From Microbulbifer sp. SAOS-129_SWC (GTDB lineage: Bacteria; Pseudomonadota; Gammaproteobacteria; Pseudomonadales; Cellvibrionaceae), in contig NZ_CP155567.1 of assembly GCF_039696035.1 (NCBI RefSeq), positions 1,855,001-1,919,000 on the forward strand: DNA of 64,000 nucleotides. Reading direction: 5' to 3'. A model generated the notes under the pieces. It saw nothing but the letters and a program-made list of their open reading frames with translations, had not been told where the DNA came from and ran no database searches. Positions 1 to 64,000 of the stretch are shown here, one piece after another. Numbering within the stretch: the stretch's first letter is position 1; every line of letters starts with the position of its first letter. A program made the translations under genes and the position numbers.

Positions 1-207
1 GTTGCCGTAGTCGACGGTGTATTTGTTGTGAAAGAACACCGTCAGCTGCACCTTGGATGAGCTGATAAATACGGTGTAGCCGTCGAAATCGGTATTCATG
101 GTCAGGCCGCGATAGTGCCAGCCATCTTCTCTTTTCTCGCCTTTGCGAGTCGCCTTGTCAAACACCCGCAGTGCCTGTTTGACGTCGATCTTGTGTTCCT
201 GTTCCAC
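1..207 (-). CDS. DUF3081 family protein, C-terminus cut by window edge
   Basis: I translated this stretch by hand. It reads from a GTG start through a conserved DFDGYTVF...[13 protein letters not shown] segment, which is the hallmark of the small DUF3081 proteins of gammaproteobacteria. The GTG at 207-205 was chosen because a GGAGG box lies five bases upstream; another in-frame GTG at 219 is possible. No function is established for the family. The gene is divergent from the DUF3429 gene and about 69 codons are visible. Confidence 0.7.
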
Positions 208-294
208 GACTTCCTCCACTGGCGTTTGCGCTAAACTTAATGTTTTCGTACGCGGAGCCGTTCCGCGTCTTTTCTTCCGGTCAGCTTAAACCAC

Positions 295-768
295 ATGGCG
301 TCAGGCAACCAGACTTCGCCGGTGCGGAAAACCCGGCTGTTCGATGCGCTGGCCTATCTCGGCCTGCTGCCGTTTGTGCTCGGTATCCTGATGCAGGCGA
401 CCGGTGTCGAGGTTTTCGGCGTGGGTGGCCGCTTGTGGTTCGCCGCCTACAGCGCTGTGATTCTCAGCTTCCTGTGCGGAATCTGGTGGGGCGGGGCGCT
501 CAATCGGGTGGCGCACCGCCACCGCATTGCCCTCGCTGTACTCAGCAACCTGGTGTGTGTTGGCGGCTGGGTTGCGCTGCTGCTGTACCGCACCCCGTGG
601 GCCCTGCCGCTGCTGGCGCTGGGGTACGCCTTTGTGGTGACAGCCGAGGCGCGGCTGAATCCGAACCTGCCGCGTTTGTACGACTATTTCAGAACCCGCA
701 GCCGGGTAACTTATCTCGTGATCGGATGTCATCTGATTATGATTGTGACCATTCTATTCACCGACTGA
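295..768 (+). CDS. DUF3429 family inner-membrane protein
   Basis: This 157-residue protein is almost entirely hydrophobic, with about four predicted membrane segments (roughly residues 18-35, 45-66, 78-97 and 100-115, plus a last one near the C-terminus). The pattern, including the GIWWGG segment and the RLYDYFR motif before the last helix, matches the DUF3429 family of small proteobacterial membrane proteins. No biochemical role is known. It ends 14 bases before the nitroreductase gene and is probably cotranscribed with it. Confidence 0.75.
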
Positions 769-782
769 ACGGGAGAAGGACC

Positions 783-1415
783 GTGAGTGAAGCCATTGCC
801 AATGCCGCGATTGATCAGCTCTTTACCGACGCCAGAACACACAGTCACTGGCTCGACAAACCGGTCGCGGACGACACCCTGAATCGTCTCTACGACCTGA
901 TGAAAATGGGGCCCACCAGCGCCAACTGCTGTCCGGTGCGGATTCTGTTCCTGAAGAGCAAAGAGGCCAAGGAGCGCCTGAAGCCGGCACTGAATGAGGG
1001 CAATGTCGAAAAAACCTTGGCGGCGCCGGTGACCGCGATCATTGCGCACGATCTGAAGTTTTACGAATACCTGCCCAAGCTGTTTCCCCATGCCTCGGCG
1101 CGGGACTGGTTTGTGAACAATTCGGAGCTGGCCGCTGCCACGGCCTTTCGCAACGGTTCACTGCAGGGCGGGTATTTTATTCTCGCCGCGCGCGCACTGG
1201 GGCTGGACTGCGGGCCCATGTCCGGCTTCGACAACGCCGCTGTAGACCACGAGTTTTTCCGCGAGCCCAGCGAGGACGCGGCGTTCCAGCAGGAGCATTG
1301 TCCGGACAGCCATATCAAGTCGAACTTCCTGTGCAACCTCGGTTACGGCGACCCGGAAATGCTGCACCCGCGCAGTCCGCGCTTCGATTTCGATGAGGTG
1401 TGCAAGATTCTGTAG
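783..1415 (+). CDS. RutE-like nitroreductase / malonic semialdehyde reductase
   Basis: This 210-residue protein has the RutE/HadB subfamily pattern of the FMN nitroreductase fold: an N-terminal ARTHSHW segment, [15 protein letters not shown] near residue 45, and a C-terminal [10 protein letters not shown]...[10 protein letters not shown]. RutE reduces malonic semialdehyde to 3-hydroxypropionate in pyrimidine breakdown using NAD(P)H. No other rut genes are visible, so the true substrate is uncertain. The start is GTG at 783, six bases after a GGAGAAGGA box; longer in-frame versions overlap the DUF3429 gene and are unlikely. Confidence 0.75.
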
Positions 1416-1446
1416 CGAAGCTCTTTTCCAGTGGGAGTCCCACCCC

Positions 1447-1471
1447 GGGCGGACACAAGGTCCGCCCCTAC
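1447..1471 (-). repeat. REP-like palindrome, GTAG-tipped, family 1
   Basis: An 8-bp perfect stem (GGGCGGAC / GTCCGCCC) with a 5-base ACAAG loop is followed by CTAC, so on the minus strand it begins with GTAG. Related copies lie at 1556, 24726 and 24840. The GTAG head plus hairpin is the layout of bacterial REP sequences. Confidence 0.6.
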
Positions 1472-1555
1472 AGACGGAGTCAGGTGGTCAAGATTCCGGC
1501 GGTGCTTACAGAGCGTATTAGGCGCTGCAGTGGATAGAACCACTAAACAGGTTTC

Positions 1556-1580
1556 GTAGGGGCGAACCTTGTGTTCGCCC
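1556..1580 (+). repeat. REP-like palindrome, GTAG-tipped, family 1
   Basis: GTAG is followed by the stem GGGCGAAC, loop CTTGT, and GTTCGCCC. It lies opposite in orientation to the copy at 1447. A second hairpin (GCGGGCC, loop ACA, GGCCCGC) follows at once at about 1583-1599. The 198-bp gap between the nitroreductase and the LysR gene otherwise holds no gene I can support, and these hairpins may stop transcription of the two convergent genes. Confidence 0.6.
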
Positions 1581-1613
1581 GCGCGGGCCACAGGCCCGCC
1601 GGCCAATTGCGCG

Positions 1614-2552
1614 CTAACTGCCCGCCACCGTCACCACATCCCCCAGCCGCCGCCCGATAATCGTGCGCATATCCGCCGCCAGCTGTCGGTAAAAATTCCG
1701 CCCCGGTGCGCTGGCGCGCCACACCAGGCCGTGTTGGCGCAGGATCGGTTTGCCCTTGAGTTCACTCACATGCAGCGCTTCCGGATCGTGCATCTCCGAA
1801 TGCACGTAGAGGCCGGGCAGGAAGGCCACCCCTAACCCCATCACTACCATCTGCCGCAGCGTATCCAGGCTGGTGCCCTCGTAGTCCCGCTGCAACTGGG
1901 CGCCGAGGTCCCGGCAGATCTCCTGTACCTGGTGGTGAAAGTGGTGCTGATCCTCCAGTGTCAGCACCTTTTCACCGCGCAGCTGCGATGGGGTCACCTT
2001 GGTCCGGTCGGCCAGGCGGTGATCCGCCGGCACGACAAATTTCAGCGGTTCTGTGAACAGCGGCTCCAACGCCAGTTCCTCCGATGCCAGCGGCAGCGGT
2101 AGAATAGCGAGGTCAAACGCGCCATCGACGAGATCCCGCTGCAGTAGCCGCGGAGGTGCTTCGCGCACATACAGTTTCAGTTGGTGGTGGCGTTTGTGCA
2201 GCTCTGGCAGCACGTTCGGCAGCAGGTAGGGGCCGACGGTGGGCGGCACGCCCAGCCGGTAGGTGGTCTGGTGCCCGCGGGCAATCATGTCGGCATGTTC
2301 GCGCAGCTCGCGCATGGCCAGCAGGATCTGGCGCGCCTGCTCCAGCAGTTCGCGTCCCGCCGGCGTGAGCAGGGTGCCGGCGCGGGAGCGTTCGAACAGC
2401 GATAGGCCCAGTGAGCGCTCCAGCGCTGCGACCTGTGTGGTCAGCGCCGGTTGGCTGACGCCCAGTTCCTCCGCGGCGCGGCGGTAGCTGCCGGACGCAG
2501 CGATGGCGACGAAATATTCCAGCTGCTTCAGGGTTGGTTGTACCGAGGCCAA
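1614..2552 (-). CDS. LysR-type regulator, OxyR-like but lacking the peroxidatic Cys
   Basis: This 312-residue protein has an N-terminal winged HTH (residues 6-65, SYRRAAEELGVSQPALTTQVAALE) and a LysR effector domain with the OxyR-type segments LTLEDQHH and EGTSLDTLRQMV. In E. coli OxyR the redox pair is Cys199/Cys208. By alignment the first position is His here and only the second Cys (in QEIC) remains, so disulfide sensing as in OxyR is not expected. The gene is divergent from the carbonic anhydrase/SulP pair across 123 AT-rich bases with a LysR-type palindrome, so it probably controls that pair. The effector is unknown. Confidence 0.85.
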   Translation of the reverse strand: MASVQPTLKQLEYFVAIAASGSYRRAAEELGVSQPALTTQVAALERSLGLSLFERSRAGTLLTPAGRELLEQARQILLAMRELREHADMIARGHQTTYRLGVPPTVGPYLLPNVLPELHKRHHQLKLYVREAPPRLLQRDLVDGAFDLAILPLPLASEELALEPLFTEPLKFVVPADHRLADRTKVTPSQLRGEKVLTLEDQHHFHHQVQEICRDLGAQLQRDYEGTSLDTLRQMVVMGLGVAFLPGLYVHSEMHDPEALHVSELKGKPILRQHGLVWRASAPGRNFYRQLAADMRTIIGRRLGDVVTVAGS

Positions 2553-2573
2553 GGTGTTCTCCCCAGAACGATC

Positions 2574-2592
2574 TGATAACTATAAATTATCA
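2574..2592. promoter_or_regulatory. LysR-type operator in divergent intergenic region
   Basis: A perfect TGATAA-N7-TTATCA dyad lies in the AT-rich gap between the LysR gene and the carbonic anhydrase gene. It contains the T-N11-A core typical of LysR binding sites. The position fits autoregulation plus control of the divergent operon; that role is inferred. Confidence 0.55.
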
Positions 2593-2675
2593 GAAATTGG
2601 TATTTTTTGTTATTGGGCTATCACAAATAATGACGTTTGAGCAGATAGCCCGCACTGTTACACAGAGGAGTTTCC

Positions 2676-3353
2676 ATGGAACACGTGATTTCCGGAGTGG
2701 CCAAGTTTCAGAAAGAGGTCTTCCCGACCAAAGAGGCGCGGTTTCGCAAGCTGGCCAATGGCCAGAACCCGGAGGTGCTGTTTATCACCTGCGCCGATTC
2801 CCGTATCGACCCCAACCTGGTAACCCAGACCGAGCCGGGCGAGCTGTTCATCTGCCGCAACGCGGGCAATGTGGTGCCGCCGCACAGCAACGAGACCGGC
2901 GGTACCACCGCCTCGATCGAGTTTGCGGTGGCGGCGTTGGGCGTGTCCCACATCGTTATCTGCGGCCACACCGACTGTGGCGCGATGAAGGGCGCGATTG
3001 CGCCAGAGAAACTCGACCGACTGCCGCATGTCCGCGAGTGGCTGGGCCACTGCCGCTCCGCCACCGAGGTGGTGCGAGCGCGTTGCGGCGAACTGGGCAC
3101 TGAACAGCTGGACGCCGTCACCTGCGAGAACGTGGTGCAGCAGCTGCAGAATCTGCGCACCCACCCGGCGGTAGCCACCGGCCTGGCGAGCGGCAGCCTG
3201 ACCCTGCACGGCTGGCTGTACGATATCGCCAGCGGCGAGGTGCTCTACTACGACGTGGAATCCGGTGGCTTCAAGCCGATGGATGAAACCTACCGGGCCG
3301 CCTTCACCAGCCGCGCGGCCGAAGCCGTGGGGAATTCGGCCGATGAAGCCTGA
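2676..3353 (+). CDS. Beta-class carbonic anhydrase
   Basis: The enzyme interconverts CO2 and bicarbonate. The zinc ligands and active-site pair of the beta class are visible: Cys39 with Asp41-Arg43 in CADSRIDPN, and His98/Cys101 in HTDCGAMKG. At 225 residues it has normal family length and no signal peptide, so it is cytoplasmic. An AGAGGAG box precedes ATG 2676. The stop overlaps the start region of the SulP gene, so the two are translationally coupled, which points to supply of bicarbonate to or from the transporter. Confidence 0.95.
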   Translation: MEHVISGVAKFQKEVFPTKEARFRKLANGQNPEVLFITCADSRIDPNLVTQTEPGELFICRNAGNVVPPHSNETGGTTASIEFAVAALGVSHIVICGHTDCGAMKGAIAPEKLDRLPHVREWLGHCRSATEVVRARCGELGTEQLDAVTCENVVQQLQNLRTHPAVATGLASGSLTLHGWLYDIASGEVLYYDVESGGFKPMDETYRAAFTSRAAEAVGNSADEA

Positions 3354-4986
3354 TCTGTCCAACCTGCGCGGAGACATCACCGGCGGCGTGACCGCCGGTG
3401 TGGTGGCCCTGCCACTGGCGCTGGCGCTGGGCGTTGCGTCCGGGCTGGGGCCGATGGCGGGCCTGTACGGTGCCATTGCGGTGGGCTTCTTCGCCGCGCT
3501 GTTCGGCGGTACCGGCGCGCAGATTTCCGGGCCCACCGGGCCCATGGTGGTGGTGCTGGCGGGGCTTTTCGCCAGCCTGTCCGGTGATGCGGCGCTGATC
3601 TTTACCGCAGTAATGCTCGCCGGCCTGTTGCAGGTGGCCTTCGGGCTGCTCGGTCTCGGCCACTATATCCGCCTGGTGCCATACCCGGTGATTTCCGGGT
3701 TTATGACCGGTATCGGTGCCATCATCATCATCCTGCAGCTGAATCCGCTGCTCGGCCACGATGCCCCCGGTGGCACCCTGGGCGCGCTCGGTAACCTGCC
3801 TGCCGCACTGGCCGACATACACCCGGCCAACCTGCTGCTGGGGCTGGGTACCCTGGCGCTGGTCTACAGCTGGCCGGCGCGCTTCGGCCGCTACCTGCCG
3901 GCACCGCTGGCGGCGCTGATTGGCGGTACCCTGGTGGCGTATTTCGCGCTGGATGTACCGCTGCTCGGCGCCATTCCCTCGGGTCTGCCGGAGCTGCAGT
4001 TGCCGGTCTTCAGTGGCGACACGCTGTGGCTGGTGCTGGAGGCGGGGCTGGTGCTGGCCGTGCTGGGTTCCCTCGACAGCCTGCTGACCTCGCTGGTGGC
4101 CGATAACATGACCCGCGAGCGCCACCACAGCAACCGCGAGCTGATTGGCCAGGGCATCGGCAATACCGCCGCCGGCCTGCTTGGCGGTATCGCCGGCGCC
4201 GGTGCCACCATGCGCACCGTGGTCAATATCCGCTCCGGTGGGAGCACGCGCCTGTCGGGCATGATCCACGCGCTGGTATTGCTGGCGGTGGCGCTGGGCC
4301 TGGGTCCACTGGCGGCCAATATTCCGCTGGCGGTGCTGGCTGGCATCCTGGTGAAGGTGGGGCTGGATATCATCGACTGGAATTACCTGAAGCGCGCCCA
4401 CCAGGGACCGCGCTGGGATCTGGTGCTGATGGCGCTGGTACTGGTACTGACCATTTTCGTCGACCTGATCACTGCGGTGGCGGTCGGGGTGGTGCTGGCG
4501 GCGCTGACCTTCGTCAAGCGGGTGGCCAGCCTGCAGATCGAAAGGCTGCGCAACCTGCCGGAGCATATGGACAGCCCGGAGGAGCGCGCCATTCTGGAGC
4601 GCCACCGCGATTCCATTGCGGTATTCGGCTTCAGCGGCCCGCTGAGCTTCGGCGCTGCCGCGGATTTGGGACACCACGTGCGCGAACACAGCGAGGCGGG
4701 ATCGCGCGTGCTGATCCTGGATTTCTCCGCGGTGCCGTATCTGGATCTGTCGGCAGCGCTGGCGGTAGAGACCGTCGCCACCAATGCCCGCGACAGCGGC
4801 CAGCTGTTGTATCTCGCCGGTATGAACGGCGAGGTGCGCGGGGTACTGGCGGGAATGAATCGCGGTCTGCCCGGTGACGGCGAGTTCGTCGACCAGAGCG
4901 AAGCCTTGCATGCAGGGGAGCTGGCGTTGATTCCGCGCAATGATGCGCCTCTGCACTCAATCCCCCGGCGCGCAGTCGGGGAGTGA
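3343..4986 (+). CDS. SulP family anion transporter with STAS domain (probable bicarbonate uptake)
   Basis: About 547 residues: a SulP core of roughly 10-14 membrane helices begins with GGVTAGVVALPLALALG, has the QISGPTGPM motif and ends near residue 400. A cytoplasmic STAS domain follows (IAVFGFSGPLSFGAAADL, LDFSAVPYLDLSA). I chose ATG 3343, which overlaps the carbonic anhydrase stop (3351-3353), rather than the upstream ATG inside that gene. SulP-carbonic anhydrase pairs usually transport bicarbonate (BicA-like), though sulfate transport cannot be excluded from sequence. Confidence 0.9.
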   Translation: MKPDLSNLRGDITGGVTAGVVALPLALALGVASGLGPMAGLYGAIAVGFFAALFGGTGAQISGPTGPMVVVLAGLFASLSGDAALIFTAVMLAGLLQVAFGLLGLGHYIRLVPYPVISGFMTGIGAIIIILQLNPLLGHDAPGGTLGALGNLPAALADIHPANLLLGLGTLALVYSWPARFGRYLPAPLAALIGGTLVAYFALDVPLLGAIPSGLPELQLPVFSGDTLWLVLEAGLVLAVLGSLDSLLTSLVADNMTRERHHSNRELIGQGIGNTAAGLLGGIAGAGATMRTVVNIRSGGSTRLSGMIHALVLLAVALGLGPLAANIPLAVLAGILVKVGLDIIDWNYLKRAHQGPRWDLVLMALVLVLTIFVDLITAVAVGVVLAALTFVKRVASLQIERLRNLPEHMDSPEERAILERHRDSIAVFGFSGPLSFGAAADLGHHVREHSEAGSRVLILDFSAVPYLDLSAALAVETVATNARDSGQLLYLAGMNGEVRGVLAGMNRGLPGDGEFVDQSEALHAGELALIPRNDAPLHSIPRRAVGE

Positions 4987-4995
4987 CGTCGCGAG

Positions 4996-5021
4996 GCCGG
5001 CGCTATGTCTGTAGCGCCGGC
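4996..5021. terminator. Hairpin between convergent sulP and poxB
   Basis: A perfect 10-bp stem GCCGGCGCTA / TAGCGCCGGC with a 6-base loop sits between the two convergent genes. There is no long U-tract on either strand, so it is only a probable bidirectional terminator. Confidence 0.45.
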
Positions 5022-5056
5022 GTAATATCCCGGCTTGCCGGCGCCTTTAGGCGGGC

Positions 5057-6769
5057 TCAGCGCAGTAGGTTGTTTTTTACCAGGTCGATCACTTCGTCGG
5101 CACGGCCGCCGAGCAGTGCCTTGAGCCCGAACAGGGCGGTAGAGGAGACCTGCTGCGCGGTGACTTCCGGCGGCATGACCAGCTCCATGCGATTGACGCG
5201 GACATCCAGCAGCGCCGGTCCGTCTGCCGCGAGCAAGCGCTCCATGGCGTCAGTGAGATCCTCGGCATTCTCAACCCGCTCGCCCCACAGGCCGCAGATT
5301 TGCGCCAACTGGCCGAAGTCCGGGTTTTGCAGCTCGGTAAAGCTGTCCAGCAGGCCTTCAATCCGTTGCTCCATTTCCACGAATCCCAATGACTGGTTGT
5401 TGAACACCAGTAACTTTACCGGAATCTTTTCCTGTACCAGCGTCAGCAGGTCACCGAGCAGCATCGTGAGCCCGCCATCGCCACACAGGGCGATTACCTG
5501 CCGGCCCGGATAAGCCTTGGCAATGCCCAGCGCCTGCGGGTAGGCGTTGGCCATGGTGCCGTGCAACAGGCTGGTGAGGAATGCGCGCCGTCCGTTGGCG
5601 TGCAGGTGGCGCAGTAGCCACACCATCGGAGAGCCGCCGTCCGCGGTAAACACTGCGTCCACCGCCGCGAGTTCGTCCAGCGTCTGCGCGACGAATTGCG
5701 GGTGGATCAGTGTCGGATCCGGTTCCTCTCCGCGTTTCGCCAGCTGTTCTAGGTCCTCGGTATAGCGAGCGCGCAACTCATCGAGGAAAGTGGAACCCTT
5801 TCTCGGTTCAAGGCGTGGCAGCAGCGCGTCGACGCTGGCGCCCACATCCCCAACCAGACCCATGTCCACTGCAGCGCGGCGACCGATGTGGGTGGCATCG
5901 ATGTCGAGCTGGATGATCGTGGCGTTTTCCGGATAGAACTGCGTATAGGCGAAATCGGTGCCCAGACAGAACAGCAGGTCGCAGGTCATCACGGCGCGGT
6001 AGCCGGCCGGATTGCCGAGGATGCCGTTCATGCCCACGTTGCACGGATTGTTCGGTTCCAGGAATTCCTTCGCGCGGGTTGTGTGCACGATGGGCGCGCC
6101 CAACTTACGCCCGAGTTTGATGACGGCATCCTGCGCACCACGGCAACCGATACCCGCGTAGATAGTGATTTTTTTCGCGTTGTTGAGTTTTTCCGCGAGC
6201 TGGTCTAGTTCCTGGTCCACCGGGCGCGCCAGTGACCGGGGGCGATGGACTGCCCAGGGAATGGCGTCTTCACTCGTGTGCTTGAAGGTGTCGCCGTTGA
6301 CAATCACCACCGCCACCCCGCGCCGGTTGAGGGCTGCCTGCGCAGCCTGGGTCACGATGCGGCGGGCCTGATCCGGGTGCGACACCGTTTCGCAGAACAC
6401 CGAGCACTGCTCATAGAGTTTTTTCTGGTCCACTTCCTGGGGAAACCCCAGCCCCTGTTCCGGCCGATCGATGTTGGAAGCGATCAACAGCACCGGCGCG
6501 CCATTGCGATGGCTTTCAAAAATCCCGTTGAGGAAGTGCAGGCTGCCGGGGCCGGCTGTGCCGGCGCAGACGCTCAGCTCCCCGGTCAAATAGGATTCGC
6601 CGCCGGCGGCGAGGGCGCCGACTTCTTCATGGCGCACGTGCACCCACTCCAGTGACGAGCGGCGCACGGCATCGGTAAAATGATTGATGGTGTCGCCGAC
6701 GATACCGTAGCAGCGCTTGGCACCGGCCTGAACCAGTGTGTCGGCGATAATTTCCGAAACGGTGGACAT
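5057..6769 (-). CDS. poxB: Ubiquinone-dependent pyruvate dehydrogenase (pyruvate oxidase)
   Basis: This thiamine-diphosphate and FAD enzyme decarboxylates pyruvate to acetate and CO2 and passes electrons to ubiquinone at the membrane. The sequence shows the catalytic Glu region (VRHEEVGALAAGGES, about residue 50), the central FAD/TPP fold, and the ThDP-binding motif GDGGLTMLLGD...VFNNQ near residues 430-460. The C-terminus (GRADEVIDLVKNNLLR) resembles the membrane-binding tail of E. coli PoxB, which separates it from acetolactate synthases. 570 residues is the usual length. Confidence 0.85.
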   Translation of the reverse strand: MSTVSEIIADTLVQAGAKRCYGIVGDTINHFTDAVRRSSLEWVHVRHEEVGALAAGGESYLTGELSVCAGTAGPGSLHFLNGIFESHRNGAPVLLIASNIDRPEQGLGFPQEVDQKKLYEQCSVFCETVSHPDQARRIVTQAAQAALNRRGVAVVIVNGDTFKHTSEDAIPWAVHRPRSLARPVDQELDQLAEKLNNAKKITIYAGIGCRGAQDAVIKLGRKLGAPIVHTTRAKEFLEPNNPCNVGMNGILGNPAGYRAVMTCDLLFCLGTDFAYTQFYPENATIIQLDIDATHIGRRAAVDMGLVGDVGASVDALLPRLEPRKGSTFLDELRARYTEDLEQLAKRGEEPDPTLIHPQFVAQTLDELAAVDAVFTADGGSPMVWLLRHLHANGRRAFLTSLLHGTMANAYPQALGIAKAYPGRQVIALCGDGGLTMLLGDLLTLVQEKIPVKLLVFNNQSLGFVEMEQRIEGLLDSFTELQNPDFGQLAQICGLWGERVENAEDLTDAMERLLAADGPALLDVRVNRMELVMPPEVTAQQVSSTALFGLKALLGGRADEVIDLVKNNLLR

Positions 6770-6798
6770 GCTTTGTCTCCCTAATACCGGGAATTGAA

Positions 6799-8487
6799 TT
6801 ATTTCCGTTGAGCAGGTGTGCGCCGGATGTCGTTGGTGCGCGTCTTCTCCAGCTCGATGGCCGGTTTGAAACTATCGGCTCGCGCGGCGCGCCACCAGTG
6901 CGCATAAGGGGTGTCGTCCGGGGCATCGAGCAGGGCGTTATCTTCGAGAAAGTGCCATACGCGATCGACGGGCATGGATTCTGTCGCACTGATGCGCTGG
7001 TACAGATGGTGAGGGCGCAGCTCGCAGGGGTGGGTCAACCCGGCTGCGGCAACGATGGTGCCCAGTGCTTCCAGTGTTCTCGCCTGGAAGGCGGCGGCCC
7101 GCTTGCCCTGCACGTCGACGATGAGGCCGCGCTGACGCCGCGGATCCTGTGTGGTGACGCCGGTGGGGCAGGTGCCGGTGTGGCACCGCTGCGCCTGGAT
7201 ACAACCAATCGAGAACATGAAGGGCCGCGCCGCGTTGCACCAATCGGCACCGATGGCGAGGCATTCCGCCAGCCCGGAGGCCGAGTAAAGTTTCCCACTG
7301 GCCGCGAGCCGGACCCTGTCGCGCAGACCGGCACCGACCAGCGCATTGCGCACCACAATCAACCCTTCTTGCAGCGGCATGCCAACGTGGTTGGACAGTT
7401 CCAGCGGTGCGGCCCCAGTGCCGCCTTCCGCGCCGTCGACCACGATGAAATCGAGCAGAATGCCGGTTTCGTGCATGGCTTTCATCAGCGCGAGAACTTC
7501 GTGAATATGACCCACGCACAGCTTGATGCCGACCGGCTTGCCACCGGACAGTTCGCGCATGCGCGCGGCGAACTCCAGCAGTTCAATGGGCGTGGAAAAT
7601 GCGGAATGAAAGCGCGGGGAAATACAGTCTTCACCGGCGGTGACCTTGCGGGTGCGCGCGATTTCCTCAGTGACTTTCGCCCCCGGCAACACGCCGCCGT
7701 GGCCGGGTTTGGCGCCCTGACTGAGTTTGATTTCGGTCATGCGCACCTGATCGTCGCAGGCGGCCTGGAACAGGTCGGGATCGAAGCTGCCGTCGTCGGC
7801 TCTGGCGCCGAAATAAGCGGTGCCGAGTTCCCACACCAGGTCTCCGCCATGCTTGCGATGGTGCGGGCTTATGCCACCTTCGCCCGTATCGTGATAGAAA
7901 CCGCCGATCGCCGCGCCCTTGTTCAGGGCTTCGATCGCGGCACCGGACAGGGCGCCAAAACTCATCGCGGAAATATTCAGCAGGGCGGCGCTATACGGCT
8001 GTGAGCACTGATCGGTGCCCACTTCGACCCGCGCCTTGGTATCGGCCTTTTCCGCCGGCGCCATCGAGTGGTTCAGCCACGCGTACTCTGCCGACTGCAC
8101 ATCGAGTTCGGTGCCGAAGGGATGAATGTCGCTGGACCCTTCGGCCCGGGCATGTACCAGGCGGCGGGCCTCGTAGCTGAATGGCTTGCCCTCTTCATCG
8201 CCCTCGACGACATAGGCGCGCAAATAGGGGCGCAGGTCGAGGAACAGCCAGCGAATGCGCGCGGCAACCGGGTAATTGCGGGTGAGTGTCCAGTGTCGCT
8301 GGAATATGTCGTAAGTGCCGAGGGCTACCAGCGACAGGCTGACCAGTGCGCCGAGCAGCCACCAGCCACTGTGCAGCAAGGCGAGAAGGAGGAAAAACGG
8401 GGTCGCGAGCAGCGCCGCCAGGGGGATGATGGCGCGCTTGATACCATTCTTGCCGGAGTAGGCCCGCAAGGCTTCGGAAATGATCAT
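6799..8487 (-). CDS. GltB-domain FMN-binding protein (glutamate synthase large-subunit-like), membrane anchored
   Basis: 562 residues. Two N-terminal membrane helices (about 18-36 and 40-60) are followed by the FMN barrel of glutamate synthase: NISAMSFGALS, YHDTGEGGISPHH, QGAKPGHGGVLPG, VVDGAEGGTGAAP. The cluster GCIQAQRCHTGTCPTGV matches the Cys motif that binds the [3Fe-4S] cluster in GltS. The amidotransferase and glutaminase domains of true GltB are absent, so ammonia-dependent glutamate synthesis should not be assumed. It ends 29 bases before poxB on the same strand and may be cotranscribed. Confidence 0.8.
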   Translation of the reverse strand: MIISEALRAYSGKNGIKRAIIPLAALLATPFFLLLALLHSGWWLLGALVSLSLVALGTYDIFQRHWTLTRNYPVAARIRWLFLDLRPYLRAYVVEGDEEGKPFSYEARRLVHARAEGSSDIHPFGTELDVQSAEYAWLNHSMAPAEKADTKARVEVGTDQCSQPYSAALLNISAMSFGALSGAAIEALNKGAAIGGFYHDTGEGGISPHHRKHGGDLVWELGTAYFGARADDGSFDPDLFQAACDDQVRMTEIKLSQGAKPGHGGVLPGAKVTEEIARTRKVTAGEDCISPRFHSAFSTPIELLEFAARMRELSGGKPVGIKLCVGHIHEVLALMKAMHETGILLDFIVVDGAEGGTGAAPLELSNHVGMPLQEGLIVVRNALVGAGLRDRVRLAASGKLYSASGLAECLAIGADWCNAARPFMFSIGCIQAQRCHTGTCPTGVTTQDPRRQRGLIVDVQGKRAAAFQARTLEALGTIVAAAGLTHPCELRPHHLYQRISATESMPVDRVWHFLEDNALLDAPDDTPYAHWWRAARADSFKPAIELEKTRTNDIRRTPAQRK

Positions 8488-8588
8488 AGGGAGCAGTTTG
8501 GCATCCAGTGCCGGTTGCTACCAGTTGCTGCGCCGCAGCGCGGAAAGACTTGCAGGGCTCTGCCGCGCCACAGAGGGGGTGGGTCGGC

Positions 8589-9746
8589 TTAAAAACCGGC
8601 TGCAGTGGCCGCTCGGGACTGATCTGCAGAGACTTGCTCAATCGCGGTGACCACGGCGCGATCCCTGAGTTCGGACAGGATTTCGTCCAGCTCCAGTAGC
8701 TGCCAGCAGGCCGTGGCGCCGGTCGCCTGGTAATCCCCGCGCAGCATCTTGCGCGCGAGGGCCGCCGCCGGCGCTGCCGGTATCCAGGGGCCGTCGCCGT
8801 TCAGGCCGAGAACCTGCCACTGCCAAGTGGCAGGCTCGCTGCGCGCATTGTGCCCCGCGGCGCGGATGCGCATGCCGCCGTGCGGACTGCCACCGGGCCA
8901 GCGAGCCGCGAGGCGGTGGCCGAGGCGCGCGATCCAGGGCTTGGTCGCGGGGATCTGCAGCCGTGCCAGTTGCGCGCACAGTGCTAGACCCAGCTGCAGC
9001 GGCCGCGGCTGTACGCCGGTGCCGAAGCGCGCTGTACGCAGGCCGGGCAGGGCGCGGGGGCACAGTTCCAGGTCGGGCACATCAAAATTGCACAGCCAGC
9101 GCTCGCCCACCGGGTGAGCCAGGCTGGCGCGGCGCAGCTCTGTGCCGGTAAAGGTCTCGCGCCACTGGCCGTCGCGCAGCATCGGGAAGCCCTGGCCCAG
9201 GGCCTCGAAGCCGGCGCGCACCGTGGCCAGCCCGCGGGCGATGCGGTGGGCCGGGGCGATTTCCATCTCCACGCTCTCGATCTGCGGCAATTCGCGGCCG
9301 ATTTCCTTCAGCACGGCGGAGCTCAGCCCCGGCAGCGAGCTGGCGCCGGAGACCAGCGCAATGCCCGCCGCCTGGGCGGCCTTGTTGAGGCGCTGGAAGT
9401 CGCACACGAAGCGGCGCGCATCGGCGATATCGATATAGGGCACGCCGGCGTCGATACAAGCCTCGGCCACCCGGTAGTCACGGTTCTGGAAGGGGCCGGC
9501 ACAGTGGATCAGCAGGTCCAGGTGCAGGGATTTCAGCAGTGCGGCGAGGTTGACTGAATCCCGCTCGAGACGCAGGCCCTCCGCGGGGCAGGGGAGCTTG
9601 GATGCGCACAGCTCGGCCTTGAATTTGTCGCGCCCGGCAATGATCAGCTGGACATCTGGTTCGCTGCTGAGCAGTTGTGCAATGCGCGAGCCGAAGGTGC
9701 CGTAGCCCCCGAGTATCAGTACGCGTCTATTCAGGTTGTTCACCAT
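8589..9746 (-). CDS. Saccharopine dehydrogenase-like NAD(P)-binding protein
   Basis: 385 residues with an N-terminal Rossmann fold (RVLILGGYGTFGSRIAQLL, residues 8-26) and the conserved LLIHCAGPFQNRDYRVAEAC and GVPYIDIADARRFV segments of the saccharopine dehydrogenase/homospermidine synthase superfamily. The substrate cannot be named from sequence; members reduce many compounds. The gene is followed (toward lower coordinates) by a 101-bp gap before the GltB-like gene. Confidence 0.75.
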   Translation of the reverse strand: MVNNLNRRVLILGGYGTFGSRIAQLLSSEPDVQLIIAGRDKFKAELCASKLPCPAEGLRLERDSVNLAALLKSLHLDLLIHCAGPFQNRDYRVAEACIDAGVPYIDIADARRFVCDFQRLNKAAQAAGIALVSGASSLPGLSSAVLKEIGRELPQIESVEMEIAPAHRIARGLATVRAGFEALGQGFPMLRDGQWRETFTGTELRRASLAHPVGERWLCNFDVPDLELCPRALPGLRTARFGTGVQPRPLQLGLALCAQLARLQIPATKPWIARLGHRLAARWPGGSPHGGMRIRAAGHNARSEPATWQWQVLGLNGDGPWIPAAPAAALARKMLRGDYQATGATACWQLLELDEILSELRDRAVVTAIEQVSADQSRAATAAGF

Positions 9747-9911
9747 GGTGCCGTTTCAATCCGTTGCTGGTTCTACCGGCGCGCCGTGGCCGTGGCCGTG
9801 GCCGCGCGCCCGCATCTATCCGGTTCCCGATTCTTTGCCGTGCGCGTCACTCGCCGCGGCAGTGGACACTCCCGCAGCATGTACATGCCGGTTTCGCTCG
9901 ATTATCGGGCT

Positions 9912-10640
9912 TCAGGACTCGATCGGCCAGTGAACCAGTTCAAGGGAATGCGCATCGGCCTTGATACACCACCCTTCGGATCCCCAGTCACCGAGCACAA
10001 TCCGCTCGGCGGGCGCGCCATCGAGGGTAAATTGATGGCGCGCGGGCCTGTGGGTGTGGCCGTGGATCAGGGTGTGGACGCCGTGCTGGCGCATGATGGC
10101 GTCCACCTCGGCGGGGGTCACGTCCATGATGTCTTCGGCCTTGCGGCTGTTCATGGACTTGGAGGCGGCGCGGATTTGCGCGGCGATCTGGCGGCGCTCC
10201 GCCAGCGGCTTGGCCAATAGGGCGGCCTGCCAGTGGGGATCGCGCGCCTGGCGCCGGAACGCCATGTACTCCTCGTCGAGGGTACAGAGGCTGTCGCCGT
10301 GCATCAGCAGGACTTTCTGTCCGCCCAGGGTCACCAGACTCGGGTCCGGCAGCAATACCGCACCGGCGCGCTGGGCAAATGCCTGCCCCAGCAGGAAATC
10401 GCGGTTGCCGTGCATCAGGTAGACCTCGGCGCCGCCGCCGCTGTAGCGGCTCAGCTCTGCGGCCACTTCGGCCACCAGCGGTGCGTCGTCGTCATCGCCG
10501 ATCCAGACCTCGAAAAAGTCACCGAGAATATACAGGGCCTCGGCCCCGGCGGCGCGCCCGCGCAGGAAGTCGAAGAACGCGCGGGTGATGTCCGGGCGGT
10601 GCTCGTCCAGATGCAGGTCGGAGATCAGGTAGCTGGTCAA
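9912..10640 (-). CDS. lpxH: UDP-2,3-diacylglucosamine diphosphatase LpxH
   Basis: LpxH cleaves UDP-2,3-diacylglucosamine to lipid X and UMP, the fourth step of lipid A synthesis. All metallophosphoesterase motifs are present in order: SDLHLDEHRPD, GDFFEVWIGDDDD, MHGNRDFLLG, LMHGDSLCT and HGHTHRPARH. At 242 residues the length is normal and the protein acts at the cytoplasmic face of the inner membrane. The neighbour ppiB lies upstream on the same strand, the order seen in pseudomonads. Confidence 0.95.
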   Translation of the reverse strand: MTSYLISDLHLDEHRPDITRAFFDFLRGRAAGAEALYILGDFFEVWIGDDDDAPLVAEVAAELSRYSGGGAEVYLMHGNRDFLLGQAFAQRAGAVLLPDPSLVTLGGQKVLLMHGDSLCTLDEEYMAFRRQARDPHWQAALLAKPLAERRQIAAQIRAASKSMNSRKAEDIMDVTPAEVDAIMRQHGVHTLIHGHTHRPARHQFTLDGAPAERIVLGDWGSEGWCIKADAHSLELVHWPIES

Positions 10641-10672
10641 ACCCGTTCCTCAATTGGCAGGTGCAATAGGTT

Positions 10673-10724
10673 GTAGGAGCCTGCCCCGAACCTCTGGGCA
10701 ATCGCCTGCGGGGCAGGCTCCTAC
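10673..10724. repeat. Large GTAG-tipped inverted repeat (REP-like, family 2)
   Basis: GTAG plus GAGCCTGCCCC at 10673-10687 is exactly inverted at 10710-10724, with a 22-base loop. It lies between ppiB and lpxH. The symmetry, GTAG tips and intergenic place suggest a REP-type element; it may also weaken read-through. Confidence 0.6.
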
Positions 10725-10741
10725 AGTTTGGATAGCGAGAC

Positions 10742-11239
10742 TCAGTCTTCGGCGATGGTGATGCCGGTGATTTCGATGGTCTCCAGCGGTACATCCTGGT
10801 GGAATCCCTTGCTGCCGGTCTTGACGCCCTTGATCTTGTTGACCACATCCATGCCATCGACCACCTTGCCGAACACACAGTAGCCCCAGCCCTGCGCGTC
10901 TTTGGCGCGGAAGTTCAGGAAGTCGTTGTCTTTTACGTTGATGAAGAACTGGGAGCTGGCGGAGTGCGGGTCCATGGTGCGCGCCATGGCCAGGGTGCCG
11001 GTGTCGTTCTTGAGGCCGTTGTCGGCTTCGTTCTCGATGTTGTCACGGGCCGGCTTCTGTTCCATATCGGGGGTCATGCCGCCGCCCTGGATCATGAAGT
11101 TGTCGATCACCCGGTGAAAGATAGTGCCGGTGTAGAAGTCGTCACGGCAGTACTGCAGAAAGTTGGCCGCGGTCTTGGGGGCCTTGTCGAAATCCAGTTC
11201 GATGGCGATGTCGCCGTGGGTGGTGTGCAGGGTGATCAT
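10742..11239 (-). CDS. ppiB: Cytoplasmic peptidyl-prolyl cis-trans isomerase B (cyclophilin)
   Basis: This cyclophilin catalyses proline isomerization during folding. It has the canonical motifs [34 protein letters not shown] and [17 protein letters not shown] chose the start at 11239 ([16 protein letters not shown]), which gives 165 residues, the normal length; the longer version back to 11332 adds a basic segment with no homology. No signal peptide is present. It is divergent from glnS. Confidence 0.92.
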
Positions 11240-11458
11240 AAAACATCCTATTGGGTCGGTTAGGGGCGGCATAATACCGTGTCGCCGCTGCCTGTGAAAC
11301 GGCAATGCGGGCCCGGGCGCCGGCCTGGCCAAAAAATGAACTGCGCCCGCTGCTGGCCCGGACGCACCCGGGAAAGTCCCACTGACAAACCGATATTCTG
11401 TGCTTCAACTAGGCTATAATCCGCCGCTTACATTCGCAGAGCTGTAATAGAGAATCCT

Positions 11459-13132
11459 ATGACATCCGAGAGCAAGCCCGCTCACTTCTTGCAGAACATT
11501 ATTCGCGAAGACCTGGCCGAGAGCCGGGTTTCCCAGCTGGCCACGCGCTTTCCGCCGGAGCCGAATGGCTACCTGCATATCGGCCACGCCAAATCGATCT
11601 GCCTGAATTTTGGCCTGGCGCAGGAGTTTGACGGCACCTGCAACCTGCGCTTCGATGACACCAACCCGGCCAAGGAAGAAGAGGAGTTCGTCGGTGCGAT
11701 CAAGCGCGACGTGAGCTGGCTCGGCTTCGAGTGGAACGGCGACGTCCGCTATACCTCGGATTACTTTGACCAGCTGCATGAGTGGGCCCTGCACCTGATC
11801 AAAGAAGGAAAGGCCTATGTCTGCGACCTGTCCCCGGAAGAGGCGCGCCACTACCGCGGTACCCTGACCGAGCCGGGCAGGAACAGCCCTTTCCGCGACC
11901 GCAGTGTCGAGGAGAACCTGGCGCTGTTCGAGCGCATGCGCAACGGCGAGTTTGACGAGGGCCAGTGCAGCCTGCGTGCCAAGATCGATATGGCCGCGCC
12001 GAACATCAATCTGCGCGACCCGATCATCTATCGCATCAAGAAGATGGCCCATCACCAGACCGGTGACAAATGGTGCATCTACCCCAGCTACGACTTCGCC
12101 CATGGCCAGTCGGACGCGCTCGAGGGTATTACCCATTCCATCTGCACGCTGGAATTCGAGGACCACAAGCCGCTGTACGACTGGTTTATCGAAAACCTGC
12201 CGGTACCGGCGCGCCCGCGCCAGTACGAGTTCGCGCGCCTGAACCTGAACTACACCGTGGTCTCCAAGCGCAAGCTCAAGCAGCTGGTGGACGAGGGTCA
12301 CGTGGACGGCTGGGACGACCCGCGCATGCCGACCCTGTCCGGCCAGCGTCGCCGCGGCGTTACGCCGGCGGCGATCCGCAATTTCTGCGAGATGATCGGC
12401 GTCACCCGTTCCGACTCGGTGGTGGATGTGGGGATGCTGGAATACTGCATCCGCGACGACCTCGACAAGCGGGCGCCGCGCGCCATGTGTGTACTGGAAC
12501 CGCTCAAGGTTACCTTGAAGAACTATCCGGCCGGCCAGCGCGAAGTGTTGAGCGCGCCCGGCCACCCGGTACGCGACGACCTGCCAGCGCGCGAGCTGCC
12601 GTTTAGCGGCACCGTGTATATCGAGAAAGAGGACTTCCGCGAGGAAGCCAACAAGAAATACAAGCGCCTGGTATTGGGGAAGAAAGTACGCCTGCGTAAC
12701 GCCTATGTGATCCAGGCCGAGGAAGTGGTCAAGGACGCGAATGGCGAGATTGTCGAAGTGATCTGTTCCGTGGATCTGGACACGCTGGGTGTGGACCCGG
12801 CTGACGGGGTCAAGCCGAAGGGCGTGATCCACTGGGTGTCCGCCGATGACTGCGTCAATTGCGAGGTGCGCCTCTACGACCGCCTGTTCGACGACGCGGC
12901 GCCGGACGCCGGTGGCAAGAACTTCCTCGAGCATGTCAATCCGGACAACCTCACCGTGCTGACCGGGTGCAAGGCGGAAAAAGGCCTGGCCGGGGCCGAG
13001 CCGGAGCAGGGCTACCAGTTTGAGCGCCAGGGGTATTTCTGTCGCGACAACAAGTACGGCACGGCGGACAAGCCGGTATTTAACCGCACCATTGGCCTGC
13101 GCGATTCGTGGGCCAAGGAACAGAACAAGTAG
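11459..13132 (+). CDS. glnS: Glutaminyl-tRNA synthetase
   Basis: This class I synthetase charges tRNA-Gln. The HIGH signature is in [17 protein letters not shown] (about residues 30-46) and the KMSKS-type loop is VVSKRKL (near residue 266), as in E. coli GlnRS. The anticodon-binding beta-barrels fill the C-terminal third. Length (557) is normal. Glutaminyl-tRNA synthetase instead of GatCAB is typical of gammaproteobacteria. cysS follows on the same strand. Confidence 0.97.
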
Positions 13133-13149
13133 CACGGAAGCTTTCCGGG

Positions 13150-13167
13150 TTCCGGCGCAAGCCGGAA
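13150..13167. repeat. Short palindrome in glnS-cysS gap
   Basis: TTCCGGC, loop GCAA, GCCGGAA: a perfect 7-bp stem just after glnS. No U-run follows, so it looks more like a dispersed palindrome than a strong terminator. Confidence 0.4.
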
Positions 13168-13216
13168 TCCGGGGGCCCCGAGCTCGCTGAATGCACCCAA
13201 TACGCAATCGAATTTT

Positions 13217-14599
13217 ATGGCTTTACAGCTCTACAACACGTTTTCCGGAAAGAAAGAAGTCTTCAAGCCGCTGGTGGACGACCGCGTGCGCATGTACGTG
13301 TGTGGCCCCACCGTGTACAACCGCGTGCATATCGGCAATGCACGCCCGGTGGTGGTGTTCGATACCCTCTACCGGCTGCTGAAGAAAAACTTCAGCGACG
13401 TAATCTACGCGCGCAATATCACCGATATCGACGACAAGATCATGAAGGCCGCGCGCGACAACGGCGAGGAGATCGGCGTACTGTCGGCGCGCTTCGCCCA
13501 GGCCTATGCCGAGGATATGGCCGCGCTCAACAATCTCGAGCCGGACATCATTCCCTACGCGACCGCGCACCTGCCGGAAATGATCGACATGATCGCGCGG
13601 CTGATCGACAAGGGGCACGCCTACGCCGCGGAGGGCCACGTGCTCTTCGCGGTGGACTCGATGCCCGAGTACGGCCAGCTGTCCAAGCGCTCGCTCGACG
13701 ACATGCTCGCCGGTGCGCGGGTGGAAGTCGCCCCCTATAAGAAATACGCCGGCGACTTCGTGCTGTGGAAACCGTCGAAAGAGGACGAGCCCGGTTGGGA
13801 CAGCCCCTGGGGTCGCGGACGCCCCGGCTGGCACCTGGAGTGCTCGGCGATGATCAAGAAGCACCTCGGCGACACCATCGATATCCACGGTGGTGGCCGC
13901 GATCTGACCTTCCCGCATCACGAAAACGAGCGCGCGCAGAGCTGCTGCGCCAACGGTGTCGACTTTGTGCGCTACTGGATGCACAACGGCTATGTGAATA
14001 TCAACGGCGAGAAGATGTCCAAGTCACTGGGCAACTTCCGCATGGTCAAGGATCTGCTGCAGCACTACCCGGGTGAAGTACTGCGCTTCGCGCTGTTGTC
14101 CGCGCACTACCGCTCGGAGTTGAACTTCAGCGGCGACCTGCTCGACCAGGCCAGCCGTACGCTGGATTCCCTCTACGGCGCGCTGCGCGAAACAGAGGCG
14201 CTCGAGGCTGCCGCTGCCGACCTGGACGGCTCCGCGTTTATGGCCGCGCTTGAAGATGATCTGAATACGCCGATCGCGATCAGCGAGTTGCACCAGATCG
14301 CCCGGGAACTCAACAAGGCCGACGCTGCCGAAAAGCCGGTGCTGAAAGGCAAACTGCTGGCCGCCGGCGCTATGCTCGGTATCCTGCAGCAGGACCCGGA
14401 AGCCTGGTTCAAGCAGGCCCGTGGCGGCGAGACCGATGAGGCCATCGGTGAGGACGCGATCGAAGCGCTGATCGCCGAGCGTGCCCAGAGTAAAAAAGAC
14501 CGAAACTTCGCCCGCGCCGATGAGATTCGCGAGGAGCTCAAAGCGAACGGCGTGGTGCTGGAAGACAGCCGCGAAGGCACCAAATGGAGAAGGGAATAA
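13217..14599 (+). CDS. cysS: Cysteinyl-tRNA synthetase
   Basis: This class I synthetase charges tRNA-Cys. The zinc-site Cys and HIGH region ([18 protein letters not shown], residues 26-43), the second zinc region ([18 protein letters not shown]) and the [10 protein letters not shown] loop are all present. Length (460) is normal. In Pseudomonas folD lies next after cysS, whereas here the Wadjet system and other genes intervene. Confidence 0.97.
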
Positions 14600-14616
14600 C
14601 ACCCCACCCCTACAGC

Positions 14617-14676
14617 ATGGGCAAAGCGCAGCGTGCCCATCGGACCCGGTTGATGGGCACGCTGCGCTTTGCCCAT
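14617..14676. repeat. 24-bp perfect inverted repeat (REP-like, family 3)
   Basis: A 24-base arm at 14617-14640 (beginning ATGGGCAAAGCG) is perfectly inverted at 14653-14676 with a 12-base loop, and CCTAC follows on the right side. It sits between cysS and the DUF3012 lipoprotein gene. The extreme symmetry suggests a mobile palindrome of the REP/BIME kind. Confidence 0.6.
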
Positions 14677-14704
14677 CCTACGAAATAGAAAAACAGAATA
14701 CGCC

Positions 14705-14893
14705 ATGAAAAAAGTATTGATCCTCACCACTGCCATCGCCGCCCTCGTCACCCTGACCGCCTGCGAACCCGAGCGCGGCTCCAAAGAGTGGTGCGAGAAA
14801 ATGGACGATATGCCCAAGGGCGAATGGACCATGAACGACGCCACCGACTACACCAAGTACTGCGTGTTCAACCAGAAGCCCGAAGAAAAATAA
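14705..14893 (+). CDS. DUF3012 small lipoprotein
   Basis: 62 residues. The N-terminus is a lipoprotein signal (MKKVLILTTAIAALVTLTAC) with the lipobox Cys at residue 20. The rest carries the DUF3012 pattern (GSKEWCEKM...PKGEWTMNDATDYTKYCV). Function is unknown. ATG 14705 was preferred over the ORF extension upstream because it begins the signal peptide. It ends 15 bases before jetA. Confidence 0.8.
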   Translation: MKKVLILTTAIAALVTLTACEPERGSKEWCEKMDDMPKGEWTMNDATDYTKYCVFNQKPEEK

Positions 14894-14908
14894 GCGGACA
14901 TCGCACCG

Positions 14909-16336
14909 TTGTTTTTCGATGATAAATACCAGCACTTCTTCCGCCCGCTCACCGGCAAGTACCGCGAGCAGGTGGTGGAGTGTCTGCGTCTGCTCTACGA
15001 GCGCCTGTACACCGCCAAGGCGGACTACGGCGAATCGCTCGCGCGTGAACAGATCCTGGAGATCTTCGCCGAAGCCCTGACCCGTGCGCCGCAGTTGGAT
15101 AGCGACGAGTACACTTCTGAGAATGAAAGCCGCTTCCGCAACCTGCGTGAACAGGCCGTGTGGGTGCTGAACAGCCTGGTGGAATACGGCTGGCTGGAAA
15201 AGCAGGTGGACAGCGCCACGCTCACCGCCAGCTATCCGTTCAGCCGCCGCGGCCGCCTGTTCACCCAGCCTTTGATTGAAGTGAACAGCACCCGCGTGCG
15301 CACCCGCCACCGCAACACCCGCAACACCCTCAACGCGCTGGAAGCCTTCGCCACGCGAGGGGAAGTGCACGACCTGATCGATGCCTGGGAATACTCAGAG
15401 CGCATCGTCGCCGACTTCACCGATATGATCGCGGAGCTGGAAGAGCGCAAGCGCGAACTGGTGCGGGAAGTGGAAGCGCAGTTGCTGGTGCAGCAGGCCA
15501 CCGACGAGTTCTTCTCGTTTATGGAGAGCCGCTTCCAGCCGGATCTGGCTATCCGCCTGTCCGCCGACAGTGTGGAAAAACACCGCGATGCGATCGGCAA
15601 GGTGATCGGCCGCATTCGCCGCAAGGAGAAAGAGCGCAAGGCGGAGTGGGAGAGGCGCCTGCGGCAACTGCTGCCGGAACTGGTGGAACCGGGCCGCTCA
15701 CTGTTGTGGCTGATGCTCGACACCATCGAGGACCGCATGCAGCGCGCCTGCGAAGTCAAACTGCCGGCGCTGCGCCGCGCGCTGCAGGGCTTTACCAAGC
15801 GCGCCGATATCATCATTCGCCAGCTCAGCTACCTGCACAGCCAGTCCGAGGGCGAGTTCGCCGACCTGTGCCAGCGACTCGGCGACAGCGCGGCCAAGCC
15901 CGAACTGCTGGCGCGCCTCGGCGATGAGCTGGGCGGTTTCCAGCTGCGCCTGTTCGACCCCAGGCAGACCCAGTTGTGGAGTCGCAGCCGTCGCCAGCCG
16001 GTGAATACGCGCGTGGAGGAAGTCGAAGCGATCGGCGACGACAATCGCCGCGATATCCTGCTGCAGCAGCTGCTCGACCAGGCCTTCAACTTCAACAGCG
16101 GCGACCTGCGCGATTACCTGCGGCGCTCGCTCGGCCGCGGCCAGCGCATCAACAGCCGCGACCTGCCGCTGAAAGACGCCCGCGACCTGCTGGCCATGAG
16201 CCATGCACTGGAAGCGGCCGCGGTCAACCAGAGCGGTGCCGCCGCGCTGACGGTGGAATTTACCGGCGCGACGGCGAGTAACGATTACTTCGACCAGTTC
16301 GATGAGTACGTGATCGAATTTAAAGAATCCGACTGA
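14909..16336 (+). CDS. jetA: Wadjet system kleisin JetA (MksF-like)
   Basis: 475 residues, all-helical with winged-helix character at the N-terminus (FFDDKYQHFFRPLTGKYREQVVECLRLLYERLY), matching the Wadjet JetA/MksF family. In this SMC complex the kleisin bridges the JetC heads and holds JetB. The start is TTG at 14909 (no ATG is in frame nearby, and the Shine-Dalgarno is weak). It is first of the jetABCD cluster; a 62-bp gap containing a small palindrome separates it from jetB. Confidence 0.85.
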   Translation: MFFDDKYQHFFRPLTGKYREQVVECLRLLYERLYTAKADYGESLAREQILEIFAEALTRAPQLDSDEYTSENESRFRNLREQAVWVLNSLVEYGWLEKQVDSATLTASYPFSRRGRLFTQPLIEVNSTRVRTRHRNTRNTLNALEAFATRGEVHDLIDAWEYSERIVADFTDMIAELEERKRELVREVEAQLLVQQATDEFFSFMESRFQPDLAIRLSADSVEKHRDAIGKVIGRIRRKEKERKAEWERRLRQLLPELVEPGRSLLWLMLDTIEDRMQRACEVKLPALRRALQGFTKRADIIIRQLSYLHSQSEGEFADLCQRLGDSAAKPELLARLGDELGGFQLRLFDPRQTQLWSRSRRQPVNTRVEEVEAIGDDNRRDILLQQLLDQAFNFNSGDLRDYLRRSLGRGQRINSRDLPLKDARDLLAMSHALEAAAVNQSGAAALTVEFTGATASNDYFDQFDEYVIEFKESD

Positions 16337-16342
16337 ATAAAT

Positions 16343-16360
16343 CGTAGGGTGCACCCTACG
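16343..16360. repeat. 18-bp perfect palindrome in jetA-jetB gap
   Basis: CGTAGGGTGCACCCTACG is fully self-complementary and carries GTAG at both ends. It lies inside the jet operon and is another of the GTAG-type palindromes found in the chromosomal half of the window. Confidence 0.55.
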
Positions 16361-16398
16361 AGATCAACCGACTGCACTATTGGTAGAGAAATAACAAA

Positions 16399-17193
16399 GT
16401 GATTGAACAGGCCCTCGAAGAAGCGCTGGAGCAGTGCAAGGTCACCCGCGGGGAATTTTCCGAGTTGCTGGTGCGCCTGCTCGACTACGGTGTCATCTGC
16501 CGCGATGAGAGCCAGGTTGAAACGCTGCTCTACGACCGTTTCCAGCGCTGTGAGCCGCTGATTCGCGAGTGGCTGGCACCGCTGGGGCTGCGTCTGCAGC
16601 ACGACAGTCGTTTCCAGTTTATTCGTGTCTACCCGCCCGGCGCCGAAGTGCCGGGACTGCCGGACCAGGACGAGCCGCACCACGGCGGCCTGCGTGCGCG
16701 GCTGAGCCAGCAGGAGGTGGCCGCGATCCTGGTGCTGCGGGTGGAATACGACAAGGCGCTACGGGAGGGGCAGGTGGACGAGAACGGCTGCGCGGCCCTG
16801 TCCCTTGAGGCGCTCGAGCTGGGACTGCGCAATCTGCTGAAAATGTCGCTGCCGGACAAACTGGCGGAACGGCAGAAGCTGCTGAAAAAACTGCGTCAGC
16901 TGCGCCTGGTACAGCTGCCCGGCGAAGACACCGAAAGTCTCGCCGAAACCTGGCTGCGGGTGCGCCCGACGGTTGCGCATTTCGTTACCGAGGCCACGCT
17001 GCAGCAGCTGTTCGATGGCCTGCCGGACGAAGTGGCGCAAGAGCCCGCGACGCAGGGTGAACCCGAGCCGCGCATTACGCCGGACAGCGAAGATCACAGC
17101 CTCTTCGCCGCCGGTGGTGCAGAGGAAGACTCCGGCGTGGACGAAGCGCCGGGCGCTGTGGAAGTAGAAGAGGAGCGCGCAAGTGTTTCTTAA
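16399..17193 (+). CDS. jetB: Wadjet system protein JetB (MksE-like, DUF4194)
   Basis: 264 residues with the DUF4194/MksE pattern (VIEQALEEALEQC...FSELLVRLLDYGVI, RFQFIRVYPPGAEVP). MksE-type KITE proteins bind the kleisin in SMC complexes. Start GTG 16399. The acidic C-terminal tail overlaps the jetC start by 11 bases, which implies tight translational coupling of the two subunits. Confidence 0.85.
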   Translation: MIEQALEEALEQCKVTRGEFSELLVRLLDYGVICRDESQVETLLYDRFQRCEPLIREWLAPLGLRLQHDSRFQFIRVYPPGAEVPGLPDQDEPHHGGLRARLSQQEVAAILVLRVEYDKALREGQVDENGCAALSLEALELGLRNLLKMSLPDKLAERQKLLKKLRQLRLVQLPGEDTESLAETWLRVRPTVAHFVTEATLQQLFDGLPDEVAQEPATQGEPEPRITPDSEDHSLFAAGGAEEDSGVDEAPGAVEVEEERASVS

Positions 17194-20100
17194 GAAGCTG
17201 ATCCTGATCAACTGGGGCAATATTCCCCAGCTGGAATACGATTTCGGCCCGATCAACCTGTTTTCCGGCGGTAACGGCTCCGGCAAAACCACCGCGGCCG
17301 ACGCCATCCAGACACTGATGACCGCTGCCCACGACACCCTGTTTACCTTCAACCCGGGGCAGGATGAAACCACCCAGCGCGGCCGCGGCGGCAAGCAGGT
17401 GCGCACACTGGCCTCCTATGTGCTGGGCTGTGACGACGGCAGCTATGCGCGGCTGCAACCCACCGACTGCTATATCGCCGGCGTCTTCCATCCCACCAGC
17501 GGCGAGGACAGCGAACCGTTTACCGCGGTGATGGCGATTCGCGCACACCTGGATACCAGTAGCAAGCCGGCCCAGGCGCGCCAGAGCGATCTGCGCTTCT
17601 TCCTGTTCCCCGGCGAGCAGCTGGCCATCGGCGACTTCATTCGCGAGTACAAGGACGGCAAACACCTGTTGCCGCTGGACAAGTTCAACGCGGTGCTCGG
17701 CAAGCAGTTTGCCAAGGTGGAGCAGTACGACAAGAAAAAAGCCTACCTGCGTCGTCTCTACGGTGCGCTGCGCGGTCGCCGCGACGCGGTGCCGGATCGC
17801 GAGGCGATGCACGCCGCGCGCACTTTCTCCAACTTTATGGCCTACAAGCCGGTCAAGAGCATCAACGATTTTGTCGCCCAGGAAGTGCTGGAGAAGCGCG
17901 ATCTGGGCGATGCCATCCGCTCGGTGTCGGAGTTGATGAAGACCATCCACTCGATGGAGCAGGAAGCGCGCCAGATTGTCGACCGGGTCGCATCGCTGGA
18001 GCAGATCGCGCAGAACGCCGATTTGTACCGCGATCAGTGGCTGCAGTTGCGGGTGCAGGAATACCAGCGCGCGCGCCATCGCCAGCTGCGGGTGCAGAAA
18101 AGCTACCTGGCCGGCAAGAACAGCCAGCAGCAACTGCACGCCAACCTGGAGAGCAATACGCGCGAAACCCGCATCGCCGCCGAGCGCGCCGAGCAACTGA
18201 ACCAGGAACTGGTGGAACTGCAGGCGCAGCGTCTCGGTATTGACGCGCTGCGCAGCAAGGACCAGCTGGAACAGCGCATCGCCGCCGCCCACCGGCAGCT
18301 GTCGGAGCAGGGCAGCCCGCTGGCGGCGCAGGAGCAACGCTGGCAGCAGAACCGCGAATCTGCCGGCGAGCTGCTGAACCTGCTGCAGGGTACCGCCGCC
18401 GAGCTGGAAATTCCCGCCCTGCGCAATAAGTCGCTGGTGCAATGCATCAAGCAGGTGGCGAAAGAAGACGATCTGCCGGACCTGCACAAATTGTTGGGCA
18501 AGGACTGGATCGACCTGGCCGCGCTGGCGCCGCTGCGCGAGCGCGCCGCGGCCAGCGAGGCGCTGCACAACCGCCTCGGCGGACTGCTCGCCGGTGCCGA
18601 CGACAGTGAATCCTCCCTGCGCGAACAGATAGAACAGCAGGCCTCGCGCTGGCAGCTCAAGGTACAGCAGTTGCAGAAACAGTTGCACGCGCAGGAGAGC
18701 CGTATCCAGCACCTGCAGGCCAACCGGGTGCGTTATCCGCAGTCGGTGGAGCAGGCGCTGGCGGCGATTCGCGAGCAGTGCCCGGCGGCCGAGCCGCGGG
18801 TGCTGTGCGACTATGTGGAGGTGCTGGACGAGCGCTGGCAGATGGCCGTGGAGGGCTACCTGGGCGGGGCGCGCTTCTCGATTATCGTCGAGCCCGAACA
18901 CGAAGCGGCGGCGATCCGCATCGTGCGCAACCTGCCCGGGCGCAATAATCGCGCACGGGTTATCCAGGGCGACAAGGCGCGCCGCGATGCCGAGCGCGCG
19001 GCGCTGCCGCAGGGCTCCATCGTCGAGTTGATGGATTTCAACCACAAGACCGCCGAATACTATCTGCGTGCCTCCTACGGTTCGGTACAGCAGGTGCGCG
19101 ACGAGAACGAGTTGCGCGGTACCCGCCGCGGCCTTACCGCCGACGGCCTGGCCAGCGGTAACTACAGCATGTGGCGCTGCGATATCGACGACGCTGAGCT
19201 GGTGTTCGGCCAGGGTGCCCGTGCCCGCGCGCTCGCCGCGCAGCAGCGCGCGCTGGAGCAGCTGCTGGCGGAGGCCGGCCAGGTCAACGAACAGCACCAG
19301 CTGTACCGCCGCGTTGCCGGTGCCGTGCGGAGTCTGTCTGGCCTGCAGCTGGTGCCGGTGGTGGACGCGGCGTTGGCGGCCCAGCGCGAGTGGCGCAGCG
19401 CCGAGCAGGCGCTGGAAAACCTCGACCTCGGCGACAGCGAACAGCTGGAGCAGCAGGTGGCGGAACTGAAAGTGCAGCTGCAGGCGCAGCAGAAACTGCA
19501 GGGCAGCCTGCAGAATGATGCCGGTAAGCTGGAGCGCGACCTGGAAAATACCGCCCGGCAGCTGAAGGCGCTTTCCGCGGAGCTGGATTCCCTCGACGAG
19601 GCGCTTGAAGACAGCGAGGCCGCGGTGCGCCGCATCGGCCAGATTGCACCGGACTACGATGCCGAGCAGATCCTCGAGCAGGCGGACGCGCAGGTGGAGA
19701 GCGCCGCCGACAGTTTCGATTTCGGCGCGGATCTCGAGGAGATGCAGGGGCGTCTGGAAAAATTCTGCCGCCAGCTGGACCGCGCGGTGATGGACTATAA
19801 CGGCACCCTGGCGGCCGGCGCTGCCGCCGGCGATACGCTGGTGTTCGAGCCGGATCTGAGTTCCGGTCACAGCGAGGCGCTGTTCAAGCTGGTGTGCAAC
19901 CTGCACAGCCAGGTGGAGGCGCTGCGCAACCGCCTCAAGAACAACCTGCTGGTGGACCGCCACGAACAGTTGCTGGGGCTGAAGAAATCCTTCAACACCA
20001 CCTTCGTGACCCACCTGTGTCATGCCATCTACCAGTCGATCAACGACGGCAAGCGGGTGCTCGACGACCTCAACAAGGAACTGGAGCACCACCGCTTCGG

Positions 20101-20821
20101 CGCCGACCGCGAGCGGTTTCGCTTTGCCTATACCTGGGTGCCGGAATTCCGCGACTACTGGAATTTCTTCAAGGCGGTGATCGAATTACCCAATCTCGGT
20201 GAGGAAGAGAGCCTGTTCGACGCGCAGCTGAATCCGGCGCAGCAGAAGGTGCGCGACCGGTTGCTGGATATGCTGCTGTCCGAAGACGAGCAGGTGGCGC
20301 GGCGCGAGCTCGACCGCATCAGCGACTACCGCAACTACCGCAGCTATGAGATCTTCAAGGAGCCGGAAGGCAAGGAGCCGATTGCACTCAGCCAGTACGG
20401 TACCGGTTCCGGCGGCCAGCTGGAGACGCCGGCGTATATCATTCGCTCCGCGGCAGTGACCTCCGCCTTCCGCTTCAACGAGGGCAGCAGTCACCTGCAG
20501 ATGGTGCTGGTAGACGAGGCCTTCTCGAAGATGGATGAGACCCGCTCACGCGAGGTGATTCGCTACCTGACCGAAACCCTGGGTCTGCAACTGGTATTTA
20601 TCATGCCGAGCAGCAAGTCGGGGCCGTTTATGGACCTGATTTCCAACCAGTTCGTGTTCAGCAAGTGCCCGAGCAGTAAGCCCGTCGGTCAGCTGAATAC
20701 GCGGGTCTATGTGGACCGCAAGGTGTGCAACAAGGAGCGTATCGCCGAGCTCTGGGCCAACCACCGCCGCACCATTCGCCAGCAGGCATCGCTGGACTTT
20801 ATGGAGATGGTGGAGGCCTGA
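17183..20821 (+). CDS. jetC: Wadjet system SMC ATPase JetC (MksB-like)
   Basis: 1212 residues. Walker A is FSGGNGSGKTTAAD (about residues 27-40). Two long coiled-coil arms flank a hinge-like middle. The ABC signature region GTGSGGQ is near residue 1073 and Walker B LVDEAFSKMD near 1108. This is the MukB/MksB-type SMC motor. In Wadjet the complex extrudes DNA loops and, with JetD, cleaves small circular DNA such as plasmids. Start GTG 17183 overlaps jetB. Confidence 0.93.
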   Translation: MFLKKLILINWGNIPQLEYDFGPINLFSGGNGSGKTTAADAIQTLMTAAHDTLFTFNPGQDETTQRGRGGKQVRTLASYVLGCDDGSYARLQPTDCYIAGVFHPTSGEDSEPFTAVMAIRAHLDTSSKPAQARQSDLRFFLFPGEQLAIGDFIREYKDGKHLLPLDKFNAVLGKQFAKVEQYDKKKAYLRRLYGALRGRRDAVPDREAMHAARTFSNFMAYKPVKSINDFVAQEVLEKRDLGDAIRSVSELMKTIHSMEQEARQIVDRVASLEQIAQNADLYRDQWLQLRVQEYQRARHRQLRVQKSYLAGKNSQQQLHANLESNTRETRIAAERAEQLNQELVELQAQRLGIDALRSKDQLEQRIAAAHRQLSEQGSPLAAQEQRWQQNRESAGELLNLLQGTAAELEIPALRNKSLVQCIKQVAKEDDLPDLHKLLGKDWIDLAALAPLRERAAASEALHNRLGGLLAGADDSESSLREQIEQQASRWQLKVQQLQKQLHAQESRIQHLQANRVRYPQSVEQALAAIREQCPAAEPRVLCDYVEVLDERWQMAVEGYLGGARFSIIVEPEHEAAAIRIVRNLPGRNNRARVIQGDKARRDAERAALPQGSIVELMDFNHKTAEYYLRASYGSVQQVRDENELRGTRRGLTADGLASGNYSMWRCDIDDAELVFGQGARARALAAQQRALEQLLAEAGQVNEQHQLYRRVAGAVRSLSGLQLVPVVDAALAAQREWRSAEQALENLDLGDSEQLEQQVAELKVQLQAQQKLQGSLQNDAGKLERDLENTARQLKALSAELDSLDEALEDSEAAVRRIGQIAPDYDAEQILEQADAQVESAADSFDFGADLEEMQGRLEKFCRQLDRAVMDYNGTLAAGAAAGDTLVFEPDLSSGHSEALFKLVCNLHSQVEALRNRLKNNLLVDRHEQLLGLKKSFNTTFVTHLCHAIYQSINDGKRVLDDLNKELEHHRFGADRERFRFAYTWVPEFRDYWNFFKAVIELPNLGEEESLFDAQLNPAQQKVRDRLLDMLLSEDEQVARRELDRISDYRNYRSYEIFKEPEGKEPIALSQYGTGSGGQLETPAYIIRSAAVTSAFRFNEGSSHLQMVLVDEAFSKMDETRSREVIRYLTETLGLQLVFIMPSSKSGPFMDLISNQFVFSKCPSSKPVGQLNTRVYVDRKVCNKERIAELWANHRRTIRQQASLDFMEMVEA

Positions 20822-20924
20822 CGGTCTCTAATGGGGGGGACGGCCCGGGGTCGCGAGCAGCGTGGCCACGGACCGCTCCCGCACAAATCGTGGTAACTGC
20901 CATCAATTAGAAGAGGGTTTCTCC

Positions 20925-22130
20925 ATGGAAAGGATTCCCGACTTGGTCGCGGCCAATCCGCTGGTGATGGGCCTGCTGGAATACGTGCTGGAAAAGCGCG
21001 ATGAGCAGATACTGTGCGGTGACGAACGCCCGATTGCGCTGACCCTGGATCCAAAGAATGCCCCGCGGGCCCTGCGCGCCGCGCTGGCGCCACTGACGGA
21101 TCCCGCCTACGACGACGGCGAGCTCTGGGACGAGCTGCGCTGGGTTGCAGAGGATCGCCGTCTTTTCTCGATCAAAAATCCCCAGCGCCGCAGTGTCGGT
21201 AATGCCGCCTGGCAGGGCGCGCGACTCTATTTCGACGACCGTGCCGAGGCGCTTGTGCGCGACTGGCTGCAGCGGCCGCGGCCGCTGCGCCAGAATCCCG
21301 AGTGGTTGGCGGCACTGGCTGAGTTCGCACCGCGCTTCGCCAATCCGGAAGCGTTCCCGCCCGACGGCCCGGAACTGGACCCGGGCTTTGCCGATTACCG
21401 CGAGCTGCTGACCTGCTGGGCGAGTGTCGGCACAGAGCTTGCGCGCGGCGGGGCGCAGTCCTGGCGCCAGTTGTCGGCGCGCTGTTTTCTCGGTGATTCC
21501 AAATACCTGGACAGCGCTGTGCGCCAGGCACTGCTGCGCGGCCTGTTTCCCGCGCAGAGCGGCAAAGTGAGCGAGCGGCCGCTGCTGTTACACCTGTATC
21601 TGCCGGCGCAGGTGCAGCAGGTACTGCTGGTCGAGAATCAGGATTCTTTTCTGTGGCTGGCGGATCGGGCGCCGGCTGCCACGGCGCTGGTGTATATCGA
21701 AGGATACCGCGGCGGCGCGGCCCGGGTGCGCCAGCCGGGCGTGACCCGTTTCAGCACGCTGAATGCGGCGGACTCCGAGGCGCGCGGCACCTTTCTGGCC
21801 TGGTGGCAGGGACAGCTGGAGCAAAACTGGCCGGTATACTTCTGGGGCGACCTGGACTACGAGGGATTACAGATCGCCGCCGCACTGCGACACAGCTTCC
21901 CGACGCTGCAATGTTGGCGCCCGGGCTTCGCACCGCTGCTGGAGCGGTTGCGCCGCGGCGGCGGACACCGACCGGAGCAGGCCGGTAAGGCGCGACAGAA
22001 ATATATTGCTAGCACCGGCTGCGCCTTCGCCGACGGAGAGCTGTTACCGGCACTGCGGGAGTCGGGGCGATTCGTCGATCAGGAGGCGCTGAGCGCCGAC
22101 GAGCTGGATCTGGAAGTGGCGGAGCTGTGA
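20925..22130 (+). CDS. jetD: Wadjet nuclease JetD (TOPRIM, DUF3322/DUF2220)
   Basis: 401 residues. The N-terminal DUF3322-like part is followed by a C-terminal TOPRIM-type domain with the acidic residues in LLVENQDSFLWLA (Glu near 237) and the metal-binding FWGDLDYEGLQIA (Asp near 308-310). JetD is the nuclease that nicks/cuts DNA trapped by JetABC. I chose ATG 20925 with an AGAGGG box upstream. It is last of the jetABCD operon, 103 bases after jetC. Confidence 0.88.
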   Translation: MERIPDLVAANPLVMGLLEYVLEKRDEQILCGDERPIALTLDPKNAPRALRAALAPLTDPAYDDGELWDELRWVAEDRRLFSIKNPQRRSVGNAAWQGARLYFDDRAEALVRDWLQRPRPLRQNPEWLAALAEFAPRFANPEAFPPDGPELDPGFADYRELLTCWASVGTELARGGAQSWRQLSARCFLGDSKYLDSAVRQALLRGLFPAQSGKVSERPLLLHLYLPAQVQQVLLVENQDSFLWLADRAPAATALVYIEGYRGGAARVRQPGVTRFSTLNAADSEARGTFLAWWQGQLEQNWPVYFWGDLDYEGLQIAAALRHSFPTLQCWRPGFAPLLERLRRGGGHRPEQAGKARQKYIASTGCAFADGELLPALRESGRFVDQEALSADELDLEVAEL

Positions 22131-22307
22131 TGGCATTTGGCCTGGCGCGACAGGCTGGGTATGGCTTGGCCGCACAGTCACGGTTTTATGTTGCGTTTTA
22201 TGCGCGCTGTCTCGGAAGATTGTGCCGAAATTCGTTACAAAGTGCCGGTTAGGAGTATCCGCCCGGATACCGAGTGCAGCAAAAAAGGGAATTCCCTGGA
22301 GTGAGCG

Positions 22308-22760
22308 ATGCGTCAGTTTTCGATTCTGGTGATTTTTGTAGTGGCGTTTGGCAGTGCCGCGGCGCTGTATGAACATGAGAGCCGCAAAGTCAGGGGCGTG
22401 CTGTCACAGATAACCGAGCTGCAGGCCCAGATGGGCGACCTGCGCGCCGAGGTTAATCGGCTCAACAGCGAGCTGGAGGCGGCCAAGCTGGCACAGCGGC
22501 GCAAGCCCAGCCTGAACAGGATGGCCAGTCACCTGAATCGCAACAGCCAGCCCGCCACCGTGAGGGAGCAGGGCCGGGTGCGCGAGCGCGTGGAGAACAG
22601 CGAGCTGATCGCTACCGATGTCACCAGCGCGCCGCCGGCGATCCATGGCCAGGGCGACAGCCAGGAGGATGGCGAGTGGGCGCAGCCGACAGTGGATTCC
22701 GACCGCTACCGCGAAGAGACCGAGGGCGAAAAGCCCCAGGTGGTCGATCCCTACCAGTAA
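22308..22760 (+). CDS. Hypothetical membrane-anchored coiled-coil protein
   Basis: 150 residues. Residues 5-20 form one hydrophobic helix (signal anchor), followed by a heptad-type coiled coil (about 27-65, SQITELQAQMGDLRAEVNRL) and a polar low-complexity C-terminus. I do not recognise the family. Because it lies 178 bp past jetD with its own Shine-Dalgarno (GGAGTGAG), it is probably not a Wadjet component. Confidence 0.5.
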   Translation: MRQFSILVIFVVAFGSAAALYEHESRKVRGVLSQITELQAQMGDLRAEVNRLNSELEAAKLAQRRKPSLNRMASHLNRNSQPATVREQGRVRERVENSELIATDVTSAPPAIHGQGDSQEDGEWAQPTVDSDRYREETEGEKPQVVDPYQ

Positions 22761-22842
22761 GTTGGTGGCCAGTAGTTGGCGGCCAGTGGCCGGCGGCCGG
22801 TAATCGGCTTCCGGGCACCGGGCGAGTTGAAACACGCGCGCC

Positions 22843-22892
22843 AGCCCCCAGATTGTTCGCTCAGCGGCGGCCGGTCTGGGGGCTTTGTCGTT
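22843..22892. terminator. Intrinsic terminator upstream of fRMsr gene
   Basis: A 10-bp stem AGCCCCCAGA / TCTGGGGGCT (22843-22852 with 22875-22884) is followed by TTGTCGTTTT. It should end transcripts from the coiled-coil gene. Confidence 0.55.
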
Positions 22893-22954
22893 TTCCGGCG
22901 CTGCACTTACTGTGCAGCCATGATTATTTTGCATCGGGATCAGGAGTGCTAATT

Positions 22955-23425
22955 ATGTCGACCCGTCAATTCTATGATTCGCTCGCCGAACAGCTGGCGG
23001 GCCTGTTGTCCGGTGAGCGCGACTGGCTGGCCAATTGCGCCAACGCCAGTGCGCTGCTGTTTATGGAGCTGGCTGATATCAACTGGGCTGGTTTGTACTT
23101 CCTGCACGGTGATGAGCTGCGCGTCGGACCCTTCCAGGGCAAACCGGCCTGCACGCGTATTCCTGTGGGGCAGGGAGTCTGCGGGACCGCGGTGGCGAGC
23201 GGCGAGTCGCAGCTGGTGGAGGATGTGCACCAGTTCCCCGGGCATATCGCCTGTGATGCGGTGTCCGCTTCCGAGGTGGTGATTCCGCTGTACGCCGGCG
23301 ACCGTTGCCTCGGCGTGCTGGATATCGACAGCCCCAGTGTGGCGCGCTTCGACGCCGGGGATCTGGCCGGCCTGCAGAAGTTCGCGCAGGTACTGCTCGA
23401 ACACTCCGATCTGCCGGCCGCCTGA
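22955..23425 (+). CDS. msrC: Free methionine-(R)-sulfoxide reductase (GAF domain)
   Basis: 156 residues of one GAF domain with the fRMsr cysteines in ACTRIPVGQGVCG and HIACDA and the ends VIPLYAGDRCLGVLDIDSP. The enzyme reduces free Met-(R)-SO, a protection against oxidation, in the cytoplasm. ATG 22955 follows a CAGGAG box; the long upstream extension is not conserved-looking. The TGA overlaps the next ATG by one base. Confidence 0.88.
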   Translation: MSTRQFYDSLAEQLAGLLSGERDWLANCANASALLFMELADINWAGLYFLHGDELRVGPFQGKPACTRIPVGQGVCGTAVASGESQLVEDVHQFPGHIACDAVSASEVVIPLYAGDRCLGVLDIDSPSVARFDAGDLAGLQKFAQVLLEHSDLPAA

Positions 23426-24171
23426 TGGCGCTGGTGTGGGAGCGGCACCGCGGCGGCAACCACTACCAGGTACGGCGCCACGGGGCCAGCGTGCGCCTGT
23501 ATAGCAATGGCGTGTTCCACTCGCAGTGGAATCCGCGCGACCCGCTCAAGGGGTCGCTATGGGAGCTGCTGTTGCTGCCGGCGTTTTTCCGCCCGCCGGG
23601 GCGCATTCGCTCGGTACTGCTGCTCGGCGTCGGCGGTGGCGCCCTGATCCGGCTGTTACAGCGCTTTGTGGCGCCGCAGCGGATTGTCGGCGTCGACCTG
23701 GATGCCACTCATTTGCAGGTGGCCAGACGCCATTTCGGGGTGCGCGACGCCGAGCTGGTTTGCGCCGATGCGCAGGATTTTGTTGCCGATTTACTCTCCA
23801 GCGGGGAACAGGGTGGCTTCGATCTGGTGGTAGACGACCTGTTTGGCCACGCCGATGGCGAGGCGCAGCGCGCTGTGGCTGCCGACCGCACCTGGTGTGC
23901 CGGCCTGCTGCGACTGGTGGCGGATGACGGTTTGCTGGTATCGAATTTCGGCAGCCGGCGGGAGCTGCTGGCCAGCGGCTGGCGCACCGGGGCGCTGCGC
24001 GAGCACTTGTCCAGTGCCTGGACGCTAGAGTTGCCGGCCTACGAGAACTGTATCTACGCGGCCAGTCGACAGCCGTTGGCGATGGCCGCTGTGCGGCAGG
24101 GCGCCCCGGCCGCGATCAATCCGGCGCACCCGGCCCGGCGCCTGAGCGGGCGCTGGCAGAGATTGCGTTGA
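23425..24171 (+). CDS. Spermidine synthase-like methyltransferase-fold protein
   Basis: 248 residues with a Rossmann-type nucleotide binding loop LLLGVGGGALIRLLQ followed by GVDLDATHLQVARRHF, DAQDFV and a FDLVVDDLFGH stretch, the arrangement of spermidine synthase-like proteins and SAM methyltransferases. The substrate is unknown. It starts at ATG 23425 in a TGATG overlap with the fRMsr gene, so both are cotranslated. Confidence 0.7.
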   Translation: MALVWERHRGGNHYQVRRHGASVRLYSNGVFHSQWNPRDPLKGSLWELLLLPAFFRPPGRIRSVLLLGVGGGALIRLLQRFVAPQRIVGVDLDATHLQVARRHFGVRDAELVCADAQDFVADLLSSGEQGGFDLVVDDLFGHADGEAQRAVAADRTWCAGLLRLVADDGLLVSNFGSRRELLASGWRTGALREHLSSAWTLELPAYENCIYAASRQPLAMAAVRQGAPAAINPAHPARRLSGRWQRLR

Positions 24172-24243
24172 CTGATACTTGGCGCCGATTGGCACTGTCT
24201 GTCTATACTGGAAGTTAGGCAGATATTTTTCCGGGGCCGGTCG

Positions 24244-24699
24244 ATGCGCTACAAAACAGTCGAAGATGTGATTCACGAGGGGCGGGATTTTCACGCCCGC
24301 CTGGCTGATCAGTATCGAGAGTACGAGCAACTGGTTTCCGACCGGCGTATCGAATTACTGCTCGACCAGCTGCGCCGGCGCGAGGATTCGATGCGGTACT
24401 CTCTGGAAAACTTCCACGACGACCTGACCCCGGGCGCGCTGCACACCTGGGTCCAGTTCGCCCCCGAGGGGCGCGAGAAAGAATTCCTGCAACGGCTGCG
24501 CAACGTTGACCTGGACAGCCTCGACGACATTGCCAAGCTGGCGCTGGATATCGAGATGTATCTGGCGGACCAGTACCGGGATCTGGCGCTGGGCGCCGAG
24601 ACGCCTTCGGCGCGGGACGCGTTCGAGCGGCTGCGCGATCTGGAAGAGCTGGAAGAGCACACGCTGTCGAAGAACCTGTTTAATTTGCGCGATTATTGA
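24244..24699 (+). CDS. Hypothetical helical acidic protein
   Basis: 151 residues, strongly helical and charged, with repeated Tyr/Arg/Glu patterns (ADQYREYEQ early and ADQYRDLALG late) that suggest an antiparallel helical bundle similar to ferritin-like folds, but no metal motif is clear. No signal or membrane segment. I cannot assign a function. Confidence 0.5.
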   Translation: MRYKTVEDVIHEGRDFHARLADQYREYEQLVSDRRIELLLDQLRRREDSMRYSLENFHDDLTPGALHTWVQFAPEGREKEFLQRLRNVDLDSLDDIAKLALDIEMYLADQYRDLALGAETPSARDAFERLRDLEELEEHTLSKNLFNLRDY

Positions 24700-24725
24700 G
24701 CCGGGTATATTGGTACCGGCGGGGG

Positions 24726-24753
24726 GTAGGGCGAACACAAGGTTCGCCCTTAC
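24726..24753. repeat. REP-like palindrome, GTAG-tipped, family 1
   Basis: GTA(G) with stem GGGCGAAC, loop ACAAG and GTTCGCCC, ended by TTAC. It is the same family as the copies at 1447 and 1556, more than 23 kb away. Confidence 0.6.
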
Positions 24754-24839
24754 AGATCCATTTTCGCGGATCTTTTGTTATGCAGCGCTTACTGAGTGCT
24801 ATCGGCACTTAAACCCGCTAAAACTACGGTCGTGTTTCC

Positions 24840-24864
24840 GTAGGGGCAGACCTTGTGTCTGACC
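24840..24864 (+). repeat. Degenerate REP-like palindrome, family 1
   Basis: GTAG then GGGCAGAC, loop CTTGT, GTCTGACC: same layout and loop as the copy at 1556 with an imperfect stem. The pair at 24726 and 24840 sits between convergent genes. Confidence 0.5.
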
Positions 24865-24876
24865 GCGCCCGGCTCC

Positions 24877-25893
24877 CTACTGTGCCAGCCGGTAGACACA
24901 GAAGCCGTCCTCTTTCACAAGCAACTCCACCGCGGCAAAATGACGCTCCGCCTTGCGCGGCAGCGGGATAAATTCATTCACCACAAACAGCGCGCTGCCG
25001 CCGGGTTTCAGCACCCGCGCGCTGTTGATCAAGAAGCGCTCGGTGAGATCGCCCTCCACCTGAAAGCCCTGGTGAAATGGCGGGTTGCAGATCACCAGAT
25101 CCGCGTTGGCGGCATCCAGTTCTGCGCCGGCATCGGTGGGAACCACCGCGCCCTCCAGCTGCAGCGCTTTGAAATTTTCCGCACAGGCCAGCAATGCCGC
25201 CGCGTTGTTGTCGGTAGCGGTGAAATGGAAGTTGCCGTGCGCGGCCAGCTGCGTACACAGGTAGCCGTAACCGCAGCCGAGATCCACCACCCGGGCGCCG
25301 TCGGCCGGTTTTTGCCCGGGGAATTGCCGCGCCAACAGCGCGCTGCCTTTGTCCACCTTGTTCCAGCCGAACAGGCCCGGTTTGCTGTAGAGGCCGCCCA
25401 GGGCGTCGGGCTGGCGCAACTGCGGGTAGTCGCTGTCGTCCAGCGGATCGCCGAGCGGACCACCGCGGGGCAGGGTGATCATGGCCTGGTAGTCCTGGCC
25501 GTCCTTGCGCAGTTCCTTGTCGTGGCCGAAATAGCGCGCGGTTTTGCTGCCGTAGGTCTTGATGCCGCTGTTTTTGTGGCCGATCAGCAGTAACGCGCCC
25601 AGTTCGTGCAGGAGTTTGCCGGCCGTGTTGATCACGTGGTGGGTAATGGCCTTTTCCTTTGCCACCGGGAACACGATATAGCGGAAGCGCTGCTCCAGCG
25701 CTTCCAGGCGAAAATCGTTGAAGTGCACCCGGGCCGCCTTGCCCTCGGCCAGTTGGGCGACATCCCAGCGATTGGTCAGCAGGTGGCCGGAAAAGGCGAA
25801 CCCCTGCTGCAGCAGCGGCTTGCTGTTTTCGTCGGCGATCCACAGGGTGTTGGCGGGATCGGTTTCCAGCAGTTGGCTTAAGAGTATGGCCAT
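24877..25893 (-). CDS. RsmC/RlmG-type rRNA guanine-N2 methyltransferase
   Basis: 338 residues. The C-terminal SAM domain has VVDLGCGYGYL and the catalytic NPPFHQGF motif of guanine/adenine N-methyltransferases, ending FVVNEFIPLPRKAERHF; the N-terminal half is a degenerate methyltransferase-like domain, as in RsmC (G1207 of 16S rRNA) and RlmG (G1835 of 23S rRNA). The two are hard to separate without alignment. rsuA lies 16 bases upstream on the same strand, so these form an rRNA-modification pair. Confidence 0.8.
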   Translation of the reverse strand: MAILLSQLLETDPANTLWIADENSKPLLQQGFAFSGHLLTNRWDVAQLAEGKAARVHFNDFRLEALEQRFRYIVFPVAKEKAITHHVINTAGKLLHELGALLLIGHKNSGIKTYGSKTARYFGHDKELRKDGQDYQAMITLPRGGPLGDPLDDSDYPQLRQPDALGGLYSKPGLFGWNKVDKGSALLARQFPGQKPADGARVVDLGCGYGYLCTQLAAHGNFHFTATDNNAAALLACAENFKALQLEGAVVPTDAGAELDAANADLVICNPPFHQGFQVEGDLTERFLINSARVLKPGGSALFVVNEFIPLPRKAERHFAAVELLVKEDGFCVYRLAQ

Positions 25894-25909
25894 GGTGTCC
25901 GGCAGTGCC

Positions 25910-26602
25910 TTATTGGATGGAGGCGATTTCGTCGGCGCTCAACGGACGGTAGTCGCCGGGTTCCAGGTCTTCGTCCAGCGCGATGTCACCGATGCGTTCC
26001 CGGTGCAGCTCCAGCACCCGGTTGCCGAGGGCGGCGAACATCCGTTTGACCTGGTGATAGCGCCCCTCGCTGATGGTGATGCGCACCTCGTTAGCGTAGA
26101 GGATCTCCAGGCGCGCGGGCTTGGTGCGCTTCTTCTCGTTTTCGAGCCAGATCCCTTTGGCGAACTTTTCTACGGCACCGTCATCGATCTGCTCCGCGAG
26201 GTGCGCGTAGTAAACCTTGTCGCAGTGGTGGCGTGGCGAGGTGACCTTGTGTGACCACTGGCCGTCGTCGGTGAGCAGCACCAGGCCGGTGGTGTCGATG
26301 TCGAGGCGCCCGGCGATATGCAGTTTCTGCTTGTTGGGCTCATCGAGCAGATCGAGGACGGTAGGGTGTTCGCTGTCCTTGGTGGCGCTGACGTAACCGA
26401 GCGGCTTGTGCAGCATAAAATAGCGCGGGCCGGGTTCCGCCAGTGGTTCGCCGTCGAGACACAACAGGTCGCTGTCGGCAACCTTGCTGGAGGGGTCGGT
26501 GACAACATCGTCGTTGACAGTGATGCGTCCGGCGCGGGCGGCACGTTTTACTTCGGCGCGGGAGAGGTCAGTGACCTGACTGACGGCTTTATCTAGGCGC
26601 AT
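25910..26602 (-). CDS. rsuA: 16S rRNA pseudouridine(516) synthase
   Basis: 230 residues with an N-terminal S4 RNA-binding domain ([20 protein letters not shown]...GRITVN) and the RsuA/RluB/E/F catalytic motif [17 protein letters not shown] (nucleophilic Asp). The KxxKPxG-like [12 protein letters not shown] segment and the [12 protein letters not shown]-terminal motif agree. It isomerizes U516 of 16S rRNA in the cytoplasm. Confidence 0.88.
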
Positions 26603-26630
26603 GGCGGCCTTCTGGTAACAGTTGCAGTGG

Positions 26631-26693
26631 CCCCTGCGCGGTTGCAGCTGCGCAGGGGTTCAGGATTTCCACCCTCTCCCCAGCGGGAGAGGG
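26631..26693. repeat. Two hairpins between rsuA and folD
   Basis: CCCCTGCGC (26631-26639) pairs with GCGCAGGGG (26650-26658), and CCCTCTCCC (26672-26680) pairs with GGGAGAGGG (26685-26693). Neither has a good U-run; they may end folD transcription or be dispersed palindromes. Confidence 0.4.
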
Positions 26694-26721
26694 TCGGGGA
26701 GAAGGGCGGGAACTAGAGGCT

Positions 26722-27570
26722 TCAGGCGCCGATCTTGCGTTCGCCGGAATCTACTGACTGGTAAATCAGGGTGTTGATGGTCATCGGGCCGACGCCACCG
26801 GGCACCGGGGTGTAGGCGGCGACGCGATCCACCAGTGGGGCCAGTTCGATATCGCCGACACCGCCGGGGTGATAGCCGGCGTCGACGACCACGGCGCCGT
26901 CCTTGATCCAGTCCGCCTTGATGAATTCGGGGCGGCCCACCGCGCCGACGACAATATCCGCGCGGGCGATATGTTCAGCCAGGTCCCGGGTACGGGAGTG
27001 GCAGATGGTGACAGTGGCATTCGCGTTCAGCAGCATGGCCGCCATCGGCTTGCCGAGGATCGGGCTGCGACCGACGACGACTGCGTGCTTGCCTTCGAGG
27101 TCAATGTCGTAGGCTTCCAGCAACCGCATGATGCCCTTCGGGGTGGCGCAGCCGTAGGCGTCTTCACCCATGGCCATGCGTCCGAAGCCGAGGCAGGTGA
27201 CGCCATCGACGTCTTTTTGCAGGGCAATGGCATCGAAGCAGGCGCGCTCGTCAATCTGTTCCGGCACCGGGTGCTGCAGCAGGATGCCGTGCACGTTGGC
27301 ATTGGCATTCAGCTCCTCGATCTTGGCCAGCAGCTGCTCCGTGGTGGTAGAGGAGGGCAGCTCCACCTGCAGGGAGTCCATGCCGACGCGGCGGCAGGCA
27401 TTGCCTTTCATTTTGACATAGGTGGCGGAGGCCGGATCGTCGCCGACCAGGATGGTGGCCAGAATCGGTGTCTGGCCACCGCTCTTTTCTTTCAGCGCGG
27501 CGACGCGCGCGGAGAGCTCTTGTTCGGTTTTCTGTGCCAGGGCTTTGCCGTCCAGAACCAGTGCAGACAT
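26722..27570 (-). CDS. folD: Bifunctional methylenetetrahydrofolate dehydrogenase/cyclohydrolase
   Basis: This enzyme interconverts 5,10-methylene- and 10-formyl-tetrahydrofolate with NADP. Signatures are present: [16 protein letters not shown] (catalytic Lys), [47 protein letters not shown] and the final [11 protein letters not shown]. 282 residues is normal. It is divergent from the tRNA cluster, as in Pseudomonas. Confidence 0.95.
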
Positions 27571-27907
27571 AGGGGCTATCTCAACAAGTCTTTAGTCGTG
27601 GGTTGGGGCGCGGATACCTGCTGCTACTTTAATATAGGTACCGCTCCCGCCTGTTGGCGAGTACGGCGCAGTCCGCGGGCCAACCCGGTTGCGAAGCCGG
27701 CTATTTTCGCACAGGCGGCGAATAATTTCGCCACTTGGTCATGCAGTGCGCAACAGGATGAAATTACTGCAAAAAGAATGGCTTAGCGGCGTTGACTCCC
27801 TCCGGGGGTGTCAGTATTATGCGCGCTCTCTCGGGGGCGGTAGCCGACCGATGGGACGCGGGGAGGGAACTTGGCCCCGCTGCCGGATTCTAGGATTTGG
27901 CCTTTTA
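27571..27907. other. 337-bp intergenic region between folD and tRNA-Pro
   Basis: No gene is supported. It holds the tRNA promoter (listed separately), the GC-rich 5' leader of the tRNA transcript and presumably the folD promoter on the other strand. Confidence 0.6.
27792..27820 (+). promoter_or_regulatory. Sigma70 promoter for the tRNA operon
   Basis: TTGACT, 17-base spacer, TATTAT: a near-consensus promoter, followed by a GC-rich discriminator (GCGCGCTC) typical of stringently controlled stable-RNA genes. tRNA-Pro begins about 80 bases past the predicted start. Confidence 0.75.
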
Positions 27908-27984
27908 CGGGGCATAGCGCAGTCTGGTAGCGCGCCTGCTTTGGGAGCAGGATGTCGGGGGTTCGAATCCCTCTGCCCCGACCA
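27908..27984 (+). tRNA. tRNA-Pro (TGG)
   Basis: A complete cloverleaf with encoded CCA. The acceptor stem CGGGGCA/TGCCCCG pairs fully, the T-loop GTTCGAATC is normal, and the anticodon loop TTTGGGA gives TGG. Confidence 0.97.
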
Positions 27985-28002
27985 GATTTACCGGGTTTTC
28001 TT

Positions 28003-28079
28003 GCGCCCGTAGCTCAGCTGGATAGAGCATCCGCCTTCTAAGCGGATGGTCGCAGGTTCGAGTCCTGCCGGGTGCGCCA
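28003..28079 (+). tRNA. tRNA-Arg (TCT)
   Basis: The acceptor stem GCGCCCG pairs with CGGGTGC (one G-T), CCA is encoded, and the anticodon loop CTTCTAA gives TCT. The 212-bp gap that follows before tRNA-His contains no gene I can support. Confidence 0.97.
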
Positions 28080-28291
28080 ACCTTTTGGTTGTGCGATGAG
28101 TCTTGGCAGGTTCCATTGAATCCGCTGCCAGATTGTAGTCGCAGGACTATTCCGGCCAGTCAGCACAGCTGGCTGGCACCAGGAAGAACGCGAAGCGGTG
28201 CTTCGCAAACGTTCGACCTGGCCCTGCCGGGCCTTGTGCCAGGCAGTTACTTCAGCGTCGCCACAAGGCGTTGAGACATAGCACTTTCAAT

Positions 28292-28368
28292 GGTGGCCGT
28301 AGCTCAGTTGGTAGAGCACAGGATTGTGGCTCCTGAGGTCGCGGGTTCGATCCCCGTCGGCCACCCCA
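28292..28368 (+). tRNA. tRNA-His (GTG), probable phage attachment site
   Basis: The extra 5' G (-1) typical of tRNA-His is encoded at 28292, the anticodon loop is ATTGTGG (GTG), and CCA is encoded. The phage integrase begins about 105 bp downstream, so the 3' half of this tRNA is the likely attB/attL core. The right attachment site is outside the window. Confidence 0.95.
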
Positions 28369-28400
28369 TATATTTCCTTGTTAAATCAAGGACTTAGAAA

Positions 28401-28423
28401 CTCCGCCTAGTGCGGGGTTTTTT
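28401..28423 (+). terminator. Intrinsic terminator after tRNA-His
   Basis: A 6-bp stem CTCCGC/GCGGGG (one T-G pair) with loop CTAGT is followed by TTTTTT. It would end the tRNA transcript before the convergent int gene. Confidence 0.65.
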
Positions 28424-28436
28424 CGTTTCAGTCCCT

Positions 28437-28462
28437 AGTGTACGAATTCAGTGTACGAATTC
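28437..28462. repeat. 13-bp perfect tandem repeat by int
   Basis: AGTGTACGAATTC occurs twice in direct succession ten bases past the end of the int gene (int stop side). Such short repeats near an attachment site can be integrase arm sites; this is inferred. Confidence 0.5.
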
Positions 28463-28472
28463 TTGCCTCAAT

Positions 28473-29507
28473 CTAACTTGAGGTTTCCCGTTTGGCCCTG
28501 TTCAGCGAGACCACACGGTCCGGTCTACGGTTGTAGCGTTCGGCCATCGAGCGGGTTTTGTGGCCGGTGAACTGTTGCACGTCACCGTCGAAATCTGACG
28601 CCGCTTTGATCTTCAGGTCGTGGAAGCGGAAGCGCTCCTGGAGGGCGCCGGCCTCGAGGGCGGCGCGTTGCTCGCGTTGCCACACGGCGTTGAATCCGGT
28701 GCGGGTGTAGCGGCGGCCGGTGCGGCTGCGCAGGATGTGGGTGGTCTGTATCTGCGCCTCGGTATTGGTGGCCAGGGCGCGCTCTACGGCGTCGTGCAGG
28801 GCGGGGCTCCACAGCTTCAACTGCTGCTTGCCGGTCTTGGCCTGGACGATCAGCAGGCCGTCTTCCTGGATGTCCTTGCGGGTGAGCGCCAGTACGTCCT
28901 GCTGGCGGGCGGCGCACAGGTAGGCGATCTCCATGGCGCACTGGTGCACCGCGTGGCCGCGCTCGCCGAGCCAGCGCCAGAATGCCTCATACTCCCAGTC
29001 TTCGACATAGCGACCGCCCGGTCCCTCCGGCAGTGGGCGCACGGCGGTGGTGGGGTCCTCGATGGTGACGAAGCCCCGCGCCTTGCCCCATTTCATCAGG
29101 ATACCGAGGAAGGTGCGCTCGCGGTTGGCGGCGGCTGGGTGCTTGTTGCCGCGGGCGTCCAGGTACAGCTGCACCAGCGGGCTGGTGATGGCATCCGGGG
29201 ACATCTCCCCGAACGACTCGCGGACCTGCTTGCTGTAGCGCTCGTAGTCCTGCTGGGTAGCGGGCTTCAGGTGCTTGGTGTACTGGGGGCTGGCGAAGTA
29301 GAGCTCGATCAGGTCGGCGACGGTGAAGGTCTTCTGCACCAGATCGGCGAGGTAGCGTTCGTAGGCGGCCCAGACCTCCGAATTGCTGGCGTCCGGCCCG
29401 GCGATATGCCGGGTGGGATCGCCCTTCTTGCGGACCCGGTAACCCCCTTTGTAGCGCGCCACGTGCGGTGGCATCCAGGCGTTTTCTGGTTTGCGTTGTC
29501 TGCCCAT
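28473..29507 (-). CDS. int: Phage tyrosine recombinase (integrase)
   Basis: 344 residues: an N-terminal arm-binding part, a core-binding domain with TFTVADLIELYFASPQY, and a catalytic domain with Arg in YLCAARQQDVL, the box FHDLKIKAASD (Lys at the usual second Arg, a variant common in phage integrases), and nucleophile Tyr in HKTRSMAERYNRR. It catalyses site-specific integration and excision, here probably at tRNA-His. It is the last gene of the leftward operon, and the small DUF4224 gene lies two genes upstream. Confidence 0.93.
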   Translation of the reverse strand: MGRQRKPENAWMPPHVARYKGGYRVRKKGDPTRHIAGPDASNSEVWAAYERYLADLVQKTFTVADLIELYFASPQYTKHLKPATQQDYERYSKQVRESFGEMSPDAITSPLVQLYLDARGNKHPAAANRERTFLGILMKWGKARGFVTIEDPTTAVRPLPEGPGGRYVEDWEYEAFWRWLGERGHAVHQCAMEIAYLCAARQQDVLALTRKDIQEDGLLIVQAKTGKQQLKLWSPALHDAVERALATNTEAQIQTTHILRSRTGRRYTRTGFNAVWQREQRAALEAGALQERFRFHDLKIKAASDFDGDVQQFTGHKTRSMAERYNRRPDRVVSLNRAKRETSS

Positions 29508-29516
29508 TCCGATTTC

Positions 29517-29786
29517 TTATTTGTTGTTGAATTCTGCTTCGATATCGTCAGCGATATTCCTTAGCCAGTTTGTGACAACTGTGGTGGTATCGCTGTTTGG
29601 ATTTCTAGTGATGCACTCTCTGCAAAGGTCACGCAAGGTTACGGACGCGGTGAAGGTACCGCTGGCTTCAGTTATGGCTATTTCGGGTTGTTGTCCCTCG
29701 ACAGCGAAACCAGTGTCATCGGCATCAGGAAGCCACAACTCAGCATTTAGTTCTATGGCCAGATCTTCTTCGTATTTGATTTTCAT
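29517..29786 (-). CDS. Hypothetical phage protein
   Basis: 89 residues (start 29786, MKIKYEEDLAIELNAELWLP). Acidic, no motif recognised. The ATG shares one base with the stop of the upstream DUF4224 gene, evidence that it is translated in the same operon. The longer ORF to 29888 is a frame extension into that gene. Confidence 0.5.
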   Translation of the reverse strand: MKIKYEEDLAIELNAELWLPDADDTGFAVEGQQPEIAITEASGTFTASVTLRDLCRECITRNPNSDTTTVVTNWLRNIADDIEAEFNNK

Positions 29787-30025
29787 TAGCTGGCAATCGG
29801 TAGTTTGAACCCCGAAGGCAGGGTACTGCCGTTGGCGGCCGGAGTCGAGTTGACGCGGGCGAGTGCAGCCTGGTTGACCATATCCCAAGTCAGCGCTGGC
29901 CTGCCGTCCCTGCGGCGCACGTAGGGGATGCGGTTGGCGTCCAGCACCTGCTTCTGCGCCTCCGGGTTGTCGGCCGGGGCGCCGGTGAGGCGGGCGATCT
30001 CGGCTTTGGTGAGTAGGTTGCTCAT
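29786..30025 (-). CDS. DUF4224 protein (integrase-associated)
   Basis: 79 residues, MSNLLTKAEIARLTGAPADN...RIPYVRRRDGRPALTW, which fits the DUF4224 family of small phage proteins often encoded beside integrases; a DNA-binding/excisionase-like role is possible but unproven. ATG 30025 chosen over the ATG at 30040. Confidence 0.65.
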   Translation of the reverse strand: MSNLLTKAEIARLTGAPADNPEAQKQVLDANRIPYVRRRDGRPALTWDMVNQAALARVNSTPAANGSTLPSGFKLPIAS

Positions 30026-30029
30026 CGCT

Positions 30030-30395
30030 CTATCCCGCAAACATATCTATCTGATCATCCGGGCCGCGCACGGCTCGGAAATATACTGGCTCATTGCGTA
30101 CGCTGGGCTGCGCATATCGGTAATCGTCTCCCTCGGCATCCTGGTCCCGCGTGGCGGGCGGGCAGCGATAGACGCCCTCGACAAAGGTCGGCTCCAGCTC
30201 GATGAGATGCCCGGAATTTATATGGCCATCATCGTATGGGCGCCCGTCTTGCAATCCCCAGCGCTCACATTCAAAACCGCCTGTCGACCAGTCTTTGCAG
30301 GGTGTAAAGTGCTCGATAACGCGCAGGGAATATTTCCAGCAGCGAATAGAGCCGATGGGGCGCAGGAACTGACCAACATCCGGTAGTTTGTTCAT
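30030..30395 (-). CDS. Hypothetical phage protein ending in a beta-clamp-type motif
   Basis: 121 residues of unknown fold (WKYSLRVIEHFTPCKDWSTGGFECERWG early part). The last residues are DDQIDMFAG. Q-I-D-M-F resembles the clamp-binding pentapeptide of DnaE (QADMF), so it may bind the host replication clamp. The next upstream gene ends in the same way. Overlaps and spacing fit the leftward operon. Confidence 0.5.
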   Translation of the reverse strand: MNKLPDVGQFLRPIGSIRCWKYSLRVIEHFTPCKDWSTGGFECERWGLQDGRPYDDGHINSGHLIELEPTFVEGVYRCPPATRDQDAEGDDYRYAQPSVRNEPVYFRAVRGPDDQIDMFAG

Positions 30396-30398
30396 TTT

Positions 30399-30671
30399 CT
30401 ATCCCGCAAACATATCCAACTGCTTTTCGGCTGTTGGAGGCACTGTAAGGCTCGCAGTACTCCGTGACTTGCGCGGCAGGGTAGGTGGTAGCCCTGGGAC
30501 ACAAGTAATGCCCAGATAGCGGGCCTGCGCTATCGCATCCCGTGCCGATACCCGATAGCTACGCTCCAGGTTGCGTTTGGGCAGGTACTCGCGGAGGCTC
30601 CTCAGGCAGTCCGTTACCGCTTCCTGGTAGTCTTCTTCGGGCCAGTCGTTAAAGAACTCGGCGGCGATCAC
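30399..30671 (-). CDS. Hypothetical phage protein ending in a beta-clamp-type motif
   Basis: 90 residues, start GTG 30671. The N-terminal part (FFNDWPEEDYQEAVTDCLRSL) is helical and acidic; the middle is Arg/Pro-rich, and the end is EKQLDMFAG, a match to the sliding-clamp motif QL(S/D)xF. The DNA of this 3' end is nearly the same as that of the next gene downstream, so one may have been copied from the other. Confidence 0.5.
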   Translation of the reverse strand: MIAAEFFNDWPEEDYQEAVTDCLRSLREYLPKRNLERSYRVSARDAIAQARYLGITCVPGLPPTLPRKSRSTASLTVPPTAEKQLDMFAG

Positions 30672-30677
30672 GACTCG

Positions 30678-30923
30678 CTACTCCTTGCCCAGCGGCTGAG
30701 GGCCGCGCGGTTCGTGGGGAATAAAGCCGCTACCGGCGCTGCCATTCATTTTCACCCCGGTAGCCTTGATGAAATCCACTTCCACCTTGGCAGAGTTGAT
30801 GATGGTCTGGGCCGTGTCGCTGATGGCCTTGGCGCGGTCCAGATCCATCGGGTTTTCCTCATCCTGCAGCGCCTCGAGGGTGGCGAACAAATGGTTACGC
30901 AGGTCTTCAATTTTGTTTTTCAC
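30678..30923 (-). CDS. Hypothetical phage protein (small helical)
   Basis: 81 residues (KNKIEDLRNHLFATLEALQDEENP, then an amphipathic helix and a Gly/Pro tail GFIPHEPRGPQPLG). Similar short proteins are common next to phage HNH genes. Function unknown. Confidence 0.5.
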   Translation of the reverse strand: MKNKIEDLRNHLFATLEALQDEENPMDLDRAKAISDTAQTIINSAKVEVDFIKATGVKMNGSAGSGFIPHEPRGPQPLGKE

Positions 30924-30924
30924 G

Positions 30925-31560
30925 TTAGCCTCTCTTGTTGATCTGGCGCTGTAGGGCGCCCTTCAATTGGCAGATTTCGGCCAGCTCCTTCGGTAGGCGG
31001 TGCACTGTGTTGCGGCGCATATTGTCCGCGCGGCTGATGCACTCGAGGTTGTCCGGGCGGATGTCGGTCTTGTCGCCGTTGCGGAACACGATCATGTGCC
31101 CCCGTGGCAGTGGCCCGTTGCGCGCTTCCCACAGCAGGATGTGTACCATCTTCCAGTCCCGCGGCGGGTAGCCGGTGTCGCTGACCTTGCGCTGCAGGTA
31201 GCCGTCCTTGGTCAGGCGCTCGCTGCCGATCGGCTTCCAGGTGTGCGGCCTGTGCCCGGGCTTGAATCGGGTCTTGTGCGCATCGCCGCCGGCCTGCCAG
31301 CCCTTCACGCCTTTGTTGTGCGGAGTGTTGCCCTTCTTGAAGCGGGTCTTCGCTCCACGGGTGTCGCCTTTCCGGAGCCGGCCCGCGACCGTGCGGGTGT
31401 AATATTCGACGCTCTTCCTCAGGCGCAGCTGGTAGGCCTTGCCGTTGATCGAGGATTCGCTGCGACCGAGCGCGCGGGCCACGTTTGCGGTGGGCTGGTG
31501 CGGGTAGATCGCGCGCAGCTGTGCCAGCTCGGCTTCGCACCAGGGGTTGCGGGATTTCAC
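30925..31560 (-). CDS. HNH endonuclease (homing-type)
   Basis: 211 residues. The N-terminus is a Myb/SANT-like helix-turn-helix (WCEAELAQLRAIYPHQPTANVARALGRSESSI), followed by basic linkers and an HNH nuclease domain (VHILLWEARNGPLPRGHMIVFRNGDKTDIRPDNLECIS). Free-standing HNH enzymes of this form cut DNA and spread into phage genomes. It overlaps the next gene upstream by four bases, so it is fixed in the operon. Confidence 0.8.
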   Translation of the reverse strand: MKSRNPWCEAELAQLRAIYPHQPTANVARALGRSESSINGKAYQLRLRKSVEYYTRTVAGRLRKGDTRGAKTRFKKGNTPHNKGVKGWQAGGDAHKTRFKPGHRPHTWKPIGSERLTKDGYLQRKVSDTGYPPRDWKMVHILLWEARNGPLPRGHMIVFRNGDKTDIRPDNLECISRADNMRRNTVHRLPKELAEICQLKGALQRQINKRG

Positions 31561-31778
31561 GCGGCGCCCTCCGGTTTGCGTAGCAGGTGATACAAGGCGG
31601 CTTCACCGGCGTGCTGTGTGCACAGGGCGATGCCGTTGAGCGTGAAGCGGGCCATGCGGCCACAGCGGTTGTTGCGGCCCTGGAAGTAGTGGGTGCCGGT
31701 GGAGCGCACGATTCGACAGCAGCGCTGTTCCCTCCAGCGCTTTGGTTCCTTTGGCAGGTTCAACTGCAGGATTTTCAT
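31557..31778 (-). CDS. Hypothetical Cys-rich phage protein
   Basis: 73 residues with conserved-looking Cys residues (CCRIV, NNRCGRMA, ALCTQHAGEA), possibly a zinc ribbon. Start ATG 31778, overlapping the stop of the methyltransferase gene. No function is known. Confidence 0.5.
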   Translation of the reverse strand: MKILQLNLPKEPKRWREQRCCRIVRSTGTHYFQGRNNRCGRMARFTLNGIALCTQHAGEAALYHLLRKPEGAA

Positions 31779-32296
31779 GGCGCTATCCCGTTGGTGCGGC
31801 GATCGATGTAGGTACCTCTGGAGCTCATCTTCTGCAGGGCGTCTGCGCACCCTTGGCCGAATGCGAGCATGGCGGTACCGGCGCCGCAACGGCTTCGTTT
31901 ATGTTGGTTTTCTCGGCCGGGAGTGAATTGCACTCTCCCCTTCATGAAAAGTATTGCCGCACATGCAGTCATCGCCTCCTGAAACCAGGCCGCATCGGTT
32001 CGACTGAATACCAGGGCAATGCCGCATCCGTGGTCAACCATGCGCCGGATCCATTGGGGTGTGTCACGGCCGTAGGGCGGGTTCAACCAGACGCGACCGA
32101 ACCACGGCTTACTCAGTCCATCGTCGAAGACCGTGTACTTCACTTCAGCCGGGACTGCGGTTTCAGCATCATGTGGTGAGCTCGGGTCTAGGTCGAAGTC
32201 GATTCCAAGCTCCTCGAATATCCACGCGGGCGTGTACCACTCGACGCTTTTTCTCGGGCTTCTGTCTGCCTGGGTGTTGGTAAACAAACCGTCCAT
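31775..32296 (-). CDS. Phage DNA N6-adenine methyltransferase
   Basis: 173 residues with the phage Dam family pattern: WYTPAWIFEELGIDFDLDPSS near the N-terminus and the catalytic NPPYGRD motif (about residue 71). It would methylate adenine in phage DNA, possibly to evade host restriction. It has no cognate restriction gene nearby. Confidence 0.85.
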   Translation of the reverse strand: MDGLFTNTQADRSPRKSVEWYTPAWIFEELGIDFDLDPSSPHDAETAVPAEVKYTVFDDGLSKPWFGRVWLNPPYGRDTPQWIRRMVDHGCGIALVFSRTDAAWFQEAMTACAAILFMKGRVQFTPGRENQHKRSRCGAGTAMLAFGQGCADALQKMSSRGTYIDRRTNGIAP

Positions 32297-32301
32297 CGCT
32301 A

Positions 32302-32664
32302 TTACGCTGCCTCCGGTACCGGCATTGCAGGCACACCCATATTCGCCCGCACCAGCGCCTCCCGTTGAACGTCTGCATCCCAGCGGCAGAAATCCAGAAA
32401 GCTTTGGAAGCTGTCGCCATACTCCAAATAGCGACGGTAGCGCTGCTGGCTCTTGGTGAGATTGCGTACCTTGCCCATGCCGAGATATGACACTCGCCAG
32501 GTCGGGTGGCAGCTGGCAATGACACCGGGCTTTTCATCATCGAAGTTGACACCGATATAGTGGCCGCGGTCCTCGGCTATGACACCGGGGCGGCCAGCGA
32601 CCACGACGCGGCGGCCGATGCAGGCGGGGACGTTGTATTGGTTCTGGACGTACTCGCAGATCAC
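32302..32664 (-). CDS. Hypothetical phage protein
   Basis: 120 residues: an SH3-like or KOW-like N-terminal half (IGRRVVVAGRPGVIAEDRGHYIGVNFDDEKPG) and a helical, basic C-terminal half. A nucleic-acid role is plausible but unproven. Overlaps its upstream neighbour by four bases. Confidence 0.5.
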   Translation of the reverse strand: MICEYVQNQYNVPACIGRRVVVAGRPGVIAEDRGHYIGVNFDDEKPGVIASCHPTWRVSYLGMGKVRNLTKSQQRYRRYLEYGDSFQSFLDFCRWDADVQREALVRANMGVPAMPVPEAA

Positions 32665-32954
32665 GATTGCACCTCATTATCTGTTCCGAGAAAGCCCACC
32701 CAGTCGCAGCGATTGCATGCCCAGCACTGGCCATATTCCGGGCGCGGCGACCCGATAGCCTCCAGCGCTCCCTCTGGGTGCTGGCCGTCTTTGCAAAACA
32801 CCTGATATTCGTAACTGATTTCCGTGGTGAACTCGAAGGTTTCGCCACAGTGGTGGCATTCCTGCTCGTGCGTCTTGTCCTCGTCATAGCCGTAACCATC
32901 GTCGTGGTTGATTTCCTGGGGCTCACGGCAGTTTGGGCAGTTAACATCGCTCAC
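32661..32954 (-). CDS. Zinc-ribbon hypothetical phage protein
   Basis: 97 residues with three Cys pairs: CPNC at the N-terminus, CHHC, and CWACNRC near the C-terminus, suggesting two zinc-binding sites. Acidic overall. Function not known. It overlaps the upstream gene by four bases. Confidence 0.55.
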   Translation of the reverse strand: MSDVNCPNCREPQEINHDDGYGYDEDKTHEQECHHCGETFEFTTEISYEYQVFCKDGQHPEGALEAIGSPRPEYGQCWACNRCDWVGFLGTDNEVQS

Positions 32955-33400
32955 GATTGCGCCTCCCCAGTCTCAGGCGGCGCGGGGCGACGGACCGCTT
33001 TGATGCTGTCGAGGGTCACCGCGCCACCAGTGGTGCTTTCCAGTCGGCACTGGTGGATTTTGAGCATGTACAGCGGAATGACGGAATCACGGTCCGTGTT
33101 GTTGTAGAAGCTGCCCTCTTCCTCAGCTCCGTATTGGACCTGATAGCCATTGGTGTATCCCACAAAAAATAGCTGATCGTGCAACTGCTCTGGGGGCTGC
33201 TCGGGTGCGTGCGCGGTAAAAGCCGGGTCTACTTCATCGAGAAAATCTTCTTCTTCTCGCGTTACTACAACATGCACCTGCATGCCTGGAAGTTCTGCTA
33301 TGGCAAACCGCTCCTCGCATATGTAGGGTTTTGCGCGCATTTCAGCCACGTTTTTTTTAATTTCAGACTGAACTGCTTTGTTGTTGATATTGAGCTTCAC
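32951..33400 (-). CDS. Hypothetical phage protein with shared C-terminal tail
   Basis: 149 residues, start GTG 33400 overlapping the upstream stop by four bases (GTGA). The last residues RPAPPETGEAQS recur almost exactly at the end of the gene at 33831, and the DNA is nearly identical over about 35 bases. The body is unrecognised. Confidence 0.5.
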   Translation of the reverse strand: MKLNINNKAVQSEIKKNVAEMRAKPYICEERFAIAELPGMQVHVVVTREEEDFLDEVDPAFTAHAPEQPPEQLHDQLFFVGYTNGYQVQYGAEEEGSFYNNTDRDSVIPLYMLKIHQCRLESTTGGAVTLDSIKAVRRPAPPETGEAQS

Positions 33401-33834
33401 GGTTTGTCTCCTTGCTCCGGCTTCGCCGCTATGGAGGGGGCGACTATCGAATCTGGCAGGCGACGCAACCATGATTCGATTGATTGCCCAATATATTCGC
33501 GCCGATAATCGGCGATAAGCCGCTCGCGCCAATCCTCCGGCACCTGCGATGCTGGCTGGGGGCGCTCCGCGATCAGTCGATCGATTGCCTCTAGCGCTAG
33601 TGATTCCTCGGTTCCATCGCCATCCAGCGAGTCCATATCTACGCCCAATTCCCGGGCCACTTTTGCGACTACTTCAAGGGCAAAAGGCTCCTGCTCTACC
33701 TGCTGGGATTGCAATCCGGCCTCTATCGCGTGCTGTAAATACTCGGCCGTCTTGCGTGGATAACCCTCCAGGATTGCCCCGTTTACAAGCCTTATTACTG
33801 CGTTTTGCGCTTCCCGCATCTTGTCGTTACTCAT
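33397..33834 (-). CDS. Hypothetical phage protein
   Basis: 145 residues. The first residues MSNDKMREA match the start of the upstream neighbour (MSNDKIREA), another sign of local duplication. Helical and acidic with a conserved-looking WRERLIADYRREYIG. No function assigned. Confidence 0.5.
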   Translation of the reverse strand: MSNDKMREAQNAVIRLVNGAILEGYPRKTAEYLQHAIEAGLQSQQVEQEPFALEVVAKVARELGVDMDSLDGDGTEESLALEAIDRLIAERPQPASQVPEDWRERLIADYRREYIGQSIESWLRRLPDSIVAPSIAAKPEQGDKP

Positions 33835-34160
33835 GATTGCACCTCCCCAGTCTCAGGCGGCGCGGGGCGGGTTAGGCCGGTGGGCGTCCAATGGGTAACA
33901 CCCCAATCGTGCGGAGATGTGTTCACGACCTCCCAACGCCACAGGCCGACGCCTGCACCATTGAGGCACCACAAATTACCTTCGCAATCTGCGTCATCCC
34001 GGGTGGGCAGTTGTTCTTTGCAGCTGATCCACTCCCGCTTCTCCTCTATGGAGTGGGCGGCCTTCAGGCAGCCCAATGCTGCTTCAGCCATTTCATCAAA
34101 ACCGTGCAATTGCCAATTTTCCAAATGTTCCAGCGCTTCCCGTATCTTGTCGTTACTCAC
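33831..34160 (-). CDS. DUF551-like phage protein
   Basis: 109 residues. The segment REWISCKEQLPTRDD...VTHWTPTGL matches the DUF551 family, common in phage operons and without known function. Its C-terminal tail RPAPPETGEVQS is shared with the gene at 32951. Confidence 0.6.
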   Translation of the reverse strand: MSNDKIREALEHLENWQLHGFDEMAEAALGCLKAAHSIEEKREWISCKEQLPTRDDADCEGNLWCLNGAGVGLWRWEVVNTSPHDWGVTHWTPTGLTRPAPPETGEVQS

Positions 34161-34675
34161 GCTGCTTTCTCCTCTTGCCCAACCGGCTTCAGATGCCGGT
34201 TCTGAATAAACACCTGCAGGTATTCCTCAGCCCGGTTCATATAGGCCTCTTGGTCCTGCTTCTTGTCCTGGTTGCTGTTGGGCAGGATCTCGGCGATCCA
34301 GCCCCAGTCGATGATGAATTTCTCGTTCACCTCGCCGCGTACTTTTTCCAGCGCCGGCTGTACGTCTTCGGCCAGGTCGTTGATGCGCTGGCCCTTGCCG
34401 ATGAAGAAGTGGTGCGCGGTGTCGATGTCGCCGCGCCAGTCCCGGATGATCACCACGACCATCACCAGCCAGTTGTGCTGCAGCCTGCGGATCAGGTGGT
34501 CGGCGTTGCCGAGGCTGGCGAGTGTGCGCATGGTGGGCAGGCTGGCGTCGATGCCGAGCTTTGCGGTGCCGTCGTCTTCTAGGCCGTTGCTCTCCATGGC
34601 GATCAGGCGCAGGCCGCGCATCAGGCTGTTGATGTGCCTGCCCTTTGGCTGCCACGCCCGTTTGTTCCTGCTCAT
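34157..34675 (-). CDS. Hypothetical phage protein
   Basis: 172 residues; the middle is helical with a hydrophobic stretch (NWLVMVVVIIRDWRGDIDTAHHFFIGKG) that may be buried rather than membrane-spanning. No family recognised. ATGA-type overlaps with both neighbours. Confidence 0.5.
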   Translation of the reverse strand: MSRNKRAWQPKGRHINSLMRGLRLIAMESNGLEDDGTAKLGIDASLPTMRTLASLGNADHLIRRLQHNWLVMVVVIIRDWRGDIDTAHHFFIGKGQRINDLAEDVQPALEKVRGEVNEKFIIDWGWIAEILPNSNQDKKQDQEAYMNRAEEYLQVFIQNRHLKPVGQEEKAA

Positions 34676-34821
34676 GCCATATGGCCCAGGTAGTAGCCGA
34701 GGCCGATGATGACAACGGCGTACATCAGGCCCGCGAGCGCGAGTGCGCGAAAGCTGGGTGCCGGTTCGTGTTGCCTGCGCTGGATTTCCTGCAGCCAGTC
34801 GAAGCCGTCGTTATTGTTCAT
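34672..34821 (-). CDS. Small membrane protein downstream of DGR reverse transcriptase
   Basis: 49 residues; I took ATG 34821, which overlaps the RT stop (34818-34820). One membrane helix is at residues 28-46 (ALAGLMYAVVIIGLGYYLG). The reading frame's long upstream extension is antisense-type shadow of the RT and was dropped. Function unknown; its coupling to the RT is notable. Confidence 0.5.
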   Translation of the reverse strand: MNNNDGFDWLQEIQRRQHEPAPSFRALALAGLMYAVVIIGLGYYLGHMA

Positions 34822-36179
34822 GCTGTGCCTCCGGTGGGTGTGGTGCGTTGTTGGCGGGTCGGCACGGTGATGGTTGTGCCTTCCAGGCGGTAATCGAAGG
34901 TGCGCTTCCTGGTGGCGCTGGGCAGCCAGGGAAATTGGTTGATCAGGCTGCGCTGCAGGCGGTTGCTGTCGGCGTGGCGAAGGTGGCCGGCGTAGCTGGC
35001 GGCGATGGATTGGATTGCGCGGAACTGCGCCGGGGTGGCCTGGAGCTTTCCGCCGGACAGGTGTTTGCTTCCCCATTCGGCGAGGGCGCTGCGCGCGTGG
35101 GCGACGACGCGGCGGCGCACCAGGGTGTGGCTGGGCCGCACGATGTAGCCGAGGAAGTCGATACCGTCGGCGAGTGGCCGCAGGCGGATATCCGCTTTGA
35201 GGCGCAGCTGCAGCGCCTGGGCGATAAAGGTTTCGATCTGCTGTTGCCAGGTGGCCAGCTGCTGGCGGTCGCGGTGCACCAGTACGAAGTCGTCGACGTA
35301 GCGCAGGTAGCGCTTGGCCTTGAGTGTGTGCTTGACGAATTGGTCGAGCCGGTCGAGGTAGACGTTGGCGAGAAACTGGGAGCTGAGGTTGCCGATCGGC
35401 AGGCCGCAGCCGGGGCGCGCGTTCTCGAGGCGCTTGTGTGGTGGCACCAGGGCGCGCTCTTGCGCGGTGCCGTGGTAGATCACGCCGGCCTGCAGGGGCG
35501 GGCGGCGCAGCAGAGCGTGGGTGGTGCGCATCACCTGGTCGGATACCGGCGCGCGCTGCAGCTTTTTCTTCAGAATCGCCCATAGGGTGGGGCGGTGAAT
35601 CGAGTTGAAGAAATTGTGGATGTCGAGCTGCAGGTACCGGCCGCCGCGCTGGCCGCTGTGCACCTGCCGGACGAACTGCTGCAGGCGCTGCACGGCGGCG
35701 TGGCTGCCTTTGCCTTTGCGGTTGGCGTAGCTGTCGAAAATGAATGCGGGTTCCCACAGCTTTTCTAGTTGCGGGACCAGCCAGTGGTGCACGACGCGGT
35801 CGGCGAAGTCGGGAGCGTGGATCTCGCGGGCCTTGGGGCGGGTGGCCACGAAGCAGGCGCTGCGGCCGGGCTGCCAGCTGCCGCTGTTGAGGCGGCGCTG
35901 CAGGTGAAGAAGGCCTTCGGCCCAGTGGGCGTCGAAGGCGAGTTGGTTTTGGCTGGGTTTCTTGCCGGCCCGGGCTGTGCGCCAGGCGTCGTGCAGTTCC
36001 CGCAGGGAGACTGCCTCTTCACCGTGATACTCACCGGCGCGAACCGCGCGAACACAGGCGTTGTTGTTGCGGTGGTTGTTGTTGACATTGCCGTTGTTGA
36101 AATTGACCACCCAAACAGCAGCGTTGCCGCGCTCTTTCGACCCTGTCGGACAGCCATCTTGGTAGTGCGACGTCGTCAT
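34818..36179 (-). CDS. DGR reverse transcriptase with template repeat in its 5' end
   Basis: 453 residues from ATG 36179. RT motifs: LQLDIHNFFNSIHR (residues 184-196), GLPIGNLSSQF (259-269), where IGxxxSQ is the mark of DGR enzymes, and YLRYVDDF (291-298). It copies the TR RNA with adenine-specific errors into cDNA that replaces the VRs. ATG 36179 overlaps the avd stop (ATGA) and has AGGGG upstream, so translation through the TR is likely; residues 19-49 are template-encoded (NAAVWVVNFNNG...). A later internal start, giving a non-coding TR, cannot be ruled out. Confidence 0.93.
   Translation of the reverse strand: MTTSHYQDGCPTGSKERGNAAVWVVNFNNGNVNNNHRNNNACVRAVRAGEYHGEEAVSLRELHDAWRTARAGKKPSQNQLAFDAHWAEGLLHLQRRLNSGSWQPGRSACFVATRPKAREIHAPDFADRVVHHWLVPQLEKLWEPAFIFDSYANRKGKGSHAAVQRLQQFVRQVHSGQRGGRYLQLDIHNFFNSIHRPTLWAILKKKLQRAPVSDQVMRTTHALLRRPPLQAGVIYHGTAQERALVPPHKRLENARPGCGLPIGNLSSQFLANVYLDRLDQFVKHTLKAKRYLRYVDDFVLVHRDRQQLATWQQQIETFIAQALQLRLKADIRLRPLADGIDFLGYIVRPSHTLVRRRVVAHARSALAEWGSKHLSGGKLQATPAQFRAIQSIAASYAGHLRHADSNRLQRSLINQFPWLPSATRKRTFDYRLEGTTITVPTRQQRTTPTGGTA
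36033..36125 (-). repeat. DGR template repeat (TR)
   Basis: 93 bp. On the coding strand it contains 23 adenines, 22 of them in 11 Asn (AAY) codons plus one in a His codon. The 3' 28 bases (36033-36060) have no coding-strand A, as expected for the initiation-of-homing region. Just outside, at 36032, TR and VR differ (coding G versus C), a likely IMH/IMH* boundary. The coordinate was set by the end of identity on each side. Confidence 0.93.
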
Positions 36180-36619
36180 CTTTTGGCCCCTGCATTGCTG
36201 CGAGAGGCGGCGCGGCCACTCAGTATCTGAGCGCGCTCCGGTTGGGCTTGGCCCTGCGGATTCTGGCTCTTGCGGTGAAGTTGACGCCTCCAGCCGCCGG
36301 CGCAGCGGCCGACTTCTTCGGCGAGGCGGATCAGCGATTCGAACTGCCTGAAGCTGCGGAAGGCGCGCAGCTGGCTGCCCAGCTGCAGGCTCAACTTCAG
36401 CTCATCGATAGCCCAGGTCAGTTCGGAAACCCAGTGCGGTTGACGACTGCGGTCCCGCCAGGCGCGGTGGCACAGGCGCAACACGGCCATGGCCTGGTTG
36501 CGCAGGTCGGTGCCGAGCGTGTACTTGTGGTAGCGCGGGAAGCCGCGAACGGCCTGCTCGATATCGATGAGCAGGCGTTCGGCTTTCTTGGCGATTTCTG
36601 GCAGTTGGCGAGTCGTCAT
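36176..36619 (-). CDS. avd: DGR accessory variability determinant Avd
   Basis: 147 residues (ATG 36619), basic and four-helix-bundle-like: IAKKAERLLIDIEQAVRGFPRYHKYTLGTDLRNQAMAVLRLCHRAWRD is the core of the Avd family. Avd forms a pentameric barrel that binds the RT and the TR RNA. Its stop overlaps the RT ATG. The start lies 23 bases past the VP1 stop with no strong Shine-Dalgarno; a TTG at 36628 is an alternative start. Confidence 0.88.
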   Translation of the reverse strand: MTTRQLPEIAKKAERLLIDIEQAVRGFPRYHKYTLGTDLRNQAMAVLRLCHRAWRDRSRQPHWVSELTWAIDELKLSLQLGSQLRAFRSFRQFESLIRLAEEVGRCAGGWRRQLHRKSQNPQGQAQPERAQILSGRAASRSNAGAKR

Positions 36620-36642
36620 GGCATTCAATCAAAAATCAAAAA

Positions 36643-37011
36643 TTACTGACCGGCGCGAACCGCGCGAACACAGGCGCTGTCGTAGCGGCGGTCGTCGGTG
36701 ACATAGCCGTAGCTGAAATCGACCACCCAAACAGCAGCGTCATTCCAGGCGCAGGGCGTACTGGTCCAGTACCAGTCGCTCTTGGTGTCGGGGAATTTTT
36801 CGGTGTCGATGGCCGGGTTGTAGCGGCTGGTGTCTATCAGCGATTCCAGTTCCTTGCGGGTCGGCATGCGCCAGCCCTCGCCGAGTTCGGCGATGGCCTG
36901 CTCGGCGGCTTCATAGGTAACGTCTTCGCCGTCGAGCAGCGTTTCGCTCCATTCGAGCTCTGTGCTCGCGGCTTCGGTGTTGGTTTCGGTGTTGGGCGTT
37001 TGCACTTCCAT
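36643..37011 (-). CDS. DGR variable protein 1 (DUF1566/FGE-like)
   Basis: 122 residues. After a Thr-rich N-terminus come the DUF1566 landmarks ELEWSETLLDG, GEGWRMPTRKELESLID and WYWTSTPCAWN, then the variable repeat (last 32 residues, ending ACVRAVRAGQ). Such C-lectin-like or formylglycine-enzyme-like folds display the variable residues as a binding face. No signal peptide or membrane segment. ATG 37011 follows GGAGG. The role as a displayed receptor-type protein is inferred. Confidence 0.85.
   Translation of the reverse strand: MEVQTPNTETNTEAASTELEWSETLLDGEDVTYEAAEQAIAELGEGWRMPTRKELESLIDTSRYNPAIDTEKFPDTKSDWYWTSTPCAWNDAAVWVVDFSYGYVTDDRRYDSACVRAVRAGQ
36649..36741 (-). repeat. DGR variable repeat 1 (VR1)
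   Basis: 93 bp aligned to the TR with no gap: 12 differences, all at TR adenines (coding-strand A to G 8, A to T 3, A to C 1). The other 81 positions are identical. It forms the 3' end of VP1, two codons before the stop. Confidence 0.93.
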
Positions 37012-37124
37012 GGTTTCCTCCGGTTAAAAATGGGCCCCTTACCGGCAGCCCGAGACGGTTACTTCTGACTGATGCGCCCAGGGCGCGGGAAAATTCGGGG
37101 CAGCTGCGCTGCAAAAATCAAAAA

Positions 37125-37553
37125 CTACTGACCGGCGCGAACCGCGCGAACACAGGCGTAGTCGCTGCGGCGGTAGTAGTCGACACCGCCGTAGCCGAAA
37201 CCGACCACCCAAACAGCAGCGTCATTCCAGGCACACGGCGTGCTGGTCCAGTAGGCGCGGCTGCGGGTGTCGGGGAATTTTTCGGTGTCGATGGCCGGCT
37301 CGTGGCGGCTGCGATCGACCAGGGTTGCGAGCTCGTCGACGGTGGGCAGGCGCCAGCCGTTGCCGAGTTTGGCTACCGCTTTCTCGGCTTCCTCGTGGGT
37401 GACGGTCTCGCCTTCCAGCAGGGTGTCGCTCCACTCCAGTTCGCCATTGGCGGCGGTGGGCAGTTGGTCGGCATCAAGGGCGACAGTGATGTCGCCGCCG
37501 TTGGTGTCGATGCTGATGGTTTTGCCGGGGATTTTTATGTTGAGGTTTTGCAT
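37125..37553 (-). CDS. DGR variable protein 2 (DUF1566/FGE-like)
   Basis: 142 residues from ATG 37553, which has GGAG six bases upstream; an ATG at 37583 is less likely. The N-terminal 40 residues (NLNIKIPGKTISIDTNGGD) are beta-rich and absent from VP1; the rest is paralogous (GELEWSDTLLEGE, GNGWRLPTVDELATLVD, YWTSTPCAWND, ending ACVRAVRAGQ). Leader sequences upstream of both genes are also similar, so VP1 and VP2 probably arose by tandem duplication. Confidence 0.85.
   Translation of the reverse strand: MQNLNIKIPGKTISIDTNGGDITVALDADQLPTAANGELEWSDTLLEGETVTHEEAEKAVAKLGNGWRLPTVDELATLVDRSRHEPAIDTEKFPDTRSRAYWTSTPCAWNDAAVWVVGFGYGGVDYYRRSDYACVRAVRAGQ
37131..37223 (-). repeat. DGR variable repeat 2 (VR2)
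   Basis: 93 bp aligned to the TR: 15 differences, all at TR adenines (A to G 11, A to T 4). It differs from VR1 in many of the same codons, so the two copies diversified independently. A short GCAGC-GCA-GCTGC hairpin lies just past the VR2 stop on the coding strand. Confidence 0.93.
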
Positions 37554-37631
37554 TGGTGGCTCCGGGTTAATGTTCGGCCCCATACCGGCGGACCTGGTTG
37601 TTTGGTTAGTGCGCCTATGACGCGAATGAAA

Positions 37632-38336
37632 TTAAGCGGCCTTTGCGGGCTCTATTGGCGGCACGCCCTTGCGCAGCATCTCGGTCACGGAGGCCGCGAG
37701 CTCAGTGGGTGCCAGGTTAGTGTTCGTTGCTGGTGGTTCGGGCAATAGCTTTGCCCCTTCGGGGAACAGCTCCCGCATTTGCTTGGCGGTGCGGCAAGAG
37801 TGCAGAACTGTCCACGTCTGGGAGTAGAAAGTATCGATGGCGCCAAGCAAGTTTTTGATGCGGATCTGAAGTGCTTCAATGTCGGCTATTAGCGCCGGGT
37901 CGTCGACCATATCGCTGCCGGTCATGCCCGGAAGGGCTTTGTCGGCGGTGAGCTTCAGGCGCAGATTGTGGTCGTATTTCTGCATCACCCAGTTGAACAG
38001 TTTGGCCTTTACCTGACTGGTGATCTGCTCGTGGAGTGTCTCGGACTGTTGGCGGTGCATGGGGATCAGGAAGATCGTTTGTGGGCGATCTTTACCTTGC
38101 TTGCGCGGTGACTCCTGAATGGTTCTTGTCGCCATACCGATCTGGATCAGGTTGGCCCATTTTGTGGCGGGTATACCTGAGGCGGCACGGAGCTTCTGCT
38201 CGTACTGCTTCCAGAATTCCTTGTTGATGCGTTTGGCATCTTTGTCGATGGCATCGACCTCTGCGGCGACAGCCTTGGCGGTTAGCCGCTGTGCGATGTC
38301 TGCGCGCATTTCTTTGGTGATCGGAAATGATTTCAT
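37632..38336 (-). CDS. Hypothetical phage protein
   Basis: 234 residues, largely helical, basic N-terminal half (ITKEMRADIAQRLTAKAVAAEVDAIDKD). I see some resemblance to the Nmad5 nucleotide-modification-associated family, but it is too weak to call. It is upstream of the DGR in the same operon. Confidence 0.5.
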   Translation of the reverse strand: MKSFPITKEMRADIAQRLTAKAVAAEVDAIDKDAKRINKEFWKQYEQKLRAASGIPATKWANLIQIGMATRTIQESPRKQGKDRPQTIFLIPMHRQQSETLHEQITSQVKAKLFNWVMQKYDHNLRLKLTADKALPGMTGSDMVDDPALIADIEALQIRIKNLLGAIDTFYSQTWTVLHSCRTAKQMRELFPEGAKLLPEPPATNTNLAPTELAASVTEMLRKGVPPIEPAKAA

Positions 38337-38369
38337 GTTTCTGGTCCCATCCGTTGTTGTTGTGAGTGT

Positions 38370-38660
38370 TCAGCTGGCGCTGGCCGTGCCTGCGGCTTCA
38401 CGGTCCAGCAAGTCCTGCATCCACACCAGGCCCTTGGCGGTGACCAGGGAGGTGGGGTGCTGGATGCAGACTGGGCCGCGGTGGTAGGCGGTGAGCTTGG
38501 GGTGCAGCAGGCCCTGCTCGGTGGCGGCCTTGGTGGGCGCGTTGCGCATGGCGCCGGTGCTGTGCAGCCAGCCGGCGGTGCGCAGCCGGGCGAGCAGGGT
38601 ATTTTTGCCGATGCCCAGATGTCGGGCGGCCTGGGTGAGGGTGAGTTTGGTCTCGCTCAT
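38370..38660 (-). CDS. KilA-C-domain antirepressor-like protein
   Basis: 96 residues. The pattern LTQAARHLGIGKNTLLARLRTAGWLHSTGAMRNAPTKAATEQGLL with PTSLVTAKGLVWMQDLL is that of the phage antirepressor KilAC C-terminal domain, here without an N-terminal Bro/AntA domain. Some such proteins modulate phage repressors or replication. ATG 38660 overlaps the stop of the small gene upstream. Confidence 0.75.
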   Translation of the reverse strand: MSETKLTLTQAARHLGIGKNTLLARLRTAGWLHSTGAMRNAPTKAATEQGLLHPKLTAYHRGPVCIQHPTSLVTAKGLVWMQDLLDREAAGTASAS

Positions 38661-38818
38661 TGGGCCTGGTCCTCTGCTGGTGGTGGTTCGGCGTGGCCGT
38701 ACTGCTGCTCGGTGAGCTCGGCGACTTGTTCGCGCAGGTTGTTAATCTGCAGCTGCTGGGCGGCGACCTTGTTGGTGAGGTCTTGGACCAGCTCCAGCAG
38801 CTGCGTGAATTCGTTCAC
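38657..38818 (-). CDS. Small coiled-coil phage protein
   Basis: A 53-residue reading frame I translated by hand: GTG 38818, VNEFTQLLELVQDLTNKVAA then a leucine-heptad stretch (LQINNLREQVAELTEQQ). It fills the gap between the DUF6378 and KilAC genes with an ATGA overlap, so it is very likely translated. Function unknown. Confidence 0.55.
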   Translation of the reverse strand: MNEFTQLLELVQDLTNKVAAQQLQINNLREQVAELTEQQYGHAEPPPAEDQAQ

Positions 38819-38820
38819 GG

Positions 38821-39171
38821 TTATCCCCGTGCCCCTGCGGCGGCTTCCCCGGCGAGGCCGAAGTAGGCGGCGCCGTCTTCGTAGTCGTCGGCGACGAACT
38901 TGCCCTGGCTGGCGCGGGCCTGCTTGAGCAGCACCATGAACATCCAGCCTTCTTCCTCGGTGAGGTCTTTGCCGTAGAGGGCGTTGAAGGCGGCCACGGT
39001 CTTGGCCATGGAGCGCTCGCCATCGGGGGCGTCTCGCAGGCTGGCGCGGTCGCGCATGTGCTGGGCGCCGGCCTCTAGGAAGGCGGGTGCGCTGTAGTCG
39101 GGTGAGGGCCTGCCCTTGGTCTTGGGCGGGTTTATGGGTTGTGGCCCTGTCGGTTGGTGTCCGTCGGTCAC
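38821..39171 (-). CDS. DUF6378-like phage protein
   Basis: 116 residues from GTG 39171 (GTGA overlap with the upstream stop). The segment RDRASLRDAPDGERSMAKTVAAFNALYGKDLTEEEGWMFMVLLKQARASQGKFVADDYEDGAAYFGLAGEA matches DUF6378 proteins, frequent in phage early operons; function unknown. Confidence 0.7.
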   Translation of the reverse strand: MTDGHQPTGPQPINPPKTKGRPSPDYSAPAFLEAGAQHMRDRASLRDAPDGERSMAKTVAAFNALYGKDLTEEEGWMFMVLLKQARASQGKFVADDYEDGAAYFGLAGEAAAGARG

Positions 39172-39491
39172 GCTGCTGCCTCCGTCCGTTCGTTCGTTTT
39201 CAGATGCGCCCAGCGCTGGCACAGCGCTTCGAATTCCTCATTGCCGTTCGGCACCAGGCGATGCGGTTCGGCGCCGTGGTAGCGCAGCTCGATCGTGTTC
39301 ATGGCGTGGTGGAAGTTGTCGCTGTCCAGTCGGCACAGGTCGGCCACCGGTACGGCGAAGTCGTAGCTGTTCCAGGCGCTGAGCAGGACCAGGGCGGCGA
39401 TCTCGCTGGCGCCGGTGTTACCGCGCTCGAGCTTCAGCAGGGCGAGGATGCTGCGCTGGTACTGGGTGAGGGTGACGGCGTTCATGCTCAT
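39168..39491 (-). CDS. DUF7673-like phage protein
   Basis: 107 residues with ALVLLSAWNSYDFAVPVADLCRLDSDNFHHAMNTIELRYHG, the pattern of DUF7673 proteins found beside DUF6378 in many phages. No function is known. Confidence 0.6.
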   Translation of the reverse strand: MSMNAVTLTQYQRSILALLKLERGNTGASEIAALVLLSAWNSYDFAVPVADLCRLDSDNFHHAMNTIELRYHGAEPHRLVPNGNEEFEALCQRWAHLKTNERTEAAA

Positions 39492-39670
39492 GCGGCGTGT
39501 CCTCCGAAGGGCGGCCAGTCATCGGGGCCGGGGTTGTGTGGCTTGCGCTTGGGCTCTGCCAGGCGCAGGCGGCGGCCGCTGTGGGTGACCACGGCGAGGC
39601 GGCCGGTGCGGCGTTCGATCTCGCGCAGGACCTGCGCGGTGGTGACGGTGGGGTGCACGTAGACGGTCAT
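39488..39670 (-). CDS. Hypothetical small phage protein
   Basis: 60 residues, basic, ending PDDWPPFGGHAA. The compact spacing (four-base overlaps with both neighbours) supports translation. Family not recognised. Confidence 0.5.
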   Translation of the reverse strand: MTVYVHPTVTTAQVLREIERRTGRLAVVTHSGRRLRLAEPKRKPHNPGPDDWPPFGGHAA

Positions 39671-40005
39671 ACCTGGTACTCCCGGTTGGGGCGGATGCGG
39701 ATTTCCTTTGCGGGCCGGCGCGGGATGCGGCTGCGCGCCGGGGTGAGGGCGTCTGGGCTGATGCTGCCGAGCAGGGTGACCAGCAGGCAGAACTGAATCA
39801 GGCCGAACTTGATGGCCTTGGCGACGGCGTCGGTACTGTTACGGGCGTGCAATTTAAAGAAGCACTCGGCCAGCAGGTTGGTGACATTGGCCACGGAGCA
39901 GGCCATGGCAGCGGCCGTCTCGGCGTTGCTGAGGCCCCGGGCGCGGTGCGCGAGGGCCTCGGCCTGGCGTGGGGCCAGTGGTCTGAAGTTGGTGGCGGTG
40001 TGCAT
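39667..40005 (-). CDS. LuxR-type HTH phage regulator, first gene of leftward operon
   Basis: 112 residues. The HTH FRPLAPRQAEALAHRARGLSNAETAAAMACSVANVTNLLAECFFKLHARNSTDAVAKAIKFGLI is a GerE/LuxR-type domain with no sensor domain. A hydrophobic stretch follows. As the first gene after the pL-like promoter it may be an early transcription activator or an anti-repressor-like regulator; this is inferred from position. Confidence 0.75.
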   Translation of the reverse strand: MHTATNFRPLAPRQAEALAHRARGLSNAETAAAMACSVANVTNLLAECFFKLHARNSTDAVAKAIKFGLIQFCLLVTLLGSISPDALTPARSRIPRRPAKEIRIRPNREYQV

Positions 40006-40038
40006 TTGGTCGCCCTGGTTATTGGTTGTTGGGCGTAC

Positions 40039-40079
40039 ATTAGTAAAACGCTGATTTACTTGTCAACAGTAAAATACTG
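40039..40079 (-). promoter_or_regulatory. Leftward early promoter (pL-like) with two repressor operators
   Basis: On the minus strand TTGACA (40066-40061) and ACTAAT (40044-40039) are spaced by 16 bases. Two operator-like sites flank them: TAGTAAAACGCTG at 40042-40054 over the -10 side, and the perfect CAGTA-AAA-TACTG at 40067-40079 next to the -35. Related sites occur at the repressor-gene promoter region, so the phage repressor probably shuts this operon, including the DGR. Confidence 0.7.
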
Positions 40080-40193
40080 ATTTTTACTATTTGGTTGTTT
40101 TTTGAACTGATTTATTCGTGCAGATTAGTATTTTCGTGCTTGCAGAGCGCTGTTATTCTCTATGTGACAATCATCACAAAAGGGATAATAGAA

Positions 40194-40799
40194 ATGATCC
40201 GACTTGTCACTTTGGGGGTTGCAATATTGGCTTTTGCTGGGTGCGCAAGCATGAATGCGCCCGATCCTGCCATTCCAGATAATGTGACGCTGACTCCCCC
40301 GGCGGCATATAACCAGCAGTTCATTGATACGGTTCGATTTGAGGAGCCGATAGAGGTGCACCGTTCGCCCGCGCGGTGTGTTGCAGAGTATGTGAACAAC
40401 CGGGCCGTTACCTTGAGTGATTCCAGTAGCTCTTTTGTGGGCGCCTTCACTGGGAATTACTATCAGGTCAACAACTCTACTGAGTCGGCGGGCGGACAGG
40501 TGTTAAAGTATTCGGACGAAAAAGAAGTTGTCGCCCAGGGGCGGGAGACATACACGACAACTCTGCTTGGTGTACCAATTGGCAACGCAGTGGAGTTCAA
40601 GTTGTTGGTGGAGCTTGGTGAGGGAGTTGTGCGGCTTAAATTCTCGGATGTTCAGCATGCTCAGCTTGATACCGGTGGTGCCGCTAATAGCGGGTTCGGC
40701 CCAGTGGGAGCCTGGAGAGGCGCTGGCCCGGTAGATGCATATCACGTGATGGAAGGTGTGGCCAACAAGGTTATGGGCTGCATAGGCGGTGCCGATTGA
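40194..40799 (+). CDS. Prophage-encoded lipoprotein (candidate lysogenic conversion gene)
   Basis: 201 residues. The signal is MIRLVTLGVAILAFAGC with lipobox Cys at 17, then a beta-rich mature part with no motif I know. ATG 40194 follows AAAAGGGA. It is a plus-strand gene between pL and the convergent repressor gene, out of line with both operons, as morons are. It could alter the lysogen's surface or block superinfection, but this is inference. AT-rich leader (40006-40193). Confidence 0.75.
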   Translation: MIRLVTLGVAILAFAGCASMNAPDPAIPDNVTLTPPAAYNQQFIDTVRFEEPIEVHRSPARCVAEYVNNRAVTLSDSSSSFVGAFTGNYYQVNNSTESAGGQVLKYSDEKEVVAQGRETYTTTLLGVPIGNAVEFKLLVELGEGVVRLKFSDVQHAQLDTGGAANSGFGPVGAWRGAGPVDAYHVMEGVANKVMGCIGGAD

Positions 40800-40821
40800 G
40801 GCCTTCGCTGCTTAGTAGAAA

Positions 40822-40848
40822 GCCCGCCACTGCGGGCTTTTTTTTTAG
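40822..40848. terminator. Bidirectional-type terminator between lipoprotein and repressor genes
   Basis: A GC-rich stem AGCCCGC/GCGGGCT is followed by a run of nine T. It ends the lipoprotein transcript and is also just past the convergent repressor stop. Confidence 0.8.
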
Positions 40849-41526
40849 CTATTCTGGATGAAAGGCCCCAATTACAACGCCGCAGATGCATGTATCGAGA
40901 TTTGAAATATCAGCTGTTGGGTAGTTGTGGTTGATCGAGCGCAGGAAGGTCTGTCCTAAGTCTTTGGCTAAAGTTTTGAATGTGGCTGTCCCATCGACTG
41001 TGGCGACAACCCTGCAGTCTGAAGTGGGCTTCTTCTCTGGGTCCACGTAAATGATAGTGCCAGGTGGGTAGCTCTTGTGGCCTGGATAGGGGCTTACCAT
41101 TGAGTCTCCTGATACCGTGAGAGCAAATGCCTTGTTGCTGTGTGAAACTGGACATATAAGCCAGTCTAGCGCCTCCTTGGGCTCAAATTTCTCCATCGCC
41201 CCACAGTATGTACCAACGGTGTCCCAACTCAGCAACGGAATGCGGCCGGTAATTCGGGGATTTTGGCTTGCGCCGGAATTATATTCGGTTGCTTTTTCAC
41301 CAATGCCGGGAGCCCTGTTCGTTTGTGGGTAATCCATCCATCCGCGCGGAAGCTGTAGAGCTTCCTCGATCTTTCTGGCGGTCCGACTTCCAAAGCTCCC
41401 ATGTCCCGAACACAGCTGATTGATGTAGTTGTTGTCCGGGTATCCCAACTTTTCGGAAATATCCGTCCTACCGTACATGTCGGCCAATAGGTTGATGTTC
41501 GCGCGGCGAATGTCTTTTATATCCAT
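40849..41526 (-). CDS. C1-like repressor with S24/LexA-type self-cleavage domain
   Basis: 225 residues. The N-terminal HTH (INLLADMYGRTDISEKLGYPDNNYINQLCSG) is followed by a C-terminal S24 domain with the catalytic Ser in VSGDSMVSP and Lys in TATFKTL. A Cys-Gly pair (GTYCGAME) sits where Ala-Gly or Cys-Gly is cut in LexA/UmuD-type proteins. It keeps the prophage silent and would be inactivated by RecA during DNA damage. Confidence 0.9.
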   Translation of the reverse strand: MDIKDIRRANINLLADMYGRTDISEKLGYPDNNYINQLCSGHGSFGSRTARKIEEALQLPRGWMDYPQTNRAPGIGEKATEYNSGASQNPRITGRIPLLSWDTVGTYCGAMEKFEPKEALDWLICPVSHSNKAFALTVSGDSMVSPYPGHKSYPPGTIIYVDPEKKPTSDCRVVATVDGTATFKTLAKDLGQTFLRSINHNYPTADISNLDTCICGVVIGAFHPE

Positions 41527-41560
41527 TTGCGAATCATACCGTTAGTAATTAGCTATCGAG

Positions 41561-41605
41561 AATCAGCAAAATACTGTTGACTGAAAATCAGCAATTCACT
41601 ATTGT
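41561..41605 (+). promoter_or_regulatory. Rightward promoter (pR-like) with repressor operators
   Basis: TTGACT (41577-41582), 17-base spacer, TATTGT (41600-41605). Operator-like CAGCAAAATACTG lies at 41564-41576 and a weaker match CAGCAATTCACTA at 41589-41601, between the divergent repressor and cro-like genes. The same 13-base motif flanks the leftward promoter. Confidence 0.7.
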
Positions 41606-41630
41606 TTCGGGCTCAGGAGGATAACGAACC

Positions 41631-41861
41631 ATGACACCGAGACAGTTCTATTACTCACATTCCAAGGAAGAAGTAGAGGCGTTGGCTAAGAGCGCCGGTA
41701 CCAACTTCGCCAACTTCAAGCAAATTGCAGTTGCCCGCGGGTCTGTGGGTCGGAAATTGGCTGAGCGTCTTGCTCGAGCTTCCGATGGGGTGATTTCGGA
41801 GCTCGAGGCCTTGTACCCGGAGCGGTACGAAGAGCTTCCAGAAGAGAAACAGGCAAGCTGA
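41631..41861 (+). CDS. Cro-like small regulator (putative)
   Basis: 76 residues, TPRQFYYSHSKEEVEALAKSAGTNFANFKQIAVARGSVGRKLAERLARASDGVISELEALYPERY. The helical pattern and position, divergent from the repressor just after pR, fit a Cro-type HTH protein. A GGAGG box is close to ATG 41631. Confidence 0.65.
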   Translation: MTPRQFYYSHSKEEVEALAKSAGTNFANFKQIAVARGSVGRKLAERLARASDGVISELEALYPERYEELPEEKQAS

Positions 41862-42001
41862 CCGGCCGTGGGTTGGTCGGCGAGAGCAGTACAACAATAA
41901 CCATTGCAAATCCCCTTTGTCGTTATGGCGGCCATTCTGCCGGCTGCCGCCGGGGCGGGTAATCCGCCCGGATGTATGGGGATTTATCCAGGAGGAAGGG
42001 A

Positions 42002-42457
42002 ATGATCGAGCTGAAAGATAGACTCCTCACCGCGCGCCGCGCGGCGGACAAGACGCAGGCGGAAGTGGCGGATGCCGTGGGTATGGCGCAGCCGTCCTAC
42101 AGCGACCTGGAGGCGGGCAAGGCACAGGGGTCGAAGTTCCTCGTGCAGATTGCGGATTACCTGGGTGTGAGTGCGGTTTGGCTGGCCTCTGGACGCGGCG
42201 CGATGCTGGCCGATGGCAGTGCGATTGCGCAGCCGGTGCCGCTGAACCCGGAAAGAGCGGCGGCCTTCCTGGGCAATATCACCAAAGCCCAGGCACACCT
42301 CGGGGCCGCAACCGCGGCCCTGTCTTCCTCCAAAGACGGTGAGGGCGCGGCGCTGTTTGCGCGGCTGTGCGAGGTGCGGGAGTCCTTGGATGCGTTGGTG
42401 GGCGAGTTACAGCCAGCCATTTTCTTCCAGGACGATACGCCGGTTCACGGGGCCTGA
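42002..42457 (+). CDS. XRE-family HTH regulator (CII/Cro-type position)
   Basis: 151 residues. The N-terminal XRE HTH is clear (LLTARRAADKTQAEVADAVGMAQPSYSDLEAGKAQGSKFLVQIADYLGVSAVWLASG). The C-terminal half is Ala-rich and helical. ATG 42002 has GGAGGAAG upstream. In place it corresponds to a lambda cII-type activator. Confidence 0.78.
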   Translation: MIELKDRLLTARRAADKTQAEVADAVGMAQPSYSDLEAGKAQGSKFLVQIADYLGVSAVWLASGRGAMLADGSAIAQPVPLNPERAAAFLGNITKAQAHLGAATAALSSSKDGEGAALFARLCEVRESLDALVGELQPAIFFQDDTPVHGA

Positions 42458-42497
42458 GCTTCTATTGAATAAAACCAATTTTACGAAGGAGAACGGA

Positions 42498-42794
42498 ATG
42501 TCTCAGTCCGCGACGATAACACTGCAGGCAGATGCACAACCACTCCTCAACTGCCTGCAGGGAATCACTGCCGATTTGTCAAATCTTGAAGGTCTTGTTG
42601 AGGCTCCGCTTGAAATCGCCGATGGCCTTGTCGACTTTGGCAGCTTCGCGCCGGAACTGCGTTGCGTCGATCTTGGTGCGAGTGCCGCAGGGGCAGTTGA
42701 GGTATTGGTTACTGTTGAGCCAGGAGACTCGCTTCGGGTGCTTTCGGCTGCACTGGGGGCAAGAAAGTTCGATGGTCTGGTTGTCGAGAAATGA
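42498..42794 (+). CDS. Possible small phage protein (antisense to 42579-42797)
   Basis: 98 residues, MSQSATITLQADAQPLLNCL..., with an excellent AAGGAGA box five bases before ATG 42498. No family is recognised, and its codon third positions are less GC-rich than the opposite-strand frame. Only one of the two frames may be real, or they form an overlapping antisense pair. Confidence 0.42.
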   Translation: MSQSATITLQADAQPLLNCLQGITADLSNLEGLVEAPLEIADGLVDFGSFAPELRCVDLGASAAGAVEVLVTVEPGDSLRVLSAALGARKFDGLVVEK

Positions 42795-42797
42795 CAT
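42579..42797 (-). CDS. Small zinc-ribbon protein, opposite strand in the rightward region
   Basis: 72 residues from ATG 42797 (AAGGA eight bases upstream). Two Cys pairs (CPQC and CPC) in ELSCPQCSRKHPKRVSW...NCPCGTRTKID fit a one-zinc ribbon, then a helical basic tail. The codons are those of a high-GC gene, which favours it as real; it would be the sole minus-strand gene among rightward genes. Confidence 0.55.
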   Translation of the reverse strand: MSFLDNQTIELSCPQCSRKHPKRVSWLNSNQYLNCPCGTRTKIDATQFRREAAKVDKAIGDFKRSLNKTFKI

Positions 42798-42804
42798 GAC
42801 TTTT

Positions 42805-42845
42805 CCTTGTATGACTGACGGTTGAGGGACTTTCAGCATACAAGG
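42805..42845. repeat. 9-bp inverted repeat upstream of primase
   Basis: CCTTGTATG (42805-42813) is inverted at 42837-42845 with a 23-base gap. The 137-bp stretch between the zinc-ribbon gene and the primase gene holds this dyad and no gene. Confidence 0.45.
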
Positions 42846-42934
42846 CTGCGCGACACCTGCACAGTGGTGTGACAGCCGGAGAGACGGCCTTTTCAACACG
42901 CTATCGTGCGCTTGAGTCTTAGGGGGATTTCACC

Positions 42935-43996
42935 ATGTATGAGCAATGTACGCTGGACGATGTGCGCCGGGCGTTGACCTTTCTCGATCGGGCCGATGAG
43001 CGCGAGATCTGGATCAAGGTGGGCATGGCGATCAAGTCGGAGTTTGGCGACGAGGGGTTCGATGCCTGGGATTACTGGAGCGAGCAGGCGGGCAACTACA
43101 ACGCGGATTCGGCGAAGGCGAGCTGGAAGAGCTTCAAGCACTCCGGCGGCGGTATTGGCATCGGTACACTGTTCGCGCTGGCGAAGGAGCATGGGTTCGA
43201 GTTCGAGCGCCGCGAGCTGTCCGAGGCGGAAAAGCAGCAGCAGGCGCGGGAGCGCGCGGAGCGCGAACGCCAGCGTAAGATCGATGCTGAGCGGGAGGCT
43301 GCGGAAGAGGCGGCCTGGTTCGAGCGTATCGCATTGCTGGCGCAGTCGATCTGGGCGGAGCTGAAGCCGATGGGGCGCAGCCCGTACCTGGGCCGCAAGA
43401 AGGTGAAGTCGTACGGCCTGCGCTTCTTCTCCGGACCACTTCTGCTGGTGGAGCGCGGCGACCAGGTGGAGGTGCTGACGGACTGGGCGGAGATCAAGCC
43501 GATTTTCGATGTGCCCAAAGAAGAGCGCGAGGCGCAGGGCACCAAAATCCAGTTTTTCAAGAAGGGCCATGCGGCGGTGCCGCTGATGGATATCGACGGC
43601 AAGATCTGGAATTTGCAGGTGCTGTCGGAGAAGAGCAAGGCGTTTATCCGGCATGGCCGCAAGTCGGGGCTCTTCTACTGGATTGGCGAGCCGGACCCAA
43701 ACAAGCCACTCATCCTGGTGGAGGGCTATTCCACCGGTGCCACCATCCGCGAGGCGACGAGCATCGGCGAGGCGTACGACTGCCCGGTGGTGGTGTGCTT
43801 TGACTGTGGCAACCTGATGAGCGTGGCGCTGCAGCTGCGCGAGCGTTACCCGGATCAGCACATGGTGTTCGCGGCGGATGACGATGCGCACCTGAAGGTG
43901 AACGACGGGGTTGAGAAGGCGACGGCGGCGGCGAAGGTGGTCGGCGGTTCTGTGATTATTCCGTCGCTGAATGAAGAGCTCGAGGAAGCCGCGTGA
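42935..43996 (+). CDS. Phage primase (PriCT_2 plus TOPRIM)
   Basis: 353 residues. The N-terminal PriCT_2-like part (DDVRRALTFLDRADEREIWIKVGMAIKSEFGDEGFDAWDYWS) precedes a charged coiled coil and a TOPRIM domain (PLILVEGYSTGATIREATS, then VVCFDCGNL and HMVFAADDDAH). It would prime phage replication. It overlaps the helicase gene start by four bases. Confidence 0.82.
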   Translation: MYEQCTLDDVRRALTFLDRADEREIWIKVGMAIKSEFGDEGFDAWDYWSEQAGNYNADSAKASWKSFKHSGGGIGIGTLFALAKEHGFEFERRELSEAEKQQQARERAERERQRKIDAEREAAEEAAWFERIALLAQSIWAELKPMGRSPYLGRKKVKSYGLRFFSGPLLLVERGDQVEVLTDWAEIKPIFDVPKEEREAQGTKIQFFKKGHAAVPLMDIDGKIWNLQVLSEKSKAFIRHGRKSGLFYWIGEPDPNKPLILVEGYSTGATIREATSIGEAYDCPVVVCFDCGNLMSVALQLRERYPDQHMVFAADDDAHLKVNDGVEKATAAAKVVGGSVIIPSLNEELEEAA

Positions 43997-45675
43997 ACAA
44001 GAAAAGCGGAATCGATTTCAATGATGTGCATGTGGCGCACGGCCTGGGGGAAGTGCGCCGGCAGCTCGATGCGTTTATGGCGAACGTTTCCTTCTTCCCC
44101 CGTTCCCCATCTAACGAGGTGCCCGCGGCGGAAGCTGCGGATCCGCCACCGCCCGAATCTCCCGCACCCTCTGTCACTGCTGAGGCGCGCGAAATTACGC
44201 TCGAGGACGCACTTAAGCGCTTTGCGCTGATTTCCGGCACTACCAAGGTGTGGGACGAGCATCTGCACAAGGAGATGAAGTCGACGGCGTTTCGGGCAGA
44301 AGTGGGCTCGGAAGTGCACAAGCAGTTCATGGCCACTGGCGAGAAGCGCAAGGTGCTGGAGCAGGATGTGCGCCAGTTTATCGCGGCGCGCCAGGCCGCC
44401 CAGAAGGGGGCGGGGGGAGTGGGTGAGATGCTGCGGCGGTTCACCTTGCTGGAGGGCACGGAAGAGGTGTGGGACCGCAAGCACTGGGAGCGCAGCCCGC
44501 TGAAGGTGATCAAGCACATCTTCCCGGATGCCTACGATATCTGGTACCGGCATCCGGACCGGAAGATGGTGCCGAAAAAGAATGTGGTTTTTGACCCTAC
44601 GCGCCAGGCGGATCCGAAGACGCATATCAATACCTATCAGCGGTTGCCGCTGAACCCGGTGCGCGATCTCGATGCCTGCCGGAATATTCGAGCGATGCTG
44701 TGGCACCTGTGTAACTGTGATGAAGAGGTGTGGTCCTGGATGGTGAAGTGGCTGGCGTATCCGCTGCAGCATGTGGGGTCGAAGTTGGATTCGGGCCTGC
44801 TGATGCACTCCGATATGCAGGGAGCCGGTAAAAGCCTGTTTTTCGACCGGGTTATGCGCGAGGTGTATGGGGAGTACAGCGCGACCCTGGGGCAGCACCA
44901 GATCGAGAGCTCCTACACCGACTGGAAGTCGAGCCTGCTGTGGGGTGTGTTTGAGGAGATTTTCTCGCGCGACAAGAAGTATTCCCAGATGGGCAACATT
45001 AAGCAGATGATCACTGGGGCGACGACACGCATCGAGAAAAAATTCGTCAGTGGTTGGGAGGAGGCGAACTATATGAATAGTGTGTTCCTCTCTAATGAGC
45101 TGCTGCCATTTCCTGTGGAGCCGCGGGATCGGCGGTTCCTGGTGGTGTGGCCCAAGAAAAAATTGCCGGGTGAGCTGAAGAAGGGCGTGGACCACGAGTT
45201 GGTTAACGGCGGCCCGGCGGCCTTCTATGGCTGGCTGCTGGATCAGGACTTGGGGGACTTCCATAGTCACACTGAGCCGCCAATGACCGAGGCGAAGGAG
45301 CGGCTGATCAGCTTCGGGTTGCCCAGTTGGGAGGTTTTTTACCGGGAGTGGTCGAGTGGTGAGCTCGATGCTCCATATCACACGTGTCTCACCGGAGACC
45401 TGTACCAGGCCTACCGGAAATGGTGCCGGGACGGTGGCTTTCACCAGATGGACAAGAACCGCTTCTCGGAGTGTTTGGCAGCGCGGGTGGTGAAGAGGAA
45501 CCGGTTGGAGTACGACAGCCCGGGCGGTTATGGTAAGGGCATCAAAAAGGATGTGCAGGGGACTTTCTTCCTGCTGCATGAGCGGCCGGCGGACAAGACG
45601 CAGAAAGAGTGGTTGAGCGAATGCGTGAAGGCCTTCCGCGATGCGATCGGTGCATTCCATGAGGTGGACGCATGA
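43993..45675 (+). CDS. Phage helicase (DUF5906-type, Walker A)
   Basis: 560 residues. An N-terminal variable region is followed by an SF3-like ATPase: Walker A MHSDMQGAGKSLFF (about residue 270), GVFEEIFSR, and a C-terminal part with LYQAYRKWCRDGG. It belongs to the DUF5906/primase-helicase family that unwinds the phage origin. It is immediately followed by the iteron region. Confidence 0.82.
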   Translation: MNKKSGIDFNDVHVAHGLGEVRRQLDAFMANVSFFPRSPSNEVPAAEAADPPPPESPAPSVTAEAREITLEDALKRFALISGTTKVWDEHLHKEMKSTAFRAEVGSEVHKQFMATGEKRKVLEQDVRQFIAARQAAQKGAGGVGEMLRRFTLLEGTEEVWDRKHWERSPLKVIKHIFPDAYDIWYRHPDRKMVPKKNVVFDPTRQADPKTHINTYQRLPLNPVRDLDACRNIRAMLWHLCNCDEEVWSWMVKWLAYPLQHVGSKLDSGLLMHSDMQGAGKSLFFDRVMREVYGEYSATLGQHQIESSYTDWKSSLLWGVFEEIFSRDKKYSQMGNIKQMITGATTRIEKKFVSGWEEANYMNSVFLSNELLPFPVEPRDRRFLVVWPKKKLPGELKKGVDHELVNGGPAAFYGWLLDQDLGDFHSHTEPPMTEAKERLISFGLPSWEVFYREWSSGELDAPYHTCLTGDLYQAYRKWCRDGGFHQMDKNRFSECLAARVVKRNRLEYDSPGGYGKGIKKDVQGTFFLLHERPADKTQKEWLSECVKAFRDAIGAFHEVDA

Positions 45676-45677
45676 TT

Positions 45678-45979
45678 CCCGTATATGCCCGTATAGCTCC
45701 CGTACATGATGGATATACAGTATACGGCTTTGCAGGCCGCGTGGTTGCTGGGGTTAGTGCGGTTCCCGTATACCTGTATGCCTGCACCGCGCGTGCGCGC
45801 GCGTGTGTTGCGGGTGAGGGTTCGCCAGCTGGCGGGGTTGATTATTTTTTTTCTCGCGCGAGACACGTTGAATTGCCCTACGGGTATACGGGTTGATTGA
45901 AAAGCGTAGTAACCATGCGGGCTGTAGAGCCGTATACCTGTTTTTTTTGATGTACGGGTGGTGTACGGGGATATACGGG
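45678..45979. other. Iteron region, candidate phage replication origin
   Basis: The 338-bp gap after the helicase gene holds three left-side copies at 45678 (CCCGTATA), 45688 (CCCGTATA) and 45699 (CCCGTACA), spaced 10 and 11 bp, and three right-side inverted copies at 45951 (TGTACGGG), 45962 (TGTACGGG) and 45972 (TATACGGG), spaced 11 and 10. Others lie between (45721, 45765, 45885, 45930). A poly-T stretch and GC-alternating run lie between. A 74-codon ORF beginning in the helicase stop is best explained as these repeats read in frame. Confidence 0.65.
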
Positions 45980-46013
45980 TTAGGTATTCAGGGTAAATCT
46001 AGAGGGGGATGTG

Positions 46014-46370
46014 ATGATTGAACGAGTGCATTTGCGGTTTCAGAAATGGGCAGCAGCTTTGGAAGGTGGGCCTGGCGGCGGCAGCCTCCTGGGGCGCCTT
46101 CAGGCGAACGGGGGCGTGTTTGTTTCTGGTGGTGGCGGTGAGGTGGTGCCGATCGATTCGGATGTGCGAGAGGTGGAGCAGTTTGTTCTGGCGCTGCCGC
46201 AGGACCTTGGTGATACCGTGCGGTTGTTTTATCTGCCGCCGTATTTAACGCATGACCAGGCGGCGAAAAAGCTGGGGATCTCAATGCAGACGCTGTATCG
46301 GCGTATCGATGGCATTCACGTTTTGTTTAATGCGGAAGTTTTTCGCGGCGCACTCCCAAAAGTTTCATAA
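46014..46370 (+). CDS. Q-like late regulator (HTH)
   Basis: 118 residues. The C-terminal HTH (YLTHDQAAKKLGISMQTLYRRID) fits phage antitermination Q-like/sigma-region-4-like proteins that lie between replication and lysis genes. ATG 46014 has GAGGGGG just upstream. Together with the late promoter and terminator it forms a lambda-like late switch. Confidence 0.65.
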   Translation: MIERVHLRFQKWAAALEGGPGGGSLLGRLQANGGVFVSGGGGEVVPIDSDVREVEQFVLALPQDLGDTVRLFYLPPYLTHDQAAKKLGISMQTLYRRIDGIHVLFNAEVFRGALPKVS

Positions 46371-46376
46371 AAAGTG

Positions 46377-46405
46377 TTGACGGCGTGAGAAAGAGGTGGT
46401 GAAAT
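46377..46405 (+). promoter_or_regulatory. Late promoter (pR'-like)
   Basis: TTGACG, 17-base spacer, TGAAAT directly after the Q-like gene. A terminator follows about 35 bases after the predicted start, the layout expected for Q-dependent antitermination of the late operon. Confidence 0.6.
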
Positions 46406-46440
46406 TCAGGCACTCTAGCAATAGCTGGATAAAGAAAAAG

Positions 46441-46466
46441 CCCGGCTCCCCCCAGCCGGGTTTTTT
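46441..46466 (+). terminator. Early terminator in late leader (tR'-like)
   Basis: CCCGGCT, 6-base C loop, AGCCGGG and TTTTTT: a strong intrinsic terminator before the lysis genes. Confidence 0.85.
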
Positions 46467-46576
46467 CGTTTCTGACCCTCTCACTTCCTTGCTCCAAAGC
46501 TTCCAGCGGCGCCTCCGGGCGCCGTTGCTTTTTGGGGTGCTGGAAACTCGGGAGGAAAAATTCTGGCGGAGGTCAC

Positions 46577-46987
46577 ATGGACACCGAGTTGCTGGCTCAA
46601 GAACTTGAGCGGGACGAAGACCTGCGCCTGCGCCCATACCGTTGCACGGCGGAAAAGTTGAGCATCGGCGTGGGCCGCAATCTTGATGACGTTGGCATTA
46701 CCGAGGATGAGGCGCGCTACCTTTTGGCCAATGACATTCGGCGGACTCTTGCCGATTGTGAAACGATCCCGACCTTTCACCGGCTCAGTGGTGTGCGCCA
46801 GCGCGTGATCGCGAATATGGTGTTCAATTTGGGCTTGGGCCGCTTCCTTGGCTTCCGCAAGATGCTTGCTGCCCTTGAGGTTTGTGATTGGGCGGAGGCT
46901 GCGGCACAGATGTTGGATAGCAAGTGGGCGCGGCAGGTGGGTGCGCGTGCTGAGCGTTTGGCGGAGATGATGCGGGAGGGGCGCTGA
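46577..46987 (+). CDS. Phage endolysin (GH24 lysozyme)
   Basis: 136 residues. ELERDEDLRLRPYRCTAEKLSIGVGRNL matches the GH24 active-site region; the catalytic Glu is kept, while T4 Asp20 aligns with Cys and Thr26 with Ser, changes often seen in phage relatives. No signal peptide, so a holin is needed. ATG 46577 follows GCGGAGG. Stop and holin start overlap. Confidence 0.85.
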   Translation: MDTELLAQELERDEDLRLRPYRCTAEKLSIGVGRNLDDVGITEDEARYLLANDIRRTLADCETIPTFHRLSGVRQRVIANMVFNLGLGRFLGFRKMLAALEVCDWAEAAAQMLDSKWARQVGARAERLAEMMREGR

Positions 46988-47445
46988 TGGACTTCACTCC
47001 ACTCGACTCGCTGCTGAACATTGGTAAGGCAGCCATAGAGCGTATCTGGCCGGATCCGATAAAGCGGGCGGAAGAGGTCCGCAAGCTCGAAGAGCTACAC
47101 CAACAGGGTGACCTGGCTCGACTCGATGCTCACGTGAAGCTGATGCTCGGCCAGGTTGAGGTCAATAAAGCTGAAGCGCAGCACAAGTCTGTATTTGTCG
47201 CCGGCTGGCGGCCATTCATCGGCTGGGTTGGTGGTTCAGCCCTGGCCTATCAATTTGTTGTGTATCCGTTGCTCTGTTGGTTTTGGCGTGTGGCCCAGGC
47301 GTTGGGGTGGGTGCCTGTTGGTATGGAAACGCCCCCCGTGCTTGAGACTGGCGCGCTGTTTTCGATGATTACTGCAATGCTGGGTGTTGGAGCGATGCGT
47401 TCATTCGACAAGAAGCAGGGCACACAGACGGACCGCATCAAGTGA
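46987..47445 (+). CDS. Holin-type protein (holin_3TMs family)
   Basis: 152 residues: an amphipathic N-terminal half and hydrophobic helices at about 75-100 (FIGWVGGSALAYQFVVYPLLCWFWRV) and 120-138 (LFSMITAMLGVGAM). This is the 3TM holin/gene-transfer-release pattern. ATG 46987 shares its A with the endolysin stop. Confidence 0.8.
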   Translation: MDFTPLDSLLNIGKAAIERIWPDPIKRAEEVRKLEELHQQGDLARLDAHVKLMLGQVEVNKAEAQHKSVFVAGWRPFIGWVGGSALAYQFVVYPLLCWFWRVAQALGWVPVGMETPPVLETGALFSMITAMLGVGAMRSFDKKQGTQTDRIK

Positions 47446-47669
47446 GCGACCACAAGCAGAATCTGGCAGAGGTGGCCCAGCAATTGACCCATCCAACCAC
47501 CGTAACCACCGGAGTCATCGGCAGCGTTTACAGCCTGTGGGTGGACAACCCCATCGGCTTCATTTGCGCGATGGTGGCGGTGGGATCGTTCCTGATGAAC
47601 TGGTACTACAACCACAAGCGCCTGAAGCTGCAGGAGCGGCAGCAGGAGCAAGGTAATCAGGTCGAATGA
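47442..47669 (+). CDS. Small membrane protein, second holin-like
   Basis: 75 residues from GTG 47442, two likely membrane segments (VTTGVIGSVYSLWV and IGFICAMVAVGSFLMNWYY) and a charged C-terminus. It may be a second holin, antiholin or spanin-like protein; the lysis context supports such a role but the family is not certain. Confidence 0.6.
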   Translation: MSDHKQNLAEVAQQLTHPTTVTTGVIGSVYSLWVDNPIGFICAMVAVGSFLMNWYYNHKRLKLQERQQEQGNQVE

Positions 47670-48424
47670 AAAGCGACTGGCTCAACATTACATTTGATGG
47701 CTCGGCGTTTGACAAAGCGTCTGCCGAGATACAACGCCAGCTCCCCTATGCTGGTGCGCGAGCGCTGAACAGCGTTGCGTTCCGGATCCGTGGTGAAGAG
47801 CATGCCGCTATTGGTCGCGTATTCGATAGCCCTACGCGGTTGACTAGGAACGCTGTGCTGGTGAATAAGGCAGACAAGCGCAAGGGCAATGCGCAGGTGT
47901 ATATACGCGACGAGGCGTCCAAAGGCACGCCTCCAGAGAAATACTTGGCGCCTGCGGTATTTGGCGGGAAGCGAAATGAGAAGAGATTCGAGCGGGCTAT
48001 TCGATATGCGCACCTTTGGTACAGAGGGGAGCGGCTGCCATCGAATATGTATGTAGTGCCGGGCGAGGCGGCCAAGCTCAACAAGCATGGCAATATCACT
48101 GCCGCCACTTATATGCGGATCTTATCGCAGGTGAAAGCCAACTTGGATGACAAGCAGAACGCCACCAACAGCCGGCGTAGTCGTGCCAAGCGCGGAGCCA
48201 CCAAGGGATATTTTCTCGGCAAGATTGAAGGGACGTGGGGAATTTGGCAGCGCGTTGGTTACAAGCGCCGGCGCTCAGTGCGGCCGATCCTTATCTTCGT
48301 GAGCAAAGTGCCGAACTATCGCAAGCGTTTCCCGTTCTACAAGATCGCACAAGGGGTCGCCGACCGACACCTGGTCCCCGAGCTGCACAAGGCGATGGTC
48401 CATGCGCTATCGACGTCGTTCTAG
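47666..48424 (+). CDS. Phage structural/morphogenesis protein (HK97 gp10-like, tentative)
   Basis: 252 residues, basic. Segments such as SAEIQRQLPYAGARALNSVAFRIRGEEHAAI and the C-terminal FPFYKIAQGVADRHLVPELHKAM resemble tail-completion or minor structural proteins (gp10 type), but its place between lysis and terminase is unusual. A clear role is not supported. Confidence 0.5.
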   Translation: MKSDWLNITFDGSAFDKASAEIQRQLPYAGARALNSVAFRIRGEEHAAIGRVFDSPTRLTRNAVLVNKADKRKGNAQVYIRDEASKGTPPEKYLAPAVFGGKRNEKRFERAIRYAHLWYRGERLPSNMYVVPGEAAKLNKHGNITAATYMRILSQVKANLDDKQNATNSRRSRAKRGATKGYFLGKIEGTWGIWQRVGYKRRRSVRPILIFVSKVPNYRKRFPFYKIAQGVADRHLVPELHKAMVHALSTSF

Positions 48425-48468
48425 GCGGCGTGACCGTGGCGGTTGGGTCCTCCTGGAAACCCGTGCAT

Positions 48469-48494
48469 ACGGGGAATTCGGACCCCGTTTTTTT
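48469..48494 (+). terminator. Intrinsic terminator before terminase genes
   Basis: ACGGGG, AATTCGGA loop, CCCCGT and a T-run. It sits just past the gene at 47666. Confidence 0.7.
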
Positions 48495-48528
48495 AACAGA
48501 TGTCTGGAATTTTCTAGGGGGTTATACC

Positions 48529-49050
48529 TTGGCTGAGGTCGTTGATCTTACTGATACGGCGACGCAGTCGGGGTTCGCCCGCCTGGTTGGTGCCAGCCAG
48601 CCGGCGATCGCGAAGCATGTGCAGGCCGGGGTGCTGGAGCAGGGCGCCAGTTACGGTGCTTGGCTGCAGGCCTACTGCGAGCGGCTGCGCACCGAGGCCG
48701 CCGGCCGCCTGGCCACCGAGGCGCGTAACCGCCGGGATATGGCCCAGGCACTGGAATCCGAAGCCAATGCGCAACTGAAAATGCGCGAGCTCTACCGACA
48801 AGACCGGCTGATTCTCGATATCGACAGCGTGCGCAAGGTACTGGCCGAGTGGTCCACCATCGGCAAGAGCGAATTTACCGGAGCGGTGGACAACATCATC
48901 ACCGCGATAGAAAGCCGCCATGCAATTACCGTCGACAGGGAGCCACTGCAGCCCGACATTGAAGCTGCCCTGCGAGCTATTGGCAGTTACGAGTTCGAAC
49001 CTGCAGCAACTGGTGCGGGAGACCCGGGAAGCCTGGATCCCGAAACCTAA
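48529..49050 (+). CDS. Terminase small subunit
   Basis: 173 residues, start TTG 48529 with AGGGGG seven bases upstream (the longer ORF overlaps the terminator). An HTH near the N-terminus (GFARLVGASQPAIAKHVQAGVL) would recognise packaging DNA, with a helical C-terminus. It is typical of phage small terminases of the Nu1/DUF1441 kind, and directly precedes the large subunit. Confidence 0.75.
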   Translation: MAEVVDLTDTATQSGFARLVGASQPAIAKHVQAGVLEQGASYGAWLQAYCERLRTEAAGRLATEARNRRDMAQALESEANAQLKMRELYRQDRLILDIDSVRKVLAEWSTIGKSEFTGAVDNIITAIESRHAITVDREPLQPDIEAALRAIGSYEFEPAATGAGDPGSLDPET

Positions 49051-51022
49051 CGTCCCGCTGATCGAGTGGGTACCGGAGAACATCCGGCTGCCCGCGGAAG
49101 ACAGTGCCAAGCCCGGCTACTACCGTGTGGAGAACGTGCCGTACTTCTGGGGCGTCATGCACGCCCTGGACAGCCACGCGAGTTGGATGGTGGTGCTGCA
49201 GAAAGGCGCGCAGATCGGTTGGACCGTGCTGCTGGCCGCTGACATCAGCAAACGCGCAGTCACCGATCCGGCGCGGATCCTGATGCTCTTCCCGAAGGAC
49301 GAGAAGGGCAGGCTGTTCATGGACGAGAAATTCGTCCCTATGATCGAGAGCTCACCCAAGGTGGGCAAGGTGATCGACGTCACCACCAGCCGCAAAGCCG
49401 GCAGCCGCGCCACGCGCAAGAAATTCCCCGGTGGCGAGGTGCGCACCGTCGGGTCGAACTCCGTCTCCAACGTGAAATCCACCACCGCCACGCGCGGCTA
49501 CGTGGAAGAGCCGGACGATACCAACAAAGACGTCGGCGACCAGGGCGACTCAATCCGCCACCTGCGCGAACGCCTGAAGCGGATGCCGAACAAGAAGCTG
49601 GTGATCGGCGGCACACCGGCGGTGGCCGAGCTCTCCCAGGTGGAGCACTACGTAAAGCTCGGCACCATGCGCGTACTGCCGGTGACCTGCCACGACTGCG
49701 GCGACTCCCATGTGCTCGACTGGGAGAACGTCAGCTGGCTGACGAAAGAGGGCGGTACCGCGCACCCGGTATTCGGCCTGCACCAGCCAGACACGGCCGT
49801 CTACTGCTGCCCCCACTGCGGCAGCAGCTGGGACGACTACCGACGCCAGGCCAACATCGTGGAAACCTGCAAGGCGGCGCGCGACAGCGGCGACGAGTTC
49901 GCCGGCTGGGTCAAAACACAATGCGGAGACGGCTTCGAATGGGACGAGATCGAACCCATCGAAACCTTCTACGAGCTATCCGAACTCTACGTCTGCATTC
50001 CGGGCACCAGCCTCGCCGACGTGGTGCGGGACTTCCTGGAAGCCGAACACGAAGCCGCCGCCGGCGACGAGTCCGCGCGCATCGTCTTCCAGAACAATAA
50101 GCTTGGCCGCCCGTACCAGTACGCGGCCAACCAGCTGCTGGACCACGAAAAACTGCGCGAAGCCGCCGAGGATTACCCGGAACTGTACTGCCCGGCCGGC
50201 GGCCTGCTGGTAACGGTTGGCATCGACGTCCAGCACGATCGCCTGGCAATCACGATCCGCGCCTTCGGCCGCAACGAAGAAAGCTGGCAACTGTTCTGGG
50301 GCGAGATCGACGGCGACCCGGCCGACAAGAAAGACGCCTGCTGGGACGCACTCGACAAGCTGGTATTCCAGAGTTTCGAACACGAACGCTTCGGCGAGAT
50401 CCGCGCAGCGGCGGTGAGTATCGACTCCTCCGATGGCGGCACCAGTAATGCCGTCTACCACTGGGTGCGCACCCGCAGCAAGAAATACCGCGGCGCCCTG
50501 GTCATGGCGATCAAGGGCGATAGCAACGACCTGGGCACCAAAGAGATTTTCACCCAGCCGCGGCAGGTGGATTTCGCCAACCCGAAGCGGCGCAGCAAGG
50601 CCGACCGTTTCGGGGTCCGCGTCTACCTGGTCGGCACCCACAAGGCGAAAGACCTGATCGCCAAGCGCCTGCTCGGCAGCAGCGCCTACATGCACAGCTG
50701 CGCCAATGTACGCCAGGACTACTGGGAGCAGGTCACCGCCGAGGTGAAGGCACCCAGCAAAAAGCACCGCGGCAAACTGCTCTGGCACAAGCGCCCGGGC
50801 AAACCCAACGAAGGCCTGGACACCGAGGTCTACGCACTGCACGCCGCGCACGCCAAAGGCATGCACAAATTCACCGACAAAAAATGGTCCGAGATCGAAG
50901 CCCGTCTCGGCCAGCGCACCCTATTTACCGAACAACCCAAGCCAGAACCGGAGCAACCAGCACCGGTGCCCGCGCAACCGCGGCGCCCGGCGCAGCCGGT
51001 CGGCTCACTGCTGGATAACTGA
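48920..51022 (+). CDS. Terminase large subunit (GpA family)
   Basis: Up to 700 residues. VPENIRLPAEDSAKPGYYR and the ATPase motif VVLQKGAQIGWT are those of lambda GpA; TCHDCGDSHVLDW and CCPHCGSSW are a zinc region, and the nuclease part includes TVGIDVQHDRL and AVSIDSSDG. The start is uncertain: ATG 48920 and TTG 48980 overlap the small-subunit gene; a downstream start near 49013 is also possible. Confidence 0.92.
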   Translation: MQLPSTGSHCSPTLKLPCELLAVTSSNLQQLVRETREAWIPKPNVPLIEWVPENIRLPAEDSAKPGYYRVENVPYFWGVMHALDSHASWMVVLQKGAQIGWTVLLAADISKRAVTDPARILMLFPKDEKGRLFMDEKFVPMIESSPKVGKVIDVTTSRKAGSRATRKKFPGGEVRTVGSNSVSNVKSTTATRGYVEEPDDTNKDVGDQGDSIRHLRERLKRMPNKKLVIGGTPAVAELSQVEHYVKLGTMRVLPVTCHDCGDSHVLDWENVSWLTKEGGTAHPVFGLHQPDTAVYCCPHCGSSWDDYRRQANIVETCKAARDSGDEFAGWVKTQCGDGFEWDEIEPIETFYELSELYVCIPGTSLADVVRDFLEAEHEAAAGDESARIVFQNNKLGRPYQYAANQLLDHEKLREAAEDYPELYCPAGGLLVTVGIDVQHDRLAITIRAFGRNEESWQLFWGEIDGDPADKKDACWDALDKLVFQSFEHERFGEIRAAAVSIDSSDGGTSNAVYHWVRTRSKKYRGALVMAIKGDSNDLGTKEIFTQPRQVDFANPKRRSKADRFGVRVYLVGTHKAKDLIAKRLLGSSAYMHSCANVRQDYWEQVTAEVKAPSKKHRGKLLWHKRPGKPNEGLDTEVYALHAAHAKGMHKFTDKKWSEIEARLGQRTLFTEQPKPEPEQPAPVPAQPRRPAQPVGSLLDN

Positions 51023-51023
51023 T

Positions 51024-51245
51024 ATGGCCCAAACCGCGCAAGAAATGGTCGACCTGTATCTCCAGGCCGAGATCGACGTGCTCGCCGGCAAGAGCACCAC
51101 CATCAACGGACGCACCTTCACCGCAGAAAACCTGCAGGAGATCCGCGCCGGCCGGCAGGAATGGGAGCGGCGCGCACAACAGGAACAGGCCAAGGCCGCC
51201 GGGCGCAAGCGCCGCGGCCCGGCCTACGCGGACTTTTACTCATGA
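51024..51245 (+). CDS. Head-tail joining-type small protein (gpW/DUF6148-like)
   Basis: 73 residues with MVDLYLQAEIDVLAGKSTTINGRTFTAENLQEIRAGRQEWERR, the pattern of the DUF6148/gpW small head proteins found between terminase and portal. Overlaps the portal ATG. Confidence 0.75.
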   Translation: MAQTAQEMVDLYLQAEIDVLAGKSTTINGRTFTAENLQEIRAGRQEWERRAQQEQAKAAGRKRRGPAYADFYS

Positions 51246-52729
51246 ATCCACTGGACTCGATCATCGGCTACTTCTCGCCGGTCGCCGGGCTGCGCCGCCT
51301 GCAGGCGCGCCGCGCGCTGCACGTGGTCGCCGGATACGAAGCCACCAAGCCCAGCCGGCTACGCAAGAACCCCGGTGACAACCGCAGCGGCGACCTGGTG
51401 GTGGAGGGCGATGTCGAAGCGCTCCGCGGTATGGCCCGGCACCTGGAGCAGAACCACGATTTCGCGTTCGGCATCCTCACCACCCTGGTGAACAACGTCG
51501 TAGGCCCGCGCGGTATTGCGGTCGAGTTCCAGCCCAAGACCTGGGCCGGCGAGATCCACGACGGCTTCGCCAGCCAGATGAACACCGCATTCAAGGAATG
51601 GGGCCGCCGCCCCGAGTGCACGCGCCAATTCAGCTGGGCCAAAACCCAGCGGCTGCTGTGCAACACCTGGTTGCGCGACGGCGAAACGCTGCTGCGCCAC
51701 CTGGAGGGCAAGGTGCCGGGGCTGAACCACGGTACCGAAGTGCCCTACAGCATCGAGTGCTTCGAGCCCGACTTCCTGCCGGTGGATTACAACGATCCCG
51801 GCCAGCGCATCGTGCAGGGTGTTGAGAAATCGGCTTGGGGCGAAGCGCGCGGCTACTGGCTGTACGACGAGCACCCGGGCGCGTCGCTGAATTGGCGCAT
51901 GCGCCGCCGCCGTCACGACGCCGCCAATATCGAACACCTGAAGTTCGTGCGCCGCCTGCACCAGACCCGCGGTGTCTCGATCTTCGCCGCGGTCATGAAC
52001 CGCCTGAACGACATCAAGGACTACGAGGAAAACGAACGCGTCGCCGCCAAGATCGCCTCGGCCATGGTCGGCTTTATCCAGAAGGGCAGCCCCGACGCCT
52101 ACGACGCAGACGAGAGCTACGACGCAGACGGCCGGCGGATGCTGGATATCCGCGCCGGTGCCATCTACGACGACCTGAAACCCGGTGAAACCGTCGGCAC
52201 CATCCAGAGCAACCGCCCCTCCGGCCTGCTCACCCCGTTCCTGGAAACCATGCACCGCATGGCCGCCGCCGGCACCATGGCCAGCTTCAGCAGCATCAGT
52301 AAAAACTACAACGGCACCTACAGCGCCCAGCGCCAGGAGCTGGTGGAACAGTGGGCAAACTACGAAGCGCTGAGCCTGGAGTTCTGCGAGGAGGTTGTCG
52401 AACCGGTGGTGCGCCGCTGGGTGCAGATGGCGGTATTGGCCGGTGTGCTCAAGGTGCCGAGCGACGTGGACCCGAGCACGCTGCTGAATCTGGATTTCAT
52501 CACGCCGGTGATGCCCTGGATCGACCCGGGCCGCGAAGCCAATTCCGACGAAACCCTGATGGAAAACCTGGTCGCCAGCCCGCAGCAGACCATCCGCCGC
52601 CGCGGCAAGAATCCCGAAGACATCATCCAGCAGATCGCCTCGTGGCAGCGCCGCCTCGCGAGCCTGGATATCACGGCCCCGGCCAAGCGGCCCGCAGCGC
52701 CGGCACCTCAACAAACCGAATCCAATTAG
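51242..52729 (+). CDS. Portal protein (lambda family)
   Basis: 495 residues. It forms the dodecameric DNA channel at one vertex. Motifs are DLVVEGDVEALRGMARHLEQNHDFAFGILTTLVNNVVGPRGI and the conserved KDYEENERVAAKIAS. ATG 51242 overlaps the upstream stop. Confidence 0.93.
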   Translation: MNPLDSIIGYFSPVAGLRRLQARRALHVVAGYEATKPSRLRKNPGDNRSGDLVVEGDVEALRGMARHLEQNHDFAFGILTTLVNNVVGPRGIAVEFQPKTWAGEIHDGFASQMNTAFKEWGRRPECTRQFSWAKTQRLLCNTWLRDGETLLRHLEGKVPGLNHGTEVPYSIECFEPDFLPVDYNDPGQRIVQGVEKSAWGEARGYWLYDEHPGASLNWRMRRRRHDAANIEHLKFVRRLHQTRGVSIFAAVMNRLNDIKDYEENERVAAKIASAMVGFIQKGSPDAYDADESYDADGRRMLDIRAGAIYDDLKPGETVGTIQSNRPSGLLTPFLETMHRMAAAGTMASFSSISKNYNGTYSAQRQELVEQWANYEALSLEFCEEVVEPVVRRWVQMAVLAGVLKVPSDVDPSTLLNLDFITPVMPWIDPGREANSDETLMENLVASPQQTIRRRGKNPEDIIQQIASWQRRLASLDITAPAKRPAAPAPQQTESN

Positions 52730-52738
52730 GAGACAGTT

Positions 52739-54784
52739 ATGCGCAAGGGCAACAACAAAAGCTGGTACAGCATCACCGCCGCGGCCAACAACGAGGCCGA
52801 GATCTATGTCTACGACTACATCGGCTACTGGGGTGTAACCGCCAAGGACTTCGCCCGCGACCTGAAAGCGCTCGGCAACGTCAGCAAGATCAAGCTGCAC
52901 CTCAATTCCCCAGGCGGCGATGTGTTCGACGGCACTGCCATTTACAACCTGCTGAAAGATCACAGCGCGGAAGTGGAGACCTGGATCGAGGGCATTGCCG
53001 CGAGCATGGGCAGTGTGATCGCTCTAGCCGGCGACACCGTGCACATTGCCGAGAACGCTTACTACATGGTGCACAACCCCAGCACCATCGCCCGCGGCGA
53101 CGAGCGCGTGATGGACAAGGCCAAGGAACTGCTGGCCAAAGTCAAAACCACCATGATCAACCTCTACGCCTCGCGCACCGGTCTGTCCGAGGACGAGATC
53201 AGCCAGATCATGGACGACGAAACCTGGTACACCGGCGCCGAGGCCGTCGAAGCCGGATTCGCCACCGACACCACCGCAGCCACCGAAATGGCGGCCAGCT
53301 TCAGTGGGGAGCTGATCAATCAATTCAAAAACACCCCGGAGCCTGTGCGCGCACTCGTCGCACCGGCCGATGGCGATGTGCGATTCCCGCCTGCAGTTGC
53401 AGGCAACCCACCCGAAACTCAGGAGGCGAAAGCCATGAAAACAAAACCCGCAGCGACGGGTGGTTCCGATTCCCCGGAGATCACCCCGGAAATGAAAGCC
53501 AAGATCGAAGCCGACGCCCAGGCGAAGTTCCAGGCCGATGAGCAAAAGCGCAAAGACGACATCCGCGCAGTGTTCAAAGGCTTCGACGCCCACAGCACCG
53601 TTATGCAGGCCTGCCTGGACGATATGCAGTGCGATGCCTCTCAGGCCAAGGACAAACTGCTGGTCGCCCTCGGCAACCAGACCCCGACCCCGGTGCACAG
53701 CTACAGCGTCGTGGTGCAGGAAGGCGAGGGCATCAAGCGCATGAAGGCCGACGCCGAGAACGCGATCGCCATGCGCGCCTTCGGCGAGAAGCGTGCCGAC
53801 GGCAACGGCCTGGCCGGTTACACCATGATGGAAATCGCCCGCATGATGGTGCAGGCGCGCGGTGTGAATATCGCCGGCATGGACAAAATGGCCGTGGTGG
53901 CCGCGGCCTTCACCCACACCTCCAGCGATTTCTCCAGCGTGCTCGCCAACACCGCCAACAAGGCGATGCTGAAAGGCTACGAAGAAGCCGGCGAGGTATT
54001 CCCGAAGTTCACCGGTGTCGGCAACCTCAGCGACTTCAAGATCTCCACCCGCACCGACCTGGGCAGTTTCCCGACTTTGACCGAGGTCGCCGAAGGTGCC
54101 GAGTTCCAGTACGTCACCATGGGTGAGCGCGCCGAGATGGCCGCCCTGGCCACCTACGGCAAGCGGTTCAGCATCACCCGCCAGGCCATCATCAACGACG
54201 ACCTCGGCGTGTTCACGCGTATCCCCAAGAAGATGGGCCGTGCCGCTATCCGCACCGTCGGCGACCTGGTATTCAGCATCCTCCTCAATAACCCGAAAAT
54301 GGCCGACGGTAACGCGCTGTTCCACGCAAGCCACAATAACCTCGCCAGCGCTGCCGGCCTCACTACCGCCGGCATCGACGCCGCGCGCGTGAAGATGGGC
54401 AAGCAGAAAGACGGCGATGCCGTGCTCAACCTGCGGCCGAAGTTTTTGATCTGCGACGTGGCAGACGAGGGCGCAGCCAAGGTGGCACTGGGCTCCGAGT
54501 ACGAGGTCGGCGCCACCGAGAAGAACAACACCGTGCCCAACAGCGTGCGCGGCATTGCCGAGGTGATCTCCGACGCGCGCCTCAGTGGCAACAATGCGTG
54601 GTACCTGATGGCCGACCAGCTGATGCACGACACCATCGAGGTGCTCTACCTCGACGGCCAGCAGGCGCCGGTGCTGGAGCAGCAGGCCGGCTGGAGCATC
54701 GACGGCGTCGAGTTCAAGGTGCGCATGGACGCCGCGGCCAAGGCGTGGGATGCGAAAGGCATGGTGAAAACGCCGAAGAGCTGA
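52739..54784 (+). CDS. ClpP-like prohead protease fused to major capsid protein
   Basis: 681 residues. The N-terminal 210 are a ClpP/S14-type prohead protease (LNSPGGDVFDGTAIYN, catalytic Ser in IAASMGSVIALAG, His in YYMVHNP). After a Pro/Lys linker and a scaffold-like coiled segment (about 240-300) comes a Mu/GpT-like capsid domain (TMMEIARMMVQARGV ... AALATYGKRFSITRQAIINDDLGVF). The single chain may be cut to release protease and capsid. Confidence 0.9.
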   Translation: MRKGNNKSWYSITAAANNEAEIYVYDYIGYWGVTAKDFARDLKALGNVSKIKLHLNSPGGDVFDGTAIYNLLKDHSAEVETWIEGIAASMGSVIALAGDTVHIAENAYYMVHNPSTIARGDERVMDKAKELLAKVKTTMINLYASRTGLSEDEISQIMDDETWYTGAEAVEAGFATDTTAATEMAASFSGELINQFKNTPEPVRALVAPADGDVRFPPAVAGNPPETQEAKAMKTKPAATGGSDSPEITPEMKAKIEADAQAKFQADEQKRKDDIRAVFKGFDAHSTVMQACLDDMQCDASQAKDKLLVALGNQTPTPVHSYSVVVQEGEGIKRMKADAENAIAMRAFGEKRADGNGLAGYTMMEIARMMVQARGVNIAGMDKMAVVAAAFTHTSSDFSSVLANTANKAMLKGYEEAGEVFPKFTGVGNLSDFKISTRTDLGSFPTLTEVAEGAEFQYVTMGERAEMAALATYGKRFSITRQAIINDDLGVFTRIPKKMGRAAIRTVGDLVFSILLNNPKMADGNALFHASHNNLASAAGLTTAGIDAARVKMGKQKDGDAVLNLRPKFLICDVADEGAAKVALGSEYEVGATEKNNTVPNSVRGIAEVISDARLSGNNAWYLMADQLMHDTIEVLYLDGQQAPVLEQQAGWSIDGVEFKVRMDAAAKAWDAKGMVKTPKS

Positions 54785-54821
54785 TCCCCAGCCCTGAAGT
54801 AATCCGCAGCAGTAACAACAC

Positions 54822-54848
54822 AAAGGCCGCACCGCGCGGCCTTTTTAA
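54822..54848 (+). terminator. Terminator after capsid gene
   Basis: AAAGGCCGC, loop ACCGC, GCGGCCTTT then T-run: strong intrinsic terminator, which may limit expression of later tail genes relative to capsid. Confidence 0.8.
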
Positions 54849-54885
54849 TTGAACCCTTTTTTGAATGCGTTCGGGAGAACAGATC

Positions 54886-55254
54886 ATGGCTAAGAACTAC
54901 CAGCAGGAGGGCAAGGTGCTCTCCTTCACCAATAGCACCGGCTCCGACATCGCCGCCGGCGACGTGGTTGTCATGGGCGCAGTGCTGGCCGTCGCGCTCA
55001 GCGATATCGTCGATGGCGAATCCGGCAGCGTGCAGACACAGGAAGTTTTCATCGTGCCGAAGGTCTCCGGCGCGGTGATCGCGCAGGGCGAAGACCTCAC
55101 CTGGGACGTGTCCGCCGCCGCCTTCGACGACAACCAGGCCACCCCGGCTACCGGTGATATCACCGGCGCCGCCGCCTTCGCCGCCGAAGCCGCAGGGGCT
55201 GGTGTCACCACCATCGCCGTGCGCTTCACCGGCGTGCCCGGCACCGTCAACTAA
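54886..55254 (+). CDS. Capsid decoration protein (DUF2190/gpD-like)
   Basis: 122 residues, beta-rich (MAKNYQQEGKVLSFTNSTGSDIAAGDVVVMG). The DUF2190 pattern and position directly after the capsid gene fit a head-stabilizing decoration protein. ATG 54886 has GGGAGA upstream. Confidence 0.82.
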   Translation: MAKNYQQEGKVLSFTNSTGSDIAAGDVVVMGAVLAVALSDIVDGESGSVQTQEVFIVPKVSGAVIAQGEDLTWDVSAAAFDDNQATPATGDITGAAAFAAEAAGAGVTTIAVRFTGVPGTVN

Positions 55255-55313
55255 GCCACAGCCGGCCGCGCCCCGCGCGGCTGGCGAACTGCAACTACCA
55301 ACCGAGACCACCC

Positions 55314-55601
55314 ATGGACCTGGACCAGAGAGCCGCCGAGCGCAACTTCCAGCGCTGGGGCAAGTCCGCCACCTACAACGCCGGCAGCGGCGACGTGGAG
55401 TGCCGCGTGATCAAGGACCAGGGCGTGGACGAATTTGCCGAGGACCGGGTGCGCGTGCCGCGTATCGAGCTGTCCCTGCTGGTCAGCGAAGTCGGTGCGC
55501 ACAAGCCGGGCGCGCTGATCACATTGAACGGTGTGGAGTACGAAGTGCGCCACCTGATTGACGACGACGGCACCGTGCGCCGCGTTGTGGGAGAAACCTG
55601 A
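55314..55601 (+). CDS. Head-tail joining protein (gpFII-like)
   Basis: 95 residues with RWGKSATYNAGSG, CRVIKDQGVDEF and ALITLNGVEYEVRHL, the pattern of phage head-tail joining or adaptor proteins. Its place before tail terminator genes agrees. Confidence 0.7.
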   Translation: MDLDQRAAERNFQRWGKSATYNAGSGDVECRVIKDQGVDEFAEDRVRVPRIELSLLVSEVGAHKPGALITLNGVEYEVRHLIDDDGTVRRVVGET

Positions 55602-55602
55602 T

Positions 55603-56004
55603 ATGTCACAGCGCATCGCCATCCGCGACGCGGTCAATGCCGCGCTGGAAACGCTGACCGATTACCACATGGCAGAGCCGGGGACCACCGACGAGATCGA
55701 CGCAGCCAAATTGCCATCCATCGTTGTCGGCTTTGCCGTCGAACCAGTCACCCACGAGATGTACGGCGGAACAGAGCGGCAGTTGGATTTGACCGTTTCC
55801 GTGGTGTTGAAGAACCGCGGCGATGTCTACGCTGCGCTCGACCAGGCCGCCGACGATGTCGAGGGTGTACTCGGCGATGAGAAGCTGGGCGGCACCTGCG
55901 ACCTTTTCCTGCTCAGCCAGACCCAGTTCGCGCTCGACCAGGAGCAGCCGCTCGGCGAAGTGCGGCTGGTCTACTCCGCCACCTATTCGACCGACCCGAT
56001 CTAA
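55603..56004 (+). CDS. Tail terminator/minor tail protein (putative)
   Basis: 133 residues (ATG 55603), MSQRIAIRDAVNAALETLTDYHMAEPGTT... beta-rich with the order usual for gpU/gpZ-type proteins between head-tail adaptor and tail tube. Family call is tentative. Confidence 0.55.
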   Translation: MSQRIAIRDAVNAALETLTDYHMAEPGTTDEIDAAKLPSIVVGFAVEPVTHEMYGGTERQLDLTVSVVLKNRGDVYAALDQAADDVEGVLGDEKLGGTCDLFLLSQTQFALDQEQPLGEVRLVYSATYSTDPI

Positions 56005-56018
56005 TGGAGACCGCCGCC

Positions 56019-56261
56019 ATGGCCAAGCCAGCCAAACAGAAAATCCGTATCACCGCACCCTGCGCCGCCGCCGGCGAGACCGCCTGCATTGGCGACGTGC
56101 TCGAGCTCGAAGCGGCCGAGGCCAACCAGCTGATCGGCACCGGCCGCGCTGTACCCGCACCGGCCAGCGCCAAGCTGCGCAAAGCCCGCGCCGAACAGGC
56201 TGCGGACACCAAGCCGGCCGCCGCAGCGCCGGCCAAAACCGAATCCACCGGCCGGGACTGA
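56019..56261 (+). CDS. Small Ala/Lys-rich phage structural protein
   Basis: 80 residues (ATG 56019; ATG 56004 is an alternative). The N-terminal KIRITAPCAAAGETACIGDVLELEAAEANQLIGTGRA resembles small phage DUF7210-type proteins that lie before the tail tube. The tail is low complexity. Confidence 0.5.
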   Translation: MAKPAKQKIRITAPCAAAGETACIGDVLELEAAEANQLIGTGRAVPAPASAKLRKARAEQAADTKPAAAAPAKTESTGRD

Positions 56262-56307
56262 GCCCGCTCACCGCCAGCCGATTTAACAATCACTCGAGGG
56301 CATCACG

Positions 56308-56721
56308 ATGACTCAAGGTTACAAAACCCAGTTCCACCGCAGCGACGACGGCGTCGCCTACACCCAAGTGGCCGGCCTGCTGGATGTCGACCCCGGCGAA
56401 GAGAGCCGCGGCTCTGACGACGTCACCCCGATCGACGGCACCAGCGGCTATATGGATTTCGATCCGCAGGGCCTGCGCGACGCCGGCGAAGTCTCGCTGA
56501 CGTTCATCTGGAAAGAAGGCGACACCGGCCAAGCCGCCCTGCGCACCGACTACGACGGTGACGCCAACGGCTACTACAAGATCGTCTACCCGGAAGGCAC
56601 AGAGGTCGAGTTCGTCGGCCATATCACCGGCTGGGGCGCTGCAGTGCCGAAGGACAGCAAGATCACCCGCACCGTGAAATTCAAGATTTCCGGCAAGCCG
56701 ACGGTGACTGCCGGCACCTGA
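56308..56721 (+). CDS. Tail tube protein (gpV-like)
   Basis: 137 residues, beta-rich: MTQGYKTQFHRSDDGVAYTQVAGLLDVDPGEESRGSDDVTPIDGTSGYMDF matches phage tail tube proteins of lambda type. It would form the long flexible tail. Confidence 0.8.
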   Translation: MTQGYKTQFHRSDDGVAYTQVAGLLDVDPGEESRGSDDVTPIDGTSGYMDFDPQGLRDAGEVSLTFIWKEGDTGQAALRTDYDGDANGYYKIVYPEGTEVEFVGHITGWGAAVPKDSKITRTVKFKISGKPTVTAGT

Positions 56722-56763
56722 TCCGGTACCGGATAACACCCCAAAATCACAACGTTTTTTGAA

Positions 56764-56783
56764 CCCGCGAAAGCGGGTTTTTT
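56764..56783 (+). terminator. Terminator after tail tube gene
   Basis: CCCGC, GAAA loop, GCGGG and TTTTTT: strong intrinsic terminator. Confidence 0.8.
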
Positions 56784-56800
56784 ATGTCCGGAGATTTCCG

Positions 56801-57226
56801 ATGAGCTTATTCGAAGCCCCGCTGCTGAAGCGGGAAACCGTGCCCTTCGCCGGTACCGAGCTGACGCTGTACGAACTCAGCGCCTTCGACCGCTGCGAGT
56901 ACCTGGAGAAGAGTACCGACGGTATCCCCCCGCCGAAAGAGGGTGAGGTGCCGGCGCCGGAGTTTGATCACTTGGGTCAGCTTTGGGCGCTGCACCGGGC
57001 GGATGTCAGCAACAGGCTGCTGTTAGTGGCCTACGCACTGAAGCCGGCCCGCGAGGAATCGCTCGAGCAGTTGCACGAAGAGCTGTGCCGATCTGTAGCG
57101 CCAGATCAGGTAGACGACCTCTATATCCCCGCTGCGAAGCTGTCCGGCCTCTACGTGCCGCCCGAGAAGGCGCCGGCTGAGGAGAGCGATGAGGATGCGG
57201 AGGAAGATCCGGCAAAAAAAGAGTAG
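56801..57226 (+). CDS. Tail assembly chaperone gpG-like
   Basis: 141 residues from ATG 56801. Homologous in place to lambda gpG; its end (AEEDPAKKE) lies on a slippery run. It helps wrap the tape measure during tail assembly. The ribosome slips -1 to make the gpGT fusion. Confidence 0.75.
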   Translation: MSLFEAPLLKRETVPFAGTELTLYELSAFDRCEYLEKSTDGIPPPKEGEVPAPEFDHLGQLWALHRADVSNRLLLVAYALKPAREESLEQLHEELCRSVAPDQVDDLYIPAAKLSGLYVPPEKAPAEESDEDAEEDPAKKE

Positions 57227-57501
57227 TCCCGGGCTTCGCCTTTGCCCGGCAGCTGGCGCGGGACTTCAACCGGCCGGACTACTTCACCATGTTGCGCAGT
57301 ATGAGCAGCACCGAGCTCGACGACTGGTATCAGTTCCACCAGGAGCGCCCGCTGCAGCAAGACGCGCTGCAGTGGCAGCTGGCTCACATCGCCGCCGGTA
57401 CCCACGGCGTCAATGGGGGTAAGGCGGACAACTACCTGCCGAAAATCTCCAAGCCCAAATCGATCAAAGATCAGATCGCGATCTGGAAATCCATGGTGTA
57501 G
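56801..57501 (+). CDS. Tail assembly chaperone gpGT-like, -1 frameshift fusion
   Basis: The 0 frame ends at 57226. A -1 slip on the A-run at 57214-57220 joins the reading frame RVVPGFAFARQLARDFNRPDYFTMLRSMSS... to 57501 (about 233 residues in all). This mirrors lambda gpGT. The T part shows the DDWYQFHQERPLQQD-type helical chaperone pattern. Confidence 0.8.
57214..57220 (+). promoter_or_regulatory. -1 ribosomal frameshift slippery site
   Basis: A-AAA-AAA in the gpG 0 frame (A is the last base of GCA), followed by GAG TAG. Slippage by -1 opens the frame that carries the T domain. Confidence 0.8.
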
Positions 57502-57504
57502 GCA

Positions 57505-60072
57505 ATGGCAAGAACAGCAACCACGGCCACCATGGTGGCCAACCTCGAGCTGCGCTCCGAGCAGTACAAGCGGCAGCTGGCGCAGGCACAGGCGCGCAAC
57601 AAGGCCTTTGCCCGCGAGGTGAAAACGGCCAGCACGGCGAGCGACGATTTCAGTCGCTCTATGCGGACCGCCTCAACCAGCACCGGCAAGTTTGTCGGCA
57701 CCCTGGGGCGCCTCTCTCCGGCGATTGTCTCAGTGGCCGGCCCGGCCGGGTTGGGTGTACTCGCGGCCTCCTCGATTGCCGCGGAGCGCGAGATGGGCAA
57801 CCTGTCGCGCGCGTTCGGCGTGTCTGTGCAGGCGATGAAGGAGTGGCAGTACGCGGGCAATGTTGTCGGGGTGCAAGGCGACAAGGTCGCCGACATCATG
57901 AAGGATGCCTCGGAAAAGATTGGTGAATTTGCCCGCACAGGCGGCGGCGAAGCTGCCGACCTTTTCAAGCAGCTGAATCTGGATATCAGCGAGTTCGTCG
58001 GCCTGGCGCCCGACCAGCAACTACTCAAGATTGGCGAAGCGCTGCAGCAGGTGGGCACGCGCTCCGAGAAGATCTTCTTCCTTGAGTCGATGGCCAGCGA
58101 TGCAAGTCTGTTGCTGCCGCTACTGGATAACAACGCAACCAAGCTGCGCGAGCTGCAGCAGGAGGCGCGCGACGCCGGGGTAGCACTGAATTCCACCGAC
58201 TCGGCGAAGCTGCAGCAGGCGGGCGATGCCATGTTCCGCATGGAGCAGGCCAGCCGTGGTTTGTCCAACCAGCTGGCCGTAGTACTCGCACCGAGTATCG
58301 AGAGCGTCAGCAACCGCGTAATCGCGTTGTCCAAGCAGGGCGAGACGCTGGCGACCGGCATGGAAGTCACGTTCACGGCCGTGGGTGCAGTGATGGCGGG
58401 GCGCTTCGCCGCGGCCATCGGCGGGCGGATCGCGCAGATGGGGCTGCTGCAGGCCGCCACCTACAAGGCGACGGTGCAGACCAATGCGATGGGGCAGGCG
58501 ATCGGGCGCACCACCTTGGCAACCCGCACGGCGGCCGTGGCGGCCACCGGCTTGCGCACGGCATTTTCCTTCCTCGGCGGGCCGGTTGGGGTGATCACCA
58601 TTGCGTTAACGTCGCTGGTGGCCTGGAATGCTGCTCAGCCAACCACCGAGGAAAAAGCCGAAACCCTGCGGGCGAAAATTAACAAGCTGGCGCAGTCCTG
58701 GGAGCGGTTGAGTTCGGCGCAGCGTGCGACCGCGCAGAACGAGATCAATGCCAAAATCCGGGATTATGAATCGGATGTTGAGAGGCTTGAAAAGCGGATC
58801 AAGAAGCTCACTACCAGCGGCTCGGATGGCGGCTTCGGTGTGCGGCTGGCGAAAGACAAGCATTCTCCGGAAGTGGAGGCGATACAGGCACAAATTGACG
58901 GCCTGAATACGTCCATCGCTGAAGCGAAAAGTGGGCTGACCAATCTCGGCAAGCCCAACAAGGAAGGACTACAAGCGCAGGCGAAGGCCGAATTCCAGGC
59001 CGCGCTGGCGCGCGAACAAGCCGAGCGCGATCGTGCCGCGACTGAACTGAAAAACGTGCAGGAAACCAGCGCCGCCAAGCTGGTGCAACTGGATCAGTTC
59101 CTGGCCGATAAAAACGGCAAGCTGAAACTCGATCACGAGCAGCGCCTGCAGCAGATCGCCGCGCTGCAGATTGCGGAGCAGGAGCTGACCAAGCGCGGTT
59201 ACAGCACCATGGACCAGCTGCGCGCTGACTACTCAGCGCGGGAAAACAACCGCTACCAGCAGGCGCTGGCGCAGCTGCAGGCGCAGAACAATAGCAAGGG
59301 TGGAGAAGGCGGCGACGATAACAACGGCGGTGTCGGCCCCGATGGCCTGACCGATGCCGAGCGCCAGCGCGTGACCTCGCGCCTGGAAACCCTGAAGCTG
59401 TCCTGGCTCACGGAGCAGGAACAGCTGCAGGTACAGCAGGACGAGGAGATGTCTCTGCTCGACCAAGCCTATGCGAGCAAGTTGATCGCGCGGGATGAGT
59501 ACGAGCGGGACCTGACACAGCTTGAAGCCAAGCATGTGAAGCAACGTCAGGCACTGCAGCAAGCTGGCACTAAAAGTGAGCTGGGTCTTTATGTGTCCGG
59601 TGCTGCGCAGATATTGGGTGCTGCAGCTACCCATAGCAAAAAAATGGCGAAACTGAGTAAAGAGGTCGCGATATTTGAAACCGGTATATCGTTGGTTAAA
59701 AACATCGCAAGGGCTTCTGAGATCGGTTACCCGCAGAACATCCCGATGATTGCCGGGGCGATTGCTCAGGGTGTTCAAATCGCCGGCATGATGTCGGATC
59801 TGAAGGCGCCTAGCGGAGTTTCTGGCGGCGGCACTGCCGCCAGTTTGCCATCTACCACCGGCGCCACTGCTGCCACTATCGACAACGTCGCCAGCAATGA
59901 CGAAGCTCAAAAAGCCACTCAGCCCGGGGTGGTATTCAACCTAAATGTGCAAGGCAGCATCCACGCCGACAACGGCCAGGCCGTGGCCGAGCAGATCAAG
60001 ACATTGATCAGCGAGCAGGATTTCGAGCTGATCGACAAGAACAGCCGTCAGGCTCTGAATCTGGCCAGCTGA
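57505..60072 (+). CDS. Tail tape measure protein
   Basis: 855 residues. Starts MARTATTATMVANLELRSEQYKRQLAQAQARNKAF; two coiled-coil regions and hydrophobic segments (SIVSVAGPAGLGVLAASS-type). It sets tail length; by the usual rule of about 0.15 nm per residue this is a moderate tail, an estimate only. Confidence 0.9.
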   Translation: MARTATTATMVANLELRSEQYKRQLAQAQARNKAFAREVKTASTASDDFSRSMRTASTSTGKFVGTLGRLSPAIVSVAGPAGLGVLAASSIAAEREMGNLSRAFGVSVQAMKEWQYAGNVVGVQGDKVADIMKDASEKIGEFARTGGGEAADLFKQLNLDISEFVGLAPDQQLLKIGEALQQVGTRSEKIFFLESMASDASLLLPLLDNNATKLRELQQEARDAGVALNSTDSAKLQQAGDAMFRMEQASRGLSNQLAVVLAPSIESVSNRVIALSKQGETLATGMEVTFTAVGAVMAGRFAAAIGGRIAQMGLLQAATYKATVQTNAMGQAIGRTTLATRTAAVAATGLRTAFSFLGGPVGVITIALTSLVAWNAAQPTTEEKAETLRAKINKLAQSWERLSSAQRATAQNEINAKIRDYESDVERLEKRIKKLTTSGSDGGFGVRLAKDKHSPEVEAIQAQIDGLNTSIAEAKSGLTNLGKPNKEGLQAQAKAEFQAALAREQAERDRAATELKNVQETSAAKLVQLDQFLADKNGKLKLDHEQRLQQIAALQIAEQELTKRGYSTMDQLRADYSARENNRYQQALAQLQAQNNSKGGEGGDDNNGGVGPDGLTDAERQRVTSRLETLKLSWLTEQEQLQVQQDEEMSLLDQAYASKLIARDEYERDLTQLEAKHVKQRQALQQAGTKSELGLYVSGAAQILGAAATHSKKMAKLSKEVAIFETGISLVKNIARASEIGYPQNIPMIAGAIAQGVQIAGMMSDLKAPSGVSGGGTAASLPSTTGATAATIDNVASNDEAQKATQPGVVFNLNVQGSIHADNGQAVAEQIKTLISEQDFELIDKNSRQALNLAS

Positions 60073-60093
60073 TCCTTCCCGAGGAGTCTCCCC

Positions 60094-60486
60094 TTGTTTA
60101 TCCAATTCACCCCGACGCGCCAGGTCACCGGCGGCGACGGCAAGCTCGAGGTGCGCCTGAAGGACTACCAGCGCCCGGGCGACAAGCCCGAGGGCAAGCA
60201 GCACAAGTCGCTCGGCGGTTACACCGAGGATGTGCTGTTCCGCATCGAGCGCGAGTGCCAGTGCCAGACCGTGAAACTGCAACTCTCCACTGCCGAGCTG
60301 GCCGTGTGGCGCGAGTTCAATGCCAGCTGTATCGCCGGTGAGTTCTTCCAGTTCGACGCCTATGGCACCGAAGCTGCGCCGGTGGATCCGCGCAACGTGC
60401 AGTTGAAGCGCGGCAGTTTCAAAGAGCAGCGGACCAACGACGGCCGCTATGTGTTCAGCTTTACCACTGTGGAAATGGTCGGTTAA
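60094..60486 (+). CDS. Minor tail protein (putative)
   Basis: 130 residues from TTG 60094 with GAGGAG upstream. Beta-rich; place after the tape measure fits a distal tail or minor tail protein. No family named. Confidence 0.55.
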   Translation: MFIQFTPTRQVTGGDGKLEVRLKDYQRPGDKPEGKQHKSLGGYTEDVLFRIERECQCQTVKLQLSTAELAVWREFNASCIAGEFFQFDAYGTEAAPVDPRNVQLKRGSFKEQRTNDGRYVFSFTTVEMVG

Positions 60487-60489
60487 CCG

Positions 60490-63400
60490 ATGCGCAACAA
60501 CACCGAAACCTTCGACCTCTACAACCAGGCGCCGCAGCGCGAGTTGCGCCTGGTGATCGAGATCGGCTACGACCTGCCGCTGTACCTGGCGAGCCACGCG
60601 GATATTCCCGGGCTGCCGGCCAACGCGATTCTGGGCTGTATCGAAAAGGTCAGCTCTACCAGCCAGCGCCTGATCCCCGAGCAGGGCCGGGCGGAGATCG
60701 GGGCGCTGTCGTTCGATGTGGTGGACGTGGCCGGGCAGTTGACCTATGTGCTGCGCGACGAGCTGCAGAGCGGCAGCGGCATCAAGGGCCGGCGCGTGCG
60801 GCTGTACCAGGGTGGCCGCGGCATGGCGTGGGCGGATTTTCGGCTGGAGCAGACGCAGATTGCCGAGGAGTCGCTGGCCTACGATGCGGGCGCGTACCGG
60901 GTGCGCTGCCGGGATATTCAGCGCGAAATGCGCCAGGATATTTTCGTGCCGCACAGCACGCGCCTGGCTGCGGATTTTGCCAAGGGCGCGAGCACGCTGC
61001 AGGTGTACGATACGTCCAAGTTCGAACCCTGCGACCATATCGCCAGTTTCAGCGAGGGCAACGGCAGCGCGCAGTATTACTACCTGAAAATCAAATACCA
61101 GGACGGCTACGAAATCGTCCGCGCCACCGGCAAGACCGCCACCAGCTTCACCGGCTGCGTGCGCGCGCGCTTCGGCACCGTTGAGGCCGACCACACGGTG
61201 CCGGCGGAGGCCGACGACGAGAAGGGCATCGAGGTCGAGGAATATATCTATCTGGAGATGCCCGGCCCGATGCTGGCCTACAGCCTGCTGACCGGCGACA
61301 TGCTCGGCTGGGGCACGCTGCCGAGCAACTGGCACCTGGGCATAGACCCGGCCACTGTGGAGCAAGATGACTTCCTCAACATCGGCGCCGACTGGTACCA
61401 GCCCGGCGACCACACCAAGGGCCGCATCCTGCGTTTCGCCGGCCTGACCAAGACCGACGGCAAGAAATTCATCGAGCAGGAAATTAATTTATTGCTGGGC
61501 GCGTTTATGCCGGTCAATGCCGCCGGCCAGCTGGGCTACCGGCGCATGACCGGGGTGCTGGCCAATGCCGGCACCGTGGCCACCATCGGTGTCGACGACG
61601 TCACTAGCGTGGGCGCCCTCGATTATGAACTGGCCGACGTGCGCAATGTGTTCACCATCCACTGGAGCTGGTACGAGGCGCCCAAGGTCGACGGCCATTT
61701 CGTGCGTGACAATACCCTGGTAGATGCCGACAGCATTGCCATTCATAAGGTCGCCAAAAAACACACACTCAAGTTCAGGGGCCTGCACGGCAGCCGCCAC
61801 ACCTATACGGCGATCAAAAACACGTTTGACGCGCTGCGCGACCGCTTCGCCGGCCCGCCGCTGCGCCTGCGCCTCGGCCTGCTGCCGTCGAAAAACGACC
61901 TGGAGGTGGGCGACATCGTGCGGGTGACGTTGCCGCAAGTGCGCGACCACTCGCAGGATGTCGCCGGCGGCACCCTCGACCGGGCGATGGAGATCCAGCG
62001 CATCAGCGTGGACCAGGTCTCCGGCGCGGTGACCGCCGAGCTGTTCGGCAGCTACCAGGCGGCCGGCAATGTGCTCGACCAAGACGCCGCCGGCGCCGCC
62101 AGCTACGAGCTGCCCGACAGCTGGTACGACGACGCAGGCACCGAACTGACCGCGGCCGGGATCAGCATCGACGGCAGCGGCTTTATGACCGCCGATGCCA
62201 GCCTCAGTGAGGGCACCTATTACTACCTGGGCGACCTGACCATCCCCGCCGGCACCGTGCTGAGCACCTCCGGCACCGTGCAGCTCAATGTGCGCGGCAC
62301 TTTCCAGAACGAGGGCGATATCGTCGCCACCTCCAGCAACAGCGGGCGCGGCTTCCTCGGCTCCTGCCGCGGCGGCGACGGCACGCTGAAGGGCAAATAT
62401 TTCTATGCGTCCCCGGCGTTCGTCAGTACCCGCGGCGAGACGGTGACCGGGCGCAACGAGGTGATGCCGGCGCTGGCGATCGACAACGACGGCGGCGATC
62501 TGCTGGGCCTGCCCGACGACCTGCGCGGTTCCGGCGGCGCCGACGGCGGCCCGGGGTATTTCTACGACTACAGTAACGACACCTACAACGACGGCGGCGC
62601 CGGTGGTGCGGGCGGCAACGGTGGCGGCGGCCTAGTGGTGGTGGCGCGCGGCATCGCCTTCGGGGTCAGCGGCAAGATCACTACCAGCGGCGCCGATGGC
62701 AGCCCCGGGGAAAATTCCGGCCCCACCTACACCGCCCCCGGCGGCAGCGGTGGCGGCGGCGCCCCCGGTGGCGTGGTGCTGCTGGTGGACGGCACCGGCA
62801 ACCCCTTCCCGCTGCTGACCAGTGGCAAGATCGTCGCCGACTACGGCAGCAGCCCGACCAGCCCCGGCAAGGCCGGCGAGGGCGACCGCAGCCTGGGCAC
62901 CGCCGCGGCGCGCGTGCTGTTCGTGCCGCGCTCGCGCACCCCCTACCCGGACGAGGCCGACCCCACCGTCGACGCCGAGGTGCTGGCGGCGCAGCAGGCC
63001 GCCGCCGCCGCGCAGGCCGACGCCGACGCCAACACCGCGGCGCTGGACGATATCGCCGCGGACGGCAAGCTGGCGCCGGACGAGAAACTGCAGGTGATCC
63101 GCGAGTACAACCAGCAGGCCAGTGAGAAAACCGCGCTGGACAGCCAGGCCGACGACTACGGCCTGACCGCGGAGAAAAGCAGCCTCGGCAGCGCCTGGTC
63201 GGCGCTGACCAGCTACCTGCAGGGCCTGAGCCCGGCCTGGAACGACAAGACCCAGGCCACCGCGATCAGCCGCACCCTGTTCGACAGCAATTGGCAAAAC
63301 TACTACGACGCCAAGGTGGCGCTGCTGAACGCCGCCGCCGACGCCGCGGCGCAGCGCGCCAACTGGTCGCAGGTGAGCGACGACGGCGGCCGGCCGCAGG

Positions 63401-64000
63401 ACAACGCCACCGTGGGCGCGCTGCCCGCGGAAGTCTCGGCGCTGGCGCGGGGAGCTGTCAGCACCATGCACTCGGGCGGCTTCGGCGATCTGCGTTTCGA
63501 GGCGAACAAGCTCACCAACGGCGACCCCAACGACGGCGAGATTCGCGTCCTCGGCAGCAAGTTTTACCACCCGGATGGAACCACGCGCAGCGTCGCCTCG
63601 CCAACCGCGGTGAACACCACTTACGAGGGCAACACGACCGTCGATGTGTTCTATTTGGTGTGGACCGACGAGGCCCCCGCGAGCCGATTTGCATCTCTCA
63701 GTTTTGGCAATTCCACGCAATTTTTCCCGGCGATCTATGACCCGGTGATAGACACGTGGCGCGCGCAGGACAATAACGGGGCGACTGCAACATTTACCCC
63801 GCGCGCTAGCGATTGCATCGTGGCGGTGGGGCGAAAAACATCGGTCAGTGGCGGTGTCGATTCCTTGTCTTCGCTGGTCGGCGTCAACCAGAATTTGCCG
63901 GAGGATGGGGCCACTGCCAACGGCCTGACCTCACTGGTGTATGACCCCGGGTTTGAGTCCTACGGCTTTACCAATGCCAGCTCCGGCTGGTCCCGGGTAA
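60490..64000 (+). CDS. Large tail tip/hub protein, runs past window end
   Basis: I translated this frame by hand from ATG 60490 with no stop to the window end (about 1170 codons visible). The first 500 residues look like a hub/baseplate-type protein (RLVIEIGYDLPLYLASHADIPG, YRVRCRDIQREMRQDIF); about residues 690-770 are glycine-rich (GGAGGAGGNGGGG), and about 830-950 include an Ala-rich coiled coil. It is the candidate host-specificity protein. No VR-like segment is seen in the visible part. Confidence 0.8.
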   Translation, partial: MRNNTETFDLYNQAPQRELRLVIEIGYDLPLYLASHADIPGLPANAILGCIEKVSSTSQRLIPEQGRAEIGALSFDVVDVAGQLTYVLRDELQSGSGIKGRRVRLYQGGRGMAWADFRLEQTQIAEESLAYDAGAYRVRCRDIQREMRQDIFVPHSTRLAADFAKGASTLQVYDTSKFEPCDHIASFSEGNGSAQYYYLKIKYQDGYEIVRATGKTATSFTGCVRARFGTVEADHTVPAEADDEKGIEVEEYIYLEMPGPMLAYSLLTGDMLGWGTLPSNWHLGIDPATVEQDDFLNIGADWYQPGDHTKGRILRFAGLTKTDGKKFIEQEINLLLGAFMPVNAAGQLGYRRMTGVLANAGTVATIGVDDVTSVGALDYELADVRNVFTIHWSWYEAPKVDGHFVRDNTLVDADSIAIHKVAKKHTLKFRGLHGSRHTYTAIKNTFDALRDRFAGPPLRLRLGLLPSKNDLEVGDIVRVTLPQVRDHSQDVAGGTLDRAMEIQRISVDQVSGAVTAELFGSYQAAGNVLDQDAAGAASYELPDSWYDDAGTELTAAGISIDGSGFMTADASLSEGTYYYLGDLTIPAGTVLSTSGTVQLNVRGTFQNEGDIVATSSNSGRGFLGSCRGGDGTLKGKYFYASPAFVSTRGETVTGRNEVMPALAIDNDGGDLLGLPDDLRGSGGADGGPGYFYDYSNDTYNDGGAGGAGGNGGGGLVVVARGIAFGVSGKITTSGADGSPGENSGPTYTAPGGSGGGGAPGGVVLLVDGTGNPFPLLTSGKIVADYGSSPTSPGKAGEGDRSLGTAAARVLFVPRSRTPYPDEADPTVDAEVLAAQQAAAAAQADADANTAALDDIAADGKLAPDEKLQVIREYNQQASEKTALDSQADDYGLTAEKSSLGSAWSALTSYLQGLSPAWNDKTQATAISRTLFDSNWQNYYDAKVALLNAAADAAAQRANWSQVSDDGGRPQDNATVGALPAEVSALARGAVSTMHSGGFGDLRFEANKLTNGDPNDGEIRVLGSKFYHPDGTTRSVASPTAVNTTYEGNTTVDVFYLVWTDEAPASRFASLSFGNSTQFFPAIYDPVIDTWRAQDNNGATATFTPRASDCIVAVGRKTSVSGGVDSLSSLVGVNQNLPEDGATANGLTSLVYDPGFESYGFTNASSGWSRV

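Follow-up and report, generated by a model that had tools for sequence, protein, structure and literature searches.

The window analysed here (the whole stretch of 64,000 nt) contains a complete diversity-generating retroelement (DGR) carried by a ~40-kb prophage integrated in tRNA-His. The 48-bp attL of this prophage has an identical copy at window-equivalent 68753–68800, beyond the window. The cassette comprises two Lcl_C target genes, avd, the reverse transcriptase (RT) gene, the template (TR) and two variable repeats (VR1 and VR2), all of them on the minus strand, and the template adenines therefore appear as Ts on the printed strand. An earlier note, made from the sequence alone, had described a complete DGR with two variable repeats, and RT, Avd, TR, VR1 and VR2 were all found to be present; it had overlooked the ATGA junction, the in-frame location of TR within the RT, and a structured RNA on the 5' side of TR. 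The features of the locus are as follows:

28324–28371, plus strand: attL of the prophage, equal to the 3' end of tRNA-His (28293–28368)
28473–29507, minus strand: prophage integrase (PHROG 1, 6e-41)
34818–36179, minus strand: RT ORF of the DGR, 453 aa, with its ATG at 36179 overlapping the avd stop codon (ATGA) and its core starting at residue 57
36033–36125, minus strand: TR, 93 nt, equal to RT residues 19–49, read in the frame that the VRs use and followed by GAGT (IMH*-like)
36126–36268, minus strand: structured RNA, 143 nt, whose DNA also codes for the 3' end of avd and the RT leader (covariation, synonymous constraint, no Rfam match)
36176–36619, minus strand: avd, from ATG 36619 (TTG 36628 is also possible), its last ~30 codons lying under the RNA (PF22296, PHROG 3206)
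36187–36190, minus strand: SD-like GGGG, 8–11 nt before the RT ATG, with 3 of its 4 bases in predicted helix H4
36643–37011, minus strand: target gene 1, 122 aa, Lcl_C (PF07603, 4e-25), with VR1 at the C-terminal end
36649–36741, minus strand: VR1, followed by CAGT (IMH-like) running into the stop codon
37125–37583, minus strand: target gene 2, 152 aa (142 aa from ATG 37553), Lcl_C (PF07603, 5e-24), with VR2 at the C-terminal end
37131–37223, minus strand: VR2, followed by CAGT running into the stop codon

The identity of the proteins was established by profile searches, which bore out the RT and Avd assignments of the earlier note. The RT matched RVT_1 (4.6e-15) and the reverse transcriptase family PHROG 1423 (1.2e-97), and its translation contains YVDD as well as the DGR motif IGNLSSQ, the DGR-type pattern being given as (L/I/V)GxxxSQ in a section of PMC3521204. 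Avd, an accessory protein of most DGRs, was recognized by bAvd (1.7e-10) and PHROG 3206 (2.9e-24), and scored 51.9 bits against NF033474, under its cut-off of 80. The model of target 2 (codons 12–152, pLDDT 88) had the C-terminal domain of Legionella Lcl (8q4e) as its best PDB match, with C-type lectins next in the Foldseek order at weaker E-values; the targets have a fold of the C-type-lectin type and carry the VR at the 3' end of the gene, as DGR targets do. The same Legionella domain was the best match of the targets in both structure and profile, although the targets are short, free-standing proteins, unlike that domain. No match to a target protein was obtained in the phage collection, and a plasmid origin of the cassette was rejected after a near-match search of the plasmid collection returned no near match. 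A scan of 34600–41700 for sigma-70-like promoters gave none within the cassette and a single one on the opposite strand at 41577, vs. 1.7 expected by chance.

TR, VR1 and VR2 were aligned by program over 93 gapless columns, in agreement with the earlier hand alignment. The coding strand of TR holds 23 A, and all 12 differences of VR1 (8 A>G, 3 A>T, 1 A>C) as well as all 15 of VR2 (11 A>G, 4 A>T) fall at these adenines, while the remaining 70 positions are identical in the three repeats, with no non-adenine differences. The probability of adenine-only differences by chance is 3e-9 for VR1 and 6e-12 for VR2, which rules out a chance repeat as the origin of the TR/VR likeness. No copies beyond the three known ones were found in the 4.63-Mb genome (searched with two patterns, each covering part of one TR half, 5' or 3', at ≤ 3 mismatches). 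In both target genes, a single codon separates the end of the VR from the stop. Across the clade, GAGT follows TR in 72/72 loci and CAGT follows 148 of 149 VRs, and this boundary could possibly act as IMH*/IMH, a one-way marker.

The element had also been called active or recently active. This part of the claim is supported indirectly, by the lack of non-adenine changes in either VR and by comparisons of corresponding VRs among related elements, in which 45 of 47 differences lay at TR adenines (three comparisons: L041 with L082, whose TRs are not identical, and two VRs of L065 with those of L068) and the 300-nt flanks differed at 22, 13, and 28 positions; L040, with its flank cut, was omitted. 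The mutagenic retrohoming itself is what we infer from these patterns. Six further locus pairs with identical RTs also share identical VRs; each such pair is probably one genome held in both of two collections, and is uninformative on activity. Clade-wide (148 VRs, 72 loci), mismatches were found at 2141 of 3487 adenines vs. 114 of 12588 non-adenines, the latter rate being biased low because the TR/VR finder demands runs ≥ 35 nt without a non-adenine mismatch; VRs with > 8 non-adenine mismatches were dropped, and L019 and L031, which had no TR under the finder rule, were excluded from the 80 loci. The element is rare in its genus, where one of 47 other genomes has a close RT, as might be the case for a dead relic whose targets are no longer diversified; given that RT motifs, Avd, RNA helices, and ORFs are all intact, and that VR1 and VR2 have accumulated no non-adenine changes, such a relic is very improbable.

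The RT ORF opens upstream of TR, at a junction that is widely retained among the relatives. The ATGA overlap of avd and RT was found in 71 of the 80 loci with an avd match, and in 71/71 this start (the frame test being anchored on the avd stop) lies in the frame of the RT core, over 16 different spacings. SD-like GGGG or GAGG occupies −11 to −8 in 71 of 72 loci; where the avd codon at this tract encodes Gly it is GGG in 63/63 cases, vs. a third-base G in 43/450 other avd Gly codons, and in L029, L033, L034, and L077, where the junction is placed ~33 nt further down, GGGG is again present at −11 to −8. ATG is absent from the TR start to RT residue 57 in 69/72 loci. The distance from TR to the core is a multiple of 3, and the frame of TR is that of the VR, in 70/72 loci each; the exceptions are L064 and L067, in which TR is read in another frame into an unrelated, Thr-rich peptide and leader and RT still share one frame. 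We predict on these grounds that the TR-containing RT frame is translated from ATG 36179.

An ordinary DGR would account for the same ORF if the RT started in or after TR at a non-ATG codon; the TR-bearing N-terminus would then be an artefact of annotation, caused by the scarcity of stops in the template. TRs are indeed stop-poor, and the brt frame of BPP-1 is open upstream through TR as well, though its annotated start lies after TR, so that such frames are not special. Between the 3' portion of TR and residue 57, GTG, TTG, or ATG codons in the RT frame were found in 67/72 loci (GTG or TTG late in TR or just past it in most relatives), and the RT could thus start inside TR in those loci; in the window, the sole such codon is a GTG 15 nt into TR. 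The AlphaFold model of the RT, with pLDDT > 85 across most of the core, falls below 50 for 46 of residues 1–53, and the TR peptide of L064 and L067 is dissimilar, both of which would fit a late start. We nevertheless consider it unlikely, because the in-frame ATGA persists through all of its spacings, the SD-like tract is conserved at the nucleotide level and follows the shifted junction, and the window has no in-frame ATG, GTG, or TTG from TR position 18 to core codon 30.

The Asn-rich peptide encoded by TR might itself contribute to RT function, perhaps by mimicking the tip of the target, as the shared frame of TR and VR and a weak Lcl_C match of RT residues 16–47 (E 0.005) might suggest. 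This is highly improbable, since L064 and L067 carry the unrelated peptide, most of the segment has pLDDT < 50, and the synonymous sites of TR are almost frozen too (pS 0.03 mid-TR), which indicates a constraint on the nucleic acid.

Directly 5' of TR, the 143-nt RNA spans the end of avd and the beginning of the RT ORF with the following helices:

36266–36268 with 36230–36232, minus strand: helix H1
36256–36260 with 36237–36241, minus strand: helix H2
36210–36216 with 36126–36132, minus strand: helix H3, abutting TR
36204–36206 with 36188–36190, minus strand: helix H4, which would pair the SD-like tract
36161–36171 with 36145–36155, minus strand: helix H5

In alignment A4 (41 of 47 representatives, mutually < 90% identical, drawn from 66 distinct RTs), the covariation of this RNA was 0.527 vs. 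0.189 ± 0.011 in shuffles, none of 500 shuffles being as high, and slid pairings reached at most 0.123; the pairing held in 96.5% of alignment cells vs. 36–51% when slid. The last 30 avd codons have pS values of 0.01–0.26, with pS < pN in 3 of 5 blocks. No RNA of Rfam 15 was matched in the window, two sub-threshold matches being judged chance. A covariance model (R1) matched 69/69 clade relatives (of 71, L008 and L077 being left out), 38 of which were contained in its training alignment. The RNA was also located at the 5' edge of TR in the distant loci L016, L017, L021, L023, and L024, none of them in the training set, and a model including these five weakly matched it (E 4e-5 to 2e-3) in L020, L022, and L025. 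In these eight loci TR lies outside the RT ORF and the RNA ends −5 to +9 nt from the TR start; because it stays at the TR edge there (three matches being weak), the 5' RNA is likely part of the template RNA.

The RNA could instead be a translational regulator of the RT only, hiding the SD and lying outside the template RNA. In 99% of alignment cells, most of the SD-like tract is taken up by helix H4, and the start codon sits within the fold, as such a regulator would need, with the qualification that H4 consists of three pairs only and shows nearly no two-sided change. In the distant loci, however, the end of the RNA tracks the start of TR in 8/8 cases and not that of the RT, and in L017 and L024 it abuts TR while the RT core lies about 900–1150 nt downstream, so that regulation alone is a rather unlikely explanation, and membership of the template RNA is preferred.

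No comparable signal was detected on the 3' side of TR. The lowest pS within 50 codons was 0.36, inside the core range of 0.31–0.65, and therefore no synonymous dip, and no conserved fold was detectable in the RT core by a weak test (30 sequences, 60 shuffles, consensus energies near zero); alignment-fold z was −2.7 and −2.3 in the leader/TR windows 1–45 and 16–60, vs. −1.2 to 0.4 or undefined in core windows.

Among known systems, the DGR of BPP-1 (mtd / avd / TR / brt) shares RT, Avd, TR, VR, and adenine-specific differences with the present one, as well as, according to the BPP-1 record, an attachment site at the tRNA-His 3' end; the RT is alignable with Brt from residue 54 at 30% identity. 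The BPP-1 record has 144 nt between TR and brt, holding the Rfam family Phage_DGR (RF03022, L094 3834–3966), whereas here no RF03022-type structured spacer was found 3' of TR, the RNA lies 5' of TR, the RT ORF encloses TR, and 21 nt separate the TR end from the core. In place of a tail protein, the targets here are small proteins of the Lcl_C type, and no hairpin or cruciform was found 3' of either VR (no fold after VR1, none beating shuffles after VR2).

A similar layout is seen with Rfam RT-15 (RF03018), which accompanies the DGRs in Burkholderia phage Magia, Pseudomonas phages LPPA56, Cruim01, and Haboob, and Shewanella phage QDWS, where a structured RNA that starts in the 3' end of avd also lies directly 5' of TR, and TR is 9–32 nt from the RT core. 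By eye, the two RNAs have in common a 5' hairpin (3 outer pairs, internal loops of 5 and 4 nt) and a long-range helix closing just before TR; they differ in that fewer inner hairpins are present here and in that the phage RT frames read TR as a Thr-rich peptide. The RT-15 model gave no match in the window at E up to 1 and none at gathering score in 11 further sources, and neither of the covariance models R1 and R2 matched the RT-15 loci of these phages. In Vibrio phage VP58.5 and Pseudoalteromonas phage ACA1, the annotated RT likewise starts at an ATGA with avd and includes TR as an Asn-rich peptide, but these phages form a separate branch of the RT tree (30/72 clade loci, 6/8 distant loci, and 14 named phages, chosen from 131 records with a match and including 5 that carry the label ambiguous) and have 135–154 nt from TR to the RT core. 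An overlap of TR with the RT ORF, as found here, is also the architecture of DiGReF group 3; the DiGReF section (PMC3521204) treats this overlap as an annotation class, takes the loose order to mean that spatial arrangement is irrelevant, and itself contains no analysis of frame, start codon, RNA, or conservation.

Judging from the gene order, a single leftward transcript would carry target 2, target 1, avd, and RT. Translation of the RT would start at the ATG overlapping the avd stop, using the SD-like G-tract, and ribosomes would therefore traverse the leader and TR, giving the RT an N-terminal tail that is predicted to be disordered. The 5' fold is likely the module through which the template RNA docks RT-Avd, as suggested by the lack of a detectable 3' RNA together with the position of RT-15, and the closing helix H3 would mark the 5' end of copying. 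A cDNA with adenine errors would then likely replace VR1 or VR2 through homology, the GAGT (TR) vs. CAGT (VR) boundary likely keeping the transfer one-way. We regard this explanation as a whole, a prophage DGR with TR in frame in the RT ORF behind a covarying RNA and a mutated cDNA that likely rewrites both VR genes, as probable, and one stretch of DNA would likely encode protein, provide the RNA scaffold, and act as the mutation template all at once. Folding and translation of this stretch would be mutually exclusive, so that at any moment a given transcript could act as message or as template but not as both. More tentatively, and with somewhat less than even chances, the RT mRNA may be its own template, its fold hiding the RT start and presenting TR to RT-Avd until ribosomes finishing avd open it into a message; the function of the RNA and this ribosome/template switch are what we infer from the arrangement. 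If true, the clade would be one of DGRs with mutagenesis set by translation, in which the docking RNA has moved 5' of TR and is written into two overlapping genes.

A review (PMC8867640) calls the DGR template a non-coding RNA, and in the best-studied DGR the enzyme is described as docking 3' of the template (PMC12875486); here, in contrast, the template lies within a reading frame, with a conserved RNA on its 5' side that is written across the junction of two successive genes. A translated TR or such a 5' RNA was not described in the literature searched (a non-exhaustive search) or in Rfam 15, including passages of PMC8144416, PMC6642488, PMC3521204, PMC10743442, and PMC12875486 as well as of PMC3240598, PMC8867640, PMC4372165, and PMC7517822, and within that scope the element appears to be an undescribed DGR variant with a dual-coding RNA. 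It could serve as a comparative system for what RT-Avd recognizes in DGRs outside the BPP-1 type, and for how a cell splits one transcript between translation and copying. The R1 covariance model could also be a route to TRs in such genomes without a known VR. The RNA signal is specific: in a search of 96 genomes (stricter filters, 30 candidates scored per genome), the RNA was matched in two, exactly the two with a close RT.

On the 4.63 Mb bacterial chromosome that holds the window, the cassette occupies the minus strand, where target 2 is followed by target 1, avd and RT. The earlier note had reported a reverse transcriptase (RT) and Avd, and profile searches were concordant on both as well as on two Lcl_C targets:

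37583–37125, minus strand, target 2, Lcl_C (profile search)
37011–36643, minus strand, target 1, Lcl_C (profile search)
36619–36176, minus strand, avd (profile search)
36179–34818, minus strand, RT (profile search)

The mismatch counts of that note between the template repeat (TR, 36033–36125) and the variable repeats, 12 for VR1 (36649–36741) and 15 for VR2 (37131–37223), were reproduced in a coding-strand reading, with every mismatch at one of the 23 TR adenines and none at the other 70 positions, and pattern searches of the genome found no fourth TR/VR copy within the mismatch limits applied. Both target proteins are short, with no signal sequence apparent by eye, and a model of target 2 (codons 12–152, pLDDT 88) had the Legionella Lcl C-terminal domain as its top match (E 8e-5), with C-type lectins next (E 4e-3 or weaker). 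The diversity-generating retroelement as such is ordinary; what is new is a template that doubles as RT code, together with a strongly covarying RNA on its 5' side that spans avd and RT, an arrangement that offers a testable control mechanism.

RT residues 19–49 are encoded by TR, in the same frame as the VRs. For comparison, 81 loci with a related RT were fetched (22 genome contigs and 59 viral contigs; 82 loci with the window), and TR was detected in 80 of them, L019 and L031 having none under the rule used. All 80 had an avd match, the RT frame was open through TR in 72 (hereafter the clade) and not open in 8, and ATGA stood at the avd stop in 71/80. The ATG of this ATGA was in frame with the RT core (from residue 57) in 71/71, across 16 different spacings of 138–234 nt, while in L029, the 72nd open locus, the overlap of avd stop and RT ATG reads TGATG. 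An SD-like tract at −11 to −8 before the RT start reads GGGG in 63 of the 72 loci, GAGG in 8 and AGGG in 1; the avd codon overlapping it is always GGG when it encodes Gly, as compared with a third-base G in 43/450 other avd Gly codons (binomial about 1.6e-41, 40 Gly representatives). Where the avd/RT junction lies about 33 nt farther down (L029, L033, L034, L077), GGGG is still found at −11 to −8. Counting against an RT start at the avd stop, however, 67/72 loci have a GTG, TTG or ATG in the RT frame late in TR or shortly after it, from which translation could possibly begin; in the window the sole such alternative is a GTG 15 nt into TR. In the AlphaFold model, 46 of residues 1–53 have pLDDT < 50, and the RT is well formed from about residue 57 on. 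The TR frame differs from the VR frame in L064 and L067 (yielding a Thr-rich peptide), where the leader, i.e., the RT codons ahead of TR, nonetheless shares one frame with RT, which argues that the kept feature is read-through and not the peptide sequence.

Across 858 RT gene pairs with 70–95% identity, synonymous divergence (pS) fell from about 0.4 in the leader to 0.03 in mid-TR; the core had 0.31–0.65 and showed no marked dip 3' of TR (0.36–0.51), and a comparison of alignment folds with synonymous-codon shuffles, a weak test, gave no signal of a conserved fold in the RT core. On the other side of TR, the last 30 avd codons had a pS of 0.01–0.26, vs. 0.27–0.59 farther upstream, and pS fell below nonsynonymous divergence in 3/5 six-codon blocks (−30 to −25, −18 to −13, −12 to −7). 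A 41-sequence alignment that reaches from the 3' end of avd up to the start of TR gave a structure (36126–36268 in the window) of 26 pairs in five helices (H1–H5), in which 96.5% of cells were paired (36–51% with partners slid by 1–3 columns), 20/26 pairs had two-sided changes and covariation reached 0.527 vs. 0.189 ± 0.011 in shuffled alignments (0/500 as high). H3, with seven pairs, runs from within avd to the base adjoining TR, while in H4 an upstream CUC pairs with most of the SD-like tract; this helix is short and nearly invariant, and therefore counts as predicted. A covariance model of this 5' RNA (R1) matched the window and 69/69 clade relatives searched, 31 of which were outside the training set, yet often close to its members. 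It also matched five loci outside training (L016, L017, L021, L023, L024; E 7e-5 to 3e-14) from the distant group of eight whose TR lies outside the RT ORF; these matches end between −5 and +9 nt of where TR begins. A second model, trained with those five added, gave weak matches in L020, L022 and L025 (E 4e-5 to 2e-3), ending 1–9 nt before TR. As the RNA sits at the TR edge in the distant loci, while the RT core of L017 and L024 lies some 900 to 1150 nt past it, it follows TR and not RT. A whole-genome search with R1 matched 2/96 genomes, exactly the two carrying a close RT. Genomes G014, G044 and G086 each hold several RT copies whose scores against the query are weak and equal; these are possibly group II introns.

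Rfam 15 gave no convincing match in the window (E up to 1), none of its DGR RNAs reached gathering score in 11 further sources, and a scan of 14 sources found no match in the eight distant loci. The same scan placed Phage_DGR (RF03022) 3' of TR in BPP-1, whereas the RNA of the window lies 5', and RT-15 (RF03018) on this 5' side in five named phages. Compared by eye, the RT-15 consensus and our RNA both begin with the same kind of hairpin (three outer pairs; 5-nt and 4-nt internal loops) and continue with a linker of similar length and then a long-range helix closing just before TR, although neither covariance model recognises the other. Based on this shared plan, the two RNAs are likely homologous. 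Among 14 named phages, TR lies inside the annotated RT CDS in 4, partly inside in 1 and before it in 9. A phylogeny of 50 RTs groups the window's type on one branch (support 100/99) and holds a second, separate case in the pair VP58.5/ACA1; in these two (L123 and L119, respectively) the annotated RT starts at the avd stop and the ORF includes both TR and the 135–154 nt between TR and the RT core. An overlap of TR with the annotated RT ORF was already recorded in 2012 as DiGReF group 3 (PMC3521204).

GAGT directly follows TR in 72/72 loci and CAGT directly follows VR in 148/149, the exception being one VR of L036 with CAGT 7 bases later. The C of CAGT opens the last codon of the target before its stop, and the RT frame continues past GAGT; the two motifs are likely the IMH/IMH* boundary pair that keeps transfer one-way. 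Between L041 and L082, 14/15 VR differences fall at TR adenines (22 differences in 300 nt of flank), and between L065 and L068 the two VRs have 15/16 and 16/16 there (13 and 28 differences in 300-nt flanks). At the level of sequence comparison, such adenine-focused differences between related elements support activity for the clade as a group, though not for this strain itself. Loci carry up to four VRs, and extra target genes with VRs 3.5–6 kb from TR occur in L005, L006, L009, L010, L026, L037 and others, as well as in genome G039 near C1:1410748.

A temperate phage carries the cassette in its leftward arm, between these genes:

28473–29507, integrase, adjoining tRNA-His
40849–41526, S24-type repressor (profile search)

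A 48-bp exact repeat of the tRNA-His 3' end occurs at 28324–28371 and, beyond the window, at window-equivalent 68753–68800, which delimits a prophage of ~40.4 kb (28324 to 68800) inserted in tRNA-His. In a scan of ten prophage ORFs, the plus-strand genes after the repressor were primase, holin, terminase, portal, head protease and tape measure, and the target genes thus lie outside the structural module. A 1911-aa ORF comes after the tape measure gene, and the gene adjoining the cassette (37632–38336) has hits to Nmad5, a nucleotide modification associated domain, and to PHROG 15487, which is labelled DNA polymerase.
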